From Methylophaga sp. (lineage in GTDB: Bacteria; Pseudomonadota; Gammaproteobacteria; Nitrosococcales; Methylophagaceae), in contig DRHW01000032.1 of the NCBI GenBank assembly GCA_011053005.1, forward strand, positions 1 to 64,000: a DNA stretch of 64,000 bases. The letters are read 5' to 3'. The notes under the pieces were generated by a model. That model made no database searches and had not been told where the DNA came from. It saw only the letters and a list, made by a program, of their open reading frames with translations. Positions 1 through 64,000 of the stretch are shown here, one piece after another. Within the stretch, counting starts at the first letter, position 1. Each line of letters starts with the position of its first letter. Position numbers and translations under genes: made by a program.

Positions 1-104
1 ATTATAGCCATGAACAATAACTTGATTCACCGCTTCTTGTTTAAATTCGTTCGTATATCGGATCCCTGTTCCCATTTTTTTGACCCCTTATGGTTTAAGT
101 TACA
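1..104 (-). mobile_element. End of an IS3-family element with the 5' end of its orfA
   Basis: The minus strand from 75 to the window edge encodes MGTGIRYTNEFKQEAVNQVI and onward, the usual start of an IS3-family OrfA transposase subunit (HTH domain). The rest lies outside the window. The exact element end is uncertain. A minus-strand TGTAACTTAAACC at 104-92 begins with TG as IS3 ends do and is my best guess for the terminus. The insertion separates the downstream MmeI-like fragment from its N-terminal part. Confidence 0.6.
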
Positions 105-808
105 TTTTTACCATAAAAAGTGTCTACAGTTTTCAGGCCTTACCACAATGCATTTGGATAGAAGACTCTGATCTACCTGATGCAAAAACAATTAAAGCTA
201 TACAAACAAGAATTGATGATGTTGAACAATGGAGACTAAGTAGTAAAGATGCTGGAACGCGCTCTATGGCAAATAGACCTCATCAGTTCCGAGAAATGAA
301 CTTTAGTAAGAAAAGCACAATCGTTATTCCAATAAGAAGTTCTGAGGTTAGAGCTTACTTACCAGTAGATTTATATGGTGGTGAAGCAAGGGTTACTAAT
401 TTAGCATACGCACTTTATGATGCCCCGACTTTTAACCTGGCTATTATTTCTTCAAAGCTGCATTTAGTGTGGATTTCAGCTATATGTGGAAAGTTAGAAA
501 CAAGGCTGAGTTATTCAAATAAAATGGGATGGCATACTTTCCCTTTACCAGCCCTCACAGAAAAAAACAAAGCTGATCTAACACGTTGTGCTGAAGATAT
601 TCTTCTTGCACGTGAAGCTCATTTTCCAGCGACTATTGCCGATTTATATGATCCAGAAACAATTCCGGTCAATCTACGTGAAGCGCATGAGCGGAATGAT
701 GGAGTATTGGAACGTATTTATATTGGTCGACGCTTTAAGAATGATACAGAGCGTCTTGAAAAGCTGTTTGAACTTTATACCAAGATGACGACCAAACCTG
801 CTAAATAA
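105..808 (+). pseudogene. C-terminal fragment of an MmeI-like restriction-modification enzyme
   Basis: This is the last ~230 residues of an MmeI-family (type IIG/IIL) enzyme, which in full length (about 900 residues) joins nuclease, N6-adenine methyltransferase and target-recognition parts. The fragment has the family's target-recognition and C-terminal helical regions: WIEDSDL, then RPHQFREMNF, SSKLHLVWISAICGKLETR, a GWHTFPLP stretch and the closing ADLYDPETIP...LREAHERND...FELYTKM pattern. The nuclease and methyltransferase domains are absent because an IS3-type end lies just upstream; whether the other half survives beyond the window cannot be seen. As it stands it cannot modify or cut DNA alone. 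It precedes a Fic-helicase-GIY-YIG operon on the same strand, with which it probably formed one defence locus. The first in-frame ATG or TTG codons are not credible native starts. Confidence 0.75.
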
Positions 809-842
809 GCATAAAGAGTCAGTTTAAATTAAAGGCACTTTT

Positions 843-943
843 TTCTGACATATAGTTTTTTAAATATCAGAAACCTACCCAGCTTCTGAAATAAGACTTG
901 TATATCTACCAGAAATTGACATATGATAATTCTTATTTCAGAA
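843..943. promoter_or_regulatory. Paired inverted repeats in front of the Fic operon
   Basis: A perfect 13-bp inverted repeat, TTCTGAAATAAGA at 884-896 and TCTTATTTCAGAA at 931-943, is separated by 34 bp. A weaker pair of the same half-site, TTCTGA at 843-848 and TCAGAA at 867-872, lies just before it. The repeats sit between the MmeI-like fragment and the Fic start at 964, so they look like operators for a dedicated regulator. No regulator is encoded next to them in the window. Confidence 0.5.
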
Positions 944-963
944 ACATGGCGCTTTATTGATAT

Positions 964-2097
964 ATGAATATTAATGACTATCAGGCAGGTCAATACGAAG
1001 ACCGTTATGAGTATAAGGCTTTTGTACCTGAACTAATCTGTCACGAGTGGATTGTTTCTGATTCTGAATTGATAGAATTACTTGGTCGCGCAGACCGCGC
1101 ATTAGGTGAGCTGAATGCATTTAGCCAGTTGATCCCTGATATTGATTTTTTTATTCGAATGCATGTTGCCAAAGAAGCGACGCAATCAAGCCGTATTGAA
1201 GGTACACAGACTAATATTGAAGATGCCTTTAAGGATGCAGATGACCTGAGGCCAGAAGAGCGGGATGATTGGTCTGAAGTGCAAAACTATATTCAAGCTA
1301 TCAATTCAGCCATTACCTCATTAGAAACCTTACCTTTGTCTTCAAGATTATTGCGTGAAACTCATGCAAAACTGATGCAAGGTGTACGCGGTGAGCATAA
1401 ACAACCCGGTGAGTTCAGAGTAAGTCAGAATTGGATTGGTGTGAGTTTAAAAAATGCAGTGTTTGTGCCACCGCATCATGACCGCGTGCCTGACTTAATG
1501 AGCGATTTAGAGAAGTTTCTGCATACCGAGAAACACTTTATTCACCCATTGCTTCGTATCGCGATTGCTCATTATCAGTTTGAAACTATTCATCCTTTTT
1601 TAGATGGTAATGGTCGCCTAGGCCGATTGATGATTTCACTTTATTTGGCATCTGAAGGACTACTTCATAAACCTGCATTATATTTATCAGATTATTTTGA
1701 ACGCAATAAAACCACTTATGTCGATAGGTTAATGGCTGTTCGCCAGGGTAATCATATGCGTGATTGGTTAATCTTTTTTCTATATGGTGTTGAAGAAACA
1801 GCACGTGCATCTGCTGGCGTATTTCGAGCGGTGATTGATTTGAAACAACGCATTGAGCGAGATGTGTTACCTCGCTTTAGTGCTCGCAGACAAGATAACG
1901 CACACGTTCTTATGCGGCAGTTATATGCTCGGCCCGTTATCGACGTAAAATGGGTTACAAATATTCTTGATACTTCGACTAATACAGCATCGACACTGAT
2001 TGGTGATCTGGTCAACTATGGAGTACTTGTCGAGATTACTGGCCAACGTCGCAACCGTTTATTTGTATTTAACGATTACCTAAACCTATTCAGATAA
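964..2097 (+). CDS. Fic family protein (adenylyltransferase)
   Basis: Fic proteins usually transfer AMP (or another nucleotide moiety) to a Ser, Thr or Tyr hydroxyl. The catalytic motif HPFLDGNGRLGR is intact at residues 210-221. SSRIEG near residues 75-80 matches the N-terminal inhibitory helix of class II Fic proteins, so the enzyme should be auto-inhibited. The N-terminal domain is of the common Fic/DUF4172-like bacterial type, and a winged-helix-like C-terminal part (about 310-377) may bind DNA. The length, 377 residues, is normal. Five bases separate its stop from the helicase start, so the two are co-transcribed. The start at 964 has no strong Shine-Dalgarno sequence. The role within a restriction-like locus is inference: regulator, or toxin released when the locus is disturbed. 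Confidence 0.88.
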   Translation: MNINDYQAGQYEDRYEYKAFVPELICHEWIVSDSELIELLGRADRALGELNAFSQLIPDIDFFIRMHVAKEATQSSRIEGTQTNIEDAFKDADDLRPEERDDWSEVQNYIQAINSAITSLETLPLSSRLLRETHAKLMQGVRGEHKQPGEFRVSQNWIGVSLKNAVFVPPHHDRVPDLMSDLEKFLHTEKHFIHPLLRIAIAHYQFETIHPFLDGNGRLGRLMISLYLASEGLLHKPALYLSDYFERNKTTYVDRLMAVRQGNHMRDWLIFFLYGVEETARASAGVFRAVIDLKQRIERDVLPRFSARRQDNAHVLMRQLYARPVIDVKWVTNILDTSTNTASTLIGDLVNYGVLVEITGQRRNRLFVFNDYLNLFR

Positions 2098-2102
2098 TAA
2101 TT

Positions 2103-4154
2103 ATGACTAAAACAATTCCTACCGTTTCAGTGAGCTACGCCAGTAATGGCAGCTCAACTAAATCCAATATATCAGGTATGCGCTTAATGCAAGAACGAGC
2201 CTATGAACGGCGCGGCGAACAATATCTGTTGATTAAGTCGCCACCAGCATCTGGTAAAAGCCGGGCGTTGATGTTTATTGCTCTTGATAAGCTGAGTAAT
2301 CAAGGGATTAAGCAAGCAATAATTGTCGTCCCAGAAAAATCTATTGGCTCAAGCTTCAACGATGAGCCTTTGAGTGAGTTCGGGTTTTGGGCTGATTGGC
2401 ATATAGAACCTAAATGGAACTTGTGCAATGCACCCGGCAACGATAATGGTGGAAAGGTTAATTCTTTAGGTGCGTTTTTGCAAAGTGATGATAAGATTTT
2501 GGTTTGTACACATGCCACATTTCGTTTTGCGGTTGAACAATTTGGTATTGAGGCGTTTGATAACCGACTGATTGCAATCGATGAATTTCATCATGTATCG
2601 GCCAACCCCGATAATAAGCTTGGTGCACATCTTAGAGACTTCCTTGAACGTGATAAGGTGCACCTCGTCGCTATGACTGGCTCTTATTTCAGGGGCGATG
2701 CAGAGGCCGTACTTGCACCGGAAGATGAATCAAAGTTCGATACAGTGACCTATACCTATTATGAGCAGTTAAATGGTTATGAGTATTTGAAAAACTTGGA
2801 TATTGGCTATTTCTTTTATTCAGGCCCATATTCAAATGACATTCTCAAAGTGCTTAATGTCGGTGAAAAAACGATTATCCATATACCAAATGTGAACTCA
2901 CGAGAAAGTACCAAAGATAAAATTCGTGAAGTAGAGCATATCATTGAGGAGTTGGGTGAGTGGCAAGGTATTGATCCTGAAACGGGATTCCAACTGGTTA
3001 AAACTTCTTCAGGCCGTATTTTAAAAATTGCTGACTTGGTTGACGATGATCAAATTAAGCGTGACCGTGTATCAGCGGCATTGAAAGATCCTAGCCAAAA
3101 AAATAATCGTGATCATGTCGATATGATTATCGCTCTAGGCATGGCAAAAGAAGGCTTTGATTGGATTTGGTGTGAACATGCTTTGACTGTTGGTTATCGC
3201 TCAAGTTTGACTGAGATCGTGCAAATCATCGGCCGTGCAACACGTGATGCGCCAGGTAAAACGCATGCAAGATTTACTAACCTTATTGCTGAGCCGGATG
3301 CTTCTGAGCAACTTGTCACTGAGGCAGTGAATGATACTCTCAAGGCTATTGCAGCCAGTTTGTTGATGGAGCAGGTATTAGCGCCTCGCTTTGAGTTTCA
3401 ACCCAAAAACAAAGACAGTGGCCCAATGGATGGTTTTGATTATGGTGAAGCTGGTTATGACCCTAAAAAATGTAATGTTGGGGTTAATGAAGAAACCGGA
3501 AAATTCCATATCGAAATAAAAGGACTTGCAAAACCTAAAACAGAGGAAGCTTCACGAATCTGTCAAGAAGATTTAAATGAAGTCATCGCATCATTTGTTC
3601 AGGATAAAACAGCGATTGAAAGAGGTTTGTTTGATGAAGAGCTGGTTGCTGAAGAATTGACTCAGGTTCGACTTGGCAAAATCATTAAAGATAAATATCC
3701 AAATTTAGATGAAGAAGATCAGGAAGCTGTTCGACAACATGCTATTGCGGCTTTGAACCTGACACAGCAAGCTAAAAAAGCTCTAGATGATTCAAGCTCA
3801 GATAGTGATGCCAAACCAAATACTGCACTTATCGTAGGTATAAGAAAGTTTGCAATGGATGTACGTGAATTAGACATTGACCTAATTGACCGTATTAATC
3901 CATTTAGTGAGGCATATGCCATTCTAGCCAAAACAATGAGCGAAGAAAGCCTTAAACAAGTAGCCGCTGTTATTTCTGCAAAACGAACTGCCTTGACGCC
4001 TGATGAGGCTAAAGAAATGGCTTTGAGAGCAGTGAAATTCAAGAAGGAACGCGGAAGACTACCTTCAATTAGTGCAGCAGATCCTTGGGAACAAAAAATG
4101 GCTGAAGGTGCGGCGGCATTTGTTCGTTTTAAAGATGAGGGTAAATATGACTGA
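2103..4154 (+). CDS. DExH-box helicase of a restriction/defence-type cluster
   Basis: This is a superfamily 2 ATP-dependent DNA translocase/helicase. Walker A is PPASGKSR at residues 47-54, the DExH box is DEFHH at about 160-164, and motif VI is QIIGRATRD at about 374-382, so both RecA-like lobes are present. The C-terminal ~250 residues are acidic and helical, with no domain I recognise. It lacks a nuclease domain of its own; the next gene supplies a GIY-YIG domain. The stop overlaps the next start (ATGACTGA), meaning translational coupling. With the MmeI-like, Fic and GIY-YIG genes it forms a multi-gene arrangement reminiscent of DNA-modification-linked phage defence, a functional inference only. 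Confidence 0.85.
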   Translation: MTKTIPTVSVSYASNGSSTKSNISGMRLMQERAYERRGEQYLLIKSPPASGKSRALMFIALDKLSNQGIKQAIIVVPEKSIGSSFNDEPLSEFGFWADWHIEPKWNLCNAPGNDNGGKVNSLGAFLQSDDKILVCTHATFRFAVEQFGIEAFDNRLIAIDEFHHVSANPDNKLGAHLRDFLERDKVHLVAMTGSYFRGDAEAVLAPEDESKFDTVTYTYYEQLNGYEYLKNLDIGYFFYSGPYSNDILKVLNVGEKTIIHIPNVNSRESTKDKIREVEHIIEELGEWQGIDPETGFQLVKTSSGRILKIADLVDDDQIKRDRVSAALKDPSQKNNRDHVDMIIALGMAKEGFDWIWCEHALTVGYRSSLTEIVQIIGRATRDAPGKTHARFTNLIAEPDASEQLVTEAVNDTLKAIAASLLMEQVLAPRFEFQPKNKDSGPMDGFDYGEAGYDPKKCNVGVNEETGKFHIEIKGLAKPKTEEASRICQEDLNEVIASFVQDKTAIERGLFDEELVAEELTQVRLGKIIKDKYPNLDEEDQEAVRQHAIAALNLTQQAKKALDDSSSDSDAKPNTALIVGIRKFAMDVRELDIDLIDRINPFSEAYAILAKTMSEESLKQVAAVISAKRTALTPDEAKEMALRAVKFKKERGRLPSISAADPWEQKMAEGAAAFVRFKDEGKYD

Positions 4155-5328
4155 TCTTGACGATTTACGTGCAGAATTAGATGCCTTTGCTCAACCAGAG
4201 AAAAAGAAAAGCCTTTCTGCAAAAGAAGAACGCATTATTGCTGGCTTTGAAGAAATTCAGCATTTTGTTGAAGAGCATGGAAAAGTGCCTCAGCATGGTG
4301 AAGACAAGGATATTTTTGAACGTTTATATGCTGTCAGGTTGGAAAGGTTGTGTGCTCAGGAAGAATGCCGAACATTATTAACGCCTTTAGATCATCAAGG
4401 TTTATTAGGGACTTACTCCGAACAAGCTGATAGTGCTATTGAGTCGATGGATGATGACGCTCTACTGGCTGAGCTGGATGGGTTAGCAGCTTCTTCGGAG
4501 ATTACTGAACTAAAGCATGTTCGTAGTACTGAGCAAAAGCGCGTTGTGGAAGAAATGGCCAGTCGCGATGTATGCACACATTTTGAAGAGTTTAAGCCTC
4601 TATTCGATAAAGTTCAGCAAGAATTAGACGCTGGCTTGCGTGACACTAAACCATTGCAGCAACAGCCAGAAATATTTATTGGTGACTGGTTTATCCTCTA
4701 TGGTCAAAAAGCTTATGTTGCAGAAATTGAAGACATCACCAGAAATGTCAGTGGTCATAAAGACGGTAGATTAAGGGTTATCTTTGATAATGGAACAGAA
4801 AGCAATCTACTCATTCGGTCATTACAAAAAGCTTTGATGAAAGATGAAACAGCTCGAATCATTATGAAAATTTCACAAGGGCCATTGTTTGCAGACACAA
4901 ATGAAGATGACGGTTTGGCCAGTGGTACGATTTATGTGCTGAGAAGTCAGTCGCAACACCCTTTTGTTGCTGAACATCGAGCGTTGATACATAAAATTGG
5001 TGTGACAGGCGGGAAAGTAGAAACACGCATTGCTAATGCTGCCCAGGATTCCACCTACTTGCTTGCTGAAGTTGAAATTGTTGCTACATATCAGCTTTCA
5101 GGTATTAACCGAACAAAGCTCGAAAAGTTACTACACAAGATATTTTCTGCAGCACAAATTGATCTCACTATTGAAGATCGGTTTGGTAGACCTGTAAAGC
5201 CTAGAGAATGGTTTCTAGTACCCATTTCCGTGATTGATAAAGCTGTAGATGCGATTCGTGATGGTTCAATCACTCAGCTTGTTTATGATCCTAAAGTTGC
5301 TCAACTCGTTAGTCATATCCATCAATGA
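4147..5328 (+). CDS. GIY-YIG nuclease family protein
   Basis: The start is placed at the ATG at 4147, which overlaps the helicase stop; an upstream in-frame codon would run far into the helicase gene. The protein has 393 residues. The N-terminal half is acidic and helical, with no domain I recognise. From about residue 260, GTIYVLRS..., followed by HKIGVTGGKVETRIANA and a final REWF, is the GIY-YIG/T5orf172-type fold, in which the first motif is IYV and the second is KIG. Conserved Arg (ETRI) and Glu (KLEKLLH) positions expected of the catalytic centre are present. It is probably a DNA-cleaving or DNA-binding partner of the helicase. This is the last gene of the cluster; an attachment site begins about 190 bp downstream. 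Confidence 0.8.
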   Translation: MTDLDDLRAELDAFAQPEKKKSLSAKEERIIAGFEEIQHFVEEHGKVPQHGEDKDIFERLYAVRLERLCAQEECRTLLTPLDHQGLLGTYSEQADSAIESMDDDALLAELDGLAASSEITELKHVRSTEQKRVVEEMASRDVCTHFEEFKPLFDKVQQELDAGLRDTKPLQQQPEIFIGDWFILYGQKAYVAEIEDITRNVSGHKDGRLRVIFDNGTESNLLIRSLQKALMKDETARIIMKISQGPLFADTNEDDGLASGTIYVLRSQSQHPFVAEHRALIHKIGVTGGKVETRIANAAQDSTYLLAEVEIVATYQLSGINRTKLEKLLHKIFSAAQIDLTIEDRFGRPVKPREWFLVPISVIDKAVDAIRDGSITQLVYDPKVAQLVSHIHQ

Positions 5329-5520
5329 TCAACTTAAGCCCTATCAAAGAGGATGTTGGTCCATTCAGAGTATGTATTTAACAGTGATGAGAACTGTTCC
5401 AAATTTGTACCGTATTTGTACCGTGCACCGCTATATTAGGGTAGTTTGAGGCAGTTTTTGATAATTGGCGGGCGCTGTAAGCTATTGATTTTTAAATAAA
5501 TATCGTATTGTTAAACTGAC

Positions 5521-5574
5521 TTAAAATCCCTCGGCTTCACGGCCGTGCCGGTTCGATTCCGGCCCTAGGTACCA
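5521..5574 (+). other. tRNA-Leu(UAA) 3' fragment, attachment-site copy A
   Basis: The sequence runs from the anticodon loop (TTAAAATCCC) through a variable arm, a T arm (GCCGG-TTCGATT-CCGGC) and an acceptor 3' strand ending in ACCA. It matches the 3' part of tRNA-Leu(UAA). The 5' half is missing: the bases before 5521 do not form the D arm or acceptor stem. Such 3' fragments are what integrase-mediated insertion into a tRNA leaves behind. Related but more decayed blocks occur near 10.38 kb and 13.71 kb. Confidence 0.7.
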
Positions 5575-5584
5575 ACAAATACGG

Positions 5585-5617
5585 AGCCTCAGCAGTTTAT
5601 ACTGCTGGGGCTTTTTA
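5585..5617 (+). terminator. Rho-independent terminator behind the tRNA-Leu fragment
   Basis: AGCCTCAGCAG and CTGCTGGGGCT form a stem with a short T/A loop, followed by a T run. The same hairpin accompanies the two other attachment-site copies, so it was probably part of the original tRNA-Leu 3' flank. Confidence 0.75.
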
Positions 5618-5650
5618 TTGCCCTTCGGGGATTTTGCGTAACAACATCTT

Positions 5651-5940
5651 CTAAGCAACTTTATCCATCAAAACTAAACTTGGTTTTTTAAGGCCTTCTT
5701 CCCCACACACTTTTTCATATCCATTAATTAAGCTACCAAATTCTGCTACAGAATAATCGGTGGTGATCCGAGTTGATGTATGCCCCCAGTAAATCTTGCC
5801 AGCCCTCAAATGAAACAGTCGTCGCTCGAAGATTTGAGTCGTAGTTATGTTTTAAAGCGTGCACCCTCACATGTTTAAGAGCTACTTGTTCTTGTACCTT
5901 TTTCCATTCAGTGCTCTCAACATATTTTGTAATCGTTTAC
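5651..5940 (-). pseudogene. Remnant of a tyrosine recombinase (island integrase)
   Basis: The minus strand reads as the C-terminal part of a phage/island integrase in broken frames: VRVHALKHNY (the H-x-x-R box region, with the Arg lost), VSFEGWQDLLG, then, after a frameshift, RITTDYSVAEFGSLINGYEK and a tail ending at a stop at 5651. The order matches the catalytic C-terminus of tRNA-targeting integrases (LKHTFG...QDLLGH...ITTHYS...AEL). It cannot be functional. Its place right beside the tRNA-Leu fragment marks the edge of a former integrated element. Confidence 0.75.
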
Positions 5941-6379
5941 CTTGATAAATTAAATACATACTCTTTATGAAAAATAAATATTTGGGACACTAAACTCACG
6001 CCTCAGATGGATATATTTATGAGCAAAGGCAAGTTGTGTTCCAGTTTTGTTCCATACACATGATAGAAATGAACTTATTTTGTTCGTTTCAAGTAGTGCT
6101 AAGTAGCAATATTAATACTTGGCACTATATTGAAAATGAAAAGTATCTAAATTCTGGCAGAATGGAAGTGAAAGTAGTTATAAACTTAATACGTTTATAA
6201 GGGGTGATTCAGGCGACAATGTTTACGCATAAAGTTCAGTCGATAGGGGGTGACTTGTATCGTAGTAAGTATGTCTTCTAACCTTGTAAAACCAAATGGA
6301 CGTGTTCTTCATTGTTGGTGTTTACATGATGATTTTACGAAACACGGTTTGATTTATCGTTGTTATATCTACGACATTA
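5941..6379. other. Non-coding stretch, no gene seen
   Basis: No credible reading frame was found. The DNA is A+T-rich and probably holds decayed mobile-element sequence upstream of the integrase remnant. A small palindrome, TTATAAAC-N7-GTTTATAA, occurs near 6180-6202. Nothing else is supported. Confidence 0.5.
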
Positions 6380-7474
6380 TTAACTTATAAGAGCATCAAT
6401 TTCGTGACCAATTTCACTGTGGCTAACTAGGCGATGAAACCACTTATCAGCCACCGTGTCGCTTTGTAGTCCTAATAAAGCGCCCAGTACCATGCCCCGA
6501 TGGACGTTGTCACCGCCTAAGTTCGTATTTACCTTAAGTGCTTGCCAAGGATCGTTGTAGTATTTATAGGCTAAATACAATACAACCGGCCAAGAATCTG
6601 AAATGTAGCAGGCTCGCGAAAACATATTTCCTACTACCTGATGATCAGGTAAGTTGCGTTTTACAAGGTCTGAGACATCGAAACCTGACGATCTTTTTCC
6701 AGCTTCTGCCAAAAGTGTCTTAGTACCACTCTCATCTGGCCCTTCCATAAGTCCACAAAGCAGATTTACGTAGTGATCACATACTTGCATTAAGGAGTCA
6801 TCGGGATGTGTAAGAGCTAAGTGCTCTCGACATGTGGTTTGTATTGCATACTCATTGGCACCTTTAAGACGTTCCGAAAAAACTAACGGAGCTATTGTGA
6901 CTAATCCGCCTATTGAAGCAGTATCGTGTGTTTTCATGGCGCACTTTTCCGGTTTACGGCCTTGTGCATAGTTAGCAAAAAAGCCTCGGTGATATGACTC
7001 TGCATAAGTATCTGGGTGCGCTGGTGGTACTGCAGTCATGAAGTCAATATAAGCGTTAACAAATGCCTGTCTGTCATAACTTTCGGAGGTGCTGGCAAGG
7101 ACTCGCATTAAAACACGGGCACAGTGTGCGTTTAAAGTGTTCTCTCCTGCCTGCATGCCTTGATGATAATGCATGTTGGGCGTATCCCAGAACTGAGCCT
7201 TGTCTTTTAAAATCACATCTCCCACAACGTCGATGGTCGTACTACTTGATTTATCACTGGATTGACGGCCTCCTTTACGCTTTGAATGTAAAGACATAAT
7301 AGAGGACGGATGAAACTTAGGCGCACTCTCAAACTGCTGAATACCCCCTGGGAAAGCGCGCTCTATTTCGAGTGGCTGATAAAACCAATGCACTGGCATG
7401 GCCAGTGCATCTGCAATGAATTGTGTTTTAAGTGAGCTAGCGATGCGAAGTGATAGAGAAGAATGATGGCTCAC
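6380..7474 (-). CDS. ADP-ribosylglycohydrolase family protein
   Basis: This family releases ADP-ribose from proteins or small molecules, using two magnesium ions in an all-helical fold. The N-terminal DALAMPVHWFY (about residues 22-32) and the C-terminal NTNLGGDNVHRGMVLGALLG are the two signature regions. Most members have GGDTD at the second site; here it is GGDNV, so one metal-binding Asp appears to be missing, and the N-terminal D-S/D-T motif is also not evident. Activity is therefore uncertain. The length of 364 residues is normal. It stands alone between decayed attachment sites, so it is probably cargo of a former island; no partner ADP-ribosyltransferase is visible nearby. Confidence 0.8.
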   Translation of the reverse strand: MSHHSSLSLRIASSLKTQFIADALAMPVHWFYQPLEIERAFPGGIQQFESAPKFHPSSIMSLHSKRKGGRQSSDKSSSTTIDVVGDVILKDKAQFWDTPNMHYHQGMQAGENTLNAHCARVLMRVLASTSESYDRQAFVNAYIDFMTAVPPAHPDTYAESYHRGFFANYAQGRKPEKCAMKTHDTASIGGLVTIAPLVFSERLKGANEYAIQTTCREHLALTHPDDSLMQVCDHYVNLLCGLMEGPDESGTKTLLAEAGKRSSGFDVSDLVKRNLPDHQVVGNMFSRACYISDSWPVVLYLAYKYYNDPWQALKVNTNLGGDNVHRGMVLGALLGLQSDTVADKWFHRLVSHSEIGHEIDALIS

Positions 7475-7681
7475 AAAAATACCTCTAAATATTGAGTCAG
7501 ATATAACTAAACTACTTATTTAAAAACTGCTTTTACACAATATCTAGGTTGATTGACTCGTTAAAAAGTCTGGCCTACGCACTTTATACAACAATTTTTA
7601 TCATTTGGATAAACAAAGCAAAGGCGATTACCACCTTAAAGGTTTTTGTTTTATCTCATAACTATGTCATCGCTATTAATC

Positions 7682-8728
7682 TTAATTACTTTTTAACGAC
7701 CCATTTAAGTTTATATCTTGTGCCCAAACATAATCATGGGAAAAAGGAATTTGTAGCGCAGCTTCAACAATATAACGGGAATACAAAGTCGTGTTCATTT
7801 CTTGATGAAAAAATTCACGACAACGGCTAGCCCAAGCTTGTCGTTTTTCATCATCACGGTGAAAAGCTAAAATTTTATTGACTAAATCAGTCTCATTTTC
7901 ATAATAAACGACCGTTTCATCTGGCAATAATTCATCAAATCTATGTGCGTTATGGGTAAACTGTAAAATACCATTACCGGCTAGCTGAGCCATTCGAGCA
8001 GATGAGTACCAATAAAAATTATTTTGTCGATTTAAATTCAGCCCCATTTTTGTTTGTGATAGGACATGCTCATAATCTCTACCCCATATAGCTGGCTTAC
8101 CGTGGCCTCCAAACACTTGGAAATTCATTTTACCTTCAACTGAAGTTTGTATATTTTTGACCAAATCTAGACGATCGGTATGCTTGGTAGCATGGCTACA
8201 GAACAATAAATCAATGGGTAATGAGGTTTTTTTTGAGTTATCTAAGACATCAATAGAAGGTTCTACAGGGTTAGGCATATGGTATATACGCGCGCCAATC
8301 CCTTCTAACATCGATAATTCTTTACGCCCAGTTGAAACAAATAGAGCATCTGCAACCTCAGCGCGATACTTTAAACGCTCGACGTTGTTCGGTGCAAAGA
8401 GGCCATCATTATTACAATGCACAATAGTACAATTAGGTTGTTGTTTCTTTATCCTAGCCAGCGTTTTATTAGTAATAATGTCGCAATGACCAGCAATCAA
8501 TATATCCGGCTCAACAGCTTCGCTCATTTCAATTAATCTTTGATTAGCTTTTTTATGACCTAAGTCTCTAATTCGAAATGGTGCCTCAAATGCAGCCACA
8601 TCACGATCACTAAAGCTCTGTACATAAAAATCGTTTTTTATTAAACCGTACCTAAGCTTTTCATTCCAACTGACACTTGTTTTACCATAACTTCTGAGTT
8701 GTTGATAATCTACATGTAACACTCTCAT
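7682..8728 (-). CDS. Glycosyltransferase, CgeB-like/GT4-type
   Basis: The protein, 348 residues, has a two-lobed GT-B layout: N-terminal MRVLHVDYQQLRSYG, an IVHCNND segment at mid-N-lobe, and a C-lobe with FSSHAT/GGHG-like turns, LNLNRQNNFYWYSSARMAQLAGNGILQF and a FDELLPDETVVYYE segment. The latter pair is characteristic of the C-terminal domain of CgeB-like/Glyco_trans_1-type spore-coat and surface glycosyltransferases. No signal peptide or membrane span is seen, so it is cytoplasmic. It is divergent from the O-antigen ligase gene, and both are probably for surface polysaccharide. The sugar donor and acceptor cannot be told from sequence. Confidence 0.75.
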   Translation of the reverse strand: MRVLHVDYQQLRSYGKTSVSWNEKLRYGLIKNDFYVQSFSDRDVAAFEAPFRIRDLGHKKANQRLIEMSEAVEPDILIAGHCDIITNKTLARIKKQQPNCTIVHCNNDGLFAPNNVERLKYRAEVADALFVSTGRKELSMLEGIGARIYHMPNPVEPSIDVLDNSKKTSLPIDLLFCSHATKHTDRLDLVKNIQTSVEGKMNFQVFGGHGKPAIWGRDYEHVLSQTKMGLNLNRQNNFYWYSSARMAQLAGNGILQFTHNAHRFDELLPDETVVYYENETDLVNKILAFHRDDEKRQAWASRCREFFHQEMNTTLYSRYIVEAALQIPFSHDYVWAQDINLNGSLKSN

Positions 8729-9077
8729 GGACTTGCCTTTATATTAATGTTTGATTTGTTTTTATTTTTTGCACACTGACCGGAATGACTTCTTTGCATC
8801 TAGCCACAACGCTATATAATATCAGGTGTTGCAAATAGCCTAACCATCATCATTCCTGTGTGATAGAGGATACCGAGCCTGAAATTTTTAAGATTATATA
8901 TGCTATACCTCTTGTCAAAAAGGTATCACATAGAGATGCAAATGATCTTTACAAAAAATGATGTCTTTACAGCAATAAATAGTTTGAAAGCTTATATTTA
9001 TACTCAGGGTTTAACTATAAATATAAGCTTTTACTATCGATCAACAAAACCTTAACTAACTCTCAAAAATTAATACT
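8729..9077. other. Divergent intergenic region of the surface-polysaccharide pair
   Basis: This 349-bp region separates two divergent genes and must hold both promoters. No clear sigma-70 promoter could be assigned. Its one distinct element is the long inverted repeat at 8987-9031, listed separately. Confidence 0.5.
8987..9031. repeat. Perfect 16-bp inverted repeat upstream of the O-antigen ligase
   Basis: AAAGCTTATATTTATA at 8987-9002 pairs exactly with TATAAATATAAGCTTT at 9016-9031 across a 13-base loop. It has no T run and starts no terminator-like tail. It lies about 47 bp before the ligase start, so in mRNA it would be a leader hairpin, or in DNA a cruciform or operator. Confidence 0.7.
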
Positions 9078-10262
9078 ATGAATAATTACAAACGCCACTG
9101 TTTTATTGGCTTAATGCTGCTATGGTTATTTACCTTCTCCAGTAAAGGGGTTCTCTTTCAATTAAGTTTGTATTTGCTTCCTATCCTCGTTATCTCATAC
9201 AGTCCAACTCGACAAGCTCTCTTTCATTACATTAAGCCCATTATATTTCCAAGCAGCCTAATGCTACTAGGCCCCATTTTAATCACCAGCTTAATTGCTT
9301 TATGGATTCGAGATGTTCCAATTGATAAAGATGTTTTCGATATCTTTTGGCGGCTTATTTTATTACCCGTTTCTATAACCGTCACCTGTCTTTATTACAA
9401 AATTTCGGCCAAAACAATACTATTTAGTTTTATAGCGGTCGCTTTCATACATGCCTGTATAGGTTTTATCGAAGCATTCTTTGAACTACCCATTGGGCGT
9501 GGTCAATGGGGTAATCGATTGAGTGGTTTGATATCAAATCCTAACTCTTTTGGCTTATTAATGATTTCAGGTGCCATAGCTGCATTACACCAAAGTGTCA
9601 CAGCAACTGAGCGTAAAACAAAGTATGCCTGTATTCTAGCTTGTTGTGTTTTTGTTATAGGCTGGGAGGGTTCGGGAAGCCGATCGGCAGGGTTAGCCTT
9701 AGCCGCAGGCATCCTTATCTTGATTGCTTATCACTACAGAAGCTTAATTCAATTAATTAAGACCAATATTTTCACTTCAACAATAATACTAGGGCTATGC
9801 GTTATCGGCATAATATCGTTCTTTTATAGTGATTTTTTTACCGTACGCATACTCAATAAGGATATTTCTACCGATCTCAGATTACCTATTTGGGAATATT
9901 ATTTCAATGAGACAAAGCATGCTATATGGCTAGGCCGCTCTGTTAATGAGATAAAAGAGTTTCACTATCTTGGTGAAGGCTATTACCCACATAATCTTTA
10001 TTTAGAGATATTACTCAGATCGGGTCTCATCGGCCTAACAGCCTTTCTATTGCTTATCAGCATTATTTTAAGAAAAATTCTATCATCATCAGATGAGTAT
10101 AAACCGTTTTGTTTAGCCTTATTTATTGCCATCTTAATCAATTGTTTTTTCAACGCAACAATATTAGGAAACGAAATGTCTCAAGGGGTCATTACAATTA
10201 TGTTAGTTGTTTATTTAATGCAAATAAATAGAGGGATAAAAACTGTAGTGGCCAAGTATTAA
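9078..10262 (+). CDS. O-antigen ligase family protein (WaaL/Wzy-type)
   Basis: This polytopic inner-membrane protein of 394 residues has about ten to twelve hydrophobic segments. The characteristic periplasmic loop runs from about residue 255 (RLPIWEYYFNETKHAIWLGRS) to HNLYLEILLRSGLIG near 310-325, the Wzy_C signature with its conserved His. Family members join O-antigen to lipid A-core or polymerise surface polysaccharide in the periplasm; which one applies here is undecided. It is divergent from the glycosyltransferase at 7682-8728 and ends just before attachment-site copy B, so the pair is plausible island cargo that changes the cell surface. Confidence 0.85.
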   Translation: MNNYKRHCFIGLMLLWLFTFSSKGVLFQLSLYLLPILVISYSPTRQALFHYIKPIIFPSSLMLLGPILITSLIALWIRDVPIDKDVFDIFWRLILLPVSITVTCLYYKISAKTILFSFIAVAFIHACIGFIEAFFELPIGRGQWGNRLSGLISNPNSFGLLMISGAIAALHQSVTATERKTKYACILACCVFVIGWEGSGSRSAGLALAAGILILIAYHYRSLIQLIKTNIFTSTIILGLCVIGIISFFYSDFFTVRILNKDISTDLRLPIWEYYFNETKHAIWLGRSVNEIKEFHYLGEGYYPHNLYLEILLRSGLIGLTAFLLLISIILRKILSSSDEYKPFCLALFIAILINCFFNATILGNEMSQGVITIMLVVYLMQINRGIKTVVAKY

Positions 10263-10378
10263 CGCAGTAAATTTAAACCATTTTTTCAACCTGGAAGCGT
10301 GTTATTTGTTAACAGTACTTGATTTAGGTCTAGAGAGATCGTTGGCAATGAACTATCACAACCCCAATATAGATTATG

Positions 10379-10433
10379 GGCCTAGGTACCGTAATCGAAG
10401 CCTCAGCAGTTTATTCTGCTGGGCTTTTTATTG
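10379..10433 (+). repeat. Decayed attachment-site copy B with terminator
   Basis: GCCTAGGTACC followed by an AGCCTCAGCAG...CTGCTGGGCT hairpin and T run (10399-10429) repeats the layout at 5565-5617. Only the last bases of the tRNA acceptor strand remain, and no integrase remnant follows. The hairpin may still stop transcription from the O-antigen ligase gene. Confidence 0.6.
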
Positions 10434-11349
10434 GCTAAAGAGAGGCTTAAACTGATAAGTGACTACATATACCTAAGGATGGAAGATTAATAATTCCTAA
10501 TTCCTAATTCCTAAGCCCGCTGCGTCCCTGGAAAAAATCATCAACAATAAAGCAATTCAAGATCTTATGATTGTCATACTTTAGTTTTTAATGGCTGGGA
10601 ATGGTGGACATGATTTCGAGATTTTCAGCCACATATCATCAAGCCTTTATATTGTTTTCTCTCTCTTGATTCTCACCTTCGGCTTTCGAATTTTCAGGCA
10701 CCTTAAAAAGGCGGTGAGACTTTGACGCGTTCCTAGTGAGTGAGCAGATCAGGCGTACATTTTCATTAACCTTTTATGCTGATACTTAGCGCAAATAGCT
10801 TGATCACGTGCTTTATTTTGTTTCAAAACCGCGAGGAGTTGGTTATCGATTATTTTTCGGGAGTAAGAAAGTAGATTTATGGATTGAAGGGAGCTATAGC
10901 AATGAACAATATCAGGAAAATGAAATTTTTTGCGCAGAATGGACGGGTTTTAGAAATACTAATTTATAAGCACATATTGACAATAGTCATGCAGATAAAA
11001 ATATTGAATCATCAAATCAGGTGAAGCACTGCGGCAGGCGTTATATATGTTTTTTAGTGCATATTTAATAGTGAAAGGTTTAAGCAAAGAATAATTTATT
11101 AATAACCCTATACTTATTTGATATTCTTATTTTAACCAGTATAATCATTAATATACATTGATCAGATATATGCTTTTTAATGCATATTTATACCGTTGTA
11201 AATATTGTTATTCATCCTATTCCGATCTCAGACCAAGCCTAATTCAGCGAAAAATTCAGTGTCGTGCCAAATATTTAATGTTTTTAATCGTTAAATGCAA
11301 GCGCGAGACACTTCCATCTAAATATATTCTATATTCTCGGAGAAATACT
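10434..11349. other. Long non-coding stretch with a short tandem repeat
   Basis: No convincing gene is visible in these ~900 bases. Three exact 7-bp units TAATTCC lie at 10491-10511. The remainder is A+T-rich with short broken frames and looks like decayed mobile DNA. The last ~20 bases hold the ribosome-binding site (CGGAG) of the next gene. Confidence 0.5.
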
Positions 11350-13650
11350 TTGAGTCATTACAAACCTTATAATGGACCAGCAGCAGGTTGGGGCGCTTTA
11401 ATTAGTGTTACCAAAAACTGGTTAGGCAGTAAAAATGCCATGCACAATATCCGTGCTATGTTAAAAACGAATCAAGATCATGGCATGGATTGTCCGGGGT
11501 GTGCGTGGGGCGAAACGCCTGAAAAAGGCTTGGTCAAGTTTTGTGAGAATGGTGCTAAAGCGGTGAACTGGGAAGCCACTAGCCGCCGAGTTGATCCAGC
11601 ATTTTTTGCTAAACACAGCGTCAGCGACTTAAAGCTAGAAAGCGACCATTGGCTTGAATCTCAAGGCCGTCTTACGCATCCGATGCGTTACAACGCACAA
11701 ACGGATCACTATGAAGCGACGACTTGGATGGAAGCGTTTCAATTAGTCGCTCAACATCTGAAAAACATGGATTCACCGCATCAGGCAGAGTTTTATACTT
11801 CTGGCCGTGCAAGTAATGAAGCCGCCTTTCTTTATCAATTGTTTGTTCGTGCAGTCGGCACCAACAACTTTCCTGACTGCTCAAATATGTGTCATGAAGC
11901 GAGCGGCATTGCAATGGCTGAAACCGTCGGCGTGGGCAAAGGTACCGTTGAGTTTGGCGATTTTGAACATGCTGAAGCGATTTTTGTTATCGGACAAAAT
12001 CCCGGAACGAATCATCCACGTATGCTCGAGCCATTACGCGAAGCAGTTAAACGCGGCGCACAAGTTATTTGTTTTAATCCATTAAAAGAACGCGGTTTAG
12101 AGCGTTTTCAGCATCCTCAAAGTCCATTAGAAATGTTGACTAATGATTCTGAACCGACGAATACTGCTTTTTTCCGCCCTAATTTAGGTGGTGATATGGC
12201 GGCTATTCGCGGTATGGCGAAATTTCTATGGGAATGGGAAAAGGAAGCGCTTGCCAATGATGGACCTGCAGTATTTGACCGTGAATTTATTGCCGAACAT
12301 ACCAGTGGTGTTGATGAGTATTTAGCGATACTTGATGACACTAGTTGGCAGCATATTGAAACGCAATCGGGTTTAAGTTTGGCGGAAATTGAAATGGCCG
12401 CCAATATGTACCGCAAAGCCAACAGCGTCATTATGTGTTGGGCGATGGGTATAACTCAGCATCAGCATTCAGTTTCCATCATTCAAGATATTGTTAGCTT
12501 GCAGTTATTACGAGGTAATATCGGTAAACCCGGCGCTGGTTTATCACCGGTTCGTGGACATAGTAATGTTCAAGGTGATCGCACAATGGGCATTGATGAA
12601 AAACCACCAACGTGGTTCCTTGATGCATTAGAAAAACGTTTTCAGTTCAACGTACCAAGAGAACACGGTCATACTACCGTTGAAGCCATTTCAGCCATGG
12701 AACAAAAACAAATTAAAGTGTTTTTTGGGCTTGGCGGCAATTTCGTTCAGGCTGCACCGGATACGCCACGTACCCATGCCGCCATGCAAAATTGTGATTT
12801 AACGGTACAGATTTCTACTAAACTTAATCGCAGTCATATTACTACGGGTAAAGAAGCGTTAATTTTACCTTGCTTTGGTCGAACTGAAATCGATTATCAA
12901 AAAAGTGGCAAGCAAGGCATTACCGTTGAAGATACTTTCAGCATGGTGCATATGTCTTACGGACAGCTCAAACCGTTTTCAGCGTTAATGAAATCAGAAG
13001 CAGCCATTATTGCCGGTATCGCAGAAGCTACCCTGGGCAAGCAGCCGGTTGATTGGCAATGGTTGGTAGAAGATTATGATCGTATTCGTGATCTTATTGC
13101 CGATGTGATCCCCGGTTTTAATGATTTCAACCAACGCGTCGATCAACCCGGTGGCTTTTACTTAGGCAATCCAGCTGCTGAACGCATTTGGAATACGGCA
13201 ACGAGCAAGGCCAGATTTATCCCAAATAAATTGCCTGAAACTTTGTTACATAACAAAATAACCAGCACCGGCGAGAAACCAGATTTGATCTTGCAAACCA
13301 TGCGTTCACACGATCAATACAACACCACTATTTATAGTTTGAATGATCGTTATCGTGGCGTGTATGGCATGCGTGACGTGATCTTTATGAATGAAGCTGA
13401 TATTCAACGTTTAGGCCTAGAGCATGGCCAAAAAGTCGATATTAATTCGTTGTGGGATGATGGTAAAGAACGTCGAGTGAATAATTTTACAGTGTTGAGT
13501 TTTGATGTTCCTCAAGGTCAGGCCGCAGCATATTATCCAGAAACGAATCCTCTAGTACCGTTGGATAGCTACGGTGATAAAACCTTCACGCCAACCTCTA
13601 AGTTTGTGGCAATCAAGGTTACGGCAAGCCAAGCGGTTAATGCGGCATAA
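11350..13650 (+). CDS. YdeP-like molybdopterin oxidoreductase (FdhF family)
   Basis: This bis-MGD molybdoenzyme of the YdeP subgroup is formate-dehydrogenase-like in sequence, with the true substrate unknown. I chose TTG at 11350 because GGAG lies eight bases before it and the protein then starts, like YdeP, a few residues before GPAAGWGALISV; this gives 766 residues (YdeP is 759). The open frame extends further upstream but that part is poor in family features. Diagnostic stretches are DCPGCAW at about 47-53 (a C-x-x-C like that of YdeP), VEFTSGR/EFYTSGRASNEAAFLYQ, NNFPDCSNMCHEA, GQNPGTNHPRML, RGHSNVQGDRTMGI and RSHDQYNTTIY. No signal peptide; cytoplasmic. It is flanked by attachment-site copies B and C, without a visible partner subunit or FdhD. 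Confidence 0.9.
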   Translation: MSHYKPYNGPAAGWGALISVTKNWLGSKNAMHNIRAMLKTNQDHGMDCPGCAWGETPEKGLVKFCENGAKAVNWEATSRRVDPAFFAKHSVSDLKLESDHWLESQGRLTHPMRYNAQTDHYEATTWMEAFQLVAQHLKNMDSPHQAEFYTSGRASNEAAFLYQLFVRAVGTNNFPDCSNMCHEASGIAMAETVGVGKGTVEFGDFEHAEAIFVIGQNPGTNHPRMLEPLREAVKRGAQVICFNPLKERGLERFQHPQSPLEMLTNDSEPTNTAFFRPNLGGDMAAIRGMAKFLWEWEKEALANDGPAVFDREFIAEHTSGVDEYLAILDDTSWQHIETQSGLSLAEIEMAANMYRKANSVIMCWAMGITQHQHSVSIIQDIVSLQLLRGNIGKPGAGLSPVRGHSNVQGDRTMGIDEKPPTWFLDALEKRFQFNVPREHGHTTVEAISAMEQKQIKVFFGLGGNFVQAAPDTPRTHAAMQNCDLTVQISTKLNRSHITTGKEALILPCFGRTEIDYQKSGKQGITVEDTFSMVHMSYGQLKPFSALMKSEAAIIAGIAEATLGKQPVDWQWLVEDYDRIRDLIADVIPGFNDFNQRVDQPGGFYLGNPAAERIWNTATSKARFIPNKLPETLLHNKITSTGEKPDLILQTMRSHDQYNTTIYSLNDRYRGVYGMRDVIFMNEADIQRLGLEHGQKVDINSLWDDGKERRVNNFTVLSFDVPQGQAAAYYPETNPLVPLDSYGDKTFTPTSKFVAIKVTASQAVNAA

Positions 13651-13710
13651 GCTTACCAAGATATAAACAATGCGAGTCAGCAGCTTTTAGCTGTGTAGAT
13701 TCGATTGTCA

Positions 13711-13763
13711 GCCTAAGTACCAAAAATATGAAGCCTCAGTAGTTATTCTGCTGGGGCTTTTTA
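13711..13763 (+). repeat. Decayed attachment-site copy C with terminator
   Basis: GCCTAAGTACCA, then an AGCCTCAGTAG...CTGCTGGGGCT hairpin with T run, matches copy A closely and copy B more loosely. It lies just after the YdeP-like gene and probably serves as its terminator. Homology with copy A continues rightward into the integrase remnant. Confidence 0.65.
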
Positions 13764-13790
13764 TTGGCCTTGGAGAGTTTTGCGTAGCAA

Positions 13791-13925
13791 CATCTTCTGA
13801 GATGCTTTATGCATCAAGACTAAACTTGCGTTTTAGGCATCATCTTTCCCTACAGATTTCAGATGTCTTAATTAAATTAGCCAACTCTGTAGCAGTATAA
13901 TCGGTAATATTTTGTAATCACCTAC
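13791..13925 (-). pseudogene. Second integrase C-terminal remnant
   Basis: On the minus strand ITDYTATELANLIKTSE is followed by broken frames. The DNA aligns with the remnant at 5651-5800 (shared CATCTTCT, CATCAA-ACTAAACTT and the Y-S/T-A-x-E-L region). It is the extreme C-terminus of a tyrosine recombinase, around and after the catalytic Tyr. Its repetition with an attachment block supports two separate, related integration events. Confidence 0.6.
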
Positions 13926-14038
13926 CGCTCTGACCATTATGAATCAGCCTTGAACAAATTATTTTTATACTGAAAATTGCTTACTGTATTAATTTGAATA
14001 CAATAACTGCTTATTTCGCATACCGAGAATGAATCAAA

Positions 14039-16153
14039 ATGACCTCTAAATCGATTATTGATCCTCAAACAAACTGTTGGTCAACGCAACACGCTAGCAG
14101 AGCGGCGATATTAATTGATGGTGAAAACTATTTTGGTGCTTTATATGAGGCTATTTTGAATGCCCGCCAAATGATTATGATTTTGGCATGGGATATTGAT
14201 AGCCGTATGCGTTTAACACGCAGCGAAGATGGCACAGAAGATCATGATTTAAGCGATGTATTGTGTAGCGCGCTTGAAGCTAATCCCGAGTTACATATTT
14301 ATATTCTAAATTGGGATTGGGCGATGCTTTATTCATTTGAACGTGAATGGTTGCCAAATTATCGAACACAGTGGAAAAACCAATCACGTTTGCATTTTGA
14401 GCTAGATGGCGAATGCCCGACGGGTTCTTCACAACATCAAAAAGTGATTGTTATTGATGATTCGGTCGCTTTTTGTGGTGGCTTCGATTTAGGTAAAGAT
14501 CGTTGGGATACCTCTTCGCATAGCGCAGATGATCCAAGTCGAGTTAATCCCGACCAATCTAGTTATCCGCCTTTCCATGATTTGCAATGGTTAGTCGAAG
14601 GCGATATTGCTCAACAATTAGGCAAACTTACCCGTGAAAGATGGCATCGAGTGACTCATCAGCATGTGGCTGATTGTAAAAAATCATCCACATCGCCATG
14701 GCCGGAACGTGTTGAGCCTGATTTTGAAAATGTCGATATTAATATCTCGCTTACTTTTCCAAAATATCAAGATTATCCTGCTCATAGAGAAGTTGAGCAA
14801 TTATATATTGACAGTATAAGGTCAGCTAACACGCTGATTTATATTGAAAATCAGTATCTGTCATCCCAGTCAATTATGGCGGCACTCATCGAGCGATTAG
14901 AAGAAAAAGATGGGCCGAATGTGGTGATGGTTTTACCAAAACAAACAGGTGGTTGGTTAGAACAGAATACGATGGATGTATTACGCGCTCGTATTATTGT
15001 CAAAATTCATGAGTCGGATCTACATGGTCATTTGCGTGTGTGTTATCCACATCAAAAAGCATTAGGCGAGCAGTACATCAGCGTGCATAGCAAAACGATG
15101 ATTATTGATGACCATTTTTTACGGGTAGGTTCATCAAATTTGAGTAATCGTTCGATGGGGTTTGATAGTGAATGTGATCTGTCGATTGAAGCCAAAACGA
15201 CCGCTGAGTCTGAAAAAATAAAAGAAATTCGCGAGCGTCTTCTTGCCGAACATTCAGGTCTTTCTGTTGAACAGTTTAGAGAAGAACTGGAAAAACATGC
15301 TGATTTATTGGCGTTGATAGATGCACGGGCTGATAATGATCACTCCCTAAAACCTTTGCATTGTGAGGTTGATGGGCTGGTGGATCAACTGTTACCCGAT
15401 TACCAAGTGATTGATCCTGAAAAGCCGATCAACGCAGAAGATATGGCAACGTTATTAGTGCCGGTAAAACAACAAAAATCATTTAAAAAACAGTGGTTGA
15501 GTGCTGCGGCGATTATTATCTTTCTCATTGCAATGACACTGATTTGGCGATTTACGCCTTTAGCAGATGCGATTAGCCAAGATTCAATTTCAAATTTGGC
15601 AGCACAAATCGAAAAGCTACCCTTCTCACCTGTTATTATTTTGTTTTTTTTCGCACTGGCTAGTGTATTGGCCTTCCCCGTGACCTTACTTATCATTGCT
15701 TCAGTGCTGACATTTGGCCCGTGGTGGGGCAGTTTATATGCGCTTATCGGCTCTATTATTGGTTCATTATCAGGTTTTGCAATTGGCAGTTTAGTCGGGA
15801 AAAGTCTCATTGAAAAACTAACAGGTTCAGCGATAAGCCGGTTGAGTAAACGCATTTCTAAGCACGGTATTTTATCGGTTATCACGGTTCGGATTATTCC
15901 CGTCGCACCTTTTACCATCATTAACTTAATTGCAGGTGCTTCGCATATTAAGTTGCGTGATTTTTTTATCGGTACAGTGATCGGGCTACTTCCAGGGATT
16001 ATGACCCTCACCTTGTTTGCTGATTCCTTGATTGAAACCATTAAAAATCCCGACCCAAGTCAAATAATGATTCTAATAGGCGTCATGGCATTGGTGGTAT
16101 TGGTTACTGTTGGCCTTAAAAAATTGTTTAAGTCGGATAATGAACAAGGATGA
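14039..16153 (+). CDS. Phospholipase D-like protein fused to a VTT/DedA-type membrane domain
   Basis: The protein has 704 residues. Two HKD motifs mark the PLD superfamily: HQKVIVIDD at residue 133 and HSKTMIIDD at about 350, so the phosphatidyl-transfer/hydrolysis site is complete. After a linker, a hydrophobic segment near 490-510 leads into a VTT (SNARE-associated, DedA-like) domain at about 530-680, with F/G-rich membrane helices (VLAFPVTLLIIAS, GSIIGSLSGFAIGS, RIIPVAPFTIINLIAG). It is probably membrane-anchored, acting on phospholipid or cardiolipin. The stop overlaps the start of the next gene (ATGATG). A PLD-VTT gene followed by an endonuclease/phosphatase is a recurring bacterial pair. 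Confidence 0.88.
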   Translation: MTSKSIIDPQTNCWSTQHASRAAILIDGENYFGALYEAILNARQMIMILAWDIDSRMRLTRSEDGTEDHDLSDVLCSALEANPELHIYILNWDWAMLYSFEREWLPNYRTQWKNQSRLHFELDGECPTGSSQHQKVIVIDDSVAFCGGFDLGKDRWDTSSHSADDPSRVNPDQSSYPPFHDLQWLVEGDIAQQLGKLTRERWHRVTHQHVADCKKSSTSPWPERVEPDFENVDINISLTFPKYQDYPAHREVEQLYIDSIRSANTLIYIENQYLSSQSIMAALIERLEEKDGPNVVMVLPKQTGGWLEQNTMDVLRARIIVKIHESDLHGHLRVCYPHQKALGEQYISVHSKTMIIDDHFLRVGSSNLSNRSMGFDSECDLSIEAKTTAESEKIKEIRERLLAEHSGLSVEQFREELEKHADLLALIDARADNDHSLKPLHCEVDGLVDQLLPDYQVIDPEKPINAEDMATLLVPVKQQKSFKKQWLSAAAIIIFLIAMTLIWRFTPLADAISQDSISNLAAQIEKLPFSPVIILFFFALASVLAFPVTLLIIASVLTFGPWWGSLYALIGSIIGSLSGFAIGSLVGKSLIEKLTGSAISRLSKRISKHGILSVITVRIIPVAPFTIINLIAGASHIKLRDFFIGTVIGLLPGIMTLTLFADSLIETIKNPDPSQIMILIGVMALVVLVTVGLKKLFKSDNEQG

Positions 16154-16839
16154 TGTTAAAAGTTGCTACTTATAATATTCATGCAGGTATCGGACATGAC
16201 AGGCAGTTTGATATGCATAGAATTACCGCCGTTATTAATGAATTAGATGCCGATATCATTGCACTGCAAGAAGTCGAGCATCAATTAATAGACGACCAGC
16301 TCTTGCTGCAATTTTTGGAGACCTATACCGACTATAAGGTTATTTCTGATGTGACGTTTAAACGAGATAATTATGATTACGGTAATGTCTTATTATCAAA
16401 ACAGCCTTTGGCTGACGTTATCTACCATGATTTAAGTGTCGCCGGACGCGAGCCGAGAAGTTTAATCGAAGCGCAGTTAGTCTTTGATAATAAAAAAATA
16501 ATCATCATGTCGACGCATCTTGGTTTAAGGCCTTTTGAACGTCGATTTCAAGTACAAAAAATATTATCATTATTGGCTACTCGCGCCGATCAGCAAACGA
16601 TTTTTATGGGGGATTTGAACGAGTGGTTTTTATGGGGACGGCCACATCGTTGGTTGAAAAGACATTTTAAACAATCCCATAATTTACCGACCTTTCCTGC
16701 AAGATATCCCTTTCTGTGTTTAGATAAAATATGGGTATCGCCTGCCAACGCATTGATAAACGTAGCTGTGCATCGATCGCCATTGGCAAGAGTCGCGTCT
16801 GATCACTTACCTATTATTGCAAAAATTGAAATAATTTAG
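16150..16839 (+). CDS. Endonuclease/exonuclease/phosphatase family protein
   Basis: The 229-residue protein is a metal-dependent phosphoesterase with the DNase I-like fold. Visible motifs are ATYNIHAGIGHD at the start (Asn of the metal site), LQEVE (Glu), STHLGL, GDLNEW (Asp-x-Asn) and SDHLPI at the end (Asp-His), so all the usual catalytic positions are there. There is no signal peptide. It overlaps the PLD gene by 4 bases, so it is translationally coupled. The substrate could be a phospholipid head group or a nucleic acid; coupling to a PLD favours lipid, as inference. Confidence 0.88.
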   Translation: MMLKVATYNIHAGIGHDRQFDMHRITAVINELDADIIALQEVEHQLIDDQLLLQFLETYTDYKVISDVTFKRDNYDYGNVLLSKQPLADVIYHDLSVAGREPRSLIEAQLVFDNKKIIIMSTHLGLRPFERRFQVQKILSLLATRADQQTIFMGDLNEWFLWGRPHRWLKRHFKQSHNLPTFPARYPFLCLDKIWVSPANALINVAVHRSPLARVASDHLPIIAKIEII

Positions 16840-16865
16840 CCGTTTACATTTTGGAGGATTTCGTA

Positions 16866-18671
16866 TTGACGAATCCATCACCATCTAGTCGTCGTACATT
16901 TATAAAATCAGCGTTACAGTTAAGTTCTGCCCTTGTTTTGGCAAGGCTTGCACCCGCGTGGGCCACGCCACTAGGACGCAGTTATGGCGAGTTAATTCAG
17001 ACTGATCAGCCAATTAACTTATTAATAGAACAATCGCCGATGATGGTTGCAGGTAAGTCCTCACTTCCAATAACAATAAATGGCTCAATGCCTGGTCCAT
17101 TAATCCGGCTTCGTGAAGGGCAACGTGCTCAGATCAATGTGACCAATGCGCTTAAAAAAGATACTTCCATTCATTGGCACGGGCTGATTCTTCCTGCAAA
17201 TATGGATGGTGTTCCGGGTGTAAGTTTTGCGGGCATTAAACCAAAAACGACCTTTAGTTATGAATTTGATGTCGCTCAAAATGGCACGTATTGGTACCAC
17301 GGTCATTCTGGTTTTCAAGAACAAATTGGTAATCTTGGCCCTATGATCATCGATCCTGCTGATGGCGATATTGGTGCTGATCGCGAGCACGTGATTTTAC
17401 TCAGTGACTGGACGATTGATGACCCTCACGATATTTACCGTAATTTGAAAGTTTCTGAAGGTTATTACAACTACCAACAACGTACTGTATCCGATACTTT
17501 TGACGATATTAAAAAACAAGGATTAGCTGAAACGTGGCAACAACGCTCGATGTGGAACAAGATGCGGATGAGCTCACGAGATATTCTTGATGTCAGTGGC
17601 TCTGTTTATACATATTTAATGAATGGCAGAGATAGTGCCACAAATTGGACGGGACTCTATAAACCGGGTGAAAAAATACGTTTAAGAATTATTAATGGGT
17701 CTGCTATGACCTTTTTTGATTTTAGAATACCGGGACTCGAAATGCTTGTTGTAGCAGCCGATGGTCAGCCAGTGAAGGCTGTCGCGGTGGATGAGTTTCG
17801 TATTGGTGTCGCCGAAGTTTATGATGTCATCATTCAGCCTAAAGACAGCCGACCTTACACGTTCTTTGCTGAAAGCATGGATCGAAGTGGTTATGTCCGT
17901 GGCACGCTTGCAACAGAACTAGGCCAACAAGCCGAAGTGCCTAAATTAAGATCTGCTCCTGAAAGAGGCATGGATGTGATGGGAATGAGTCATGATATGG
18001 CTGCGATGGATGGCATGAGTATGGACCATGAGATGGCTGCAATGGATGGCATGAGTATGGATCATGATATGAATGCCATGCATATGGGCCACGACATGGA
18101 AAATATGGACAGTATGGCCAAGGAGACTCAGCGACCAACTGCGCCTGTTATCAACATTCACCATACAAAATCAGGACATGGTGCTGGTAATTCGATGATT
18201 GCAGAAAATCCTATCAGTCGTTTAAACGAGCCGGGAATTGGCTTAGAAAATGTTGATCATCGTGTTTTAGTCTATGGTGACCTGATTGGTGCACATCCTT
18301 GGCCCGATGAAAGAGAGCCTGAACGTGAACTACAATTGCATCTTACCGGCAATATGGAAAGATATATGTGGTCATTTGATGGGGTTAAATATGATGAAGT
18401 GATTGATCCTATTCAGTTTCATTATGGTGAAAGACTGAGACTGATTTTAGTGAATGATACGATGATGGAACATCCTATTCACTTACACGGGATGTGGATG
18501 GAGCTAGAAAATGGTCAATACCCAAGACCACGAAAACACACCATTAGTTTAAAGCCAAATGAAGTGGTTTCATTACAAATCAGTGCTGATGCCCCGGGTA
18601 ATTGGGCCTTTCATTGTCACCTGCTCTATCATATGGAAGCAGGGATGTTTCGCGTTGTTTCTGTCGTTTAA
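16866..18671 (+). CDS. copA: Copper resistance multicopper oxidase CopA
   Basis: This periplasmic cuprous oxidase/copper-sequestering protein has 601 residues. I chose TTG at 16866: GGAGG lies eight bases before it, while the TTG at 16851 overlaps that site. The Tat signal SRRTFIKS is followed by a hydrophobic h-region and AWA. Copper ligands are visible: HWHG (~103), HGHS (~147), HPIHLHG (~536) and HCHLLYHMEAGM (~585). A Met/His/Asp-rich stretch at ~369-419 carries a near-exact duplicated unit (AAMDGMSMDH); such regions bind copper in CopA. It begins 26 bp after the previous gene and is followed 12 bp later by copB. Confidence 0.93.
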   Translation: MTNPSPSSRRTFIKSALQLSSALVLARLAPAWATPLGRSYGELIQTDQPINLLIEQSPMMVAGKSSLPITINGSMPGPLIRLREGQRAQINVTNALKKDTSIHWHGLILPANMDGVPGVSFAGIKPKTTFSYEFDVAQNGTYWYHGHSGFQEQIGNLGPMIIDPADGDIGADREHVILLSDWTIDDPHDIYRNLKVSEGYYNYQQRTVSDTFDDIKKQGLAETWQQRSMWNKMRMSSRDILDVSGSVYTYLMNGRDSATNWTGLYKPGEKIRLRIINGSAMTFFDFRIPGLEMLVVAADGQPVKAVAVDEFRIGVAEVYDVIIQPKDSRPYTFFAESMDRSGYVRGTLATELGQQAEVPKLRSAPERGMDVMGMSHDMAAMDGMSMDHEMAAMDGMSMDHDMNAMHMGHDMENMDSMAKETQRPTAPVINIHHTKSGHGAGNSMIAENPISRLNEPGIGLENVDHRVLVYGDLIGAHPWPDEREPERELQLHLTGNMERYMWSFDGVKYDEVIDPIQFHYGERLRLILVNDTMMEHPIHLHGMWMELENGQYPRPRKHTISLKPNEVVSLQISADAPGNWAFHCHLLYHMEAGMFRVVSVV

Positions 18672-18683
18672 GTAATTGATTTA

Positions 18684-19442
18684 ATGAATATATTAAAAAT
18701 AGTAATAGGCTGGTCGATCTGCTGCTTTTGCTCAGTATTATTTGCCGAAGATAGGCAGCATGATAACGCTGACTGGCCAGCACCTATGGCATCGATGCTC
18801 ACAGGTAAATTCATGGTCGATCGATTAGAGTTAAGTCAAACAGACAGCGGGGCAAATGTCGCCACGTGGGATGTGCTCGCTTGGTATGGCGGCGATGAGC
18901 ATCGTGTGTATTTCAAGAGTGAAGGTCAAAACCAGTTAAATGATGGTGAGCCTACTGATCTTGAAAGCACAGAGGCATTGGTCAGTACATTGATCTCCCC
19001 TTTTTGGGAAATTCAAGCAGGTCTTGGTTTGCGTGGTCCTTTGGATTCTGATGTGAGTCGTGAACACTACGCCGTATTTAGTTTGTTTGGACTCGCGCCC
19101 TATCGTTTTGGAATGGATAACGCGTTAACCATTAATGAAAATGGCGATATAGCGGCAAAGCTAGAGACTGAATATGATCTTCGTTTAAGCCAGGTTTCAT
19201 ATTTACAGCCAAGGCTAGAAGTTGCTGCCGCTTTAACAGATGCACTTGAATATGACCGTCCCAAAGGACTGAATAGTATCAGACTAGGACTTCGTTATCG
19301 TTATGAACTCAGCCGAGAATTTGCACCTTATATTGGTGGTTATTGGCAGCAGTCTTTTGGAGAAACGGCCGATATCATAGAAGCAAAAGGTAAAGATGAT
19401 ACTGAATTTGGTCTCGTGCTTGGGGTACGAATGTGGTTTTAA
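18684..19442 (+). CDS. copB: Copper resistance protein CopB
   Basis: This is an outer-membrane beta-barrel protein that works with CopA in copper sequestration. The first ~22 residues are a signal peptide (MNILKIVIGWSICCFCSVLFA). The mature part shows the family order: WPAPM near the start, amphipathic strands such as HRVYFKSEGQ, ISPFWEIQAGLG, and the C-terminal REFAPYIGGYWQQSFGETA ending in an aromatic residue (RMWF), as barrel proteins do. The 252-residue length fits members with a short N-terminal region; the Met/His-rich N-terminal extension of Pseudomonas CopB is missing. It is 12 bp behind copA. Confidence 0.9.
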   Translation: MNILKIVIGWSICCFCSVLFAEDRQHDNADWPAPMASMLTGKFMVDRLELSQTDSGANVATWDVLAWYGGDEHRVYFKSEGQNQLNDGEPTDLESTEALVSTLISPFWEIQAGLGLRGPLDSDVSREHYAVFSLFGLAPYRFGMDNALTINENGDIAAKLETEYDLRLSQVSYLQPRLEVAAALTDALEYDRPKGLNSIRLGLRYRYELSREFAPYIGGYWQQSFGETADIIEAKGKDDTEFGLVLGVRMWF

Positions 19443-19518
19443 AAACGACCGAGATTAATGAACACGCTTTAGTTCAATATCATAAAATACAACAACACCG
19501 TAATTATAGGAACAGTCG

Positions 19519-20439
19519 ATGAATGAACCCTTTTCCAAAGAGTCTGAATCAGCGTTGATTAACGTGTTAGACCGCTTAACGACAACGCTGGAAAGCTTTT
19601 TACCAGATGACAAAAAACAAACACCGCCAGCATTGCCCGACGCGTTGGCATATCGCTGGCAATATAGTCAGGGTATGTTTGTTAAAGGATCGTTAGTGCC
19701 TGTCACATCGCCTCAACTGATCGAATTTGCTGATCTTAAAAATATCGACCGGCAGAGTGAGCGTTTGTTTGAAAATACCAGCCAGTTTGTACATGGTTAT
19801 CCCGCTAATAATGTGTTGATGACCGGTGCGAGAGGTACGGGGAAATCATCATTAGTTCGCGCTTGCTTGGCGGCTTTTCATGATAAGGGACTACGTCTTA
19901 TTGAGGTTGAAAAAGAACATCTCAATGATCTGCCGGATATTCTTAATTTAATTAGAAACAACCAACATAAATATCTTATTTTTTGTGATGACTTGTCGTT
20001 CGAAGAAGGCGAAAACAGCTATAAAGGCTTAAAAACGGTACTTGATGGCTCAATTGTCGGATCATTACCCAATGTCTTAGTCTATGCGACATCCAACAGA
20101 AAACACCTGATTACAGAACGGATGATCGACAACCTTGAGACTAGAAAAGGCGATCAAGGTGAGATCCATCCCGGTGATGGGCTTGAAGAAAAAATCTCTC
20201 TGTCAGACCGTTTTGGTTTACACCTTAATTTTTATGGCTTTACTCAAGATCAATATTTAGAAGCGGTAAATCATTGGCTGATGAGTTTTGGTTTTCATCT
20301 TTCTGATGATGAGCAGATAAGGCTTGAAGCGATTCAGTGGGCGACACAACGCGGAACGCGCTCAGGCCGTACAGCATGGCAGTTTGCACGAGATTATGCG
20401 GGCAGAAAAATGATGAATCAAACAAAGACATCGAGCTAG
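19519..20439 (+). CDS. AAA-type ATPase, DUF815 family
   Basis: The protein has 306 residues. The Walker A GARGTGKSS is at about 111-119 and a Walker B-like FCDDLSFEE at about 158-166, followed by sensor-like VYATSNRKH near 195-203 and SLSDRFGL (arginine-finger region). This is the DUF815 arrangement, a AAA protein of unknown cellular role. No signal peptide or membrane span is present. It follows copB after 76 bp and a good ribosome-binding site (GGAACAG), and a terminator follows, so it may be the last gene of the copper operon. I see no link to copper itself. Confidence 0.85.
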   Translation: MNEPFSKESESALINVLDRLTTTLESFLPDDKKQTPPALPDALAYRWQYSQGMFVKGSLVPVTSPQLIEFADLKNIDRQSERLFENTSQFVHGYPANNVLMTGARGTGKSSLVRACLAAFHDKGLRLIEVEKEHLNDLPDILNLIRNNQHKYLIFCDDLSFEEGENSYKGLKTVLDGSIVGSLPNVLVYATSNRKHLITERMIDNLETRKGDQGEIHPGDGLEEKISLSDRFGLHLNFYGFTQDQYLEAVNHWLMSFGFHLSDDEQIRLEAIQWATQRGTRSGRTAWQFARDYAGRKMMNQTKTSS

Positions 20440-20486
20440 CCTAACAAGTCGCTGATTTTTAATATTCATAAACATTAGCGTGTATC

Positions 20487-20518
20487 AAAGCCTCAGCACT
20501 GTAAATTGCCGAGGCTTT
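20487..20518 (+). terminator. Terminator after the DUF815 ATPase gene
   Basis: AAAGCCTC and GAGGCTTT form a perfect stem around a 16-base loop, followed by further T residues. It closes the run of genes starting at 14039. Confidence 0.8.
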
Positions 20519-20601
20519 TTTATGTATTGCCTTTTTATATTTGAGAGTCAAAGAACGATGTAGTAATTTACCTGTTTCAACTTCCTGAACAGTGATGTCT
20601 A

Positions 20602-20871
20602 ATGAAAGCTAATCTAACCGCCCTTTTACTGATGCTTATTGTTAGCAGCTGCGCCATTCAACCCACGGTAATTAAAACGGCTGATGGTCAACAACTTTAC
20701 ACATTCACATGCAGTACGGGTATTGAACAGTGCGAGCAATCAGCTGCAACATGGTGTATTGCAGGCTATGATGTTATTCAGCATACGGCACATAGTTCAA
20801 AGGTTGTGCCGCATTATGGCGAATATCCTGTGACATTAATCAGCGATAATCTAACCGTTAAATGTAAGTAG
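20602..20871 (+). CDS. Small putative lipoprotein
   Basis: The 89-residue protein has a short basic start (MKANLTA), a hydrophobic core (LLLMLIVS) and a lipobox ending in the Cys of VSSC, so it is likely a lipidated cell-envelope protein. Five Cys follow the lipobox in the mature part (CSTGIEQC, WCIAG, KCK). I do not recognise the family. No operon partner is visible; the next gene is convergent. Confidence 0.65.
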   Translation: MKANLTALLLMLIVSSCAIQPTVIKTADGQQLYTFTCSTGIEQCEQSAATWCIAGYDVIQHTAHSSKVVPHYGEYPVTLISDNLTVKCK

Positions 20872-20912
20872 TATCGGTTTAATGAGCCGATCTGTTGCAG
20901 AAAATCATCAGT

Positions 20913-21533
20913 TTATACTGGCACAACATTAAAATATTCACTCAAGCCTGCAAGAATATTTGTCGTGGCAATCGCCGATAAAATAAGTCCCATCACTCGA
21001 CTTATTACACGGGCACCGCTACTGCCAATCAAACGATTAACGCCGCCAGCAAGCAACATCAAGATATAAGCGACAAGTAGCACCGATAACATAACAAGTG
21101 CAGTTTGGACTTGCTCCCAAACAGTAAATACGGTGTTTTTGGTTAATAATACTGCGGCTAACATAGCTCCAGGGCTTGCTATTGACGGCACGGCAAGCGG
21201 AAAAATAGCGGTGTCTCGGTGATCATCCTCCAACATTTTTATTTCACCATCTATTTTGCTATCACCAAATATCATCGTTAGGGCGAATAGAAATAAAACA
21301 ATGCCGCCTGATATTTGAAAGGCTGGAAGCGGAATGGATAAGGCTTTTAATAACAGCTCACCCACAACCAAAAAGAAGATTAAGATGCCGGCAGAAACGA
21401 TCGTTGCAAGTAAGGCGATTCGGCGTTTTGTTTTTTTATCGTATTGGTCGGTGACCGCAATAAATACAGGTATCGTCCCGATCGGGTCAATAACGGCAAA
21501 GAATGAGATAAAAACAGCTAAAATGTCGATCAT
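20913..21533 (-). CDS. MarC family integral membrane protein
   Basis: The 206-residue protein has about six membrane spans. The N-terminal FISFFAVIDPIGTIPVFIA and GGIVLFLFALTMIFG are family signatures, as is the mid-protein PLAVPSIASPGAM. Function in the family is unknown; despite its name, MarC is not needed for multiple antibiotic resistance. It is convergent with the small lipoprotein gene. Confidence 0.88.
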   Translation of the reverse strand: MIDILAVFISFFAVIDPIGTIPVFIAVTDQYDKKTKRRIALLATIVSAGILIFFLVVGELLLKALSIPLPAFQISGGIVLFLFALTMIFGDSKIDGEIKMLEDDHRDTAIFPLAVPSIASPGAMLAAVLLTKNTVFTVWEQVQTALVMLSVLLVAYILMLLAGGVNRLIGSSGARVISRVMGLILSAIATTNILAGLSEYFNVVPV

Positions 21534-21690
21534 TTAAGGTAAACCATGAGTGAGTAAAAAAGTTTAAATCTTGCCAAACAAGTTTGGCGATGAGACTAAT
21601 TCGAGTTGCCTATTATAGTTTTATTTTGTGTTAATGAGCGTATCGTGTCTTTTAAATAATTGAACCAATCAAACAAGAAAGGATGGCGTT

Positions 21691-22242
21691 ATGTCTAAAA
21701 CAGCATTAATTATTGTCGATTTGCAAAACGATTATTTTAAAGGGGGTAAGTGGGAATTAGAAGGCACTGAAGCGGCAACGATAAAAGCAGCCTCTTTACT
21801 CAAACGGTTTAGAGAAAAAGGCTTGCCAGTTGTGCATGTGCGCCATGAGTTTCCAACGGTTGATGCGCCCTTTTTTGCACCAAGCTCAGAAGGGGTAAAA
21901 GTATGTCCATCTGTACAAGAAGTTGAAGGCGAAGCCGTCGTTATCAAACATCAAATTAATAGTTTCAGAGAGACCAATCTAAAAGAAATTTTAGATAAAC
22001 TAGACATTGATAGTTTGATTATTTGTGGTGCGATGAGTCATATGTGCATTGATGCGGTAACTCGTGCTGCAACTGACTTTGGATATACCTGCTCTGTCGC
22101 CCATGATGCATGTGCAACGTTAGCTTTAGATTTTGAGGGGGTTCATGTGCCCGCCAAACAAGTACATGCTGCATTTATGGCGGCGCTGGGTTTTGCGTAT
22201 GCCAATGTCGTTTCAACGGAAAAATTATTAGTGGATATTTAG
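21691..22242 (+). CDS. Cysteine hydrolase, isochorismatase-like family
   Basis: The 183-residue cytoplasmic enzyme has a clear ribosome-binding site (GAAAGGA). The catalytic triad of the family is visible: Asp10 in IVDLQNDY, a Lys in the VVIKHQINSF segment (about residue 90), and Cys in MSHMCIDA (about residue 126), with a cis-peptide region CGAMSH. Related enzymes act on isochorismate, nicotinamide or N-carbamoyl compounds, and the substrate is not predictable here. It stands alone between MarC and an MFS gene. Confidence 0.88.
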   Translation: MSKTALIIVDLQNDYFKGGKWELEGTEAATIKAASLLKRFREKGLPVVHVRHEFPTVDAPFFAPSSEGVKVCPSVQEVEGEAVVIKHQINSFRETNLKEILDKLDIDSLIICGAMSHMCIDAVTRAATDFGYTCSVAHDACATLALDFEGVHVPAKQVHAAFMAALGFAYANVVSTEKLLVDI

Positions 22243-22270
22243 GCTAGTTTTATAAAGCAGTACGATTACA

Positions 22271-23479
22271 TTAGCTCAAGGATTTATCAAGCGTCGTATT
22301 TCTGCCGCCACCTAAACCACATAAGGCACACAATACGCTGGCAATTGCACATAACCATAATGGCACACTCCAACTCCCCGTGTTTGTGTGTAATGCACCG
22401 GCAAGCATAGGGCCAACCGCGGCTAATAAATATCCCACACTTTGTGACATGCCAGAAAGCGATGCAGCTTGTTGCGAATTATCGGTACGTAAACCAATAA
22501 ACGATAAGCCTAAAATAAAACAAGCGCCCGAACAAAAGCCCAGCATCACCGTCCATATAAATGCAAAATCAGGCATATAAAGTAAGCCCAGCGCACTGAT
22601 ACCACTCAATATTGCCAAACTAAAGCTCAGTGCACGTTGATCATGTAATTTAGCTAGTAGTGGGATTAATACCAAGCCTGGAACTGCGGTGGCAAATTGA
22701 AAAGCACCATGATAAACACCTGCTTGCACGGCGGTGTGACCGGAGTCGGTGAGAATGCTGGGTAGCCAAGTAATAATTATGTAATTTAAAAAAGAGTTTA
22801 AACCTAGCAGTAGCGAGATCTGCCAAGCTAATAAATATCGCCAAACAGGCTTTGAGGCTGCAATTTTCTGGCTATTATTGGCAGGTTTAGTGTGTTTACC
22901 GAGCTGGGCTGTCCATACAATTAGGCTCATTAAAGTAATGATGGCTATCGAACCTAAAGCAAGCTGCCAACCCAAGTGATTAAGTTGGCTCAGTGGAAAT
23001 ACCATCGCCGAAAAACCACCCGATGCAATCCCCATCGTCAATACATAGGCCGAGGTCATGATGGCGATTTTTGCAGGAAAATCTCGCTTAATTAGACTCG
23101 GTAATAATACATTTCCGATGGCGATGCCAACGCCAATAATGGCGGTTCCGATAAGTAACATGAAGGATGAATCAACAATACGTGCTGAAATCCCTAGCAT
23201 GATCAACATTAAAGCGATAAATAAAGCATGTTCTAAGCCTTGTTTCTTGGCGAGAGTTGCTGCCAATGGCGAAATAATGGCAAAGGCTATTAATGGTAGT
23301 GTTGTTAGAAATCCCGCTTGTGATGCGGTGAGGCTAAAATTAGCAATAATTTGCTCTAGTACGGGTGCAATACCAGTAAAAGGAGCACGCAAATTAGCCG
23401 CAATGAGTAATATACCCATAACCAGTAAGATGCCTGAAATACGAGATTGTAGTTTGTTACGAAGCTTAGGAAACGTCAT
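22271..23479 (-). CDS. MFS transporter, CynX/NimT type
   Basis: The 402-residue protein has 12 predicted spans. The N-terminal LIAANLRAPFTGIAPVLEQI and the TM2-3 region TLPLIAFAIISPLAATLAKKQGLEHALF are the CynX/NimT (cyanate transporter-like) signature. It is convergent with the isochorismatase-like gene (stops about 28 bp apart). The substrate is unknown; in the family it may be cyanate or 2-nitroimidazole. Confidence 0.85.
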   Translation of the reverse strand: MTFPKLRNKLQSRISGILLVMGILLIAANLRAPFTGIAPVLEQIIANFSLTASQAGFLTTLPLIAFAIISPLAATLAKKQGLEHALFIALMLIMLGISARIVDSSFMLLIGTAIIGVGIAIGNVLLPSLIKRDFPAKIAIMTSAYVLTMGIASGGFSAMVFPLSQLNHLGWQLALGSIAIITLMSLIVWTAQLGKHTKPANNSQKIAASKPVWRYLLAWQISLLLGLNSFLNYIIITWLPSILTDSGHTAVQAGVYHGAFQFATAVPGLVLIPLLAKLHDQRALSFSLAILSGISALGLLYMPDFAFIWTVMLGFCSGACFILGLSFIGLRTDNSQQAASLSGMSQSVGYLLAAVGPMLAGALHTNTGSWSVPLWLCAIASVLCALCGLGGGRNTTLDKSLS

Positions 23480-23573
23480 CAGAGGGTTTGATTTTATGCC
23501 AACAAGAAGACTCGCTAGTATAAAGGCTTAAGCCGTTGTGATCTTTTTAAATCACCGTTTGATCGGCTTATCA

Positions 23574-25604
23574 TTAAATATCGTTTAAATTTATTCCGAC
23601 CTGCCAAGCGACATCAGGCTGCCAGTTGTTCATCCATCGTAGAATTTCATTTGCCGGCATTGGCCTTGCGATGCCATAACCTTGTGCCCATTCACAGCCC
23701 AGCTGCAATAATGCCGTGGCGTGTTCAATGGTTTCCACGCCTTCGGCAATAACATTCCGTTTGAATGATTTTGCTAAGGCAATGACGCCCTCAACAATCG
23801 CTAAATCATCTGCATCGGTCAACATACCGCGAACAAAAGATTGGTCGATTTTAATTAAGTTGACGGGTAAGCGTCGAAGGTAAGTTAATGATGAATAGCC
23901 TGTACCGAAGTCATCTAAGGCAAACTCTACACCCAATGCCCTACATGCCTGCATGGTGGTAGATACTTGCCGGAGATCGCTCAATGAACTGGTTTCCAAA
24001 ACTTCTAATTTTAAACTGTGTGGATTGACATTAGGTTGAGCGGCCAACAGTGATTCTAACCGCCTTACAAAGTCTGGTTGTTGTAATTGATAGGCGCTAA
24101 TGTTCACACTGATAGGAATATATTCTCCCTTACTTTGCCACTGCATGGCTTGAGCTAATGCCGTTTCGATGACCCATTCGCCAATTTCCAAGCTAATCAT
24201 GTGGCCTTCTATAGCGGGCAAAAATTCTAAAGGTGGGACTAAGCCACGTACAGGATGTTGCCAGCGTATCAAGGCTTCTACGCCTATCACTTTGCCTAGT
24301 CGCATATCGACTTGAGGTTGATAGTGCAGTACGAATTCTCGTCGTTCTAGAGCTGAACGAATATTGCCAAGGCTTTCTCGTTGAATTTGGACTGCTTTAT
24401 CTTGTGCGGTGTCAAACATGTGATAGCGATTCTTTCCCGCTAGCTTTGCCATATACATTGCTTGGTCGGCATGACGAACCAGTTGTTCGGCATCCACATC
24501 ATCGGGTGGGTATAGTGTAAATCCTATGCTGGCCGATACTTGCATTACAATATCATCAATATTAATCGGTGTAGCAGAGGCCTTTAAAAGTCGATCTAAT
24601 ACCGAGTAACAGCTTGCAATGTTATCTAAATCAGACAGAATCGCGACAAATTCATCACCACCAATTCGTGACAGTGTGTCACCTTCACGCAAAACATCTT
24701 TTATACGGCACGATAGATTAATGAGCATTTTATCGCCGAGTTCATGTCCATAAGTATCATTGATTTTTTTGAAACCATCTAAATCTAGTAATACTACCGC
24801 GAGGGATTTTTGGCGTCGCTGGCATTGGGTCATGGCTTGGTTTAAATGAGTTGCCAGTAATTCACGGTTAGGCAAATTAGTCAAAATATCGTAATGAGCC
24901 ATTTTATCTAATATTTCATGCTGTTCTTTTTGTTGTAAAAGAAGGTGTGTTTGAGTTTTATTACTTTCTGTCAGTTCTCCGAGTAATGATTCATTTTCAA
25001 ATCGCAACCTGATGTTGTTCACCAGTACATTATTGAATCGTTTTGAGATGATCGTCATCATTATTAGGTAAAGGATCACTAGCGCTGCTGCAAACTGAAA
25101 ACCTATTACAAACAACCCGTAAGATAAAGGTAAAAGTGATGAAAAAACATAGCTGTAATAACTGGATAAGCTGCTTGAATTAGAGCTCGCAGCCGCAGCA
25201 GATAACCCTCCTAAAACAAAAGGGATAATCAACTGGGTGCCAAGAGGCCAGTTTGCATTCATTAATAGGCTCAGTCCTCCTAGCAGTGCGCCATTGAGAA
25301 AAGCACCAACAGCATAAATGGTTTCGTAATACTTGAGTTGCTTGGGGGGTAAAGTAGGAGTGTCTGAACTCAGATTATTGATCGTCTTTTTTATGAACAA
25401 TAATCGAAGGATCGCCACGGTGACAATTGATAATGTCCAGCTAGCTAAGGTTATTGGCTGAAGAACGTCATTCAACAAAAAAAGAATGAGTACAAGTCCT
25501 ATTACTAGGCTAGTGACTATCGCGACCGGGCCTTCAGCAAATAAAAGGTGTAATCGATGACGATCAACTTGAGACTGTATTTGTTGCTTTTCTATGATGT
25601 CCAT
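23574..25604 (-). CDS. Membrane-bound GGDEF-EAL dual c-di-GMP enzyme
   Basis: The 676-residue protein has an N-terminal membrane sensor with about six spans (residues 28-195), a short coiled linker, a diguanylate cyclase domain (about 240-400) and a phosphodiesterase EAL domain (about 415-660). The active-site GGDEF is intact (around 314-318), with a product-inhibition site RxxD (REGD) five residues before it. The EAL domain has EALIRW, the DDFGTGYSS loop and the EGVE motif, so both activities seem possible. It controls c-di-GMP, hence motility and biofilm switching; the signal is unknown. It is a single gene followed by the hairpin at 25755 upstream of its start. Confidence 0.92.
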   Translation of the reverse strand: MDIIEKQQIQSQVDRHRLHLLFAEGPVAIVTSLVIGLVLILFLLNDVLQPITLASWTLSIVTVAILRLLFIKKTINNLSSDTPTLPPKQLKYYETIYAVGAFLNGALLGGLSLLMNANWPLGTQLIIPFVLGGLSAAAASSNSSSLSSYYSYVFSSLLPLSYGLFVIGFQFAAALVILYLIMMTIISKRFNNVLVNNIRLRFENESLLGELTESNKTQTHLLLQQKEQHEILDKMAHYDILTNLPNRELLATHLNQAMTQCQRRQKSLAVVLLDLDGFKKINDTYGHELGDKMLINLSCRIKDVLREGDTLSRIGGDEFVAILSDLDNIASCYSVLDRLLKASATPINIDDIVMQVSASIGFTLYPPDDVDAEQLVRHADQAMYMAKLAGKNRYHMFDTAQDKAVQIQRESLGNIRSALERREFVLHYQPQVDMRLGKVIGVEALIRWQHPVRGLVPPLEFLPAIEGHMISLEIGEWVIETALAQAMQWQSKGEYIPISVNISAYQLQQPDFVRRLESLLAAQPNVNPHSLKLEVLETSSLSDLRQVSTTMQACRALGVEFALDDFGTGYSSLTYLRRLPVNLIKIDQSFVRGMLTDADDLAIVEGVIALAKSFKRNVIAEGVETIEHATALLQLGCEWAQGYGIARPMPANEILRWMNNWQPDVAWQVGINLNDI

Positions 25605-25754
25605 ATCACCGCTTTAATCTTTTGATACATAGTCTTTCTGATCAACTTCAATCGTGCTGTAAGTGTTTTAGGTGCTACACAATGTAGCACAGACAGATAT
25701 CATTATCGTAAGATTGTGAAGGCTTTTACTACGAAATAAATAGAGTTCCAAATA

Positions 25755-25790
25755 ATGAAGCCCCAACAGATGACCCTGCTGGGGCTTCAT
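25755..25790. terminator. Bidirectional-type hairpin between two minus-strand genes
   Basis: ATGAAGCCCCA pairs exactly with TGGGGCTTCAT, with further pairing inside the loop. T runs are short on both sides. It lies downstream of the META-domain gene (minus strand) and upstream of the GGDEF-EAL gene, where it should separate their transcripts. Confidence 0.6.
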
Positions 25791-25837
25791 TAATCGTTTA
25801 TAGATAACAAAAAGTGATTGTTTCGGTATACAACCGC

Positions 25838-26566
25838 CTAATCCACTTTCCTAAAAACAAACAGCTCATTTCCTTGAATATCATTGAGATGTAATTTTAA
25901 TCCTTCGAGTGAATAAGACTGAACGTTAGCCATGTTCCGATTAAACTTATTTGAAGTCTCCATATTCATGCAGGCTTTTCTCGTCGAAGCAATCGCACCA
26001 AATATCATGCTTTTTTGATCGAGACTTTTAATGCCGCCGCTAAAGTTATTACAACCATCCGTGCCGAATATTTGTTTTTTATGTAGATTAATTTCTAACC
26101 GAGGTCTTTCGCCATTATCTAAATCTATGGTTTCGCCGTTGATCGATTCTAAAGCCCAAATATCATTGAGTCTTAAAGAGTCATCTCTATTTTTTTGTAT
26201 CACTTTGACCAAGCGGTATTTGATGGAAGATGCATCTGCAGGCACGTGTTCAGCAGCGATGGCTTGTTCGTTAACGATTATTTTATAAACATAACCTTGT
26301 TCATATTCAAAGCCTTCAATCGGCGAATAAAGCAGTGTCCAGCCATTTGGTTTTAATTCATCTCCTTTTTGAATCTGCAAACATTCCATTGAACCAACGC
26401 CAGTGCATTCTGACTTTAAACTATTCACCCAATAAACCTGTTCATTGTTTTGCAATGAAACAGCTTCAATTTTGGTCGTTTCAGCATCGTTATCATGGTC
26501 TGTTTTTGAACAAGCAAACACGCTGAGTGACAAACATAGAATAAAAATAAATCGTTTTTCCATCAT
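25838..26566 (-). CDS. Lipoprotein with DUF4377 and META domains
   Basis: I start at ATG 26566 because AAGGAA lies just before it; an extension upstream is unlikely. A signal peptide with lipobox LSVFAC makes it a lipoprotein of 242 residues. The first half (about 25-120; VYWVNSLKSECTGVGSMECLQIQ...WTLLYSPIEGFEYEQGYVYKI) is a DUF4377 domain. The second half (about 130-240; LNDIWALESINGE...LEINLHKKQIFGTDGCNNFSGG) is a META domain as in HslJ. Such proteins are linked to stress or inhibitor functions in the envelope. It is 35 bp behind the ferric-reductase-like gene and likely co-transcribed with it. Confidence 0.85.
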   Translation of the reverse strand: MMEKRFIFILCLSLSVFACSKTDHDNDAETTKIEAVSLQNNEQVYWVNSLKSECTGVGSMECLQIQKGDELKPNGWTLLYSPIEGFEYEQGYVYKIIVNEQAIAAEHVPADASSIKYRLVKVIQKNRDDSLRLNDIWALESINGETIDLDNGERPRLEINLHKKQIFGTDGCNNFSGGIKSLDQKSMIFGAIASTRKACMNMETSNKFNRNMANVQSYSLEGLKLHLNDIQGNELFVFRKVD

Positions 26567-26601
26567 AGATTCCTTCATTGGTTTATTTAATAACGCGAGC
26601 A

Positions 26602-27939
26602 TTAGCGTAGTGTAAATAATTCTTGATGGAATTGTTTGGGATCAAGACCATGCTTAATAAGCTCTTTGCGTAATGTTTCACCAAACTCGGCAGGGCCACA
26701 AAACCAAACACTGGTGTTTTGCCAGTTTGGCACGCGCGCTCTAATCTGATCGGCATCTAAACGACCCGGTTGATTATCTACTGTTAAATGCAGTTTTACT
26801 TTTGATGCTTCAACATCTGCCAACAAATTAGCTCTGACTACGTGATTGATTTGGCGCGTTAAATGGAAAAAGTCGATATCTTTACCATCTGGTGCTACTT
26901 CAAGCTCTTTCATTCGCGCCATAAACGGCGTAATGCCAATGCCAGCACCAATCCAGATTTGATGGGGTTGATCATCATTAAAATTAAACGTGCCATAAGG
27001 ACCTTCCATTGTAATGGGCATTCCGATGCTTAATTTATCACTCAATCTGCCGGTATGGTCGCCTAAGGCTTTGATCATAAAATGAACCAAGCGTGTTGCA
27101 GGATCCCATGTTGAGGCAATGGTGTAAGGATGTGCGCCCTCTTTTTTATCTGACATGGCAAAGGCAAATTGTCCTGCTTGATGACCCGGCCAATCTGCTG
27201 CCATTTTTACTGTCACACCCATAATGCCCATATCATGATGATGTTCGAGTGCTGTAATCTCAGCTTTTACTTTACGTTTAGCACCAACTTTGCCTAACAA
27301 GATCCAAATAGCTGCATAAAAACCACCCGCTAATAATGTCGCCATTAACCAGCCGATAGGTTGTGACCAATAACCGAACTTAATCAAAATAACGGCATGA
27401 TAGACAAATAATAAGTAAGTTACGGCTAATAAATTATGCGTTTTAGCAAACCATCGATAAGGAAAGCGTTTAACCAACGCCAAAACAATTAATAGTGCCA
27501 CGGCATAAAAGGCCCATTCACCGATGGTTTCAGCTAACCCACGTTGCGAGCGAAACAATCCTTCAAAAAATGGTAAATCAGGCTGACCTGTTCTTGGTCT
27601 ACGTTCTGGTCTTGCTAGCCAGCCCCAGCCGACCATCCATTTAGTCCCTTTGGCAAACCACCAATGTGATGTTGCAAACACTAAAGCGCTAATCCCTAGC
27701 CACTTATGTAGCCGATACATCTTATCTAGCCCTTTTAAATACGGTTCAATAAACTTGGGTCTCAGTGCTAATAACATTGCGATACTCATTACTGTCATCG
27801 CCATCACACCAGTGTATTGGACAAATACGGCACGAAATGAAAAGTAGGTAAAGGGATTAGGTAATAAACTATCGGCAAATAACCACAAAACGGTGGGTAA
27901 CAACAGTACAAGCAATAACACGTATTTAATATTTTTCAT
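26602..27939 (-). CDS. Ferric reductase-like transmembrane oxidoreductase
   Basis: The 445-residue protein has an N-terminal ferric-reductase-type membrane domain with about six spans, including His pairs that could bind haem (LHKWLGISALVFATSHW; KTHNLLAVTYLLFVYHAV). The C-terminal half is a ferredoxin-NADP reductase-like module: FAD-binding HPYTIAS (R-x-Y-S-like position), GPYGTFNF and the NAD(P)-binding GAGIGITPFMARM. It probably moves electrons from cytoplasmic NAD(P)H across the membrane; acceptor unknown. It starts an operon with the META-domain lipoprotein. Confidence 0.88.
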   Translation of the reverse strand: MKNIKYVLLLVLLLPTVLWLFADSLLPNPFTYFSFRAVFVQYTGVMAMTVMSIAMLLALRPKFIEPYLKGLDKMYRLHKWLGISALVFATSHWWFAKGTKWMVGWGWLARPERRPRTGQPDLPFFEGLFRSQRGLAETIGEWAFYAVALLIVLALVKRFPYRWFAKTHNLLAVTYLLFVYHAVILIKFGYWSQPIGWLMATLLAGGFYAAIWILLGKVGAKRKVKAEITALEHHHDMGIMGVTVKMAADWPGHQAGQFAFAMSDKKEGAHPYTIASTWDPATRLVHFMIKALGDHTGRLSDKLSIGMPITMEGPYGTFNFNDDQPHQIWIGAGIGITPFMARMKELEVAPDGKDIDFFHLTRQINHVVRANLLADVEASKVKLHLTVDNQPGRLDADQIRARVPNWQNTSVWFCGPAEFGETLRKELIKHGLDPKQFHQELFTLR

Positions 27940-28167
27940 TTAAAGAGTCAATCTGTTGGTTAAAATCAGTTTGAGAACATACCTCAACCGGGGTTAAGGT
28001 TCAGTTAATATCCATACTAAATTATAGAATATAGGTTCATTGTGGCGGTATTTTATAAAAATATGCCCTAGCTTGATAGCTAACAAGCTAGCCATCATAA
28101 TGCTGTTTTCATATATGAAGTATTATTTCGGCTTGATTGATATCGAGACAATATTCAGGAGTTTAAA

Positions 28168-28677
28168 ATGAGCCACACGATTGATTCACCCGTTACCGAG
28201 TTACTGAAGCAATTATCCATTGCGTTTGATGTCATTGAAATTCCGCTATCTGAAGACAAAAAGCCGATCCGTAATTTAGAAGAATTACTGACCGCTGAAG
28301 GTCGCGATCCGTCATCAGTTGTACGTAGCTTGTTATTCAAAACAGGTTCAGGATCTTTTGTATTACTTGGCGTTGCTGGCGGTGGACGTGCTGATTGGGG
28401 CGTGGTACGTAAACATATTGATGAACGAAAACTTCGAATGGCTGAGTTTGATGAAGTCAGCGAAGTAACGGGTTATGTTGTCGGCGCCGTTCCACCGATT
28501 GCCTTACCTGAAACCATTCGCGTCTTGCTCGATAATAGCGTGACTGAATACGATACGGTGATTATTGGGAGTGGCGTGCTCGGCTATGCTTTAGCGCTTG
28601 CTAGCAAAGATCTACAAACGGCGATGAATGGTGCTGATGTCGGAAATTTTGTAAAAGTAGAAAACACTGAAAATTAA
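28168..28677 (+). CDS. YbaK/EbsC-type aminoacyl-tRNA deacylase domain protein
   Basis: The 169-residue, single-domain protein resembles the prolyl-tRNA editing (INS/YbaK) fold: a conserved Lys-like position in the SLLFKTG segment (about residue 57), then VLLGVAGGGRADW, and the GAVPPIA and VIIGSGVLGYAL segments that match the family's GxxPP...GG...I pattern. Members hydrolyse misacylated tRNAs; which tRNA is unknown. An ATG one base behind its stop begins an MFS gene, so the two are co-transcribed. Confidence 0.8.
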   Translation: MSHTIDSPVTELLKQLSIAFDVIEIPLSEDKKPIRNLEELLTAEGRDPSSVVRSLLFKTGSGSFVLLGVAGGGRADWGVVRKHIDERKLRMAEFDEVSEVTGYVVGAVPPIALPETIRVLLDNSVTEYDTVIIGSGVLGYALALASKDLQTAMNGADVGNFVKVENTEN

Positions 28678-28678
28678 A

Positions 28679-29896
28679 ATGAATTCAAATACCCCAAACA
28701 GCTATTTAAGCTTAATAAAAAACCATGCGGGATTACTGTCTATTGCTTTTTTAGCGGTATTTACCGGTAATTTGGGGCAAAGTTTTTTTATCGGTCTGTT
28801 CCAAGCGCCCATTAGTCAGCAATTAAATTTATCGGCTGGTGAGTTTGGTGGTATTTACTCTGCGATTACTATCGTCGGTGGTTTTTTGGTGATGTTTTTT
28901 GGCCCCAAAATAGATTGGGTATCGCCTAAGCGTTATGCCTTAACCCTGTTGATCGCATTAACCCTTGGATTATTACTGTTGACGCTCTCACCATGGTGGG
29001 CATTGGGAATTTTCGGACTCGGGTTATTGCGCTTATGCGGTCAGGGTTTAATGACTCATCTTGGCAGTACTCTGGCTGGGCGCGAGTTTAGCGTTAATCG
29101 AGGTCGCGCTTTGGGTTTTGTCGGCTTAGCAATGCCATCGGGTGAAATTATTCTGCCACCTCTAACCGCATTATTGCTTGTCTGGCTAACATGGCAACAA
29201 GTATGGTGGTGCATACTCGCTATTATTCTTGTGGGCTGGCTGTGTCTTTTTGTTTTTATTGATTGGCCTGATGCCCCACATCAACATAAAGCAGCAGCAG
29301 ATAAAGGTCTTCAAGGTTCTAATCCTCTGCGTGAATCACGATTCTGGTTATTGATTCCCATGTTGTCTGCTTTGCCATTTACCTTGACGGGTATTTTTGT
29401 CTATCAGTCTCAAATGACGGCGCATCTTGGTGCATCCACGACCACTTACGCACTTGCGCTGACGGGTATGGGGATGATTCGGTTTCCTATGGCATTATTG
29501 GGTGGACGTTGGATTGATGATTTAGGCGTTAATCTCATCGCACGGTTTTATTTGTTACCTTTTGCATTGGCATTATTTGCCGCGGGTTGGTTGGGTGGCA
29601 ATATCGGTATTTGGCTGTTGATGCTGGGTGCGGGTTTATCAATGAGTATGTCATCAGCAGTATCTGATAGTTTGATGGTTAAGATCTGGGGCAAACAGAA
29701 TCTAGGTCGAGTACGTTCTCTTCGATCGTCTTTTCTGGTGTTTTCGACTGGTATTTGCCCTGCACTATTAGGTTTTTTGCTTGATGCCCACGTTCATTTT
29801 CAACATATTTTATTTGGCATGTTGGTATTTGTTATTGTTGCATGGCTTCTGGCACAGAAGCCGATTAGACAAGCACAGCAACAAGCTAATGCTTGA
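28679..29896 (+). CDS. MFS transporter
   Basis: The 405-residue, 12-span protein has TM1 LAVFTGNLGQSFFIGLF, TM2-3 GGFLVMFFGPKIDWVSPKRYAL and an MGMIRFPMALLGGRWIDDLGV segment between the halves (the G-R-W-I-D loop of MFS motif A). It starts right behind the YbaK-like gene. The substrate is not predictable. Confidence 0.85.
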   Translation: MNSNTPNSYLSLIKNHAGLLSIAFLAVFTGNLGQSFFIGLFQAPISQQLNLSAGEFGGIYSAITIVGGFLVMFFGPKIDWVSPKRYALTLLIALTLGLLLLTLSPWWALGIFGLGLLRLCGQGLMTHLGSTLAGREFSVNRGRALGFVGLAMPSGEIILPPLTALLLVWLTWQQVWWCILAIILVGWLCLFVFIDWPDAPHQHKAAADKGLQGSNPLRESRFWLLIPMLSALPFTLTGIFVYQSQMTAHLGASTTTYALALTGMGMIRFPMALLGGRWIDDLGVNLIARFYLLPFALALFAAGWLGGNIGIWLLMLGAGLSMSMSSAVSDSLMVKIWGKQNLGRVRSLRSSFLVFSTGICPALLGFLLDAHVHFQHILFGMLVFVIVAWLLAQKPIRQAQQQANA

Positions 29897-29931
29897 GCAG
29901 GTACTTTAGAGAACCAATAGTAGCGTTCGAT

Positions 29932-30300
29932 TTATTTCGCTGCATTAGCCGTTGTGATTAATAATTCCATCATCAGATCAGATGCGCCGAGATGCGGTGC
30001 AATTTTTATGTCGATGCTTGGATAATGTGGCTGGGTGTCATTTACGATATTGGGAATATCCTCAACTACATGACGGCCTGAATTCAAGAAGTAAGGCAAT
30101 ACGATGATCGATGTCGCACCATCATCTACACATTTTTTGATGCCGTCAGGGATTAATGTTTCTGCCAGCTCTAAGAAACCAGCATGAATAATGTCGTATT
30201 GATCAGCACAATTGAGTTTTAATTTTTCTGCTAAAACAATCACTTCGTCATTTGATTGTTGACGACGACTGCCATGTGCAATGAGTAATAAAGCTTTCAT
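29932..30300 (-). CDS. CbiX/SirB-like single-domain chelatase
   Basis: The 122-residue protein is the short CbiX form. AHGSRR (His10) and NSGRHVVEDIP (His near 77) carry the two metal-handling His residues typical of sirohydrochlorin cobalt- or ferrochelatases, and the last part (IAPHLGAS) is also conserved. It probably inserts Fe or Co into sirohydrochlorin, but no other sirohaem or cobalamin gene is near. It is convergent with the MFS gene and shares its strand with chrA upstream. Confidence 0.85.
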   Translation of the reverse strand: MKALLLIAHGSRRQQSNDEVIVLAEKLKLNCADQYDIIHAGFLELAETLIPDGIKKCVDDGATSIIVLPYFLNSGRHVVEDIPNIVNDTQPHYPSIDIKIAPHLGASDLMMELLITTANAAK

Positions 30301-30351
30301 TTTAAATATCCTAAGAACATAAATTTTTATCTAGTGAAGCGTGGGACGTCA

Positions 30352-31566
30352 TTAAACGAGTAATGAGATTGCAATACTAGCAGTAAGACACCAAATCACG
30401 ACAAAGATAGCCGATAAACGCCAAACTTTCAGCATAGTAAATCCAATTATGCCAATTGCTAAATCAAACGCGTTGTTTATCGCCGATGTGAAAATGGGAT
30501 TATAAAGAGCAGCGGCTAAAAGCCCAACTACGACGGCATTAACACCTGAAAAAGCATTGGCAACGATAGCATGATGAGAAACCGCTCGCCAAAAGGGAAG
30601 AATGCCAGCAACAAGTAAAAATCCCGGAGTAAATATAAATAATAAGGCAATGGTAGCGCCTAACCATGCACTATCTCCGGTAGGAATTACTGCACCCAAA
30701 TATGCCGAAAAAGCGAATATGGGGCCAGGTATTGCTTGCGCCGCACCATAACCAGCAAGGAATGTTTCGCTTGATATCCAGCCAGTTGATACGACGGATT
30801 CTTCTAATAATGGTAATACAACATGTCCGCCACCAAAAACCAGTGCACCTGCCCTATAGAATGCATCAGCGATCGATATTAATGATGGATCTTGCGTAAC
30901 AAATAATGGCAATCCAACCAGCAAGGTGACAAACAAGCACAGCAATGTGCCGCCCAGCTTTCTTCCATAATGGATTGGCAGATGCGCAGTCTGTTCGACA
31001 GCACCCTCTTTACACATGATTATCCCTGCAATTGCGCCGCAGATTATGACCAATAATTGAAGCCACGCATTATCGACAATGATCAGTACGGCTGCAGAAA
31101 TAAGCGCTATAACAATTCGTTGATTATCAGGGCAGAGCTTTTTAGACATGCTTATTACGGCATCAGCAACTACAGCAAAAGCAACGATCTTTAAACCGTG
31201 AATCGCTGCGTCGCCTACGGGCCCAGACAATGCCGGTAATAACGATGCAAATACGATTAAAAGTAAGGCAGAAGGTAAGGTGAAAGCAATAAAAGCCGCT
31301 AGTCCACCTAACCAGCCAGCACGAACGAGTCCCAGACTAAACCCGAGTTGGCTGCTCGCAGGGCCAGGTAAAAATTGGCAGATGGCAAGTAATTGACTAA
31401 ATTGACTATCGCTGACCCAGCTTCGACGATCAACGAGTTCTTTTTTGAAATAAGCCAAATGAGCAATAGGTCCACCAAAAGCAGTCAGGCCAAGCTTCAA
31501 AAAAGTGAAGAATACTTCGGCGAGATTGCCTTGGTGCTGATTATTCTTTTCCATAGCGCTTGTCAC
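30352..31566 (-). CDS. chrA: Chromate efflux transporter ChrA
   Basis: The 404-residue protein is the long, two-half ChrA. Each half has a CHR domain. The first starts FFTFLKLGLTAFGGPIAHLAYF with the signature GGP motif and FLPGPASSQL; the second has FYRAGALVFGGGHVVLPLLEE and AIPGPIFAFSAYLG, so both motif sets are intact. It exports chromate or related oxyanions across the inner membrane. The ORF opens with GTG at 31566; an ATG four codons later (31554) is an equally good start. No ChrB regulator is seen. Confidence 0.9.
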   Translation of the reverse strand: MTSAMEKNNQHQGNLAEVFFTFLKLGLTAFGGPIAHLAYFKKELVDRRSWVSDSQFSQLLAICQFLPGPASSQLGFSLGLVRAGWLGGLAAFIAFTLPSALLLIVFASLLPALSGPVGDAAIHGLKIVAFAVVADAVISMSKKLCPDNQRIVIALISAAVLIIVDNAWLQLLVIICGAIAGIIMCKEGAVEQTAHLPIHYGRKLGGTLLCLFVTLLVGLPLFVTQDPSLISIADAFYRAGALVFGGGHVVLPLLEESVVSTGWISSETFLAGYGAAQAIPGPIFAFSAYLGAVIPTGDSAWLGATIALLFIFTPGFLLVAGILPFWRAVSHHAIVANAFSGVNAVVVGLLAAALYNPIFTSAINNAFDLAIGIIGFTMLKVWRLSAIFVVIWCLTASIAISLLV

Positions 31567-31631
31567 CGGTCGCAGTATGCTTGCTAAGATTTAAAGTCGT
31601 CGACGATCTCATGCGTCGGACGTGCAAATTT

Positions 31632-32399
31632 TTATTGAATTATGCCTTTCATTTTTAATGACTTGATTGTTAGCGCTTTTCGAAAAAACAAGTCAGCAGG
31701 TGATTTAATTTTAATATGGTTGGCAAAAAACCATACCTTGCCTTGGGTTTCGATATAACCAACATACCAGCCATGCTCATCTTGCCAGCCTGTTTTAACC
31801 CATAGCTTATAATCTGAGGTTTCTTCAGTAAGCATAATGTCTTTTAATATTTGGACGTTACGATGCTTAATAGGCAGCTGTTCTAAATACACTTTACGCA
31901 GAAAATTAACCTGATCTCTAACGGAAACTCTTAAGTCACCATCTAACCAAAAAGTAGAGATGACAGAGCCTGTTTCACGATTTCCATAATCAAAATCAGC
32001 AAGATATTGCTTATATTTTATATCGCCGACCTTTACCGCAAACCGTTGATAACACCAAACACAAGAGCGTGAAAATGCAGTAGCCAATGTCTGGTCTTGA
32101 TTCCACGGTGTGAACTCTCTTTCGACACCATCCCATTTAATGATTTCAAACTGATCTTTGATGACGCCCTCTTCCAAGGCGATTAATGTGTTTGGTATTT
32201 TAAAGGTTGAGGCAGGTATGTAGCCTTCTTCTATTTTTGTTGCATTATGTTGATATTCGGTGCGGCCATCGAAGGACTGGACGAGTAGTGTTCCGTCTAT
32301 TTCATTATCGGCATACAACTTAGAAAGCTCATTGTCATCGGAGAATGAGGGCATAGACATGAATAACAAGCTAAGACTCAACAATACTTTTCTAATCAT
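31632..32399 (-). CDS. bla: Class D (OXA-type) beta-lactamase
   Basis: I start at ATG 32399, behind AAGG; the frame is open to TTG 32414. The 255-residue precursor has a signal peptide to about residue 20 (SFS), so it acts in the periplasm. All class D motifs are there: STFK at 64-67 (nucleophile Ser64 and the Lys that is carboxylated), SCV at 112-114, YGN at 138-140, a FWLDGDLRVS stretch at ~150, and KTG at 202-204. It should be an active penicillinase; spectrum cannot be predicted. It is 35 bp behind the FMN-reductase gene. No attC or IS lies beside it, so it looks resident. The identity to known OXA subfamilies is unknown. Confidence 0.92.
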   Translation of the reverse strand: MIRKVLLSLSLLFMSMPSFSDDNELSKLYADNEIDGTLLVQSFDGRTEYQHNATKIEEGYIPASTFKIPNTLIALEEGVIKDQFEIIKWDGVEREFTPWNQDQTLATAFSRSCVWCYQRFAVKVGDIKYKQYLADFDYGNRETGSVISTFWLDGDLRVSVRDQVNFLRKVYLEQLPIKHRNVQILKDIMLTEETSDYKLWVKTGWQDEHGWYVGYIETQGKVWFFANHIKIKSPADLFFRKALTIKSLKMKGIIQ

Positions 32400-32433
32400 A
32401 AATACCTTAGACAATAAAAATTGAACACCGAAT

Positions 32434-32961
32434 TTATTCGATGATGCTTTTAGTGCAGGCGATTAATTTCTCATTTATTTCATGATTCATAATCTTGCCA
32501 GACTCAACATCAAAATTATCATAGAAACTAGGCACTGATATCGCCGCTTTTACATGACCGTCAAAATGAGGGCTCGCGTTTTCAGCTAAAGACAAAACAT
32601 TTTGAGCGCCACCAGGGCCGGGTGATGTGGCAAGTAGAAAAAGTGGTTTACCTTGATAGACTTTATTGTTTATACGAGAGCACCAGTCAAAAAGGTTTTT
32701 AAATGCAGCAGAATATGAGCCATTATGTTCTGCGAATGAAATCACAACAAGGTCACTTCCCGCTATTTTTTCCAAAAATGCTTTTGCCAACTCGGGCTGT
32801 CCAAGCTCGGCTTCTTTGTCTACGCTAAATAATGGTAGTTCATAGTCATTTAAATCGACAACGTCGACCGTCGCTCCATCAATTAAGCCTGCGGTATAAC
32901 GGGCTAACATTTTATTGATTGAGTGTTTACTGCTACTTGCACCGAATGCTAATACGTTCAT
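32434..32961 (-). CDS. NADPH-dependent FMN reductase-like flavoprotein
   Basis: The 175-residue cytoplasmic protein has a flavodoxin-like fold. The phosphate loop GASSSKHSIN is at 7-16 and a second FMN contact region is ISFAEHNGSYSAAFKNLFDW near 78-97, followed by ATSPGPGGAQ, as in chromate/quinone/azo reductases of the NADPH-dependent FMN reductase family. It lies directly upstream of the beta-lactamase gene on the same strand. Confidence 0.88.
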   Translation of the reverse strand: MNVLAFGASSSKHSINKMLARYTAGLIDGATVDVVDLNDYELPLFSVDKEAELGQPELAKAFLEKIAGSDLVVISFAEHNGSYSAAFKNLFDWCSRINNKVYQGKPLFLLATSPGPGGAQNVLSLAENASPHFDGHVKAAISVPSFYDNFDVESGKIMNHEINEKLIACTKSIIE

Positions 32962-33062
32962 TTTAAGCCTTAATTATATGAGTTTAGATAGTGTTTACTT
33001 CTATAAATACATTAAGCATGCTGGCAATAATATTTAGCCGTGTGTTCAACGCTATAGATGAA

Positions 33063-33091
33063 GCGGGTAACACAAATAGTTAGTTACCCGC
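33063..33091 (-). terminator. Hairpin downstream of the M48 protease gene
   Basis: GCGGGTAAC and GTTACCCGC form a perfect 9-bp stem around an 11-base loop, 20 bp past the stop at 33111 on the minus strand. There is no long T run, so it is a weak intrinsic terminator or an mRNA 3' end. Confidence 0.5.
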
Positions 33092-33110
33092 AAAGAATGA
33101 TGTTTAATGA

Positions 33111-33926
33111 TTAACCTTTTTTAGCCGCTTCATAAAGTGGCATCACTTTCGGTGCTAACGCTTGTAAGTCTTTAATTCGGTTTTGGCTATCTGGATGAGT
33201 ACTTAAAAATTCAGGTGGCGCACCTGTGTTTTGAGCAGACATTTTTTGCCACAACGTAACAGCAGCATTAGGATTGTAACCAGCGCGAGCAGCGAGTTCT
33301 AAACCAATACGATCTGCTTCGCGTTCTTGTTCGCGACCATTCGGTAAAGAGAAGAATAATTGGGTGCCAAGTTGAGCACCTTGCGTTGCTAAACCACCAA
33401 TCATGCTGTCACCGGCCAAAGCACCTAATGCTTGCAGTCCGTATTGTTGTACATACGCTTGCGACATACGTTCACGACCGTGTTCACGTAAAGCATGAGC
33501 AATTTCATGACCAATAACGGCAGCAAGTTCATCATCAGTAGCGTTGATTTTTTCAACTAAACCACTAAAGACCATGATTTTTCCACCCGGCATGCAGTAA
33601 GCGTTGAGGTCATCATTTTTTTCGACATTAACTTCCCACGCCCATTTTGCTGCATCGGCTCTAAACACGCCGACTTGTGCTATAAGTCGATTAGAAATCG
33701 CGGTGACACGTTTAAGCATCGCAGCATCGGTATTAAGCGTTTTGTCGGATTTATTTTTTTGTAATGTTTCGTTATAAGCTTGACCAGACATCGCGACCAC
33801 TTCGCTTGCGGGCAACATCAAAAATTGACTGCGCTCTACGCCTGATAAACTATTGTTGGTCGTTGTGGCGCAGCTCGTGACTAAAAGAGCAGATGCGATA
33901 AAAAGCAGTAGATTGATCTTTTTCAT
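33111..33926 (-). CDS. M48 family metallopeptidase lipoprotein
   Basis: The 271-residue protein has a lipobox LLVTSC after a hydrophobic start. The zinc site HEIAH is at 140-144, with a downstream Glu in the region of REQEREADRIGLELAARAGY, which carries the third ligand. Followed by a PPEFLSTHPDSQNRIKDL segment, it matches the LoiP/YfgC-like envelope protease pattern. It probably degrades misfolded outer-membrane proteins. Length is normal; it appears to be transcribed alone. Confidence 0.88.
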   Translation of the reverse strand: MKKINLLLFIASALLVTSCATTTNNSLSGVERSQFLMLPASEVVAMSGQAYNETLQKNKSDKTLNTDAAMLKRVTAISNRLIAQVGVFRADAAKWAWEVNVEKNDDLNAYCMPGGKIMVFSGLVEKINATDDELAAVIGHEIAHALREHGRERMSQAYVQQYGLQALGALAGDSMIGGLATQGAQLGTQLFFSLPNGREQEREADRIGLELAARAGYNPNAAVTLWQKMSAQNTGAPPEFLSTHPDSQNRIKDLQALAPKVMPLYEAAKKG

Positions 33927-34071
33927 GTGAGTCCTTATTTTTGCTCTGGGATAGGGTGTTGACTGTGATAATGCGTAGCGGAATTATAGCGTTGATTTGT
34001 AAATTCGGCGAATGATGCTTTAAGTTTTAATAATGACAAAAAAGTGGGGTTCGAATACATATTGCAGATTG

Positions 34072-34860
34072 TCATTCAATATTTTTTGCGTGATCAAAAA
34101 TACTGAAATCAACTTTGGGTAAGGATTCAAATCCCGGTCTTGCAAAGAGATAGCCTTGCATCAGTTCAATGCCAGCCTCTTTTAACCAATTCATTTCTTC
34201 GACCGTTTCTATGCCTTCAGCTAACGGTGTAATATTCAGTTCGCGGAACATGTTGAGGCAATTTCTTATGATGGATTGCCGTGTTTTATCTTGTTCAATA
34301 TTACGTATAAGATCCATATCAAACTTGGCGATGTTTGTTTGAAAATTGGCTAGTAAACCTAAGCCTGCGTACCCTGAACCAAAATCATCGATGGCGGTAA
34401 TAAAGCCTAATTTACTATAATATTCGAGTATGTTTTTAACAATGCTCACATCCTCAAATTTTTCAACTTCAGTAAATTCAAACATGATTTTATTGGTAGG
34501 GAAACCATACTTATCGGCCGCTTCTAAGGTGGTTCGGATACAACGCTCGGGTTTATAAATCGCTTTAGGAAGAAAGTTAATGCTCAGTATTGAATCTAAT
34601 TTTAATTGAGCGGCAAGCGAGATCGCCTTAACTCTACAGAGCTGATCAAATAGATAGCGATTGTCATCGTTTACTTTGGATATTATTGAATACGCAGATT
34701 CATTATTTAAGCCCCGTACTAGCGCTTCATAACCATAAACCTGCTGAGTTTGGCAATTGATAATGGGTTGAAAAGCCATCGTAAAATCAAAGTCTAAACT
34801 ATTTTCATCGGCACAATTACTACATGAAAATCTATCGTAAACGATTATTTCTTTTTCCAT
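34072..34860 (-). CDS. EAL-domain c-di-GMP phosphodiesterase with N-terminal CxxC
   Basis: The start at ATG 34860 (MEKEIIVYD) has GGTGGGGAA directly before it; upstream codons are unconvincing. The 262-residue protein is nearly all EAL domain. The catalytic set is complete: YEALVRG, N in SINFLPK, FEFTEVE, DDFGSGYAG, K in IAKFDMD, PLAEGIET and Q in LMQGYLF. The N-terminus is unusual in carrying C13-S-N-C16, which could be a redox or metal site. There is no GGDEF partner or membrane span, so it is cytosolic and able to lower c-di-GMP. Confidence 0.9.
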   Translation of the reverse strand: MEKEIIVYDRFSCSNCADENSLDFDFTMAFQPIINCQTQQVYGYEALVRGLNNESAYSIISKVNDDNRYLFDQLCRVKAISLAAQLKLDSILSINFLPKAIYKPERCIRTTLEAADKYGFPTNKIMFEFTEVEKFEDVSIVKNILEYYSKLGFITAIDDFGSGYAGLGLLANFQTNIAKFDMDLIRNIEQDKTRQSIIRNCLNMFRELNITPLAEGIETVEEMNWLKEAGIELMQGYLFARPGFESLPKVDFSIFDHAKNIE

Positions 34861-35114
34861 TTCCCCACCACTCTTTAATTTCTTAAAAGTAAAAACATCG
34901 TATTTTTTAACGTTAACATAGCTTATCAATATTAGATATTTATAGGAATTCAATGCGGTATAAATAGAGAAATTTTGTGGCATAAAAAAGTGAAAGAAGT
35001 GCATATTCTGCTTACTTACAGCAACGATACAATATTAGTTAATATGGCTAGATGAGTGCTAAAGTGTAGAAATTTAACCAACATTAAACAGTAATAAAAA
35101 GAGGGTTCACAAGT

Positions 35115-36395
35115 ATGACAATTGCCTCATGGTTTGTATTAGTCGGCACGATTATGCTGAGCATGGGATTTCTTACTGTTGTGATAAATCGCCTGCCGAT
35201 TACATCATCAATGTTTTACCTTGCCGTCGGCATTGTGGTTGGGCCAACAGGTTTTGCCTTTTTTCATTTCAATCCTCTTGAACAATCTGAAATACTTGAA
35301 GTGCTGACCGAATGCGCGGTGCTTATTTCGCTGTTCGCAGCTGGGGTTAAAATGCCTGTTCCTTTTTCTTTTAAACGCTGGCGTAGCCCGCTGCAATTAG
35401 CGTTTATTTCTATGTTAATCACTGTGTCGCTGGTGGCTTTTTTTGGTTATTTTGTGTTGCATTTACCATTAGGCGCGGCGATTTTATTAGGTGCTATTAT
35501 TGCGCCCACCGATCCGGTACTCGCCACCGATGTGCAGGTTCGTCATCATGGTGATAAAGATCAATTACGGTTTGCATTAACCTGTGAAGCAGGGATCAAC
35601 GACGGTACTGCTTTTCCCTTTGTAATGTTGGGTTTGGGGCTGTTAGGGCTACATGAACTGGGTGATTATGGTAGCCAGTGGTTTTTAATTGATGTTATCT
35701 GGGCAACGTCGGCTGGGGTCGCTATTGGGGTGTTATTTGGTTGTTTACTAGGCTATTTGGTGTGGTATGTACAAAAACAAGGCCAAGAAATTTCCATTTT
35801 GCATGATTTTTTAGGGCTAGGATTGGTTGCTACCGTCTACGGTCTTAGCTTGTTGGTGGATGCGTGGGGATTTTTAGCTGTATTTGCTGCCGCTGTCGCC
35901 CTGAGACAAACCGAAACATGGCTGGCTTTAAATCAAAAATCACTTAAAACACGGGCGGCATTACAAAATACTAGTATGACCAACGAGGCGACGATAACTT
36001 TCAAACCGTTAAGCGAAGGTGCTTTGGTTTTTAATGAGCATTTGGAGCGTTTATCAGAGTTGGTATTGATTATCTTATTGGGCGGCACCTTATTTATTGA
36101 TTCTTGGAGTTGGCAAGCGGTAGGCTTTGCAGCTTTTGTATTTATGGTTGCACGACCACTCAGTGTTTATCTCGGTTTGTGGCGATCAGGAATGCCAATG
36201 CACGTACGCAGTATGAGTGCATGGTTTGGCGTGCGAGGCATTGGCTCTCTTTATTATCTAATGTATGCCATTCAGCATGGGCTTCCCGAAGATCTCTCGA
36301 TGCAGCTTATTAATGTGGTGTTCATTACCATCACACTTTCCATTTTTATACATGGGATAAGTGTTAAACCTTTGGTGAAGCGTTACGAAAACTGA
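35115..36395 (+). CDS. CPA1-type sodium/proton antiporter
   Basis: The 426-residue protein has about 12 spans. APTDPVLATDVQV (about 132-144) and the NDGTAFPFV segment (N-D pair, about 165) are the ion-translocating motifs of CPA1 antiporters. FGVRGIGSLYYLMYA near the end is the conserved TM11 region. There is no large C-terminal regulatory domain. It exchanges Na+ or K+ for protons. A ribosome-binding GAGGG lies before ATG 35115. Confidence 0.88.
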   Translation: MTIASWFVLVGTIMLSMGFLTVVINRLPITSSMFYLAVGIVVGPTGFAFFHFNPLEQSEILEVLTECAVLISLFAAGVKMPVPFSFKRWRSPLQLAFISMLITVSLVAFFGYFVLHLPLGAAILLGAIIAPTDPVLATDVQVRHHGDKDQLRFALTCEAGINDGTAFPFVMLGLGLLGLHELGDYGSQWFLIDVIWATSAGVAIGVLFGCLLGYLVWYVQKQGQEISILHDFLGLGLVATVYGLSLLVDAWGFLAVFAAAVALRQTETWLALNQKSLKTRAALQNTSMTNEATITFKPLSEGALVFNEHLERLSELVLIILLGGTLFIDSWSWQAVGFAAFVFMVARPLSVYLGLWRSGMPMHVRSMSAWFGVRGIGSLYYLMYAIQHGLPEDLSMQLINVVFITITLSIFIHGISVKPLVKRYEN

Positions 36396-36448
36396 GTGTC
36401 TTTATCTGAACGTTAACTGTTTAGATTTGATAAATGATGAGCCTCGTT

Positions 36449-37531
36449 TTATTCGCCTGGTTTTGGCACGTCGTCCTTGTCTAAGCTCTGCTCTTTTGTG
36501 ACTTCTTTCGACCACTTACGCTCACCTGCATCGAGATTGAGGCCGTCTTGATCCTGAGTAGATACTGGAGAAAACCTAAGACGGGTAAATAGAGGGAAAT
36601 GATCCGAACCAATCGAAGGTAAGCGCTTAATAGATAGTAGTGTGAAATGTCCACTATGGAACAAATGGTCTAGCGGCCAACGCAAAAAAAAGTATTTTGC
36701 ATTAAATGTGTTGTACATGCCACGCCCTACTCGTGGATCTAACAAGCCGCTGATTTTGCGAAAAAGGCGTGTTGTGGCAGACCAAGCAACATCATTAAGA
36801 TCACCCGTTACAATGATAGGTTGGTCACTTTCAGCGGCACTGCGCGCTACAATTACTAATTCTGCATCTCGTTTATCTGACTTTTCATTTTCCGTTGGGC
36901 TTGGCGGTGCTGGATGCACAAAATGCATGCGAACTTTGTCCCCTGTTCGTAGTACTAAATAAGCATGCATCGATGGCACATCTTCTTCGACGAGATACGA
37001 TATTTCAGGTTCTTCTAAAGGTAATCTTGAAAAAACATGCATGCCATATAAATTGTCGAGAGGACATTTGATGCTATATGGCATATCAGCTTCTAATACG
37101 CTGAGCTTGTCTTGCCACCATTGGTCGGACTCTAACGTGACCAAGACATCCGGTTGGTATTTTTTAACCAGCTTGATTAAAGCCTCAGCATTATGATTTG
37201 GAGCCAGTACGTTAGACGTGAGGATGCTGAGCTGTCTTTCAGGATCATGACCGCTAGCGGTTTTCACTTCTTTGGACCATAACACCGTGTAAGGCAAAAT
37301 CCACCACAACTGCCATATAAAGCATACGCCCGTCACCATGATGAGTGACCATGTTATGACTGACTGGCTATCGAGAAATACAATATCAACTATCAATAAC
37401 ACGGCTGCAATTATTGCAATTTGCAAACGTGGAAAATCCATTCCTCTAATGATCCAGTGCTGGTTATTAGACAAAGGAAGCAAAGAAGCCAAGGCAGTTA
37501 ATACTGTACAAAAAATAAGTACCGGTAACAT
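36449..37531 (-). CDS. Membrane-anchored endonuclease/exonuclease/phosphatase family protein
   Basis: The 360-residue protein has three hydrophobic segments in the first ~95 residues, then a DNase I-like phosphoesterase domain. Its motifs are LTSNVLAPN (Asn of the metal site), TLESDQWW (Glu), MHFVHPAPPSP, GDLNDVAWS and SIGSDHFPL. This is the domain order of EEP proteins with an N-terminal membrane anchor and a presumably periplasmic catalytic domain. The acidic/basic tail after residue 330 is poorly conserved-looking. Confidence 0.85.
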   Translation of the reverse strand: MLPVLIFCTVLTALASLLPLSNNQHWIIRGMDFPRLQIAIIAAVLLIVDIVFLDSQSVITWSLIMVTGVCFIWQLWWILPYTVLWSKEVKTASGHDPERQLSILTSNVLAPNHNAEALIKLVKKYQPDVLVTLESDQWWQDKLSVLEADMPYSIKCPLDNLYGMHVFSRLPLEEPEISYLVEEDVPSMHAYLVLRTGDKVRMHFVHPAPPSPTENEKSDKRDAELVIVARSAAESDQPIIVTGDLNDVAWSATTRLFRKISGLLDPRVGRGMYNTFNAKYFFLRWPLDHLFHSGHFTLLSIKRLPSIGSDHFPLFTRLRFSPVSTQDQDGLNLDAGERKWSKEVTKEQSLDKDDVPKPGE

Positions 37532-37677
37532 ATAAGACCTAATTCTTAGTGGTTATTTTGGTATGACTTAGGTAAACAGCGTCTCTTCATAAACTGCGAG
37601 CTAGTCGGTAAATTTTGATCAAATCTAGTGTGTAATTTTTTTCACAGGGTGAAAAGAGTGTTTGTTTAGGCTTAATT

Positions 37678-38112
37678 TTACGGGGTATTTTTCTTAAAGG
37701 GTTTAGAAAAATGAAAAATAAGAAAACCTACCGTGGATAGTATAAGCGCAATTTCATAACGACTATAAGCCACCGATATCCCAATAGCAGCCGTTATCCA
37801 TAAGCCCGCAGCGGTTGCGGTGCCTTGTGTGCCTTCTTGGTTTTTAAATATCGCACCACCACCAATAAACCCCATGCCAGTGATAATGCCATACATCACC
37901 CTCGCTTCAGCATCTGCGGAGCCGGTATAAACATCGATGCCGACCAGCATAAAAGCACACGATGAAATAGACACTAAAGGAAACGTTCTTAAACCTGCAC
38001 CATCGTTATTTAATTCTCGATTAAGCGCGATCGGCAGTGATAGTAAAAAGGTAATCAATAATTGAATTAAATTAAAGATAATTAAATCGAAATCAAGGTC
38101 AAAATTAAACAT
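37678..38112 (-). CDS. MgtC/SapB family membrane protein
   Basis: The 144-residue protein has four to five spans. The family patterns LLSLPIALNRELNN, GAGLRTFPLVSISSCAFMLVG and GIITGMGFIGGGAIFK are all visible, the last being the diagnostic glycine-rich stretch. The soluble C-terminal domain of Salmonella MgtC is missing, as in most short members. The role is unsettled (Mg starvation or F-ATPase modulation). Confidence 0.88.
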   Translation of the reverse strand: MFNFDLDFDLIIFNLIQLLITFLLSLPIALNRELNNDGAGLRTFPLVSISSCAFMLVGIDVYTGSADAEARVMYGIITGMGFIGGGAIFKNQEGTQGTATAAGLWITAAIGISVAYSRYEIALILSTVGFLIFHFSKPFKKNTP

Positions 38113-38266
38113 AACGAGTGTCCATTTTCACTGCGTTTTTAAATTAGAAACGCTAAGTTTGTCAGAAAGGATGTGCTGCTAAAATAATAGCATTGTTTAT
38201 AAATAGTGCGTAACCACTTGTTTGTGGTCGCAGAATAAAATGTCTTATAAACAATTTCTTACGGTG

Positions 38267-38545
38267 TTATTGTTGCCAGCGGCTATCTGGCACACGCTGT
38301 AAATGAAGATGAGCCATCAGCCGGATTGTGGGTCTAATCAAAAACTGCACACTACCAATTATAAACAACCACGCTGCCACTTTTTCTAATGATGGATAAA
38401 GAAAAATAATACTTCCCGCCAAAAACCAAATCGCGATGAAAAAATCATTAACAATGCTTAGCACTTCATATCTACGGCGAATAACCAGTTGCTCGTGACC
38501 GAGTGTTAGCGTTAATGGGTTATCGATATTTTGCTTGTCGTTCAT
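38267..38545 (-). CDS. YrhK domain protein
   Basis: The 92-residue protein has two membrane spans (about residues 32-50 and 58-75). GHEQLVIRRRYEVLSIVNDF and the following hydrophobic hairpin with SLEKVAAWLFIIGSVQFLIRP match the YrhK-like family of unknown function. It is monocistronic as far as can be seen. Confidence 0.75.
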   Translation of the reverse strand: MNDKQNIDNPLTLTLGHEQLVIRRRYEVLSIVNDFFIAIWFLAGSIIFLYPSLEKVAAWLFIIGSVQFLIRPTIRLMAHLHLQRVPDSRWQQ

Positions 38546-38650
38546 AGAAAACCTTTTATCAATTAAAAATGTATAACGTAGCGGAACAGGCGAAAAGCGG
38601 TCATATTAAATAGTCATTAACTATGCCAAGCAGATTAGGCCGACCAGTGC

Positions 38651-39073
38651 TTAATGATTATCTTTAACCAGCTTGAAAAATGTGCCATCCCAAGGAATAT
38701 ATGCAACGTTAGCATTCACTTGAATCATCGTAGTACCAGGATGCGTCCAGCTTATTGGGCATCCAACATCCAAAATTTCAACAGAGGATTTATTGATTTC
38801 TAAGGCTAAAAATGATGCCCTATATAAGTCATGAAACTCAGCTTCGCTAACGTCTTTAACCGTAAACTGAGGCTGTGAACATGTTTCACCTTGAAAGCTA
38901 ACCGATGATTTAGCATAAACGGCCTTCGAACCAAACCACTCACTGGCTTCATCGACCCCAATAGCACTAATTCCGGGAAATTTAGCATCGGTCACCGTCC
39001 ATTCGCCGATGTACCAATCATTTGTACAGCCTGACGTTGCGAGGATAGATAATAGAATGAGCATGTAACGCAT
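38651..39073 (-). CDS. Putative lipoprotein, family not recognised
   Basis: The 140-residue protein has a short signal with lipobox ATSGC at about residues 12-16. The mature part starts NDWYIGEWTVTDAKFPGISA, a calycin-like pattern, and contains four more Cys. Function unknown. It lies between the YrhK and VOC genes on the same strand, with an ~90-bp gap to VOC, so co-transcription is uncertain. Confidence 0.65.
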   Translation of the reverse strand: MRYMLILLSILATSGCTNDWYIGEWTVTDAKFPGISAIGVDEASEWFGSKAVYAKSSVSFQGETCSQPQFTVKDVSEAEFHDLYRASFLALEINKSSVEILDVGCPISWTHPGTTMIQVNANVAYIPWDGTFFKLVKDNH

Positions 39074-39166
39074 TAGAACTCCTGAATGCTTGAGGTGAAA
39101 CGGACTATATCAACCTTTATGAAAGCCAATGCTTATAGGGCTAGATTGAAGATTTTGCTTAACGTT

Positions 39167-39517
39167 TTATTCAGACCAAACGGCATATTCATTGCCATTT
39201 GGATCGGTAAAATGAAATCTACGACCGCCAGGAAAAGCAAAAATAGCTATGCTAATTTCTCCACCCGCAGACTTTACTTTTTCAATCGTTTCTTCAAGAT
39301 TATGGCTATACAATATAACAAGTACGCTGCCATTAGATGTCGTTGCGGTTTGCTCTGATTTAAAAAAACCGCCATCTAATCCCGCGTTCTCTATAGCAAT
39401 ATAATCTGGTCCATAATCGACAAAAGACCAGCCAAATGCTGCACTAAAAAAGTGTTTAGTGACATCGAGATCTAATGACGGCATTTCGATGTAATTAATT
39501 TTCCCTGATGCTTTCAA
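39167..39517 (-). CDS. VOC superfamily (glyoxalase-like) protein
   Basis: The 116-residue protein is a vicinal-oxygen-chelate fold dimer unit: NYIEMPSLDLDVTKHFFSAAFGWSFVDYG at the start and GRRFHFTDPNGNEYAVWSE at the end, the common family signature with the last Glu as a metal ligand. The substrate is unknown. It sits next to the pentapeptide-repeat gene on the same strand, 28 bp away. Confidence 0.85.
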   Translation of the reverse strand: MKASGKINYIEMPSLDLDVTKHFFSAAFGWSFVDYGPDYIAIENAGLDGGFFKSEQTATTSNGSVLVILYSHNLEETIEKVKSAGGEISIAIFAFPGGRRFHFTDPNGNEYAVWSE

Positions 39518-39545
39518 CGCTTTCTCCTTATGATGGTATCGCTGC

Positions 39546-40148
39546 TTAATCTATCAAGTTGATATCGAGAGAATTTAATAACCTGACCGCTTCATAACGA
39601 CTAAATGTCGCGTTCTTAATGAGATTGTTTTTAATATTTATATCGTAATTCTCAGCTTCAGCAAAGTTTGCATCAGTAAGATTGGTATTGTTGAACAAAC
39701 TATTCATTAAGTCGGTATGAGAAAAATTGATGCTGCTTAAATTCGCTTCTCTAAAATCAACATCATGTGCTCGGCACTTATGAATGACTATTTTTTGTAA
39801 GTTTAAACCATAAAAAGAAGAGGAATTAATCATGCATTCCTTAAATGATAACGGTGTGGAAAGCACTAGTCCCCGCCAATAAGCCTGCGTCCAGTTCACG
39901 CCAATAATTTTGCAATCATTAAACGTAACATCGGCAAACTTGCTATTAGATACCGCTAAATTATTAAGATTACAGTCACTAAATTGACAATTATTGAACT
40001 CACAATTATCAAAAATGGCTTCATTAAAGTCGCATGATTTAAAACTGCAGTTATCAAACACTTTGTCAGAAATCTTGTGTTCAGAACACTTTAAATCTTT
40101 GAAAGTTTGACCGTTAAAATTTTGATCATCATTGCTGAACTCTTTCAC
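39546..40148 (-). CDS. Pentapeptide-repeat protein with Qnr-like layout
   Basis: The 200-residue protein is almost all A/C-[D/N]-[L/F]-x-x repeats: about 45-85, then an interruption near GVNWTQAYWRG (85-100), then a second block to ~180, and a C-terminal helical tail YEAVRLLNSLDINLID. Qnr gyrase-protection proteins also have two coils split by a Gly and a C-terminal tail that ends in a similar SYQAALLMERLGI-type helix, but they are 214-219 residues. So the layout is Qnr-like; protection of gyrase is not shown. It is followed by a VOC gene. Confidence 0.75.
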   Translation of the reverse strand: MKEFSNDDQNFNGQTFKDLKCSEHKISDKVFDNCSFKSCDFNEAIFDNCEFNNCQFSDCNLNNLAVSNSKFADVTFNDCKIIGVNWTQAYWRGLVLSTPLSFKECMINSSSFYGLNLQKIVIHKCRAHDVDFREANLSSINFSHTDLMNSLFNNTNLTDANFAEAENYDINIKNNLIKNATFSRYEAVRLLNSLDINLID

Positions 40149-40189
40149 TGAATCTCCGACGTTATTTATCTGTTGTAACAGCCTGTCCT

Positions 40190-40606
40190 TTAACTACATT
40201 CTCTGCTAACTACATTCTCTGCATGCTGAGGTAAATCATCTGTAATTTCGAACCATGGAGCTTTGCTCGCAACGAAAATATGACACTCAGCTTTTACTTC
40301 CGGATTGCTGTCGAGAGTTCCAAGTGGAAAACCATAGGTTTCAGGGTTTGCATCGAATTTAGTATAGATACTCGAACCGCAGTTCGAGCAAAACGCTTTA
40401 TGTTCGCCCGGAGACGACTCATAGAATTTAATTAACGCCTGACCTTCTACAGTGTGCCAGTTTGAAGATTTGACTTTAGCACGTGTTCTGAATGCTGAGG
40501 CATGGAGCTTCCTACACATTGAGCAGTGACAGTTCACTATGTCAGTCAATGGACCATTAATTTCGTATTTGATACCTCCGCAGAGACAACTACCTGTTTG
40601 CTTCAT
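40190..40606 (-). CDS. GFA (glutathione-dependent formaldehyde-activating) family protein
   Basis: The 138-residue protein has the zinc-binding Cys set: SCLCGGIKYE, CHCSMCRKLHA and the later FCSNCGSSIY. The start ATG at 40606 has GGAG eight bases upstream. The 3' end is altered: a perfect 16-bp tandem duplication (40191-40222) shifts the last codons to VVSRECS and a stop. With a single copy the frame would run on to VVKGQAVTTDK. The enzymatic role in this family is uncertain. It overlaps the AbiU2-like fragment by 4 bases. Confidence 0.8.
   Translation of the reverse strand: MKQTGSCLCGGIKYEINGPLTDIVNCHCSMCRKLHASAFRTRAKVKSSNWHTVEGQALIKFYESSPGEHKAFCSNCGSSIYTKFDANPETYGFPLGTLDSNPEVKAECHIFVASKAPWFEITDDLPQHAENVVSRECS
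40191..40222. repeat. 16-bp tandem duplication in the 3' end of the GFA gene
   Basis: TAACTACATTCTCTGC occurs twice head-to-tail at 40191-40206 and 40207-40222. Sixteen is not a multiple of three, so the copy shifted the frame of the last codons of the GFA gene. Confidence 0.85.
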
Positions 40607-40929
40607 TGATGTAACTCCGTGACATTAAACCAATCGAAGCTGACCCTATTGGTTTTTTCAAGCTGTTCATCGATCAATCTAATCGTAATATTTTCTAATA
40701 CGTTTCCATTGCGCTTAGTAGAAGCGGAGTCCATAAGTTTGCAAGCTTGAAGTATCCAATCACGATGCATTATCTCGGCTATATCACTAAAGAATGTTGC
40801 CGCCACTTTGCTTAATAAAGCTCTGTTCTCCTCGTTATAAAGCTGCGTATATGTATTGTAATTTTGTCGTAAATCTATGCAGTGATCTCGAAGAAGTTTG
40901 AAGTCGCTGATTAATTTGGACTTAGTCAT
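40603..40929 (-). CDS. Truncated AbiU2-like HEPN protein in an integron cassette
   Basis: The 108-residue protein starts MTKSKLISDFKLLRDHC and continues YNTYTQLYN...FFSDIAEIMHRDWILQACKLMD...NITIRLIDEQL. This resembles the N-terminal part of AbiU2-like HEPN-domain proteins, of which the full length is about 200 residues. The frame then runs into the 5' leader of the GFA gene and stops. The missing second half and the abrupt join suggest a deletion. Its start lies 8 bp past an attC, so the gene was a cassette. AbiU2 proteins are linked to abortive infection; activity here is doubtful. Confidence 0.6.
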   Translation of the reverse strand: MTKSKLISDFKLLRDHCIDLRQNYNTYTQLYNEENRALLSKVAATFFSDIAEIMHRDWILQACKLMDSASTKRNGNVLENITIRLIDEQLEKTNRVSFDWFNVTELHQ

Positions 40930-40936
40930 TTTGCAT

Positions 40937-40986
40937 GCCTAACGCCCGTATAAACTGCGGAGTCAGATTTAATGCGATTGTTAGGA
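40937..40986 (-). other. attC site of the DUF2971 cassette (detached array)
   Basis: On the minus strand the site begins with R'' TCCTAAC and ends with R' GTTAGGC (GTTRRRY). The inner part folds on itself (AAACTG...CAGATTT). Its 50-bp size is like that of short attC sites. The crossover point lies between 40943 and 40942. A matching attC near the integrase is 20 kb away (59805-59857). Confidence 0.7.
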
Positions 40987-41727
40987 TGTGTTTCCATACA
41001 ACCCTTTTTTAACAGGAATCGATAACTCAAATTTATCTACCAACGCTTGCACCACATCAAAAAACCAGCTTGACGCATCAGGATGTACGTAAATATCTTT
41101 AATAATTGTTTTTAAATTAACATGCATTTCTATGCCGATTGGAGTATTTACTGTTGGATTAATTGTTGAATAAGTTGATACAAACAGTCTTACCTCTTTC
41201 TCAAATTTGAAATGCGGTCTTTTTATAAAAAATGGACTTTCGTATGTTAGCTGTCCGAGGATGTCTTCAAGTTTTTTATATATAACAGGCTCAAAAGCAA
41301 CTTTGTATTTATATTTTTTGAGATCCTTTTTGCTTACGGACTCGGCAAGGTCTTTCACTGTCGTTTGTATTGCAACCGAGTTTTCAGTTTTTCCATAGAT
41401 TTCCCACATTACCATGTTCTCATCTAGATTTTGATGCCAGCAATTAATATATGCATTTTTGATCAAATGCTGCTGAAAATCGGTGGTGTTTTGAATGGGA
41501 CCATCTTTAGTATTTTCTTCCTTTTCAAACTCTTTATAAATCTTATCAAGAGTTTGTTTCATCTCCAGAGGAAACATTCCTTCATGCTTGTCTTTGAATG
41601 TATCTACTCTGGCCAGCCATAATGATTTTTTGCTTAGTAAAGAGATAAATTTTGATAAATCTAAGTACTTCCACAGGACTGTACCTTCATCGATCTCAGC
41701 ACTCTTAGCTATTAATTCAGGGAACAT
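40981..41727 (-). CDS. DUF2971 family protein, gene cassette
   Basis: The 248-residue protein has LWKYLDLSKFISLLSKKSLWLARVDTFKDKHEGMF, a central CWHQNLDENMVMWEIY (the Cys-Trp-His typical of DUF2971) and a VRLFVST segment. Function unknown; DUF2971 genes often sit in mobile or defence contexts. The start is 13 bp past a GTTAGG core and the stop is inside an attC, so the ORF fills its cassette (40943-41740). Confidence 0.85.
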   Translation of the reverse strand: MFPELIAKSAEIDEGTVLWKYLDLSKFISLLSKKSLWLARVDTFKDKHEGMFPLEMKQTLDKIYKEFEKEENTKDGPIQNTTDFQQHLIKNAYINCWHQNLDENMVMWEIYGKTENSVAIQTTVKDLAESVSKKDLKKYKYKVAFEPVIYKKLEDILGQLTYESPFFIKRPHFKFEKEVRLFVSTYSTINPTVNTPIGIEMHVNLKTIIKDIYVHPDASSWFFDVVQALVDKFELSIPVKKGLYGNTS

Positions 41728-41735
41728 ATATAAAT

Positions 41736-41753
41736 CCTAACTTGTTATTAACG
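41736..41753 (-). other. attI-like recombination site at the 3' end of the RND gene
   Basis: CGTTAATAACAAGTTAGG (minus strand) is an exact 18-bp copy of the attI sequence at 61890-61907, in the same orientation. The bases before it also agree in part. The crossover point (G/TTAGG) is at 41741/41740, where the DUF2971 cassette starts. The RND stop codon TAA is inside this site. Confidence 0.7.
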
Positions 41754-44700
41754 TGAATTATTACCGAAATTCCTTGCATTCCCCATTTTAGAAAACCTTC
41801 TCAAAAACGTAAGTACAGTAATCATCAAACTAGGTAAAAAGAATAATGTGATCAGTGTCGAGAATAATAGTCCAGATAAGACAACAATACCCACGCCACG
41901 ATAAAGTTCAGTACCTGCACCCGGAATAAAGACTAGCGGTGCTAAGCCAAAAATCGTGGTGGCAGTTGACATTAATATTGGACGAAGACGTGTTGCTACG
42001 GCTTGATTGACGGCATCTTTGATGCTGTTTTTACCATTCTCTAAATTTTTACGGGCTTGTTCAACGATTAATATCGGGTTATTGACGACGGTACCGAGCA
42101 AGATAATAAAGCCGAGCATGGTGATCATATCAAACGGTTGAACGATGGGATTAAAGCCAAGACTGGTGATGAGCGCCGCTGATGCATTAACACCAACCAA
42201 CCCCAAAATACCGCCAGCAATACCTAATGGAATGGTCGCTAATATTAAAAATGGATAGAACCAGTGTTTAAATATGGCGACTAATAATAGGTAGATAAGT
42301 ATCAAAGCAATGAGGAAGTTGCTTGATAATGAATCACGCGTTGCATCAAGTTGGTCAGCTGCACCAGAAATACTAATTGATACACCTTTGCCTATTTCGC
42401 CATCGGTTCGCATAGCAGGAATCATCTCGTCACGTACCATTTTAACGGCCGTTTCCAGTGCGATATCGCGAGGCGGAATAATAAATAATGTAACGGTTCG
42501 ACGACCGTCAATACGTCTTAATTCATCGCTATCGACCGTTTCAATAAGATCGGCTAAAGCATTAAGTGGTAATACGGTTCCGCTTGGTGTTGAAACGGGT
42601 TGTGTTGCGAGTTGTGACAAGGTTTGGTTTTGCCCTGAATTACTAAAGAGGAAAATATCAACTTTGTCGTCATCTAAAAAGAACTCGTCTACATAAGCGC
42701 CGTCACTCAATGCCGCCACAGTGTAGCCAAATTCATTGGCATCAATACCGAGTTCAGCTAAACGTTCCCATCTAGGCTGAACTTCTATTAAAGGCTGATC
42801 AAGCGATAATGTATTGGGATCAGAAGATATTTGTGCTTCGCTAAATAACTGCTGGGCCTTAAGTAATGCATTTTGTGTTGTCTGATATAACTCGGCTTGA
42901 TTAGCACCTGAAATATCAAGGTTAACTGCTCGTGAGCCACCATCATTACTAGAAATTATAGAACCGCGTGATGAGAATGCACGCATACCAGGATAGCTTC
43001 GAAACAGATCGGTGAGCGCTTTCATCATTGGCTCTATATCTTGTGACCGAGTTGGCTCAGCTAATACCCAAACATAGCCCGGCCCAACGCGTTGATAATA
43101 GTATTTTAATGAAGGTAATACGATATTGCCGTTATCAAATTCGGTTGGTTCTGCATTTAATGCTTTGGTGAGGTGCTCAATTATTTCATCCCCTATTTTT
43201 TGCATTTCAGTAAAATTATAGCCTGGGGGGGCAATCATATTAGTGAATGCTTTCGGCTCCTCACCTTCAGGTAGGTATTCGGCTGCGGGCATATAGTGCC
43301 ATGCGATACCGATGGTTAATATCGGTATTAATATTAACGACACTAATCGTGTAGTGAGCGATGAATTAAATGAATGAATAAGGTTCATTAAAAACACAGT
43401 GGATTTTGAGGGTTTTGTGTTTTGTTGTGTATTTAAGCCAAAATGGGCTGATGCCGCGGGCACGACGGCAACGGCAAATAACATTGAGGCGAGAATAGCA
43501 GTCGATACTGCAATGGCGATATCTGAATATAATTGGCCTGCTTCTTCAGTGACAAATAACACTGGTGCAAAGACTAAAACGGTGGTTAAACTTGATGCAA
43601 GTACCGCTGTCCAGACATCTTTGATCCCTTCTATCGCCGCTTCAAAGCGTTGTAATCCACGTCTTCGTGCTTGCTCAATACTTTCTAATACGACAATGGT
43701 GTTATCGACGGTCATGCCAATAGCAAAGGCAATACCGGCCATTGATATCACGTTAATGGTGCGATCAAAGACCAACAAACCAATAAATGCGGCAATGGTG
43801 CAAATCGGCATACCTATTAAGCCAATTAACGTGGCGCGACCTGAGCGTAAAAATAAAAATAGGATGAGTGTGGCTAAGAAACCACCAAGTATGAGGTTAC
43901 GCGTTACATTATCAATAGACTCTTCTACATAACGTACATCATCGCCAGTCAATTTAATGGTAAGCCCATTTGGTTCTAATTGATTCCTGCTGATTTCGTC
44001 TATCACCTGAGTCATGGCTTTTTTAATATTGATCACATTCGAACCAGATTCTCGTCTCACAGACAAGGTAAGAGCGTGTTCATTATTGACAATAGCAATG
44101 CCCCTACTTTCGTAGTGATCCAGCTTGACCTCAGCCACATCTTCTAATCGAATATCAGTGCCATTTTGATGGATCAGAATAAGGCGTTTTAAGCTGTCAG
44201 TATCTTTAAACCTGCCCGTTGTTCTAATCAGATAACGGCGCTTTCCTTCGTTTAAATCACCAGCAGAAGTATCATGATTACGCGCGCGAATGGCATCTCT
44301 TACATCGGTTAACGATAAACCACGATAAGCTAATTTTTCAGGGTCAATATAAATTTGAATTTGGCGTTCAGCGCCACCGCGTAAATTGACACTTGATACT
44401 CCCGGGACGCGTTCCATTAATGGCCTAACTTCATCATCAATGAAATCTGTCACCATTTGCATATCGAGATTAAATGGATTTCCTGGCAGCGGAGTAACCG
44501 CATAGTGCATAAAGGCATTTTCAGAAAAAGAACTACTAATTATTCGTGGTTGATTTACATTTTCTGGGTAGCTCGATACTTGGCTTAATGCATTGGTAAC
44601 TTCAATTAATGTCTCATTAATATTAATACCAGATGAAAATTCTAGCTCAACTCTCGCTTGAGAGGTTTCAGCCGTAGACTTCATTCTGCTTAAATTCGGC

Positions 44701-44915
44701 ACGCTACTTAAATAACGCTCTTGTTCAAGCAGAATTTCTTTTTCAATATCCTGAGGTGTAGCGCCAGGCCAACCGGTTATGACACTGATAGTTCGTACAT
44801 CGAGGTCGGGAATCATTTGTACGGGAATGCGTGAAGCGGCCGCAATACCAAGCACAACAATGATCAGGACGATAACGGTTAATAATTTCCCGTGATAAAT
44901 TGGACGAGTGATCAT
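41748..44915 (-). CDS. RND-superfamily efflux transporter (inner-membrane pump)
   Basis: The 1055-residue protein has 12 spans and two large periplasmic loops (about 30-330 and 560-870), the RND layout. TM4 reads FAIGMTVDNTIVVLE; most HAE-type pumps have Asp-Asp where this one has Asp-Asn, so one proton-relay acid is replaced. The later FIILLGTVVNNPILIVEQARKN is TM10. It lies 6 bp behind its adaptor gene. Its stop falls inside an attI-like site. The transport substrate is unknown; upstream Fur-box control suggests an iron-linked substrate. No TolC gene is near. Confidence 0.9.
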   Translation of the reverse strand: MITRPIYHGKLLTVIVLIIVVLGIAAASRIPVQMIPDLDVRTISVITGWPGATPQDIEKEILLEQERYLSSVPNLSRMKSTAETSQARVELEFSSGININETLIEVTNALSQVSSYPENVNQPRIISSSFSENAFMHYAVTPLPGNPFNLDMQMVTDFIDDEVRPLMERVPGVSSVNLRGGAERQIQIYIDPEKLAYRGLSLTDVRDAIRARNHDTSAGDLNEGKRRYLIRTTGRFKDTDSLKRLILIHQNGTDIRLEDVAEVKLDHYESRGIAIVNNEHALTLSVRRESGSNVINIKKAMTQVIDEISRNQLEPNGLTIKLTGDDVRYVEESIDNVTRNLILGGFLATLILFLFLRSGRATLIGLIGMPICTIAAFIGLLVFDRTINVISMAGIAFAIGMTVDNTIVVLESIEQARRRGLQRFEAAIEGIKDVWTAVLASSLTTVLVFAPVLFVTEEAGQLYSDIAIAVSTAILASMLFAVAVVPAASAHFGLNTQQNTKPSKSTVFLMNLIHSFNSSLTTRLVSLILIPILTIGIAWHYMPAAEYLPEGEEPKAFTNMIAPPGYNFTEMQKIGDEIIEHLTKALNAEPTEFDNGNIVLPSLKYYYQRVGPGYVWVLAEPTRSQDIEPMMKALTDLFRSYPGMRAFSSRGSIISSNDGGSRAVNLDISGANQAELYQTTQNALLKAQQLFSEAQISSDPNTLSLDQPLIEVQPRWERLAELGIDANEFGYTVAALSDGAYVDEFFLDDDKVDIFLFSNSGQNQTLSQLATQPVSTPSGTVLPLNALADLIETVDSDELRRIDGRRTVTLFIIPPRDIALETAVKMVRDEMIPAMRTDGEIGKGVSISISGAADQLDATRDSLSSNFLIALILIYLLLVAIFKHWFYPFLILATIPLGIAGGILGLVGVNASAALITSLGFNPIVQPFDMITMLGFIILLGTVVNNPILIVEQARKNLENGKNSIKDAVNQAVATRLRPILMSTATTIFGLAPLVFIPGAGTELYRGVGIVVLSGLLFSTLITLFFLPSLMITVLTFLRRFSKMGNARNFGNNSR

Positions 44916-44921
44916 AACCGT

Positions 44922-46004
44922 CTAATCTCTTGTTTGATTAATTGAGACGAGTTGCTCGTGATGAAGTACTTCATTACCACGGATGACAACTAAATCATCA
45001 ACACTCAAACCCTTTGTAATATTAACGCCTTCGGCCGTTGTCCGACCCAGTTCGACTTTACGACGTAAAGCCTTGTCATCTTTAATAATAAAAACGCTAC
45101 GACTGCCATCAGAGTTTATAAGCAATGCATCTCTTGGGATAAGTACCTGCTTATCATTCGTTATTTTTATATTAAACTCCGCTGTTGCTGATGTGCCAGG
45201 TAGTAACGATAAGGTTTTATTGTCGAGTGTCACTCTGACTAAAAATGCTCTCGCTAAGCTATTACTGACAGGAACGATGGACTGGATCGTCGCATCGAGA
45301 TGTTGATCGGGGTAAGCATCTGAAACGACACTGACGGTAGCGCCTCGATTGATGTCAGCAAAATGTTCTTGTGGCACATTAATATCTAATCGAATTTCAT
45401 CAAGATTAACCAGTTCAAGAACAGGATTGCCACGACTCACCCACTCCCCCACTTCTGACATTTTATTGCTGATTACGCCTGAAAAAGGCGCGATGAGTTC
45501 ATGTCGACGTAACGTTTCTTCTATTAGTGCTTGCGATGCATTAGCGGATAATAGTTCTGCATTTTTTAACGCTAAGTTGGCCTTACGTATCGCTAACTCA
45601 TTTTGTGGCAGCGTTTTTCGAGTGACTAAACCTTGGGCCTCTTTTACCATCCTGTCAGCTTCACTGCGATCAGCAATGACTCTTGTGACGGTGGCTTTAG
45701 CTTGCTTTAGCTCATATTCACTCATCACGGGATCAAGCAGGAGTAATACGTCACCTTTTTTAACGTGGCTGCCCGAATCGACATTAACTTTGGTAATCAG
45801 TCCATCGACTCTCGGTGACAGCATGCTATGTTTTTCAGCGGTTAACGAGCCTGAAAGTCTTAGTATTTGACTGCTAGATGAGATAACGGGTTTGATAACA
45901 TCCACGACCATATTTTCTTTAGCTTGGCTAACTGAAATTAGGCCAGATAAAATGAATAAACAAAAAGTATAAAAAAATGACTGCAGGCAATAACGACTAG
46001 ACAT
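44922..46004 (-). CDS. RND efflux periplasmic adaptor (membrane fusion protein)
   Basis: The 360-residue protein has a signal/anchor segment (about 8-28), then a barrel-hairpin-lipoyl layout: LSPRVDGLITKVNVDSGSHVKKGDVLLLLD is the lipoyl half-motif, followed by a coiled-coil hairpin (about 90-150) and IAPFSGVISNKMSEVGEWVSRG as the second lipoyl half. It is the first gene of the pump operon, 6 bp before the RND gene. AAGGA before ATG 46004 supports the start; a Fur-box-like site lies ~80 bp upstream. Confidence 0.9.
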   Translation of the reverse strand: MSSRYCLQSFFYTFCLFILSGLISVSQAKENMVVDVIKPVISSSSQILRLSGSLTAEKHSMLSPRVDGLITKVNVDSGSHVKKGDVLLLLDPVMSEYELKQAKATVTRVIADRSEADRMVKEAQGLVTRKTLPQNELAIRKANLALKNAELLSANASQALIEETLRRHELIAPFSGVISNKMSEVGEWVSRGNPVLELVNLDEIRLDINVPQEHFADINRGATVSVVSDAYPDQHLDATIQSIVPVSNSLARAFLVRVTLDNKTLSLLPGTSATAEFNIKITNDKQVLIPRDALLINSDGSRSVFIIKDDKALRRKVELGRTTAEGVNITKGLSVDDLVVIRGNEVLHHEQLVSINQTRD

Positions 46005-46083
46005 AGCTGTGAATGTATCCTTGGCTTGTTAGATTATTAGAATCGTGAGAAGTAAACGGATTTAGTTGTATCTTGCAATAAGT

Positions 46084-46102
46084 ACAAATGATTATCATTA
46101 TC
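46084..46102 (-). promoter_or_regulatory. Fur-box-like operator upstream of the RND pump operon
   Basis: The minus strand reads GATAATGATAATCATTTGT. Sixteen of 19 bases agree with the Fur consensus GATAATGATAATCATTATC, the first 16 without a break. It lies 80-98 bp upstream of the adaptor start codon, where a promoter is expected. Iron-dependent repression is inferred. Confidence 0.7.
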
Positions 46103-46175
46103 ATACTAAATTAAGCGATTCATTGAGTAACTTTTTTGCGACTACTAATCCTTCGTGATGACAAGCTAAGCTTTT

Positions 46176-46673
46176 CTAACCAAGCACTTGCGGGTTGAGT
46201 TGCCACACAGAAAAGTTGAGTGCAAACGCGAAGCTTACCCAAAGCAAGTAAGGAATCATGATTGCGCCTGCAACAACACGTACTCGCCAAAAAGACACTA
46301 TCGTTAAAACAATAAGCAACCAAAGCACACCGATATTAATTAGTGCCAAGGCGCCGTGGTGCCAAGCAAAAAATAGCCAACTCCAAAGTGCGTTTACGGC
46401 TAGTTGCACGAGAAATAAATTAAGTGCAGAACGGTTGGCACGATAGCCACCTTGACGCCATATTAACCACGTGGCGATTGCCATTAAAGCATATAAAATG
46501 GACCACACTGGGCCAAAAACAGCCGCTGGTGGTGCCCATGTTGGCTGGGTAAGTTCAGTATAAAAAGAAGCGGCTTGAATCGATGCCACAGCGCCAATGG
46601 CTGATGCAACAAAACAAATCGCTAGCCAAGCGAGCAAGCCCAGCAACTGAGTTCGTTTAGAAAAGGGTGACAT
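46176..46673 (-). CDS. tspO: TspO/MBR family protein
   Basis: I start at ATG 46673, which has GGAG eight bases upstream; a TTG further up overlaps that site. The 165-residue, five-span protein has the TspO features TQPTWAPPAAVFGPVWSILYALM (P-x-W-x-P-P and FGPVW) and LNLFLVQLAVNALWSWLFFAWH, with the W-x-W ligand-binding aromatic residues. Relatives bind tetrapyrroles or cholesterol and act in stress responses. Monocistronic. Confidence 0.93.
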   Translation of the reverse strand: MSPFSKRTQLLGLLAWLAICFVASAIGAVASIQAASFYTELTQPTWAPPAAVFGPVWSILYALMAIATWLIWRQGGYRANRSALNLFLVQLAVNALWSWLFFAWHHGALALINIGVLWLLIVLTIVSFWRVRVVAGAIMIPYLLWVSFAFALNFSVWQLNPQVLG

Positions 46674-46744
46674 GCCAAACTCCAATTGAATGCGTTAATG
46701 TCAAAAACGTAATATTTTTAAGTGTGATGACAAGTAATAAGCGC

Positions 46745-47323
46745 TTAAGCAATGCTTAGATAAATACCACTCAATGCGATAGCGCCGCCAATAAAACGAC
46801 TGATAGTGTGTAGGTTTACTTGTTTCATTAATGATCCTAAACCTATGCCTGCTGTGTGCAGCATTGCCGTTGCCAATGCAAAACCAATCGCATATGAACC
46901 TGCACTTAATGATGCTGGCATTTCTGTTCCATGTGCATGACCGTGAAAGACGGCAAAGATGCCGACAATGATGCAGCTATATGCTGTTGGCAGTTTAAAT
47001 GCACCTGCAATTAAGATCCCTAATACTAAAATAGACAGCAAAATGCCTTGCTCAACAAACGGTATTGCAACGCCAGAAAAGCCTAGAACACCACCTAACA
47101 GCATTACGCCAACGAAGGTGCAAGGCACCACCCATAATGCTCGTCCGCCAATTTGCGCCGCCCAAAGACCGACAGCAATCATCGCTAATAGATGATCCGC
47201 GCCGCCGATTGGATGACTAAAACCGTGCATAAACCCTGTTGTATCACCGACACCGGTATGTGCTAAAGCAAGGCTTGGCAAGGCGAAAAACAGGATGAGT
47301 AATTTCGAGATAGTTTTAAACAT
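46745..47323 (-). CDS. hupE: HupE/UreJ family protein
   Basis: The start at ATG 47323 is preceded by TAGGAAAA; codons further upstream overlap the next gene. The 192-residue protein has a signal peptide (to ALAH), then six spans. The family signature HPIGGADHLLAMIAVGLWAAQ has the His/Asp metal residues, and FAVFHGHAHGTEMP is the second metal motif. HupE/UreJ proteins are Ni/Co permeases. No hydrogenase or urease gene is in the window, so the supplied enzyme is elsewhere. It lies 53 bp from an MliC-like gene and is probably transcribed with it. Confidence 0.9.
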   Translation of the reverse strand: MFKTISKLLILFFALPSLALAHTGVGDTTGFMHGFSHPIGGADHLLAMIAVGLWAAQIGGRALWVVPCTFVGVMLLGGVLGFSGVAIPFVEQGILLSILVLGILIAGAFKLPTAYSCIIVGIFAVFHGHAHGTEMPASLSAGSYAIGFALATAMLHTAGIGLGSLMKQVNLHTISRFIGGAIALSGIYLSIA

Positions 47324-47376
47324 TAGATTTTTCCTAAGATTGTAAATAAATGTATTTTTTATGTGTGAGGCAAACT

Positions 47377-47721
47377 TCATTTGCTCGTGCAAACCTCAAG
47401 TGCTTCACCCGTGTTTCCATCAGTATTATGTTGATAAAGTGTGCCTTTTCCGCCCTTATTCCACCACACTAATTTACCACCGACATACCGTGTGCCGCTA
47501 GCTGAAATGGCAATTTGCATCGTGTAAACTTCATTTTGGTATTGAACCGTGGCCGAATCTTGCTGAATATAGGAGACGACAATGCTTTTTCCACTCTCGC
47601 AGTGGTAGTGATATTCGTTTGTCGTTGTGGGAGTCGTTGCTGGTGGATATTGTTCATGTTGCAACGCACAAGCGCTGATAAGTATCGTAGATGTAAATGC
47701 CAGAGCAGTGAGGGCTTTCAT
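47377..47721 (-). CDS. MliC-like lipoprotein (c-type lysozyme inhibitor)
   Basis: The 114-residue protein has lipobox ISAC and a mature part with YHYHCESGKSIVVSY, SASGTRYVGGKLVWWNKGGKGTL and a final LEVC. These are the invariant SGxxY and KG turns and the Cys pair of MliC/PliC inhibitors. It would sit in the outer membrane and block c-type lysozyme. It is the first gene of the pair with hupE. Confidence 0.82.
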   Translation of the reverse strand: MKALTALAFTSTILISACALQHEQYPPATTPTTTNEYHYHCESGKSIVVSYIQQDSATVQYQNEVYTMQIAISASGTRYVGGKLVWWNKGGKGTLYQHNTDGNTGEALEVCTSK

Positions 47722-47780
47722 GTGTGATATCCAATAATTATGTGATTTAGCAACCTAATAGCCTAATTTTTAAATTTAGC

Positions 47781-48512
47781 TTATTTAGTGTCAAAACCTT
47801 TTTTCTTCAAAAATGCTTTCATGTGAGGTCGCATGGGTTTACTCACCATGTCTGATATTTGTCGTGTCCACGTATCATCTCGTGAGCCACTTGACCTGTT
47901 TTGATAGTACTTACTACATGTTTTATTATAGGTCTCTAAGTCAGTTTGATTTTCATGATAATAATCTTCATGTAAAATCATCTGAGCTGGCAACCGTGGT
48001 TTTTGCTCTGGTTTTTCATCTGGATAGCCAAGGCACATGCCAAAAACAGGATAAACCTGATTAGGTATTTTTAACAGTTCACAAACAGCATCAGGGTTAT
48101 TGCGAATACCGCCAATAAACACACCACCAAGACCCATTGATTCTGCCGCTACAAGCGCGTTTTCAGCGGCCAGTGCGACATCAACTGTGGCGATAAGAAA
48201 TTGTTCGGTATAACCTGAAGCCATTTCTTTATTTTCAAACAGACAAGCATTTTCTGCTCTTTTCAAATCGGCACAAAAAACTAAGAATAATGGACTTTCT
48301 TCGACCCATGTCTGGTTACCTGTCAGTTCAGCTAACTTTTTTCTATTTTGTTTATCAATAACCCGAATCACGCTATAGGCTTGAATAAAATTGGACGTAG
48401 CAGCCGAACCTGCTGCTTCAATAATATTGATGAGTATTTCATCGCTGATCGGCTCTTGCGTATATTTTCGAATAGAACGGTGATTTTTGAGAAGTGCAAT
48501 GACTTGATTCAT
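47781..48512 (-). CDS. NfsA-type oxygen-insensitive nitroreductase
   Basis: The 243-residue protein has the flavin-binding N-terminus HRSIRKYTQEPIS (R-S-x-R-x-Y/F), ATSNFIQAYSVIRV, GLGGVFIGGIRNNP (near 130) and the C-terminal YPVFGMCLGYPDEKPEQKPRLP, typical of NfsA/Frp enzymes. It reduces nitroaromatics or quinones with NADPH and FMN. It is monocistronic between MliC and an unknown exported gene. Confidence 0.88.
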   Translation of the reverse strand: MNQVIALLKNHRSIRKYTQEPISDEILINIIEAAGSAATSNFIQAYSVIRVIDKQNRKKLAELTGNQTWVEESPLFLVFCADLKRAENACLFENKEMASGYTEQFLIATVDVALAAENALVAAESMGLGGVFIGGIRNNPDAVCELLKIPNQVYPVFGMCLGYPDEKPEQKPRLPAQMILHEDYYHENQTDLETYNKTCSKYYQNRSSGSRDDTWTRQISDMVSKPMRPHMKAFLKKKGFDTK

Positions 48513-48633
48513 ATGATTATTCTCGCTATGGCATTATGTAAAATAAAACTAAATTTTTTTGTTCACTACAAGTGTAAGATCCGAACAATCGGCATCATAT
48601 TAAATTGATATTAATGTCATTTGAGAGAGCGGT

Positions 48634-49176
48634 TTAAAGGTTTTCCAAATCTGTTGATGATTTCTGTTGAGGATCTAAATGCAATTGATAAGTTATGTTT
48701 AATGACGTTGGATCATCGTCAACCGCTTTCACCTGCAGATCAATAATTGTTCCATCACTTAGCCAATAGGCATCTGCTGTTTTAATACGTTTAATACTGT
48801 CGATTTTTCTCGATAAGGGCTTACCGTATTTTGAGCTTAATGCGTCAGTAAGTGATTGAAATACCAGTAAAGTTAAAGGAAAGGATCTTTGTTTAATAAG
48901 ATTCAATGTGACTTGAGTAAGTGCGTCATCTATAAAATAGAACTTAACATTGTACAACTCTTTAATCACTCGCAAATCATCAAGCTGAACCAGCTCTTTC
49001 GCACCTGTTTCCAAGGTGTCTCCTTCTTCATTAAGATAGGACCCTTCTACCATTTTAATGACCTCTGATGGCGTCATTCCTAGGGTCGTTTCACCCCAGA
49101 GAGCTTGCGCCTGCGCAGAAAAAGTCATCATCAATATTACTATCGACAATACGCTTTGAAGAAAAGATTTATTCAT
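48634..49176 (-). CDS. Exported protein of unknown function
   Basis: The 180-residue protein starts with a signal peptide (MNKSFLQSVLSIVILMMTFSAQAQA; cleavage after AQA). The mature part, LWGETTLGMTPSEVIKMV, VKFYFIDDALTQVTLNL, LTDALSSKYGKPLSR and AYWLSDGTIIDLQV, resembles periplasmic proteins with a G-M-T/S-x-x-E/Q-V start. I do not recognise a family, and no neighbouring gene gives a clue. Confidence 0.7.
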   Translation of the reverse strand: MNKSFLQSVLSIVILMMTFSAQAQALWGETTLGMTPSEVIKMVEGSYLNEEGDTLETGAKELVQLDDLRVIKELYNVKFYFIDDALTQVTLNLIKQRSFPLTLLVFQSLTDALSSKYGKPLSRKIDSIKRIKTADAYWLSDGTIIDLQVKAVDDDPTSLNITYQLHLDPQQKSSTDLENL

Positions 49177-49462
49177 CTGGCTTCCTTTAATGGTTTTTCA
49201 ATTACTTACTTCTGCTTTAAATTTCTAGCACACATGTGGAGTATAGCGTTTCACAGTTTAGTGTCGTGACTTGTTATTAGGGACAATAATATTCTATAGA
49301 TAAATCAACGTTAATGACCTGTTAGTCAAAAATCAAGCAAAAAAGGCGAATTATCAATGACCTGTAAAACTCTTAGTTGATGAATCAATGCTTTTATCGA
49401 CAGCATGCTTCAATAAAGGTTTGTTAATCTTTTTTTAGTTTGCTACATGTGCTTAAACTAAG

Positions 49463-50047
49463 TTATTTGTTTAGCTTTGCTTCAAGATGCTGCTTAATGC
49501 CAGCCCATTCATGTTTAACGATGCTGAAAACGACAGAGTCTCTGATGCGACCATTGGGCATGACCATGTGGCTACGTAATAAGCCTTCTTCTTTTGCACC
49601 TAAACGTAGAATGGCATTGCGTGATGTGGTGTTCAAATAATCTGTAATGAATTCCACGCGGTTTAAAGATAAAGTTTCAAAAGCGTGTCTTAATAGTAGG
49701 TATTTAGCTTCTGTATTTATTCCGGTTTTTTGCCAAGATTTGCCCAAAAAAGTAGAGCCTATTTCAACTCTTCGATGTGCCAAATTCGCTTTCATAAACC
49801 GTGTGGATCCCACGACGTTATTGGTTTTTTTATCGATAATTGCAAAAACTAAACCGTCACCTAATTCATAATTTTTGTTTGCTTGTTCAAAGAATAAATC
49901 AATGTTATCAGGGTGAGGAACCATCGTGACAAACAGCTTCCATAATTCACCGTCAGAAATCGCTTCGCATAAGCCGTCACGATGATGTATCGATAATGGT
50001 TCAAGTTTTACGACATCACCTTCTAATGTTATTTTTTCAAATTTCAT
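49463..50047 (-). CDS. GNAT-type N-acetyltransferase (RimJ/RimL-like)
   Basis: The 194-residue protein has KLEPLSIHHRDGLCEAISDGELW at the start and VVGSTRFMKANLAHRRVEIGSTFLGKSWQKTGINTEAKYLLLRHAFETLSLNRVEF, with N-T-E-A-K as the acetyl-CoA loop. It resembles the RimJ/RimL-like GNAT branch. The acceptor substrate is unknown; it could be a protein N-terminus or an amino group. Confidence 0.85.
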   Translation of the reverse strand: MKFEKITLEGDVVKLEPLSIHHRDGLCEAISDGELWKLFVTMVPHPDNIDLFFEQANKNYELGDGLVFAIIDKKTNNVVGSTRFMKANLAHRRVEIGSTFLGKSWQKTGINTEAKYLLLRHAFETLSLNRVEFITDYLNTTSRNAILRLGAKEEGLLRSHMVMPNGRIRDSVVFSIVKHEWAGIKQHLEAKLNK

Positions 50048-50126
50048 GACGATTCTTTTCTCTTAATATTTTTAACTTTAATGATGTTTTAATTTCAAAA
50101 TACGTAGTGGCAACAGCGTGAAAGTA

Positions 50127-52055
50127 TTAACCACTCGCAGGGCTGTTTAACTCGATTTCTTCAAGTTTCTTCAAATCTTCGGGGGAAAGACCTTCGTTTT
50201 TTGGCGTGAAAGCTTTGTTTTGGATCTGCTTAGCCCACGCTTCATTTAGCTCGATAACCTTTGCCACGTAAGGCGCGTTTTCATGATCCGGAATATCGGG
50301 ATCGTATACTTCAGCCATTTCTCGCATAAAGCTTCGGTCCATTTCTCCGAACATCGTCGATATTTGGTGCGTTTTCTCTTCACTTATTCCCAAAGCTATG
50401 AGTGCTGAACGACCTATACGCAACGAACTATCGAATGTTTCGCGAATAATATCGCGACAACCTACCGCCCATAAATCATAGACATGGTGGCGATCGATAG
50501 CACGCGCGATGACGTGGATATGAGGATACGTTTTGGCAATGTATTGGGCCAGTTCGGTGATGTCTTGTTTTTTATTGATTGCAATCACGAGAATATCCGC
50601 CTCGTCGATGCCCGCTGCATGCAACATATCTGGACGAGTCGCATCGCCGTAATACACTTCCATTTTAAAGGCACGCAGCATTTCTAAGTTCGAGGGGCTG
50701 TAGTCGATCACCGTGGTTTCGAATCCGGTACCACGTAACATACGATTAGCAATGCCGCCAACGCGACCATGACCTGCAATGATGACTTTGCGTTTTCGAT
50801 CGATGGCATCTGCTGCACGATCAATTTTGACTTGATAACGTGGCGCAATAATGCGTTCGTAAATGATAAATAGTAGCGGCGTCAGTAGCATTGAAAGCGC
50901 CACGATTAATAATAATTGTTCTGCAATATCGGCAGGAATGACATTAATGCCAACGGTGAAGGAAAGCAGCACAAAACCAAATTCTCCAGCTTGTGCGAGA
51001 CCTAAGGCAGCCAACCACAGATTGGCACCACGTAGCTTTAAAATATAACCAACGAATAACATGACAAGTATTTTTAAAAGGATTAGTGCGATAGTAAGTG
51101 CTACGATAACTAAGAAGTGATCAAATAATAGACTAAAGTTTATCCCCGCGCCTACTGTCATGAAAAACAGCCCGAGTAATAGTCCTTTAAATGGTTCGAT
51201 ATCAGATTCAAGCTCATGTTTATACTGACTATTCGCCAATACTACGCCCGCTAAGAATGTACCGAGTGCTGGCGATAAACCCACTAAAGACATCAACAGT
51301 GCGATGCCAACGATTAACAACAATGCACTGGCAGTGAATAGCTCTCGCAAATGTGCAGAAGCGATATATCGAAATACTGGGGCTGTTAAACGGCTTCCGC
51401 CAATGATGATCGTTGCGATGGCGGCGATAGTTACCAATGCTTTTTGCCAACCGTTTAACCCTGCAACAAGACTCATGCCTGAATCATGGGCCACAGAAGT
51501 ACTCGCCACAACTGTATTATGATCAAGTCCGCCCGTGAGACTGGGCAAGGCTAATAGTGGTAGCAATGCCAACATTGGGATCACGGCGATATCTTGAAAT
51601 AACAGCACCGAAAAGCTGCCTTTGCCGCCATCAGATTGCATTAGCCCTTTTTCGTTTAGTGTTTGTAATACGATGGCCGTTGAAGATAGTGAGAATACAA
51701 GACCAATAGCCAAAGCCACTGGCCAAGTCAGGTCTAATAATATGGCTACTCCCGTTACCAACGCGGTCGTGAGTAAAACTTGTAAGCCGCCTAAACCTAA
51801 TAAACGTGTACGCATTTGCCACAGTAGATGTGGCTCAAGTTCTAGCCCGACAAGGAACAGCATCATCACAACACCAAATTCGGCGATGTGTTGTAACGAG
51901 CCGACATCGACCAGTAACAATGACAATAGTGGGCTAATCGCGATGCCTGCAATCAAATAACCCAGTACAGAACCCAACTTGAAGTGCGAGGCGATTGGCA
52001 CGGCAGCTACGCCGGCAAATAGAAAGATGAAGATCAATAGCAAGTTGTCAGTCAA
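50127..52055 (-). CDS. CPA2-type cation/proton antiporter with RCK domain (Kef-like)
   Basis: The 642-residue protein begins with TTG at 52055, behind AAGGAC. The first ~390 residues hold 12-13 spans, with GTFLAGVVLANSQYKHELESDIEPFKGLLLGLFFMTVG and FALSSTAIVLQTLNEKG as CPA2 motifs. A TrkA-N/RCK domain follows (about 415-540) with IIAGHGRVGGIANRMLR as its nucleotide-binding turn. It is a Kef/YbaL-like K+ or Na+/H+ antiporter. No separate KefF/KefG subunit is visible. Confidence 0.88.
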   Translation of the reverse strand: MTDNLLLIFIFLFAGVAAVPIASHFKLGSVLGYLIAGIAISPLLSLLLVDVGSLQHIAEFGVVMMLFLVGLELEPHLLWQMRTRLLGLGGLQVLLTTALVTGVAILLDLTWPVALAIGLVFSLSSTAIVLQTLNEKGLMQSDGGKGSFSVLLFQDIAVIPMLALLPLLALPSLTGGLDHNTVVASTSVAHDSGMSLVAGLNGWQKALVTIAAIATIIIGGSRLTAPVFRYIASAHLRELFTASALLLIVGIALLMSLVGLSPALGTFLAGVVLANSQYKHELESDIEPFKGLLLGLFFMTVGAGINFSLLFDHFLVIVALTIALILLKILVMLFVGYILKLRGANLWLAALGLAQAGEFGFVLLSFTVGINVIPADIAEQLLLIVALSMLLTPLLFIIYERIIAPRYQVKIDRAADAIDRKRKVIIAGHGRVGGIANRMLRGTGFETTVIDYSPSNLEMLRAFKMEVYYGDATRPDMLHAAGIDEADILVIAINKKQDITELAQYIAKTYPHIHVIARAIDRHHVYDLWAVGCRDIIRETFDSSLRIGRSALIALGISEEKTHQISTMFGEMDRSFMREMAEVYDPDIPDHENAPYVAKVIELNEAWAKQIQNKAFTPKNEGLSPEDLKKLEEIELNSPASG

Positions 52056-52210
52056 GGTAATGTCCTTTTAATGGGTGAAGCTAAATGATTGCGGTTTATG
52101 ATCTTCTGGTGATTTTACGGACAGAAGTTTTCTCATCAATTTACATGATTTTCTGTCGGAGTTATATGAGAACATCTGCCCCATTTTTTCAGACAAAAAT
52201 GACGTTGTTA

Positions 52211-52969
52211 TTATGTAAGATTAAGACCGCCGTCAGCGAGAATAATCTCGCCTGTTAAATAGCTATTCGCAACAAGCATTGAGGCAATATGTGCGATTTC
52301 GTTGGATTTTGCGCCTCGCTTCATCGGTGATTTTTCATTCCATAGCTTATGTGCCTCAACCCAGCTTTCCGTCATTGGTGTATCAACAAGGCCAGGCGCA
52401 ATGGCATTTACTCGAATATCAGGTGACAAACTTAACGCTAAAAGTTTCGTCATATGATTGAGTGCCGCTTTACTTGCAGCATAAGGAATAGAAGCACCTT
52501 TAGGTCGCACACCAGCATGCGAACTGATGTTTACAATACAACTTGGGCGTTCTTGTGTTGAAGAATTTCTAAGTGCTTCTTCAGCTTCAGCAATTAAAGT
52601 CCACGGTGCAATAACATTAACTTCGTAAAGATCACGCCATACTTCTGCTGAAGCTTCTTTGAGTGAATCATGAGGAATCACGGCATTAATGCCTGCATTA
52701 TTGATAAGCACATCTAATTGCCCATAACGTGCCAAGACATCAGATATTAGTTGCTTTGTTTGAACTTGATCAGATAAGTCCGCTTGAATGTATGCTGCGT
52801 TAGGAATGCTGCTCGCTAAATGTTCACCTTCGGCGACAGATGATCTCGAATGAAATACGACGGTAAATCCATCATGGGCAAGTTGAAGTGCGATAGATTT
52901 GCCGATACCAGATGTTGAACCGGTGACCAGTACAACTCGACCCTTGTTGTTTTCTTGATTAAAACTCAT
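52211..52969 (-). CDS. Short-chain dehydrogenase/reductase (SDR)
   Basis: The 252-residue protein has the NAD(P)-binding TGSTSGIGKSIA (about 15-26), NNAGINAV, the catalytic Ser in VNISSHAG and Y-A-A-S-K (about 160). The G-L-V-D-T-P loop follows. All elements of a classical SDR are intact; substrate unknown. It is monocistronic, 155 bp from the antiporter. Confidence 0.88.
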   Translation of the reverse strand: MSFNQENNKGRVVLVTGSTSGIGKSIALQLAHDGFTVVFHSRSSVAEGEHLASSIPNAAYIQADLSDQVQTKQLISDVLARYGQLDVLINNAGINAVIPHDSLKEASAEVWRDLYEVNVIAPWTLIAEAEEALRNSSTQERPSCIVNISSHAGVRPKGASIPYAASKAALNHMTKLLALSLSPDIRVNAIAPGLVDTPMTESWVEAHKLWNEKSPMKRGAKSNEIAHIASMLVANSYLTGEIILADGGLNLT

Positions 52970-52995
52970 TGTTCGCTCACCTCAACTATTCAATA

Positions 52996-53580
52996 TCAGA
53001 TTGCAGATTTGTCACGCTTTCTACTTTGTTGAAAGCCATATAATACAAAGATGAATGACAATAATTGTTGCGCAATCAGTATTGGGTAACCTTGTAAGTA
53101 CATTAAACTCGCCATGCTTAGATTCATCAGCATAAAAAACAACCAGCCATTCGCGTTATTTTTAGCCATATAATAACTGCCAAGCAAGAACCCCAACATC
53201 ACGCCTATTTCTAATATTTGTGTAACGGAAGTGAGCCCGCCATAAATATTAAAACTATGTACAAGCCCAAATACGATAGAACCATATATTGAAACAGAGA
53301 CAAATTGATTGAAGCGTTTGTGCTGTTTTTTATGGTCATGATAGGTGTTATATAAACCAAGCAACATAGCAGGAATCGCACCTGCTTCGATAGAACCGGC
53401 AATCCAATTTTGTTGTCCGACTAGAATAATTACCCACGCTGGGACACCTAGAATATAAATAATCCAAGCGATGATTTTTAGTTTTTTCTTGACGATATCG
53501 TGCTTATTTTCAGAAAGCGAAAATAGTATCTTATTGATGAGATAAAACCCTCCGCCCCAGATTTGTAAAATTACATCCAC
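52996..53580 (-). CDS. PnuC-like membrane protein (nicotinamide-compound transporter type)
   Basis: I start at GTG 53580, with GAGG six bases before it; the frame is open ~13 codons further upstream, without a ribosome-binding site. The 194-residue protein has about seven spans. VDVILQIWGGGFYLINK and the later NGWLFFMLMNLSMASLMYLQGYPILIAQQLLSFIFVLYGFQQ resemble the PnuC family, though Trp-rich motifs are weak. Uptake of nicotinamide ribose or mononucleotide is plausible but not shown. It is 26 bp behind the SDR gene on the minus strand, upstream of it in transcription. Confidence 0.65.
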   Translation of the reverse strand: MDVILQIWGGGFYLINKILFSLSENKHDIVKKKLKIIAWIIYILGVPAWVIILVGQQNWIAGSIEAGAIPAMLLGLYNTYHDHKKQHKRFNQFVSVSIYGSIVFGLVHSFNIYGGLTSVTQILEIGVMLGFLLGSYYMAKNNANGWLFFMLMNLSMASLMYLQGYPILIAQQLLSFIFVLYGFQQSRKRDKSAI

Positions 53581-53811
53581 ACTATTCCTCACTGATAAAT
53601 AACTTGATGATTCAATCAAAAGAGAAGAATTTTATATCAAGTGGTTACTTACTTTTATTAGATTTTATAACGACCAAATATTAGCTGAATGGCTTGTTCT
53701 TGATTGGCGAAATCGGCTGAGATTTAAGTTGTGCTGGAATACATCGGCAAGTTAAGGCACTGGCTTTTGTCGTTGACTTGTAAGCCTAATTTTTGAGTCA
53801 TTTATTCTATT

Positions 53812-54099
53812 TTATGGGCGATCTTCTAAAGCTAATAATCGTTCACTTCGCCAAACCCTAATGACATGAATGACTTCTTTATCTCTTAAATAAACGATAC
53901 GAAAAGGTAGATGAATTAATTCACGAATATTTTCTTCATTAAACTCAGGCACTTTCCGACCAATTTCTGGATTATCTAATAAAGTCTCAATACGTTTAAT
54001 GATATTAACAACAAACTTATCACCTATCTGAGGTATGTCTTGTTCACGATAGTATTCTTTTATAAAGGCTAAAGGATCCGTTAGACCTGCCGATAACAA
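53812..54099 (-). pseudogene. RelE/ParE-family toxin, N-terminally damaged and without antitoxin
   Basis: The reading frame of ~95 residues contains [42 protein letters not shown], then ELIHLPFRIVYLRDKEVIHVIRVWRSERLL, the core of RelE/ParE. The normal N-terminus (W-T/S-x-x-A-x-x-D-L) is missing; the frame instead opens with TTG after unrelated sequence. No antitoxin ORF lies on either side. The next gene to the right starts 26 bp away in DNA of different composition, so an insertion probably removed the start. Confidence 0.6.
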
Positions 54100-54125
54100 G
54101 TGTTACCGTTAATAGGAATATCCTG

Positions 54126-55439
54126 ATGTTTAACCGCCACCTCAAAAAAGAACTCGAAGATCAGCGTCAAGAATTAGAGACTCTCCGCCAGCTTGTTGCC
54201 CAGATGGATCGGGGTATGTTGTCCATTACGTTGAATGCCGACTTCAATATCTCTGCCGTAAATCAAGGATTTGCCGATGCACTTGGTTTCCAACGAGAGC
54301 AGATGATGGGGCGGCCATTGTCAGAAATGGTGCCGTCTTACGTTTCTAAGTTGCCCTGTTTTCGGAACTTCAATGAAGCCGTCGCAAAGTTCGCGCCGGT
54401 CAGCGACAACTATCGCTACTTGCGGGCTGATGGCTCCCTAGCCTGGTTGAATGTTCAATGGCTTCCGGTACGAGGAGCTGACGGCAAGCTATCTTACGTA
54501 CAGGGTTATGCTCGCGACGTAACCAAAACAATAGAGGACTCAAAAGAAAGCAAGTCTTTCATTGATGCGCTGATCCGCTCCACAGCGGTTATCCAGTTCA
54601 ACCTTGATGGCACGGTCATCACCGCAAACGAGCAGTTTCTGCAGGCTATGGGCTACCGATTAGAACAACTTGTCGGTCAGCACCACAGTAAGTTTTGTAC
54701 TCCTGATGAGGCCGCCTCGCCTGAATACATTGCCTTCTGGCAAAAGCTAAACAGCGGCGAGTTCGTGGCCGACCGCTTCAAGCGGATCGATAGTAGTGGC
54801 GTAGAGGTCTGGCTTGAAGCCACTTATAACCCGGTCTACGACGCTGAAAACAACCTCTGCAAGGTCGTTAAGTTCGCAAGCGTTGTCACTGACCAGGTTG
54901 CACGGGAAGCAGAAGTACGCGATGGCGCGAGCGTTGCCTACGACGTTTCACAGCAAACAGATGTAAGCGCCAAAAAGGGTGCTGCGGTAGTTCAGCAGAC
55001 GGTCGAAACCATGCAGCAGATAGCCACGCAAATGCAGGCGGCGACCGAAAGCATTGAAGCGCTGGGCAAACAGTCCTTACAGATCAACGACATTGTGCAA
55101 ACCATCCGCGGCATCGCAGAACAGACAAACCTACTGGCGCTAAACGCGGCTATTGAGGCCGCCAGGGCCGGTGAACACGGCCGAGGATTCGCTGTGGTTG
55201 CCGACGAGGTACGAACGTTGGCTGCTCGCACCAGTAAAGCCACCGAGGAGATTGTGGGGGTAGTCGATCAAAACAAGACGCTCTCAGATGAAGTCATGCG
55301 CCAGATGTTCAGCTCCCGAGAAAAAGCTGAGCAAGGTCTAGAACTAGCAAGCCAGTCGGGCACCGTGATTGTAGAGATCCAAGAAGGAGCCAAACAGGTG
55401 GTAGACGCTGTAGGGCGCTTTGCCAACGAATTGCAGTAG
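54126..55439 (+). CDS. BdlA-like soluble chemoreceptor (PAS-PAS-MCP)
   Basis: The 437-residue protein has no membrane span. Two PAS domains (about 25-130 and 150-265; the second with [21 protein letters not shown]) precede an MCP signalling domain (about 275-437) with the hairpin tip [20 protein letters not shown]. This is the domain order and near-size of BdlA of Pseudomonas aeruginosa, which controls biofilm dispersal. It is visibly more G+C-rich than its neighbours, suggesting transfer. Ribosome-binding and promoter sites are not clear. Confidence 0.9.
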
Positions 55440-55636
55440 CGGAAGCCCCAAGCACTGGTTGCTTGACCGTTATATCTTGGTAGCTCAAGCCCTATCGCGG
55501 ATGAAACTAAGCTTGCCAGATTTCTTGTTGATTGAACGCGATGCACACAACGGAACTTTTAATCGATAGCGGCGGTGACTACTGATGATCAGCTCATTTG
55601 TTCTCAGTAAATCGGGGACGCGCTTCAATCAGATTT

Positions 55637-56737
55637 TCAAAGGACAGGCAATTCTGGTTCTGGTTTCAGAAACGGTTCGGGATCAACTGGGCCGCTTGAA
55701 TAAATACCAAAATGAAGATGCGGTGGTGTTGTTTTGGCGTTACCAGTGTTGCCGACATAGCCTAGTATCTCGCCTTTTTTAACCTTGTCGCCGGATTCAA
55801 CTGCGAAGGAATCCAGATGAGCATAATAATAACGGGCACTGCCGAATCCAATCATACTTCCCGATAGCCAGACGTATTCGCCACCTCTAGCACCGGTGCC
55901 GGTTCTGACATAACCATCAATCACCGCTGTGACTGGGGTTCCTCTCTCTGCAAAAATATCCACGCCGTGATGTTTTCGAGCGCCGCCATCACGATCAACA
56001 CCAAAGAAGCTGCCTATATCCCGCTGGGCTGCGCCTTCTACGGGAAACGGTAATGAGCCGCCACTGGCGATCGCCAGCGAATAGTCTGCTTTAGCAAACA
56101 ATTCGGGTTGGAGAACAAATCGATAGTCACCCGCTTTGGATACCACCTGACTATTAGTTGCATCATCTGCGTCCAACTCCATGACGGTTGACCAATCTTG
56201 GTCGTTTTTTCCGCGTCGCTCTAGGCTGGCGTAAAGCCGAGTGTCAGCAGTATCCAGCCGTGAGAATTGCCATATCAGCTTTTCGCCACGCACAAGTGAC
56301 ACTTGATAAACATGTGCTTCAACGTCATCACTCCCAAAGGTTTCGGTTGTGCGGTGCTGAACCCCAGCTTGCACTGGCTGTTCACCTGCCCGATCAACCG
56401 CTTGTGTCCAGCGTTGTCCTAATGGACTATCCAATAACCCGGCTATTCGCAAACGCCAGACGAAGATATCTCTTGGTGACCAACCTAGAATATCGAAAGC
56501 AACGTATCGGACTGCGTTTTCACTACTTTCAACCGCGCCCTGACGCAGGTCATTACGAAAAGTCAGAAGAACGATAAGTAACGCCAAAAGGAAAAAAAGT
56601 AACCAAGATCGTTTAATACGTATTTTTGACTTTTTTGGGGCCTGATCAAATGTGTCATGTTGTGTCTGGACATTATCAGGCACAAATGTTTGCTCGCTGT
56701 CAGATGTTTCGGACGGATCACTCATAGCAATATTCAT
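55637..56737 (-). CDS. M23 family metallopeptidase, membrane-anchored
   Basis: The 366-residue protein has one hydrophobic segment near residues 45-62 after an acidic start. The LytM domain (about 240-350) has KHHGVDIFAERGTPVTAVIDGYV (first His-Asp) and TTPPHLHFGIY (H-x-H), so the zinc site is intact. It probably acts on peptidoglycan or a secreted protein in the periplasm. It is on the opposite strand to the chemoreceptor and the next dehydrogenase, so it is transcribed alone. Confidence 0.87.
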   Translation of the reverse strand: MNIAMSDPSETSDSEQTFVPDNVQTQHDTFDQAPKKSKIRIKRSWLLFFLLALLIVLLTFRNDLRQGAVESSENAVRYVAFDILGWSPRDIFVWRLRIAGLLDSPLGQRWTQAVDRAGEQPVQAGVQHRTTETFGSDDVEAHVYQVSLVRGEKLIWQFSRLDTADTRLYASLERRGKNDQDWSTVMELDADDATNSQVVSKAGDYRFVLQPELFAKADYSLAIASGGSLPFPVEGAAQRDIGSFFGVDRDGGARKHHGVDIFAERGTPVTAVIDGYVRTGTGARGGEYVWLSGSMIGFGSARYYYAHLDSFAVESGDKVKKGEILGYVGNTGNAKTTPPHLHFGIYSSGPVDPEPFLKPEPELPVL

Positions 56738-57172
56738 CTCTTCTTTGCTTTTTGATATGACAACTATAAATCAAATACTCTGATCCCATTGATTTCCTCC
56801 TCTTTAAGCCACCCACCACCGCCATCTAGGCACAAATCTTAGTTTAGAGATTATTTCCTATAAGTAGGGAGCCCAATCAACAGTGCAACAGTAATAAATC
56901 TAATAGACACCAATACTCTAGCGAAAAGGCGAATAAATATCTATTTGGCCGAACGCTCGCGTTCCATGCACTGCAAAAGGCAGTATTAAAGAGAATACAA
57001 AAGCTACGTAGACGATGGTCTTCTGTTCTTAGGGGAACGGATCGACTAAGTCAGCTACACTAACCCCATTGATCACCGCGATCAGACAGGTGCTAGGGGC
57101 TTGTTCTTATTTTATCGGGTAACACCGGTTGGCGTAGTACCAGTCTCCCCTTAACTTTTGCAGGAGAAAAAA
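56738..57172. other. Non-coding stretch before the MDR dehydrogenase
   Basis: No credible ORF is visible. The interval must hold the divergent promoters for the M23 peptidase gene and the dehydrogenase. The last bases carry AGGAG, the ribosome-binding site for the ATG at 57173. No regulator site is recognisable. Confidence 0.5.
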
Positions 57173-58300
57173 ATGTCAAATATCAACATTGAACTTACTT
57201 CCACCATTAGCGAAGATAACAAACTGGAACTCGCCCTTGGCGAGATCGAGATACCGCAACCGGGCGAAAACCAGGTGGTCATCCGCATTGAAGCCGCTCC
57301 TCTCAACCCGTCAGACCTAGGGGTGATGTTCAGCGCAGCTGATATGACGACTGCCAGCCAATCCGGTAGTGCTGATCGCCCGATCATCAGTGCTGATGTC
57401 CCAGCCGAGTTCATGGATGCCGTTAAAAAGCGAGTTGGCAAGCCTATTCCCGTGGGCAATGAAGGTGCAGGAACCGTTGTCGCTGCAGGCTCATCCGCCG
57501 CCGCACAAAACCTGATGGGCAAAACCGTTGCGTTCATTGGCGGTGGTAGCTACCGCAAATACCTTTGTGCCAATGTGCAAAGCTGTCTGGAACTGGAGTC
57601 AGGTACGACGGCAGTCGAAGGCGCTTCCAGTTATGTGAATCCACTGACTGCATTAACCATGGTAGAAACCATGCGCGCTGAAGGTCACAAGGCTATCGTT
57701 CACGCTGCTGCTGCCTCTAACCTTGGGCAAATGCTCAACCGTATCTGCATCGCCGACGGCATCGACCTAGTCAATATTGTCCGCAAGCCGGAACAGGAAG
57801 CATTGCTACGCGATATGGGTGCCAAGTACGTGGTCAATTCCAGCAGCAACAGCTTTATGTCAGACCTGACCCAAGCACTGATCGACACCGGCGCTACTAT
57901 CGCTTTCGACCCCATCGGTGGCGGTAGTCTGGCTAGCGATATTCTCACATGCATGGAAGCCGCCATCTCTCGCAACATGACTGAATACAGCGTGTATGGA
58001 TCTGATATCTACAAACAGGTTTATATTTATGGCGGCCTTGATCGCAGCCCCATCACACTGAACCGCAGCTTTGGTTTTGCCTGGGGCGTAAATGGCTTTT
58101 TGTTGTTCAATGCATTAGGAAAGTTAGGTAATGAAACCACCGCTGTCATGCGCAAACGCATCGCCGCCGAGATCAAAACTACTTTCGCCAGTCACTATAC
58201 TCACGAAGTATCCCTGGCCGGTGCATTACAAATGGATGCGATCTCCGCTTATCGCAAGCAAGCTACCGGAGAGAAGTTCCTGATCAAACCACAGAGCTAA
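57173..58300 (+). CDS. MDR superfamily zinc-independent dehydrogenase
   Basis: I start at ATG 57173, seven bases after AGGAG. The 375-residue protein is a medium-chain dehydrogenase/quinone-oxidoreductase: PLNPSDLG and GNEGAGTVVAAG in the N-terminal domain and a C-terminal Rossmann fold with VHAAAASNLGQMLNRICI and FDPIGGGSLASDI. The usual zinc-binding Cys/His set is not evident, so it is probably a zinc-free, NADPH-dependent oxidoreductase. The family often acts on quinones or enoyl compounds. It has the same higher G+C content as the BdlA-like gene. Confidence 0.85.
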   Translation: MSNINIELTSTISEDNKLELALGEIEIPQPGENQVVIRIEAAPLNPSDLGVMFSAADMTTASQSGSADRPIISADVPAEFMDAVKKRVGKPIPVGNEGAGTVVAAGSSAAAQNLMGKTVAFIGGGSYRKYLCANVQSCLELESGTTAVEGASSYVNPLTALTMVETMRAEGHKAIVHAAAASNLGQMLNRICIADGIDLVNIVRKPEQEALLRDMGAKYVVNSSSNSFMSDLTQALIDTGATIAFDPIGGGSLASDILTCMEAAISRNMTEYSVYGSDIYKQVYIYGGLDRSPITLNRSFGFAWGVNGFLLFNALGKLGNETTAVMRKRIAAEIKTTFASHYTHEVSLAGALQMDAISAYRKQATGEKFLIKPQS

Positions 58301-58416
58301 CCTTTAGCGTCGGCGACAAGGTCATACTGGGCGCTGAAGTCAGATTGACTCCAGCGCTGGCATCAAAGGTAAACCTACGGATCGATGTATGACCCCATTG
58401 AACGCTTAGCTTAGTG

Positions 58417-58884
58417 TTATGATTTTTTAGTAGCTCTTAACATCCAAGCTGTTTTTTCATGTACACGCATACGGTCAGATACAAGAGCTGCAGTTGATTC
58501 ATCATCTACACTTTGCGCAATTTTTAAAACTTTACGGGACGTTTTAATTACTTGCTCATGACCTTTCGTTAAAATCTCAACCATTTCGGATGAACTTGGA
58601 ACTCCATCCACTTCTTTTATAGAGCTGAGTTTAGAAAATTCTTTGTAAGTTCCTGGTGCAGGCACATCAAGAGTTCTAATACGTTCAGCAATATCATCAA
58701 CAGCAACAGCTAACTCCGTATATTGCTCTTCAAACATCAAGTGCAATTCACGAAATTGTAAACCCGTTACATTCCAGTGAAAGTTATGTGTTTGTAAATA
58801 CAAGGTGTAAGAATCAGCTAATAGTTCTTTCAAACCATTTGATATTTCTGTTCTATTCTCTTTGTTAATACCAATATCTATCAT
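58417..58884 (-). CDS. dps: Dps-type DNA-binding ferritin-like protein
   Basis: The 155-residue protein has [12 protein letters not shown] (ferroxidase His) and [23 protein letters not shown] (Asp and Glu of the inter-subunit iron site). A 12-subunit shell that oxidises iron with peroxide and protects DNA is expected. The short N-terminus lacks a lysine-rich DNA-binding tail. It is convergent with the dehydrogenase. No clear OxyR or Fur site is visible upstream. Confidence 0.93.
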
Positions 58885-59130
58885 TTTATTTCCTCATTTG
58901 TAAAAATTGATTGTTCATAATGGCACGTGAAACAACTAAATCATAACGATCTAGTTAAGGTGCACGCGCGATAGTGCGAAAAATCAATGGGGTCAGTGTG
59001 AATCGATTGTTAAACAATAAGATGAAAACCCATAAAAACTATTAGAATCAATGATGCGGTTTATAAGATACCAATCAATCGAAACTGACCCCCCCCATTG
59101 ATTAAATTAAGCCAAATAAATCATCAAAAA

Positions 59131-59156
59131 AAGAACCGGCTTATATGCCGGTTCTT
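59131..59156 (-). terminator. Rho-independent terminator of sodC
   Basis: AAGAACCGGC pairs exactly with GCCGGTTCTT around a 6-base loop, with a T run after it on the minus strand. It lies 10 bp past the sodC stop. Confidence 0.85.
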
Positions 59157-59165
59157 CGTAATCGC

Positions 59166-59681
59166 TTAGTTGATGACACCGCAGGCTAAGCGCGCGCCGC
59201 CACCGCCAAGTGGTTTAGGATCATCCGAATAATTGTCACCATTAACATGAATCATCAAAGAGCGATTAGACAGATCTTTAAGCGTTAATCTAGGTGATAG
59301 CACCGGCAAGGTGGCCCGACCCTCTTCATCGACATATAAGACAGGCAAATCACCCTTGTGACCTTTAAAACTCCAAGGTTCAGCATGCTGTCCATTGCTC
59401 GCTGGGTCATAATGGCTGCCCGCTGCACCCCCGGGAACTAAATCACCATTTTTTTTCTTTGCTCCACACGATGCAACTTCATGCACATGAAAGCCATGAA
59501 TACCGGTAGGTAGATTGCTAAGGTTGGGCGTAAATATTGTTCCATAGGGATGGTTGCTAATCGTGACTGTTCCGACGCTCTCCCCCGTTTTGAGGTTGGT
59601 CATATCAACAGTGATCTGATTCGAAGCGAAAGCCGTTGAGGTGAGAAAGAGTGAGGTTAGAAAAGCATATTTAAGCTTCAT
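59166..59681 (-). CDS. sodC: Periplasmic Cu/Zn superoxide dismutase
   Basis: The 171-residue precursor has a signal peptide (to AFA). The copper and zinc ligands are present: GFHVHEVASC (two His and the disulfide Cys), GSHYDP, H in a QHAEPWSFKGHKGDLP stretch, and MIHVNGDNYSDDPKPLGGGGARLACG, with the electrostatic loop and second Cys. It should be active. It stands alone, with a strong terminator behind it. Confidence 0.95.
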   Translation of the reverse strand: MKLKYAFLTSLFLTSTAFASNQITVDMTNLKTGESVGTVTISNHPYGTIFTPNLSNLPTGIHGFHVHEVASCGAKKKNGDLVPGGAAGSHYDPASNGQHAEPWSFKGHKGDLPVLYVDEEGRATLPVLSPRLTLKDLSNRSLMIHVNGDNYSDDPKPLGGGGARLACGVIN

Positions 59682-59804
59682 GTTATCTCCTATTTATGTG
59701 TTATTTGCAGATGTTCCTGTCTCTATTATTTACTCCTTTCATCGTTATGTGTTTATAACGATGAAAGCAGACCTGTCACACTATCAAAAGCTAGTCTGAT
59801 ATTG

Positions 59805-59857
59805 GCATAACGCCAAGCGCAGCGGAAAATTTGTCCGACAGAAGCGCCTTGTTAAGT
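59805..59857 (-). other. attC site of the third cassette (end of the main array)
   Basis: On the minus strand it runs from R'' ACTTAAC to R' GTTATGC, with AAGGCGCTTC...TGGCG arms folding on each other; 53 bp. The crossover lies at 59811. It ends the main cassette array: past it, no further attC is seen until 40986. Confidence 0.8.
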
Positions 59858-59858
59858 T

Positions 59859-60692
59859 CTATTCGTACCATGAAGAAGTATCTACATCTAGCTCTTCAGA
59901 TTCGACGGTAAATTCTTCAGGGTTGTCTACATGAGACTTCATATTCAACGTGAAGGGGTAGCATTCATTTATTTCGCAAAGATCGTCCTTCGGCCCATAT
60001 TCTTGTGTGACATGTACATTACCACTGGCAACCACATAGATAAATTCATTATCAATTCCCGTGCACTCAATCTCTTCAACTTCGGTGTATTCAATATAAA
60101 CATGATTCGCAAGAAGCGACAAACTATCGGGTATAGCGCTCACAGCGGTAGAAATAACAGCCTCTCTTACCTTTTCTTCAAGCGCTTCGATAACAATTCG
60201 CTCAAGATCATTTAATTGATTTAGAGAATCCTTTGCTATTTCTATAACTACTTTTGCATCATGAAAAAACGACTTCGGCGAAACATCAAAATACTTCTCT
60301 GTTATATGCGTATATTTATTGAAGAAATTGAACTCGCCAAGAAACTCAGAAATACACTCACTCAAATGCTCAAGTACGGCTTCGCCAAGGTAAGCATCTG
60401 ATATATTTGATTGCGCGCAGTATTTAATCTGCTGCCTTCTTGTAACCTCATGCCTATCACTCTCGCGCTCATACCAAATAGCATTTTTTACCTGCTTAGG
60501 TGGTGCTTTTCTTTGAATTACATGCAATACCAGCTCTCTCATCGAGAAAGCAAAATTGTGAAATCTTAGAGGATTACCATGCGACGCATAATTTCTTAAG
60601 CTAGCCACAAATAGTCGATTTTCGAATTCTGTCTCCAGAAGAGACTGAAAACCTTGCATGAAATCCAGTGACAATAGTTTTTTGAGCTTCAT
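59859..60692 (-). CDS. Cassette protein resembling the predicted pPIWI-associating nuclease family
   Basis: The 277-residue protein is the only gene of the third cassette (59811-60711). NPLRFHNFAFSMRELVLHVI, then AIWYERESD and KYTHITEKYF form an all-helical first half. The second half is beta-rich, with HFxx-like HVYIEYTEVEEIECTGID, a PFTLNMKSHVDNPEEFTVE stretch and the ending DTSSWYE. This layout and ending recall the family named 'predicted pPIWI-associating nuclease' (pP_pnuc), usually found beside prokaryotic Argonaute-like or other defence genes. No Argonaute is nearby. The match is from memory of the pattern, not a search. Confidence 0.5.
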   Translation of the reverse strand: MKLKKLLSLDFMQGFQSLLETEFENRLFVASLRNYASHGNPLRFHNFAFSMRELVLHVIQRKAPPKQVKNAIWYERESDRHEVTRRQQIKYCAQSNISDAYLGEAVLEHLSECISEFLGEFNFFNKYTHITEKYFDVSPKSFFHDAKVVIEIAKDSLNQLNDLERIVIEALEEKVREAVISTAVSAIPDSLSLLANHVYIEYTEVEEIECTGIDNEFIYVVASGNVHVTQEYGPKDDLCEINECYPFTLNMKSHVDNPEEFTVESEELDVDTSSWYE

Positions 60693-60705
60693 GCTCCCCC
60701 TGAGA

Positions 60706-60783
60706 ACTTAACGCCCAAGCTCAGCCGCATTCTTGCCGTAGCGAAGCGGAGGCAAGAACGTCGGCTGGAGCGCCTTGTTGGGC
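60706..60783 (-). other. attC site of the second cassette
   Basis: On the minus strand it runs from R'' GCCCAAC (60783-60777) to R' GTTAAGT (60712-60706); 78 bp. The inner arms TTCTTGCC/GGCAAGAA fold into a hairpin. The crossover is at 60712/60711. Confidence 0.9.
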
Positions 60784-60787
60784 TTGC

Positions 60788-61090
60788 TTAGCCGGGTAGC
60801 TTCGCTGCAAGCACGTCAACTTTCTCGATTGACGGCGGCTCGGAGAACAACTCACCGGCTTTTGCCATTAACGCCGCAGCAACCTTGCCCGACAGATGCG
60901 CTTGTCGGCCCGCTTCATTGGGGAAGGCATCAAAGATTCCGAAGGTTTGTGGCCCAAGGCGTATGCCAAACCAAGCGGTCGTGGCTGGCTCTTCCATGAC
61001 GATGGGAAGACCACTCATAAGGAAGCTCTCAACCTCTTTCTCTTTTCCAGGTTTCGCTTCGAGGCGAACGAACAACGCTACTTTGACCAT
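60788..61090 (-). CDS. Antibiotic biosynthesis monooxygenase (ABM) domain protein, gene cassette
   Basis: The 100-residue protein starts MVKVALFVRLEAKPGKEKEVESFL, with TAWFGIRLGPQTFGIFDAFPNEAGRQAHLSG, the usual ABM ferredoxin-like layout. Such proteins act as small cofactor-free monooxygenases or as haem- or quinone-binding dimers; substrate unknown. It fills the second cassette (60712-61148) and has no promoter of its own that I can see. Confidence 0.88.
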   Translation of the reverse strand: MVKVALFVRLEAKPGKEKEVESFLMSGLPIVMEEPATTAWFGIRLGPQTFGIFDAFPNEAGRQAHLSGKVAAALMAKAGELFSEPPSIEKVDVLAAKLPG

Positions 61091-61142
61091 GACATATCTC
61101 CTATTGTTGTGACGACATTACTATACGCTACGTTTCTTGCAA

Positions 61143-61259
61143 GCCCAACGCCGCGCTCAGGGGCGGACAATGCTATGCACCTTTGTGCGAAAATGGGAGC
61201 GCAGCGACCAGCACAAAGGTGCATAGCATTGGCCGTCCCTCTGCAGCGCTTTGTTAGGC
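61143..61259 (-). other. attC site of the first cassette
   Basis: On the minus strand it runs from R'' GCCTAAC (61259-61253) to R' GTTGGGC (61149-61143); 117 bp. Its long middle part is a 21-bp inverted repeat (CAATGCTATGCACCTTTGTGC is the arm, 20 bp of which begin at CAATGC). The crossover is at 61149/61148. The stop of the first ORF is inside the R'' box. Confidence 0.92.
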
Positions 61260-61865
61260 GCGATTTCCAGATTTCTGAGTTTGGTCCGCATCTTGTAGTA
61301 TTTTTATACCGCCACGAATCACCACGATTGATATTATTGTTCCCACAATTAGGTCGGGATAGCGACTGCCAACGATGGCAACAAGAACACCAGATATAAT
61401 TACCCCCAAGTTGGCAATGACATCATTTGTTGAAAATATCCACGAAGCGCGCATGTGTACGCCGCTATCTTTGTGCTTGGAAATGAGAATTAAACAAATG
61501 ATGTTTGCCAGGAGGGCAACCGCACCGACAACAATGATAAGAGTGCTTTGAGGTTCACTGCCAAAAAACATACGCCTGATCACTTCGAATAAAACGCCAA
61601 GCCCCAAAATTATTTGTAGGTAACCGCTCACTCTAGCCGCCTTTGCTTGCTTCACGACTCCTTTCCCAACTGCATATAGTGACAGACCATAGACAGTAGC
61701 ATCAGCTAGCATATCTAGCGAGTCAGCGATAAGCCCGGTAGATTGCGCCAACCAGCCCAGCGTTAATTCAGTAACAAACATAAATGCATTGATAGATAAC
61801 AGAATGATGAGAGTTTTCTTTTCCAGACTCTCCGCTTGTTCTGCCCCACAACCACAATCTGACAT
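61254..61865 (-). CDS. CDF-like cation transporter, first gene cassette
   Basis: The 203-residue protein is a short member of the cation diffusion facilitator superfamily with about six spans. LIADSLDMLADATVYGLSLYAVG carries the D-x-x-x-D metal site of TM2, and FSTNDVIANLGVIISGVLVA the site of TM5 (N-D). There is no cytoplasmic C-terminal domain. It starts with a Cys pair (SDCGCGAE). It is the cassette next to attI (61149-61894), the position that is transcribed best. Metal is unknown; Zn, Co or Cd are the usual ones. Confidence 0.87.
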   Translation of the reverse strand: MSDCGCGAEQAESLEKKTLIILLSINAFMFVTELTLGWLAQSTGLIADSLDMLADATVYGLSLYAVGKGVVKQAKAARVSGYLQIILGLGVLFEVIRRMFFGSEPQSTLIIVVGAVALLANIICLILISKHKDSGVHMRASWIFSTNDVIANLGVIISGVLVAIVGSRYPDLIVGTIISIVVIRGGIKILQDADQTQKSGNRA

Positions 61866-61889
61866 ATTTCCTCCTACTTCAGTAAGGCG

Positions 61890-61907
61890 CCTAACTTGTT
61901 ATTAACG
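61890..61907 (-). other. attI core of the integron
   Basis: The minus strand reads CGTTAATAACAAGTTAGG followed by CGCC; the core GTTAGGC (GTTRRRY) is the crossover (61895/61894) at which the first cassette was inserted. It lies 87 bp from the intI start, as expected for attI. The boundary of the full attI is not defined here. Confidence 0.8.
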
Positions 61908-61913
61908 GGAATA

Positions 61914-61993
61914 ATAATTCCCTGTAATTTATATACATATACGGACTATAATTCCCTGTAATTGAATAATCAAGTAAAAAGCAGGAATTATTA
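61914..61993 (+). promoter_or_regulatory. Repeated motif and possible promoter before intI
   Basis: ATAATTCCCTGTAATT occurs at 61914-61929 and again at 61948-61963, 34 bp apart. The reverse-complement form (CAGGAATTATTA) occurs at 61982-61993, right before the start codon. A TATAAT at 61947-61952 is a candidate -10 box. They probably serve IntI binding (direct repeats next to attI) or regulation of intI. AGGAA before the ATG is the ribosome-binding site. Confidence 0.5.
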
Positions 61994-63028
61994 ATGGCCT
62001 ATCAAATACCTCCTTCTGAAAAAGCGCAATTTAAACCTCATTCGATTCGTTTGATGGATCAAGTGAGGGAGGTGATGCGCTATCATCATTACTCAATCCG
62101 AACAGAGGAAGCTTATATTAAGTGGATCCTTGCATTCATACGTTTTAATGGTAAGCAGCATCCGAAGTCGTTGGGTAAGCGTGAAATTGAAGGTTTTTTA
62201 TCTGACATGGCGGTGAATAAGAACTATGCGGCATCAACACAAAGCCTTGCCCTAAATGCCATTGTGTTTCTTTATAAGCGTGTTTTAGATTTACCTATTG
62301 CCGATGATTTAGAGCCTACACGCTCAAAAAAGGCTGTTCGTTTGCCTGTTGTGTTGAGTAAAACGGAGGCCGCTCAGATTTTATCTGCAATGACAGGTGT
62401 CAATGCATTGTTAGCAAAGCTGATGTATGGCGCAGGTTTACGAGTGATGGAGTTACTTCGTTTGCGAGTCCAGGATATTGATTTTGCCAATGGGTACTTA
62501 ATCGTACGTGATGGTAAAGGTGGCAAGGATAGGTCAACATTATTAGCTCAATCAATTGTGCCTGAGTTGAAGGCGCACTTAGTGGAAATAAAAGCGTTGT
62601 TTGAGCAAGATCGTGCAGACAATGTTGCGGGCGTTTATTTACCCAATCTGTTGGATAAAAAGTTTCCAAATGCAGGTGTGACATGGGGTTGGCAATATGC
62701 TTTTCCTTCTAAAACATTATCAACGGATCCCCGAACGGGAGCGATCCGACGTCATCATTTAGATGAGTCCGGTTTAGGAAAGGCGTTGCGTGCAGCGAAA
62801 GTTAAAGTGGGGATTGATAAACGCGTGACATCACATATATTTCGACATTCATTTGCCACGCACTTGTTGGAAGCGGGTACCAATATTCGTGTAGTACAAA
62901 AGTTATTGGGCCACGCTGATGTGAAAACGACCGAGATTTATACTCATGTTTTGCAACAAAATCTTCAGGCAGTGACAAGTCCTCTAGAGTTGATTCAGTC
63001 TGCGATTGACAATGATTCATCCTCTTAA
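61994..63028 (+). CDS. intI: Integron integrase IntI
   Basis: The 344-residue tyrosine recombinase has the catalytic set R150, K178, H281, R284, H307 and Y316 (GAGLR, HIFRHSF, LLGHADVKTTEIYTHV). It has the integron-specific insertion at about 216-255 (LPNLLDKKFP, GVTWGWQYAFP, STDPRTGAIRRHH), which distinguishes IntI from XerC/D. The gene is intact, so it should be able to excise and insert cassettes at attI. It is divergent from the array. It is not class 1: no qac/sul 3' segment is near, and the host genes around it are chromosomal. Confidence 0.96.
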   Translation: MAYQIPPSEKAQFKPHSIRLMDQVREVMRYHHYSIRTEEAYIKWILAFIRFNGKQHPKSLGKREIEGFLSDMAVNKNYAASTQSLALNAIVFLYKRVLDLPIADDLEPTRSKKAVRLPVVLSKTEAAQILSAMTGVNALLAKLMYGAGLRVMELLRLRVQDIDFANGYLIVRDGKGGKDRSTLLAQSIVPELKAHLVEIKALFEQDRADNVAGVYLPNLLDKKFPNAGVTWGWQYAFPSKTLSTDPRTGAIRRHHLDESGLGKALRAAKVKVGIDKRVTSHIFRHSFATHLLEAGTNIRVVQKLLGHADVKTTEIYTHVLQQNLQAVTSPLELIQSAIDNDSSS

Positions 63029-63104
63029 GTCATAACCCGTTTCAAATTGATACTTTAACTAGCTGGCGGAACGACCTCCTGTTGATGACACTATAAACAG
63101 GAAC

Positions 63105-63119
63105 TAGACGACCGGTCTA
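63105..63119. promoter_or_regulatory. Operator-like palindrome before the NemR-like gene
   Basis: TAGAC-GACCG-GTCTA is a palindrome 15 bp before the start of the TetR-family gene (63134). Its GACCGGTCTATT (63110-63121) recurs exactly at 63787-63798 before the SDR gene. NemR binds TAGAC-type palindromes with GGTCTA halves, so this is a likely auto-operator. Confidence 0.65.
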
Positions 63120-63133
63120 TTCTTTGTTATGGT

Positions 63134-63745
63134 ATGTCCATGAATGCAATTACTCAAACACGAACAGGTGATACACGCCAACATATTTTATCCGTTGCTA
63201 AGACGCTTATTCTTGGTAAGGGCTTTAGTGCGGTTGGGTTAAGTGAGATCCTTAAAACAGCACAAGTACCTAAGGGATCTTTCTACCACTACTTCGATTC
63301 AAAAGAACATTTTGGTACCGCGCTGCTTGAAAACTACTTTGATGAGTACTTGGCTAAATTAGATGTGACGCTAGATGTGACGAATGGCAAAGCCGCCTTG
63401 CCATTATTATTCGACTATTTTGAAGGTTGGAAAAGCAATCAATGTAGCGACATTACAAATACCAAATGTTTGGTGGTAAAACTTAGTGGTGAAGTGTCGG
63501 ATTTATCAGAAGCGATGCGTCTCGCTTTAAAATTAGGTACGCAACGCGTGATTTCACGTTTGGCACAGTGTCTTCAGCAAGCGGTTGATAATAAAGAAAT
63601 TGTACTTGCTGACGATGCGCTAACGATTGCTAAAGAGATTTATTATCTTTGGATTGGCGCGACACTGATGGCAAAAGTGAATCATACAGCGGATGCCTTT
63701 GATGTTGCCAGTAAGGCACTTTATTCACGTCTTAAAGGCGTTTAA
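63134..63745 (+). CDS. NemR-like TetR family regulator
   Basis: The 203-residue protein has a TetR helix-turn-helix at about 13-60 (GLSEILKTAQVPKGSFYHYFDSKEHFG). The C-terminal half has KCLVVKLSGEVSDLSEAMR, very like NemR of E. coli, in which the Cys before L-x-V-K-L-S (Cys106) senses electrophiles and bleach; the corresponding Cys here is C112. So it may be a redox-controlled repressor. It shares an operator-like motif with the next gene, an SDR, its likely target. Confidence 0.85.
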   Translation: MSMNAITQTRTGDTRQHILSVAKTLILGKGFSAVGLSEILKTAQVPKGSFYHYFDSKEHFGTALLENYFDEYLAKLDVTLDVTNGKAALPLLFDYFEGWKSNQCSDITNTKCLVVKLSGEVSDLSEAMRLALKLGTQRVISRLAQCLQQAVDNKEIVLADDALTIAKEIYYLWIGATLMAKVNHTADAFDVASKALYSRLKGV

Positions 63746-63781
63746 CCAATAGTCATTCAGTCAATTTATTTGTGTAAAAAA

Positions 63782-63799
63782 TAGTTGACCGGTCTATTA
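63782..63799. promoter_or_regulatory. Operator-like motif before the SDR gene
   Basis: TAGTTGACCGGTCTATTA contains a 12-bp exact copy (63787-63798) of the motif before the NemR-like gene, about 65 bp before the SDR start. It is half-palindromic here. This supports control of the SDR gene by the regulator beside it. Confidence 0.6.
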
Positions 63800-63863
63800 G
63801 TAGCCGGATTTGGCTAGTCGCAAGTCTATTGAATGCGTTTATTTAAATAGTTAAGGAAAATTA

Positions 63864-64000
63864 ATGACATCACTAAAAGATAAAGTAGCTCTTATTACAG
63901 GCTCATCAAGAGGTATTGGCGCTGAGATAGCGATGACGTTTGCACTAGCTGGCGCTAAAGTCGTTATTAATTATTCTGGTAATAAACAAGCTGCCGACAA
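63864..64000 (+). CDS. SDR-family oxidoreductase, cut by the window edge
   Basis: The frame MTSLKDKVALITGSSRGIGAEIAMTF is the start of a classical SDR with the NAD(P)-binding TGSSRGIG. The ATG at 63864 is preceded by AAGGAAAA. The gene runs off the right edge after ~45 residues. Given the shared operator, it may act on a reactive carbonyl or quinone sensed by the NemR-like regulator. Confidence 0.85.
   Translation, partial: MTSLKDKVALITGSSRGIGAEIAMTFALAGAKVVINYSGNKQAAD

Follow-up and report, generated by a model that had tools for sequence, protein, structure and literature searches.

A probable remnant of a solo attI site behind an RND permease gene, and a dispersed promoter-attI module in Methylophaga

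Two attI cores in one window

The window, i.e., the whole 64,000-nucleotide stretch of Methylophaga sp. contig DRHW01000032.1 that was analyzed, includes an intact intI gene (61994-63028, plus strand) coding for an integron integrase of 344 amino acids. The product is a genuine IntI-type tyrosine recombinase (TIGR02249, 425 bits, cut-off 265). Beside it, on the minus strand, lies an intact module combining a promoter-like sequence and attI, which extends from beside the intI start codon to the crossover G (61895-61993; 106.9 bits with covariance model R1) and whose edges were derived from 50 independent contexts. It comprises the cassette promoter (Pc) candidate TTGATT-17-TATAGT, conserved across the module family (61945-61973), the inverted repeat GGGAATTATTATTCCC (61907-61922), the arms of which covary in other copies, and an 18-bp attI core (61890-61907) with the crossover between 61895 and 61894. 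Three cassettes follow on the same strand: cassette 1 (61149-61894) encodes a CDF cation efflux protein and has its attC at 61260-61143; cassette 2 (60712-61148) encodes a 100-aa protein without Pfam match, with its R'' box at 60785; and cassette 3 (59811-60711) encodes a predicted pPIWI-associated nuclease, with its R'' box at 59859. The 5' end of a cassette, GTTNNNNN, has to be the reverse complement of the R'' box of that same cassette, and in cassette 1 the R'' box CGCCTAAC at 61260 matches the 5' end GTTAGGCG. An attI beside intI and, behind it, cassettes that have attC and matching R'' boxes make this locus an integron.

About 20 kb from the integrase gene, the minus strand carries an RND permease gene (41748-44915) and that of its membrane-fusion partner (MFP; 44922-46004). 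RND-MFP is a conserved chromosomal pair, the two genes being adjacent in three relatives as well. At the 3' end of the RND gene the 18-mer CGTTAATAACAAGTTAGG occurs at 41753-41736, identical in 18 of 18 positions and in strand to that at 61907-61890. An earlier note on this DNA had reported this copy of attI, and its coordinates proved correct. The crossover lies between 41741 and 41740, and the boundary of a cassette coincides with it, so that a core equal to that of the resident attI stands at the 5' end of this cassette. In the three RND orthologues (90, 85 and 80% identity in G006, G020 and G024, respectively) the gene ends differently, the last 10-15 residues being divergent; they contain neither the 18 bp nor cassettes behind. 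The result that the earlier note had named as contradicting it, the same 18 bp in relatives free of an integron, was looked for in this comparison and not found. The resemblance to these genes tapers off around 41785, and the sequence beyond this point, GGGGAATGCAAGGAATT..TAATAATTCACGTTAATAACAAG, can be aligned with the attI side of the integron. As the homology to the orthologues ends where the likeness to attI begins, the last residues of the RND protein and its stop codon are encoded by an attI remnant, which corresponds to the right half of the module (41741-41784), is fused in frame to the RND gene and provides its TAA.

The 30 nucleotides further upstream of this core are also module-like, only 4 of 1000 30-mers from the window scoring as high. 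Against the full covariance model the remnant alone reaches only 16.9 bits (E 0.9), about 44 bp of the right side being recognizable, so that reading it as a remnant relies on the exact core, on the cassette starting at the crossover and on the genus-wide context. A full upstream module with a cassette promoter is not present here: no promoter-like site was found on the minus strand near the remnant, whereas the intact copy at 61.9 kb has one. Transcription of the DUF2971 cassette would hence have to come by read-through from the RND operon. At this locus, no orthologue was found to have a fuller module.

The first cassette behind the remnant (40943-41740, minus strand) contains a DUF2971 gene (CDS 41727-40981; PF11185, 26 bits). 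Its boundaries are those previously proposed; its 5' end GTTAGGAT is the reverse complement of the R'' box ATCCTAAC at 40987, and its attC (about 40987-40937) is short, about 50 bp, and foldable. The start of a second cassette had been claimed as well, and an AbiU2-like cassette is indeed there (40603-40942, minus strand; CDS 40929-40603; PF18734 above the gathering score). It is truncated: the HEPN fragment of 108 aa matches about 80 of 193 profile positions, and no R'' box for it was found within 8 kb. Two of the cassette genes of the window are defence-like, the predicted pPIWI-associated nuclease gene of the intI array (59859-60692, minus strand) and the truncated AbiU2-like HEPN gene behind DUF2971 (40603-40929, minus strand).

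A scan of the window allowing up to three mismatches gave no 18-mer match besides the two copies (0.05 in shuffled sequences). The 2.89-Mb genome contains the same two exact copies of CGTTAATAACAAGTTAGG and one copy with two mismatches. A first-order Markov model predicts 1e-4 exact 18-mers per genome; TTAGG being cassette sequence, the fair test is the 13 bp to the left of the crossover, for which the expectation is 0.16 per genome. By analogy with IntI1, which very efficiently excises an attI1-flanked cassette (PMC12901181), the 20-kb deletion between the two direct copies that had been suggested is conceivable.

A third module copy, decayed, about 12 nt shorter and missed in the earlier note, occurs in the same orientation at 49267-49367 (minus strand; E 2.7e-4 in the window and 34 bits with model R1). 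It is flanked by a GNAT acetyltransferase gene and by that of a 180-aa protein of no known family. No cassette is recognizable behind it.

The Pc-attI module and its cassettes in the genus

When the attI core was used as a search pattern, copies were found in 15 of 29 genomes of the genus, and a reversed control pattern gave none. Most of these copies are the right end of a longer repeat of about 100 bp, made up of the sigma-70-like promoter TTGATT-17-TATAGT, an inverted repeat with covarying arms and the attI core. A covariance model built from copies picked by their exact core, the invariance of which is for this reason partly due to selection, identified 87 module copies (counted from the match table) at E<=1e-4 in 19 of the 29 genomes. 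Five modules were found by the genome search in the genome studied here, to which two unlisted ones in the window are to be added, the 49.3-kb copy and the RND remnant. Outside the genus, 2 genomes (G159 and G301) matched among about 270 other gammaproteobacteria sampled, the module being near genus-specific. G159, from another genus, has two related modules (L258, L261) whose inverted repeat differs (CCATG..CATGG) and in whose fetched flanks intI was not found, which means that solo attI sites may occur outside this genus as well.

In 50 non-redundant contexts, conservation begins sharply about 3 nt from the position that the intI start codon has in integrons and ends at the attI crossover. 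These sharp edges at both ends define the module as the region between intI and the first cassette. Most copies stand behind the 3' end of a chromosomal gene. The genes upstream are in many cases unrelated to one another and oriented like the module (fbp, nasA-like, mscS-like and kdsB-like, as named by sequence likeness), and the left edge overlaps the fbp stop codon in G001. Further genes in the genus are followed by decayed modules, one example being fbp in G006. Module identity is 0.70 within and 0.68 between genomes, so that recent bursts are not clearly indicated for the family as a whole. No matching inverted termini were apparent by eye when the copies were aligned, and reading the module as a MITE was tentatively rejected.

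Some copies share further sequence with one another. About 100 bp more are common upstream (TTTCGACCCAAAGCAGACATT..GGGAAGTAAGCC) to the modules of G006:C7, G014:C56, G001:C78, G042:C10:59982 and G006:C28, an intergenic repeat which may have travelled along with them. In G024, the solo module of C97 and the intI-linked module of C168 are followed by the same 55 bp with a strong hairpin, GTTAGGACGGAACCG..CGGTTCCGTCCTAAC, where both contigs end, and a similar hairpin stands behind a module in another genus (L268); this hairpin is possibly an element targeting att sites.

A second dispersed attI type was searched for as well, with only 3 matches in 2 genomes. In G024 contig 181 (L208, 1560-1300) an unrelated attI type, that of the G004 integrase, stands alone behind fbp. 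As fbp carries the first attI type in G001 and the second in G024, the end of this gene may be a hotspot.

Most module copies have no integrase gene beside them. In the upstream DNA (up to 4 kb) fetched for 63 loci, intI is intact at 3, present as remnants at 3 (G021:C10, G004:C86 and G042:C12) and without trace at 57. An IntI above the family cut-off was found in 11 of the 29 genomes, one in each, a figure to be read taking into account that these genomes are mostly draft assemblies or MAGs, from the bins of which intI can be absent. G042 (99% complete, about 20 contigs) has 16 module matches and no integrase.

Downstream of the crossover, a true cassette should show its own R'' box with a GTT following it, a test which can be applied where the GTT end of the module is intact and the sequence behind it is long enough. 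Thirty of the 50 testable module copies have their own cassette downstream, compared with 4-6% for control keys. In pairs of related solo sites, which have the module and the DNA upstream of it in common, homology ends within 15 bp of the crossover in 8 of 9 cases (at +2, +3, +3, +3, +5, +7, +7 and +15 bp); G007:C16 and G023:C93, for instance, are 91% identical over 1202 bp, ending at +2. The first cassette is common to both loci in one pair. Breaks at the crossover are what site-specific cassette exchange at solo attI sites would predict, and they indicate that cassettes turn over there. Where this is seen in genomes without intI, turnover must predate the loss of the gene.

Origin of the RND site

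The reading that we favor, with a probability of about 0.78, is that the RND site is what remains of a solo attI platform, one of the approximately 100-bp modules served by the IntI of a single locus or by an ancestor's IntI since lost. IntI from one locus would act in trans on all attI copies, recognizing each of them and inserting and exchanging cassettes at G^TT, and each intact copy would bring its own promoter and so express its first cassette. Platforms would be frozen in lineages that lost intI. At the RND locus, a deletion has probably cost the module its promoter half and the RND gene its end, attI now supplying the stop codon. Duplication of attI, one of the three options put forward in the earlier note, is the one nearest to this evidence, although not as a single local event, since dozens of dispersed modules exist in the genus.

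How the modules came to be dispersed is a separate matter. Movement of the module without intI is favored by its invariable left edge and by the fact that most loci are free of intI traces, loss of intI in place by the fragments of this gene at three loci. It may be that the Pc-attI region is itself a dispersing unit of about 100 bp that settles behind host genes without intI, one integrase feeding a dozen scattered platforms in trans, in what would be a polycentric integron with the RND site as a worn member; we give this even odds. A further contribution by homologous recombination of DNA that carries cassettes is suggested by tandem pieces in which a gene 3' fragment is joined to a module and cassettes (nasA-like in G000, kdsB-like in G042, fbp in G021 and G004). 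In G000 contig 12 (9033-19931), the nasA-like 3' part occurs three times in tandem, twice with module and cassettes and the third time without, which looks like the integration of a circle with the gene end, the module and the cassettes. No clean empty site was obtained: the G023 site orthologous to G007:C48 holds an apparent decayed module, and although fbp is without a module in most genomes, these are too diverged for the junction to be placed.

Alternatively, every solo platform, the RND site included, would descend from a complete integron whose intI was lost on the spot, and modules would never have moved without this gene. The three loci that retain intI fragments beside the module fit this view, as does the commonly held opinion that clusters of attC sites lacking integron integrases (CALINs) are degraded integrons (PMC9024848), and the module, as the intergenic region between intI and the cassettes, would remain under selection after the loss. 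We consider this possible, but rather doubtful: at 57 of 63 loci no intI trace was found in the fetched upstream sequence and yet the module is well kept, its left edge is identical in 50 unrelated contexts and overlaps the fbp stop codon in G001, and integrons would have had to arrive independently at least a dozen times in each genome.

It is unlikely that, as the earlier note had also considered, the RND stop region is a secondary site of the attG type, in which case IntI would have put the DUF2971 cassette into native RND 3' sequence resembling the attI core by chance. Insertion of cassettes genome-wide at attG sites has been published (cited in PMC12901181 and PMC12444791), the RND orthologues show neither site nor cassette, and the expectation for the 13 bp left of the crossover makes a chance look-alike possible if IntI searches the whole genome. 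However, attG sites are said to differ greatly from attI (PMC12901181), and a site without likeness to attI or attC is not what the RND end presents, with an exact core and a further 30 nt that are also module-like; moreover, other genes of the genus, such as fbp in G006, are followed by decayed modules.

The third option of the earlier note, a split array in which DUF2971 and the second cassette once stood behind cassette 3 of the intI array and were parted by an insertion of about 18 kb, is very improbable despite the shared orientation and the identical 18-bp core, as a split would leave attI with one half only and here both halves have it, RND-MFP is a chromosomal pair in three relatives, and a decayed module lies between the two copies, with solo modules all over the genome.

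Relation to known integron systems

In the current understanding, an integron has a single integrase and, beside it, a single attI at which new cassettes land and are expressed. The 61.9-kb locus, with its intact IntI, promoter, attI and three attC cassettes, resembles a sedentary chromosomal integron (intI-Pc-attI-cassettes), and the solo sites share its G^TT crossover and cassette logic. Unlike known sedentary integrons, which have one primary attI near intI (PMC9024848), genomes of this genus contain up to 16 modules, mostly without intI.

In Xanthomonas, seven loci distant from the ilvD integron have CALINs (PMC12444791). As in the genus studied here, cassette loci without intI occupy several conserved chromosomal positions, and those of Xanthomonas can be mobilized in trans by a functional IntI (PMC12444791). 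A CALIN is defined by a cluster of attC sites, by default two or more, without neighbouring intI, and is viewed as a degraded integron (PMC9024848); the RND locus has one complete attC, with intI 20 kb away, and several attC were seen at some other solo loci. That definition is restricted to attC, whereas the loci described here are headed by a conserved promoter-attI module and often have a single cassette.

In common with attG insertions, the RND site has a cassette outside an integron, at a gene end; attG sites strongly differ from attI (PMC12901181), whereas the site here is attI, with a promoter in intact copies. A short piece of attI between a gene and the next cassette, as at RND, is known from the delta-attI-type cassettes of class 1 and class 2 integrons (PMC12901181). 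In these the upstream gene is a cassette with its attC replaced, whereas the RND gene belongs to the chromosome and has a conserved partner gene, and the intact solo modules are 100 bp long and include a promoter. We rejected the reading of RND as such a cassette because RND-MFP is a conserved chromosomal pair and the upstream gene is not a cassette.

No description of dispersed, orphan or additional attI sites was found in the open-access papers searched; dispersed Pc-attI platforms are therefore provisionally new to the literature. attI sites outside class 1 are poorly described and are not detected by IntegronFinder 2 (PMC9024848), and current finders miss such platforms because these sites are not modelled. 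Were a single integrase to serve numerous attI platforms with promoters of their own, cassettes would be captured and expressed in first position in parallel and chromosome-wide. This would change how CALINs and single cassettes are read, and it may show where cassette loci without intI originate.

Follow-up and report, generated by a model that had tools for sequence, protein, structure and literature searches.

We identified an intact gene of the pP_pnuc family ('predicted pPIWI-associating nuclease') at positions 59859..60692 (minus strand) of the window, the 64,000-nucleotide stretch of Methylophaga sp. DNA analysed here, where it occupies the third and last cassette of an integron array. 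The gene is a real cassette-borne member of a known family, it is one among at least nine pP_pnuc copies carried by cassettes, and no Argonaute or PIWI gene was found beside it among the neighbouring genes scanned. To judge from the sequence, its product is likely to be a stand-alone defence unit. The full reading that we prefer, to which we give an even chance, is that this one-gene cassette encodes a mobile protein of defence type, which acts independently of Argonaute, by HEPN-like RNA cleavage leading to abortive infection. 'Nuclease' in pP_pnuc is part of the family name, and the activity itself is predicted.

Family membership of the cassette gene

The open reading frame starts with ATG, is preceded by a purine-rich stretch that reads like a Shine-Dalgarno sequence, and encodes 277 residues ending in DTSSWYE. 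The protein consists of two Pfam domains, PF18165 (pP_pnuc_1, residues 17-152, 7.7e-41, 139.3 bits against a gathering score of 26.3) and, directly after it, PF18166 (pP_pnuc_2, residues 161-276, 8.3e-35, 120 bits against 25), with scores that exceed the gathering values by 113 and 95 bits, respectively, and are far above chance. The PADLOC model Aga_Nuclease (PDLC02413) matches over its full length (1.3e-59, model positions 4-267 of 267), as part of the same picture PHROG 29508, annotated as of unknown function, matches with 8.5e-113, and the RefSeq name 'pPIWI-associating nuclease domain-containing protein', found on NZ_CP103610.1, denotes the same family. The preliminary description had named this family from the sequence alone, and the HMM search that it proposed bears this out for both Pfam domains and for the PADLOC model. 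In contrast to what the Pfam, PADLOC and RefSeq names imply, there is no adjacent pPIWI or Argonaute gene here, and none that is convincing in other records of the family.

Anatomy of the integron array

The integron integrase gene occupies 61994..63028 of the plus strand, its product scoring 425 bits on TIGR02249 (cut-off 265; 1.6e-127), and the first insertion box beside attI, GTTAGGC (61889..61895, minus strand), is the complement of the R'' box of the first cassette. Three genes follow IntI, all on the minus strand, namely a CDF cation-efflux membrane domain (61254..61865; PF01545, 9.4e-16), a protein of 100 residues (60788..61090; PHROG 6411, 3.9e-57), for which no Pfam family was matched, and the pP_pnuc gene. 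The attC between the first and second cassettes (61143..61259, minus strand) has a bottom-strand fold with a z of -8.9, and the attC upstream of the pP_pnuc gene (60706..60783, minus strand; R'' GCCCAAC, R' GTTAAGT) one with a z of -3.2.

In all three cassettes the start box and the R'' box are exact complements (GTTAGGC/GCCTAAC in the CDF cassette, GTTGGGC/GCCCAAC in that of the 100-residue protein, and GTTAAGT/ACTTAAC in the pP_pnuc cassette). In the last of these, the start box occupies 60706-60712 and the R''-type box 59851-59857, just past the stop codon, and the complementary boxes together with the blastn borders delimit a whole cassette of about 901 bp (59811..60711, minus strand). Its distal end is a short attC-like site (59805..59857, minus strand; R'' ACTTAAC, R'-like GTTATGC), whose own foldback is weak (59803-59855, -8.0 kcal/mol, z -0.83).

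That the cassette truly moves as a unit is best proved by comparison with Vreelandella songnenensis (locus L001), in which the DNA homology stops at the cassette borders. When the minus strand of window positions 59001-62000 was compared with this locus by blastn, a single match was obtained, with 80.5% identity over 868 bp, spanning window positions 60712 to 59845, which fits both the border at 60711 and the R'' box. The placement of the gene in a cassette by the preliminary description thus stands, on the integrase and its array, on the complementary boxes, and on the homology ending at the borders. An Rfam scan of positions 57000-64000 gave no match. An imperfect inverted repeat (GGGGTCAGTGTGAATCGATTG ... 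CAATCGAAACTGACCCC) lies between two genes at 58985-59103 and is possibly the remnant of a mobile element.

Cassette-borne relatives and spread of the family

A scan taking one genome per species retrieved seven relatives of the cassette protein, with 47-88% identity. All seven have a YYNAACA box between -5 and +14 of the stop codon, for which 0.04 per locus is expected by chance, and six have CGTTRR 30-37 bases upstream of the start; in the seventh, the Vreelandella copy, the upstream [CG]GTTRR pattern is absent and the start box is instead recognised by its exact complementarity. A copy on a Vibrio coralliilyticus plasmid (L014) also presents cassette boxes. The boxes overlap the stop codon in L006, L007 and L014, while in L004 and the near-identical L005 exact complementarity is missed, by one base on reading both boxes. 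Overall, the downstream box matches in 10 of the 28 loci, nine of which are credible, the tenth (L019) being a copy on a P1-like phage-plasmid without other cassette signs. Since the hand-made attC rule also hits shuffled loci (0-3 hits per shuffle), attC counts per locus were not taken as proof, and box position and exact complementarity were used instead. One relative, L003, carries its own IntI (42% identity) within the flank, which no other cassette relative does in the flanks examined.

In the flanks to which PADLOC was applied, two of the cassette copies have neighbours that look to be of a defence type. In Vreelandella, the open reading frame past the attC (L001:5854-6861), probably the next cassette, is a PDC-S31-type defence candidate according to PADLOC, and the gene before the Vibrio plasmid copy (L014:4894-5850) encodes a DUF6602/NucC-like protein, with an attC-like stretch between both.

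For the phylogenetic analysis we used an alignment of 38 members, which omits near-duplicate or truncated sequences (L005, L016, L017, L020, L021, L024, L026, L029, L030, L035, L037, L038 and L070), and from which L033 and five coiled-coil members were removed to give a tree of 32. The window and Vreelandella copies group in this tree with L018, a copy on a contig of a viral collection (73% identity). To explain the distribution of the cassette copies, four changes of label are required, and well-supported branches force four; the gene has therefore moved into or out of cassettes on more than one occasion.

The family is rare. PF18165 was found in 2 of 95 related genomes, the window's own included, and in 4 of 394 genomes sampled around a Shewanella genome, two of which already belong to the set of relatives; PF18166 was found in 1 of 398 genomes of the phylum, again the window's own. 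Relatives occur on 58 of 72,556 plasmid records, and the E. coli form in 18 of 5,426 complete genomes; three of the E. coli copies were inspected, and their settings resemble those in P1-like phage-plasmids, with genes for baseplate or tail proteins near two of them and an IncY replicon carrying the third. Scanning the viral collection with a profile built from the family alignment gave 22 loci; a single-sequence scan of the same collection had confirmed none of its four candidates, and neither of two pP_pnuc queries matched the INPHARED phage records. The carriers of the family are viral-collection contigs, P1-like phage-plasmids, conjugative plasmids and integron cassettes.

Structural model and conserved residues

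The AlphaFold2 model of the cassette protein (25 sequences, pLDDT 88, pTM 0.82) is helical up to residue 193 (helices 22-36, 41-62, 85-94, 104-128 and 139-186) and continues with four strands within 197-268 (197-213, 217-232, 239-254 and 261-268), in agreement with the helical first half and beta-rich second half that had been read from the translation together with the DTSSWYE end. The C-terminal sheet resembles cystatin/NTF2-like folds (best Z 8.6, 91 residues), an arrangement that is common and uninformative on function. No sequence relatives were found in the PDB (best of 5 matches, E 0.73), and Foldseek searches of the PDB with the whole protein and with the helical domain gave nothing at E <= 0.001. 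The single match below 0.001 in BFVD was set aside, with a TM of 0.16.

When the N-terminal 164 residues were modelled alone (pLDDT 90), the best structural neighbours were the HEPN domains of the RNase LS proteins, E. coli RnlA (6y2p; Z 7.1, rmsd 4.5, 128 residues) and LsoA (5hy3; Z 6.7, rmsd 4.1, 120 residues). HEPN proteins account for 10 of the best 50 matches (6y2p, 5hy3, 4i8o, 7aex, 7bxo, 6m6u, 6m6w, 3o10, 5yep and 2hsb), with several HepT and other matches near Z 6; all of these, including RnlA and LsoA, are below the level of trust for helical bundles, between which, as the tool warns, a Z of about 7 can arise by chance. No match to single HEPN-type sequences was obtained with hhalign (probabilities of 0.57 for RnlA, 0.41 for an Abi_C protein and 0.14 for a DUF4145 protein), which is weak evidence against HEPN kinship, since the templates were single sequences at an effective depth of 1.

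N40, R52 and H129 are invariant in all 38 aligned members, and R85, T128 and E53 are found in 37, 36 and 34 of them, respectively; all six are present in the cassette protein. H129 is located at the end of helix 3, and E53 within helix 2 (41-62); these are the places of the HEPN His and acidic residue according to the available sections of PMC3710099. Shared with RnlA and LsoA are this invariant His closing helix 3 and the conserved Arg/Glu of helix 2. Unlike them, the cassette protein has no motif Arg and no sequence similarity to them, it reaches a Z of only about 7, its sheet domain is C-terminal, and an antitoxin gene is not adjacent. The HEPN motif Rx4-6H is missing in that there is no Arg 5-7 residues before H129; according to the same sections of PMC3710099, there are HEPN families in which the His is retained and a different basic residue may take over. 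In a coiled-coil subfamily, three of five members have R-VFNDGT-H (Rx6H), and His replaces that Arg in the other two. This subfamily (L044:5597-6490 and L066-L069) combines a coiled-coil-like N-terminus with PF18165, and PF18166 was not found in L044.

The predicted fold gives a weak indication of a HEPN-like RNase and none of a known DNase. The order of secondary structure elements does not suggest a PD-(D/E)XK core of the kind found in bAgaN. The latter, likewise called an Argonaute-associated nuclease, is described in the consulted part of PMC10620215 as a RecB-like PD-(D/E)XK DNase adjoining a long-B pAgo, whereas the cassette protein is modelled as a helical bundle followed by an antiparallel sheet and has no adjacent Argonaute. 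Given the absent motif Arg, the Z near chance and the negative hhalign result, we do not class the protein as a HEPN RNase, even though it may work like one.

Proposed mechanism

In the mechanism that we propose, the N-terminal four-helix domain (1-164) would be a HEPN-like ribonuclease or RNA-binding domain, with H129 at the end of helix 3 and N40, R52, E53 and R85 completing the putative site. The long helix 139-186 and the cystatin-like sheet (197-268) could form a dimerisation or sensing part that keeps the N-terminal domain inactive until a phage cue frees it, whereupon the freed domain would cut RNA and the growth of the infected cell would stop, as in abortive infection. On its sequence, the protein is likely to be a one-gene abortive-infection protein.

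Partner genes and alternative roles

Another possible reading, which we rate at about half the likelihood of the one just described, is that pP_pnuc is a shared sensor or adaptor that licenses interchangeable effectors, Argonaute being one of several, so that the cassette copy would be either an orphan adaptor using an effector encoded elsewhere or a one-gene form that has regained an effector role. It draws on the genes found next to the family on plasmids and other elements. In four plasmid copies, with overlaps around position 6800, pP_pnuc overlaps by 4 bp a Lit peptidase gene (L059 and L072), a small gene that is followed by Lit (L071), or a caspase gene (L065), and these overlapping Lit and caspase pairs are probably translationally coupled. 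In the tree, the copy next to the caspase gene and the three associated with Lit are sisters (support 100/99), from which we infer that the partner was swapped, and which suggests that pP_pnuc partners are swappable. In the coiled-coil subfamily, the L069 copy lies 24 bases from a gene for a patatin-like phospholipase (PADLOC phospholipase effector model, 2.1e-107). On plasmid Rts1 (L012, 5001-7471) and in two relatives (L016 and L026), a PD-T7-1/PD-T7-5-type gene follows about 23-36 bases downstream, a probable two-gene operon on this classic resistance plasmid and the two other elements.

Against a general adaptor role, 31 of 43 loci have no close downstream partner by our rule (a same-strand open reading frame starting -40 to +60 bases from the gene), and among the 12 loci that the rule flagged, the one in Vreelandella is a separate cassette and not a partner. 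Furthermore, all nine cassette copies are single genes, and the invariant His with Arg, Asn and Glu resembles an active site rather than an interface alone. Two other arrangements were observed in the family. An endonuclease/exonuclease/phosphatase protein gene lies downstream in L031, and L061:5245-6813 encodes a fusion of 522 residues in which pP_pnuc_1/2 is preceded by a stretch of about 245 residues with no named Pfam family. Separately, in a prophage-like stretch (L045:4649-6764), pP_pnuc is flanked by an integrase gene on one side and an Abi_C/AbiJ-like gene on the other.

A less probable explanation than the adaptor role, and one that we doubt, is that the gene is toxin-like or stabilising and serves to protect the array or plasmid instead of the cell, without acting against phages. 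Plasmids, phage-plasmids and integrons are all known to carry addiction genes, and it is on such elements that the family is found. However, there is no antitoxin-like partner inside the cassette, and those neighbours that have names are often of a defence type. By name or by PADLOC, they include PD-T7-1/PD-T7-5, Abi_C/AbiJ, Hachiman, AbiEii, CBASS and restriction enzymes, and, as an uncontrolled observation, such names are frequent near the plasmid copies.

Argonaute in genomes carrying the family

The preliminary description regarded a lone member with no Argonaute partner as special, a view that does not hold, as this is the rule in the family. Among the 44 genomes and records with pP_pnuc, the PADLOC short-pAgo model matched only in the window's own genome and on one plasmid (W04), the latter match (38 residues, E 0.0045) being read as noise. 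The Piwi family (PF02171) was found in none of 34 family records; of ten others, the window's own genome was the only one with a match, and this fell short of the curated cut-off. Control genomes show that the Piwi and short-pAgo models each recover just a part of the Argonautes present, so that a very divergent one could escape both. With a convincing Argonaute in only one of 44 genomes or records, and unlinked there, the family name misleads about the partner.

The one convincing case is a short pAgo of 472 residues (pAgo_I, 1.5e-187) encoded in the window's genome on contig C15, with an upstream SIR2-type APAZ partner gene that is cut by the contig end (L043:2-2322). It would be very surprising if the cassette protein served as an accessory nuclease to this short pAgo, which has its own partner and sits on a different contig from the pP_pnuc gene (C32), and no pAgo was matched, at the thresholds used, in any of the seven other cassette-bearing species genomes.

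Equally improbable is that the gene is an unexpressed or decayed passenger: it is last in the array, its distal attC is short and folds weakly, and a promoter scan found sites no more numerous than in shuffles, and yet the reading frame is intact, the six best-conserved polar residues are kept, and a leader resembling a ribosome-binding site precedes the ATG. The last position and the result of the promoter scan do mean that the gene may be poorly expressed.

Implications for the family and for defence cassettes

Cassettes with defence genes are well established; at least 16 of 179 Vibrio cholerae cassettes have anti-phage activity, as reported in the part of PMC12409362 consulted, and the defence cassettes of chromosomal and mobile integrons (Darracq et al. 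2025 and Kieffer et al. 2025, as cited in that part of PMC12409362) likewise contain one small promoterless defence-type gene each. An open-access literature search by family names, a scope outside which the main defence-cassette papers lie, found no paper on pP_pnuc, and the one pPIWI-RE paper retrieved does not name the family in the sections available. To that extent, the earlier remark that pP_pnuc was not known in a cassette is uncontradicted. What appears to be new here is the repeated cassette habit of the family, the near-absence of Argonaute, the partner swapping suggested by the tree, and the HEPN-like layout of the predicted structure.

Taken further than the one-gene abortive-infection protein that we prefer, these features may mean that pP_pnuc is misnamed. 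It would be a sensing module, derived from HEPN, in a modular defence system, and its partner would change between a Lit protease, a caspase, a patatin, a PD-T7-type nuclease and, at times, Argonaute. What integrons carry would then be the module pared down to a single self-sufficient gene, and this minimal form would have passed into or out of cassettes repeatedly, with at least four changes on the tree. We put this forward tentatively, as a minority view of the data.

Although Pfam, PADLOC and RefSeq annotate the family as an Argonaute partner nuclease, most of its copies are carried singly, by cassettes and other mobile elements. If the proposed role is confirmed, the cassette gene would be a small, single-gene and readily cloned defence unit, one that would allow testing whether HEPN-like chemistry runs without the motif arginine, and the family would provide an example of one module pairing with protease, caspase, lipase or nuclease effectors.
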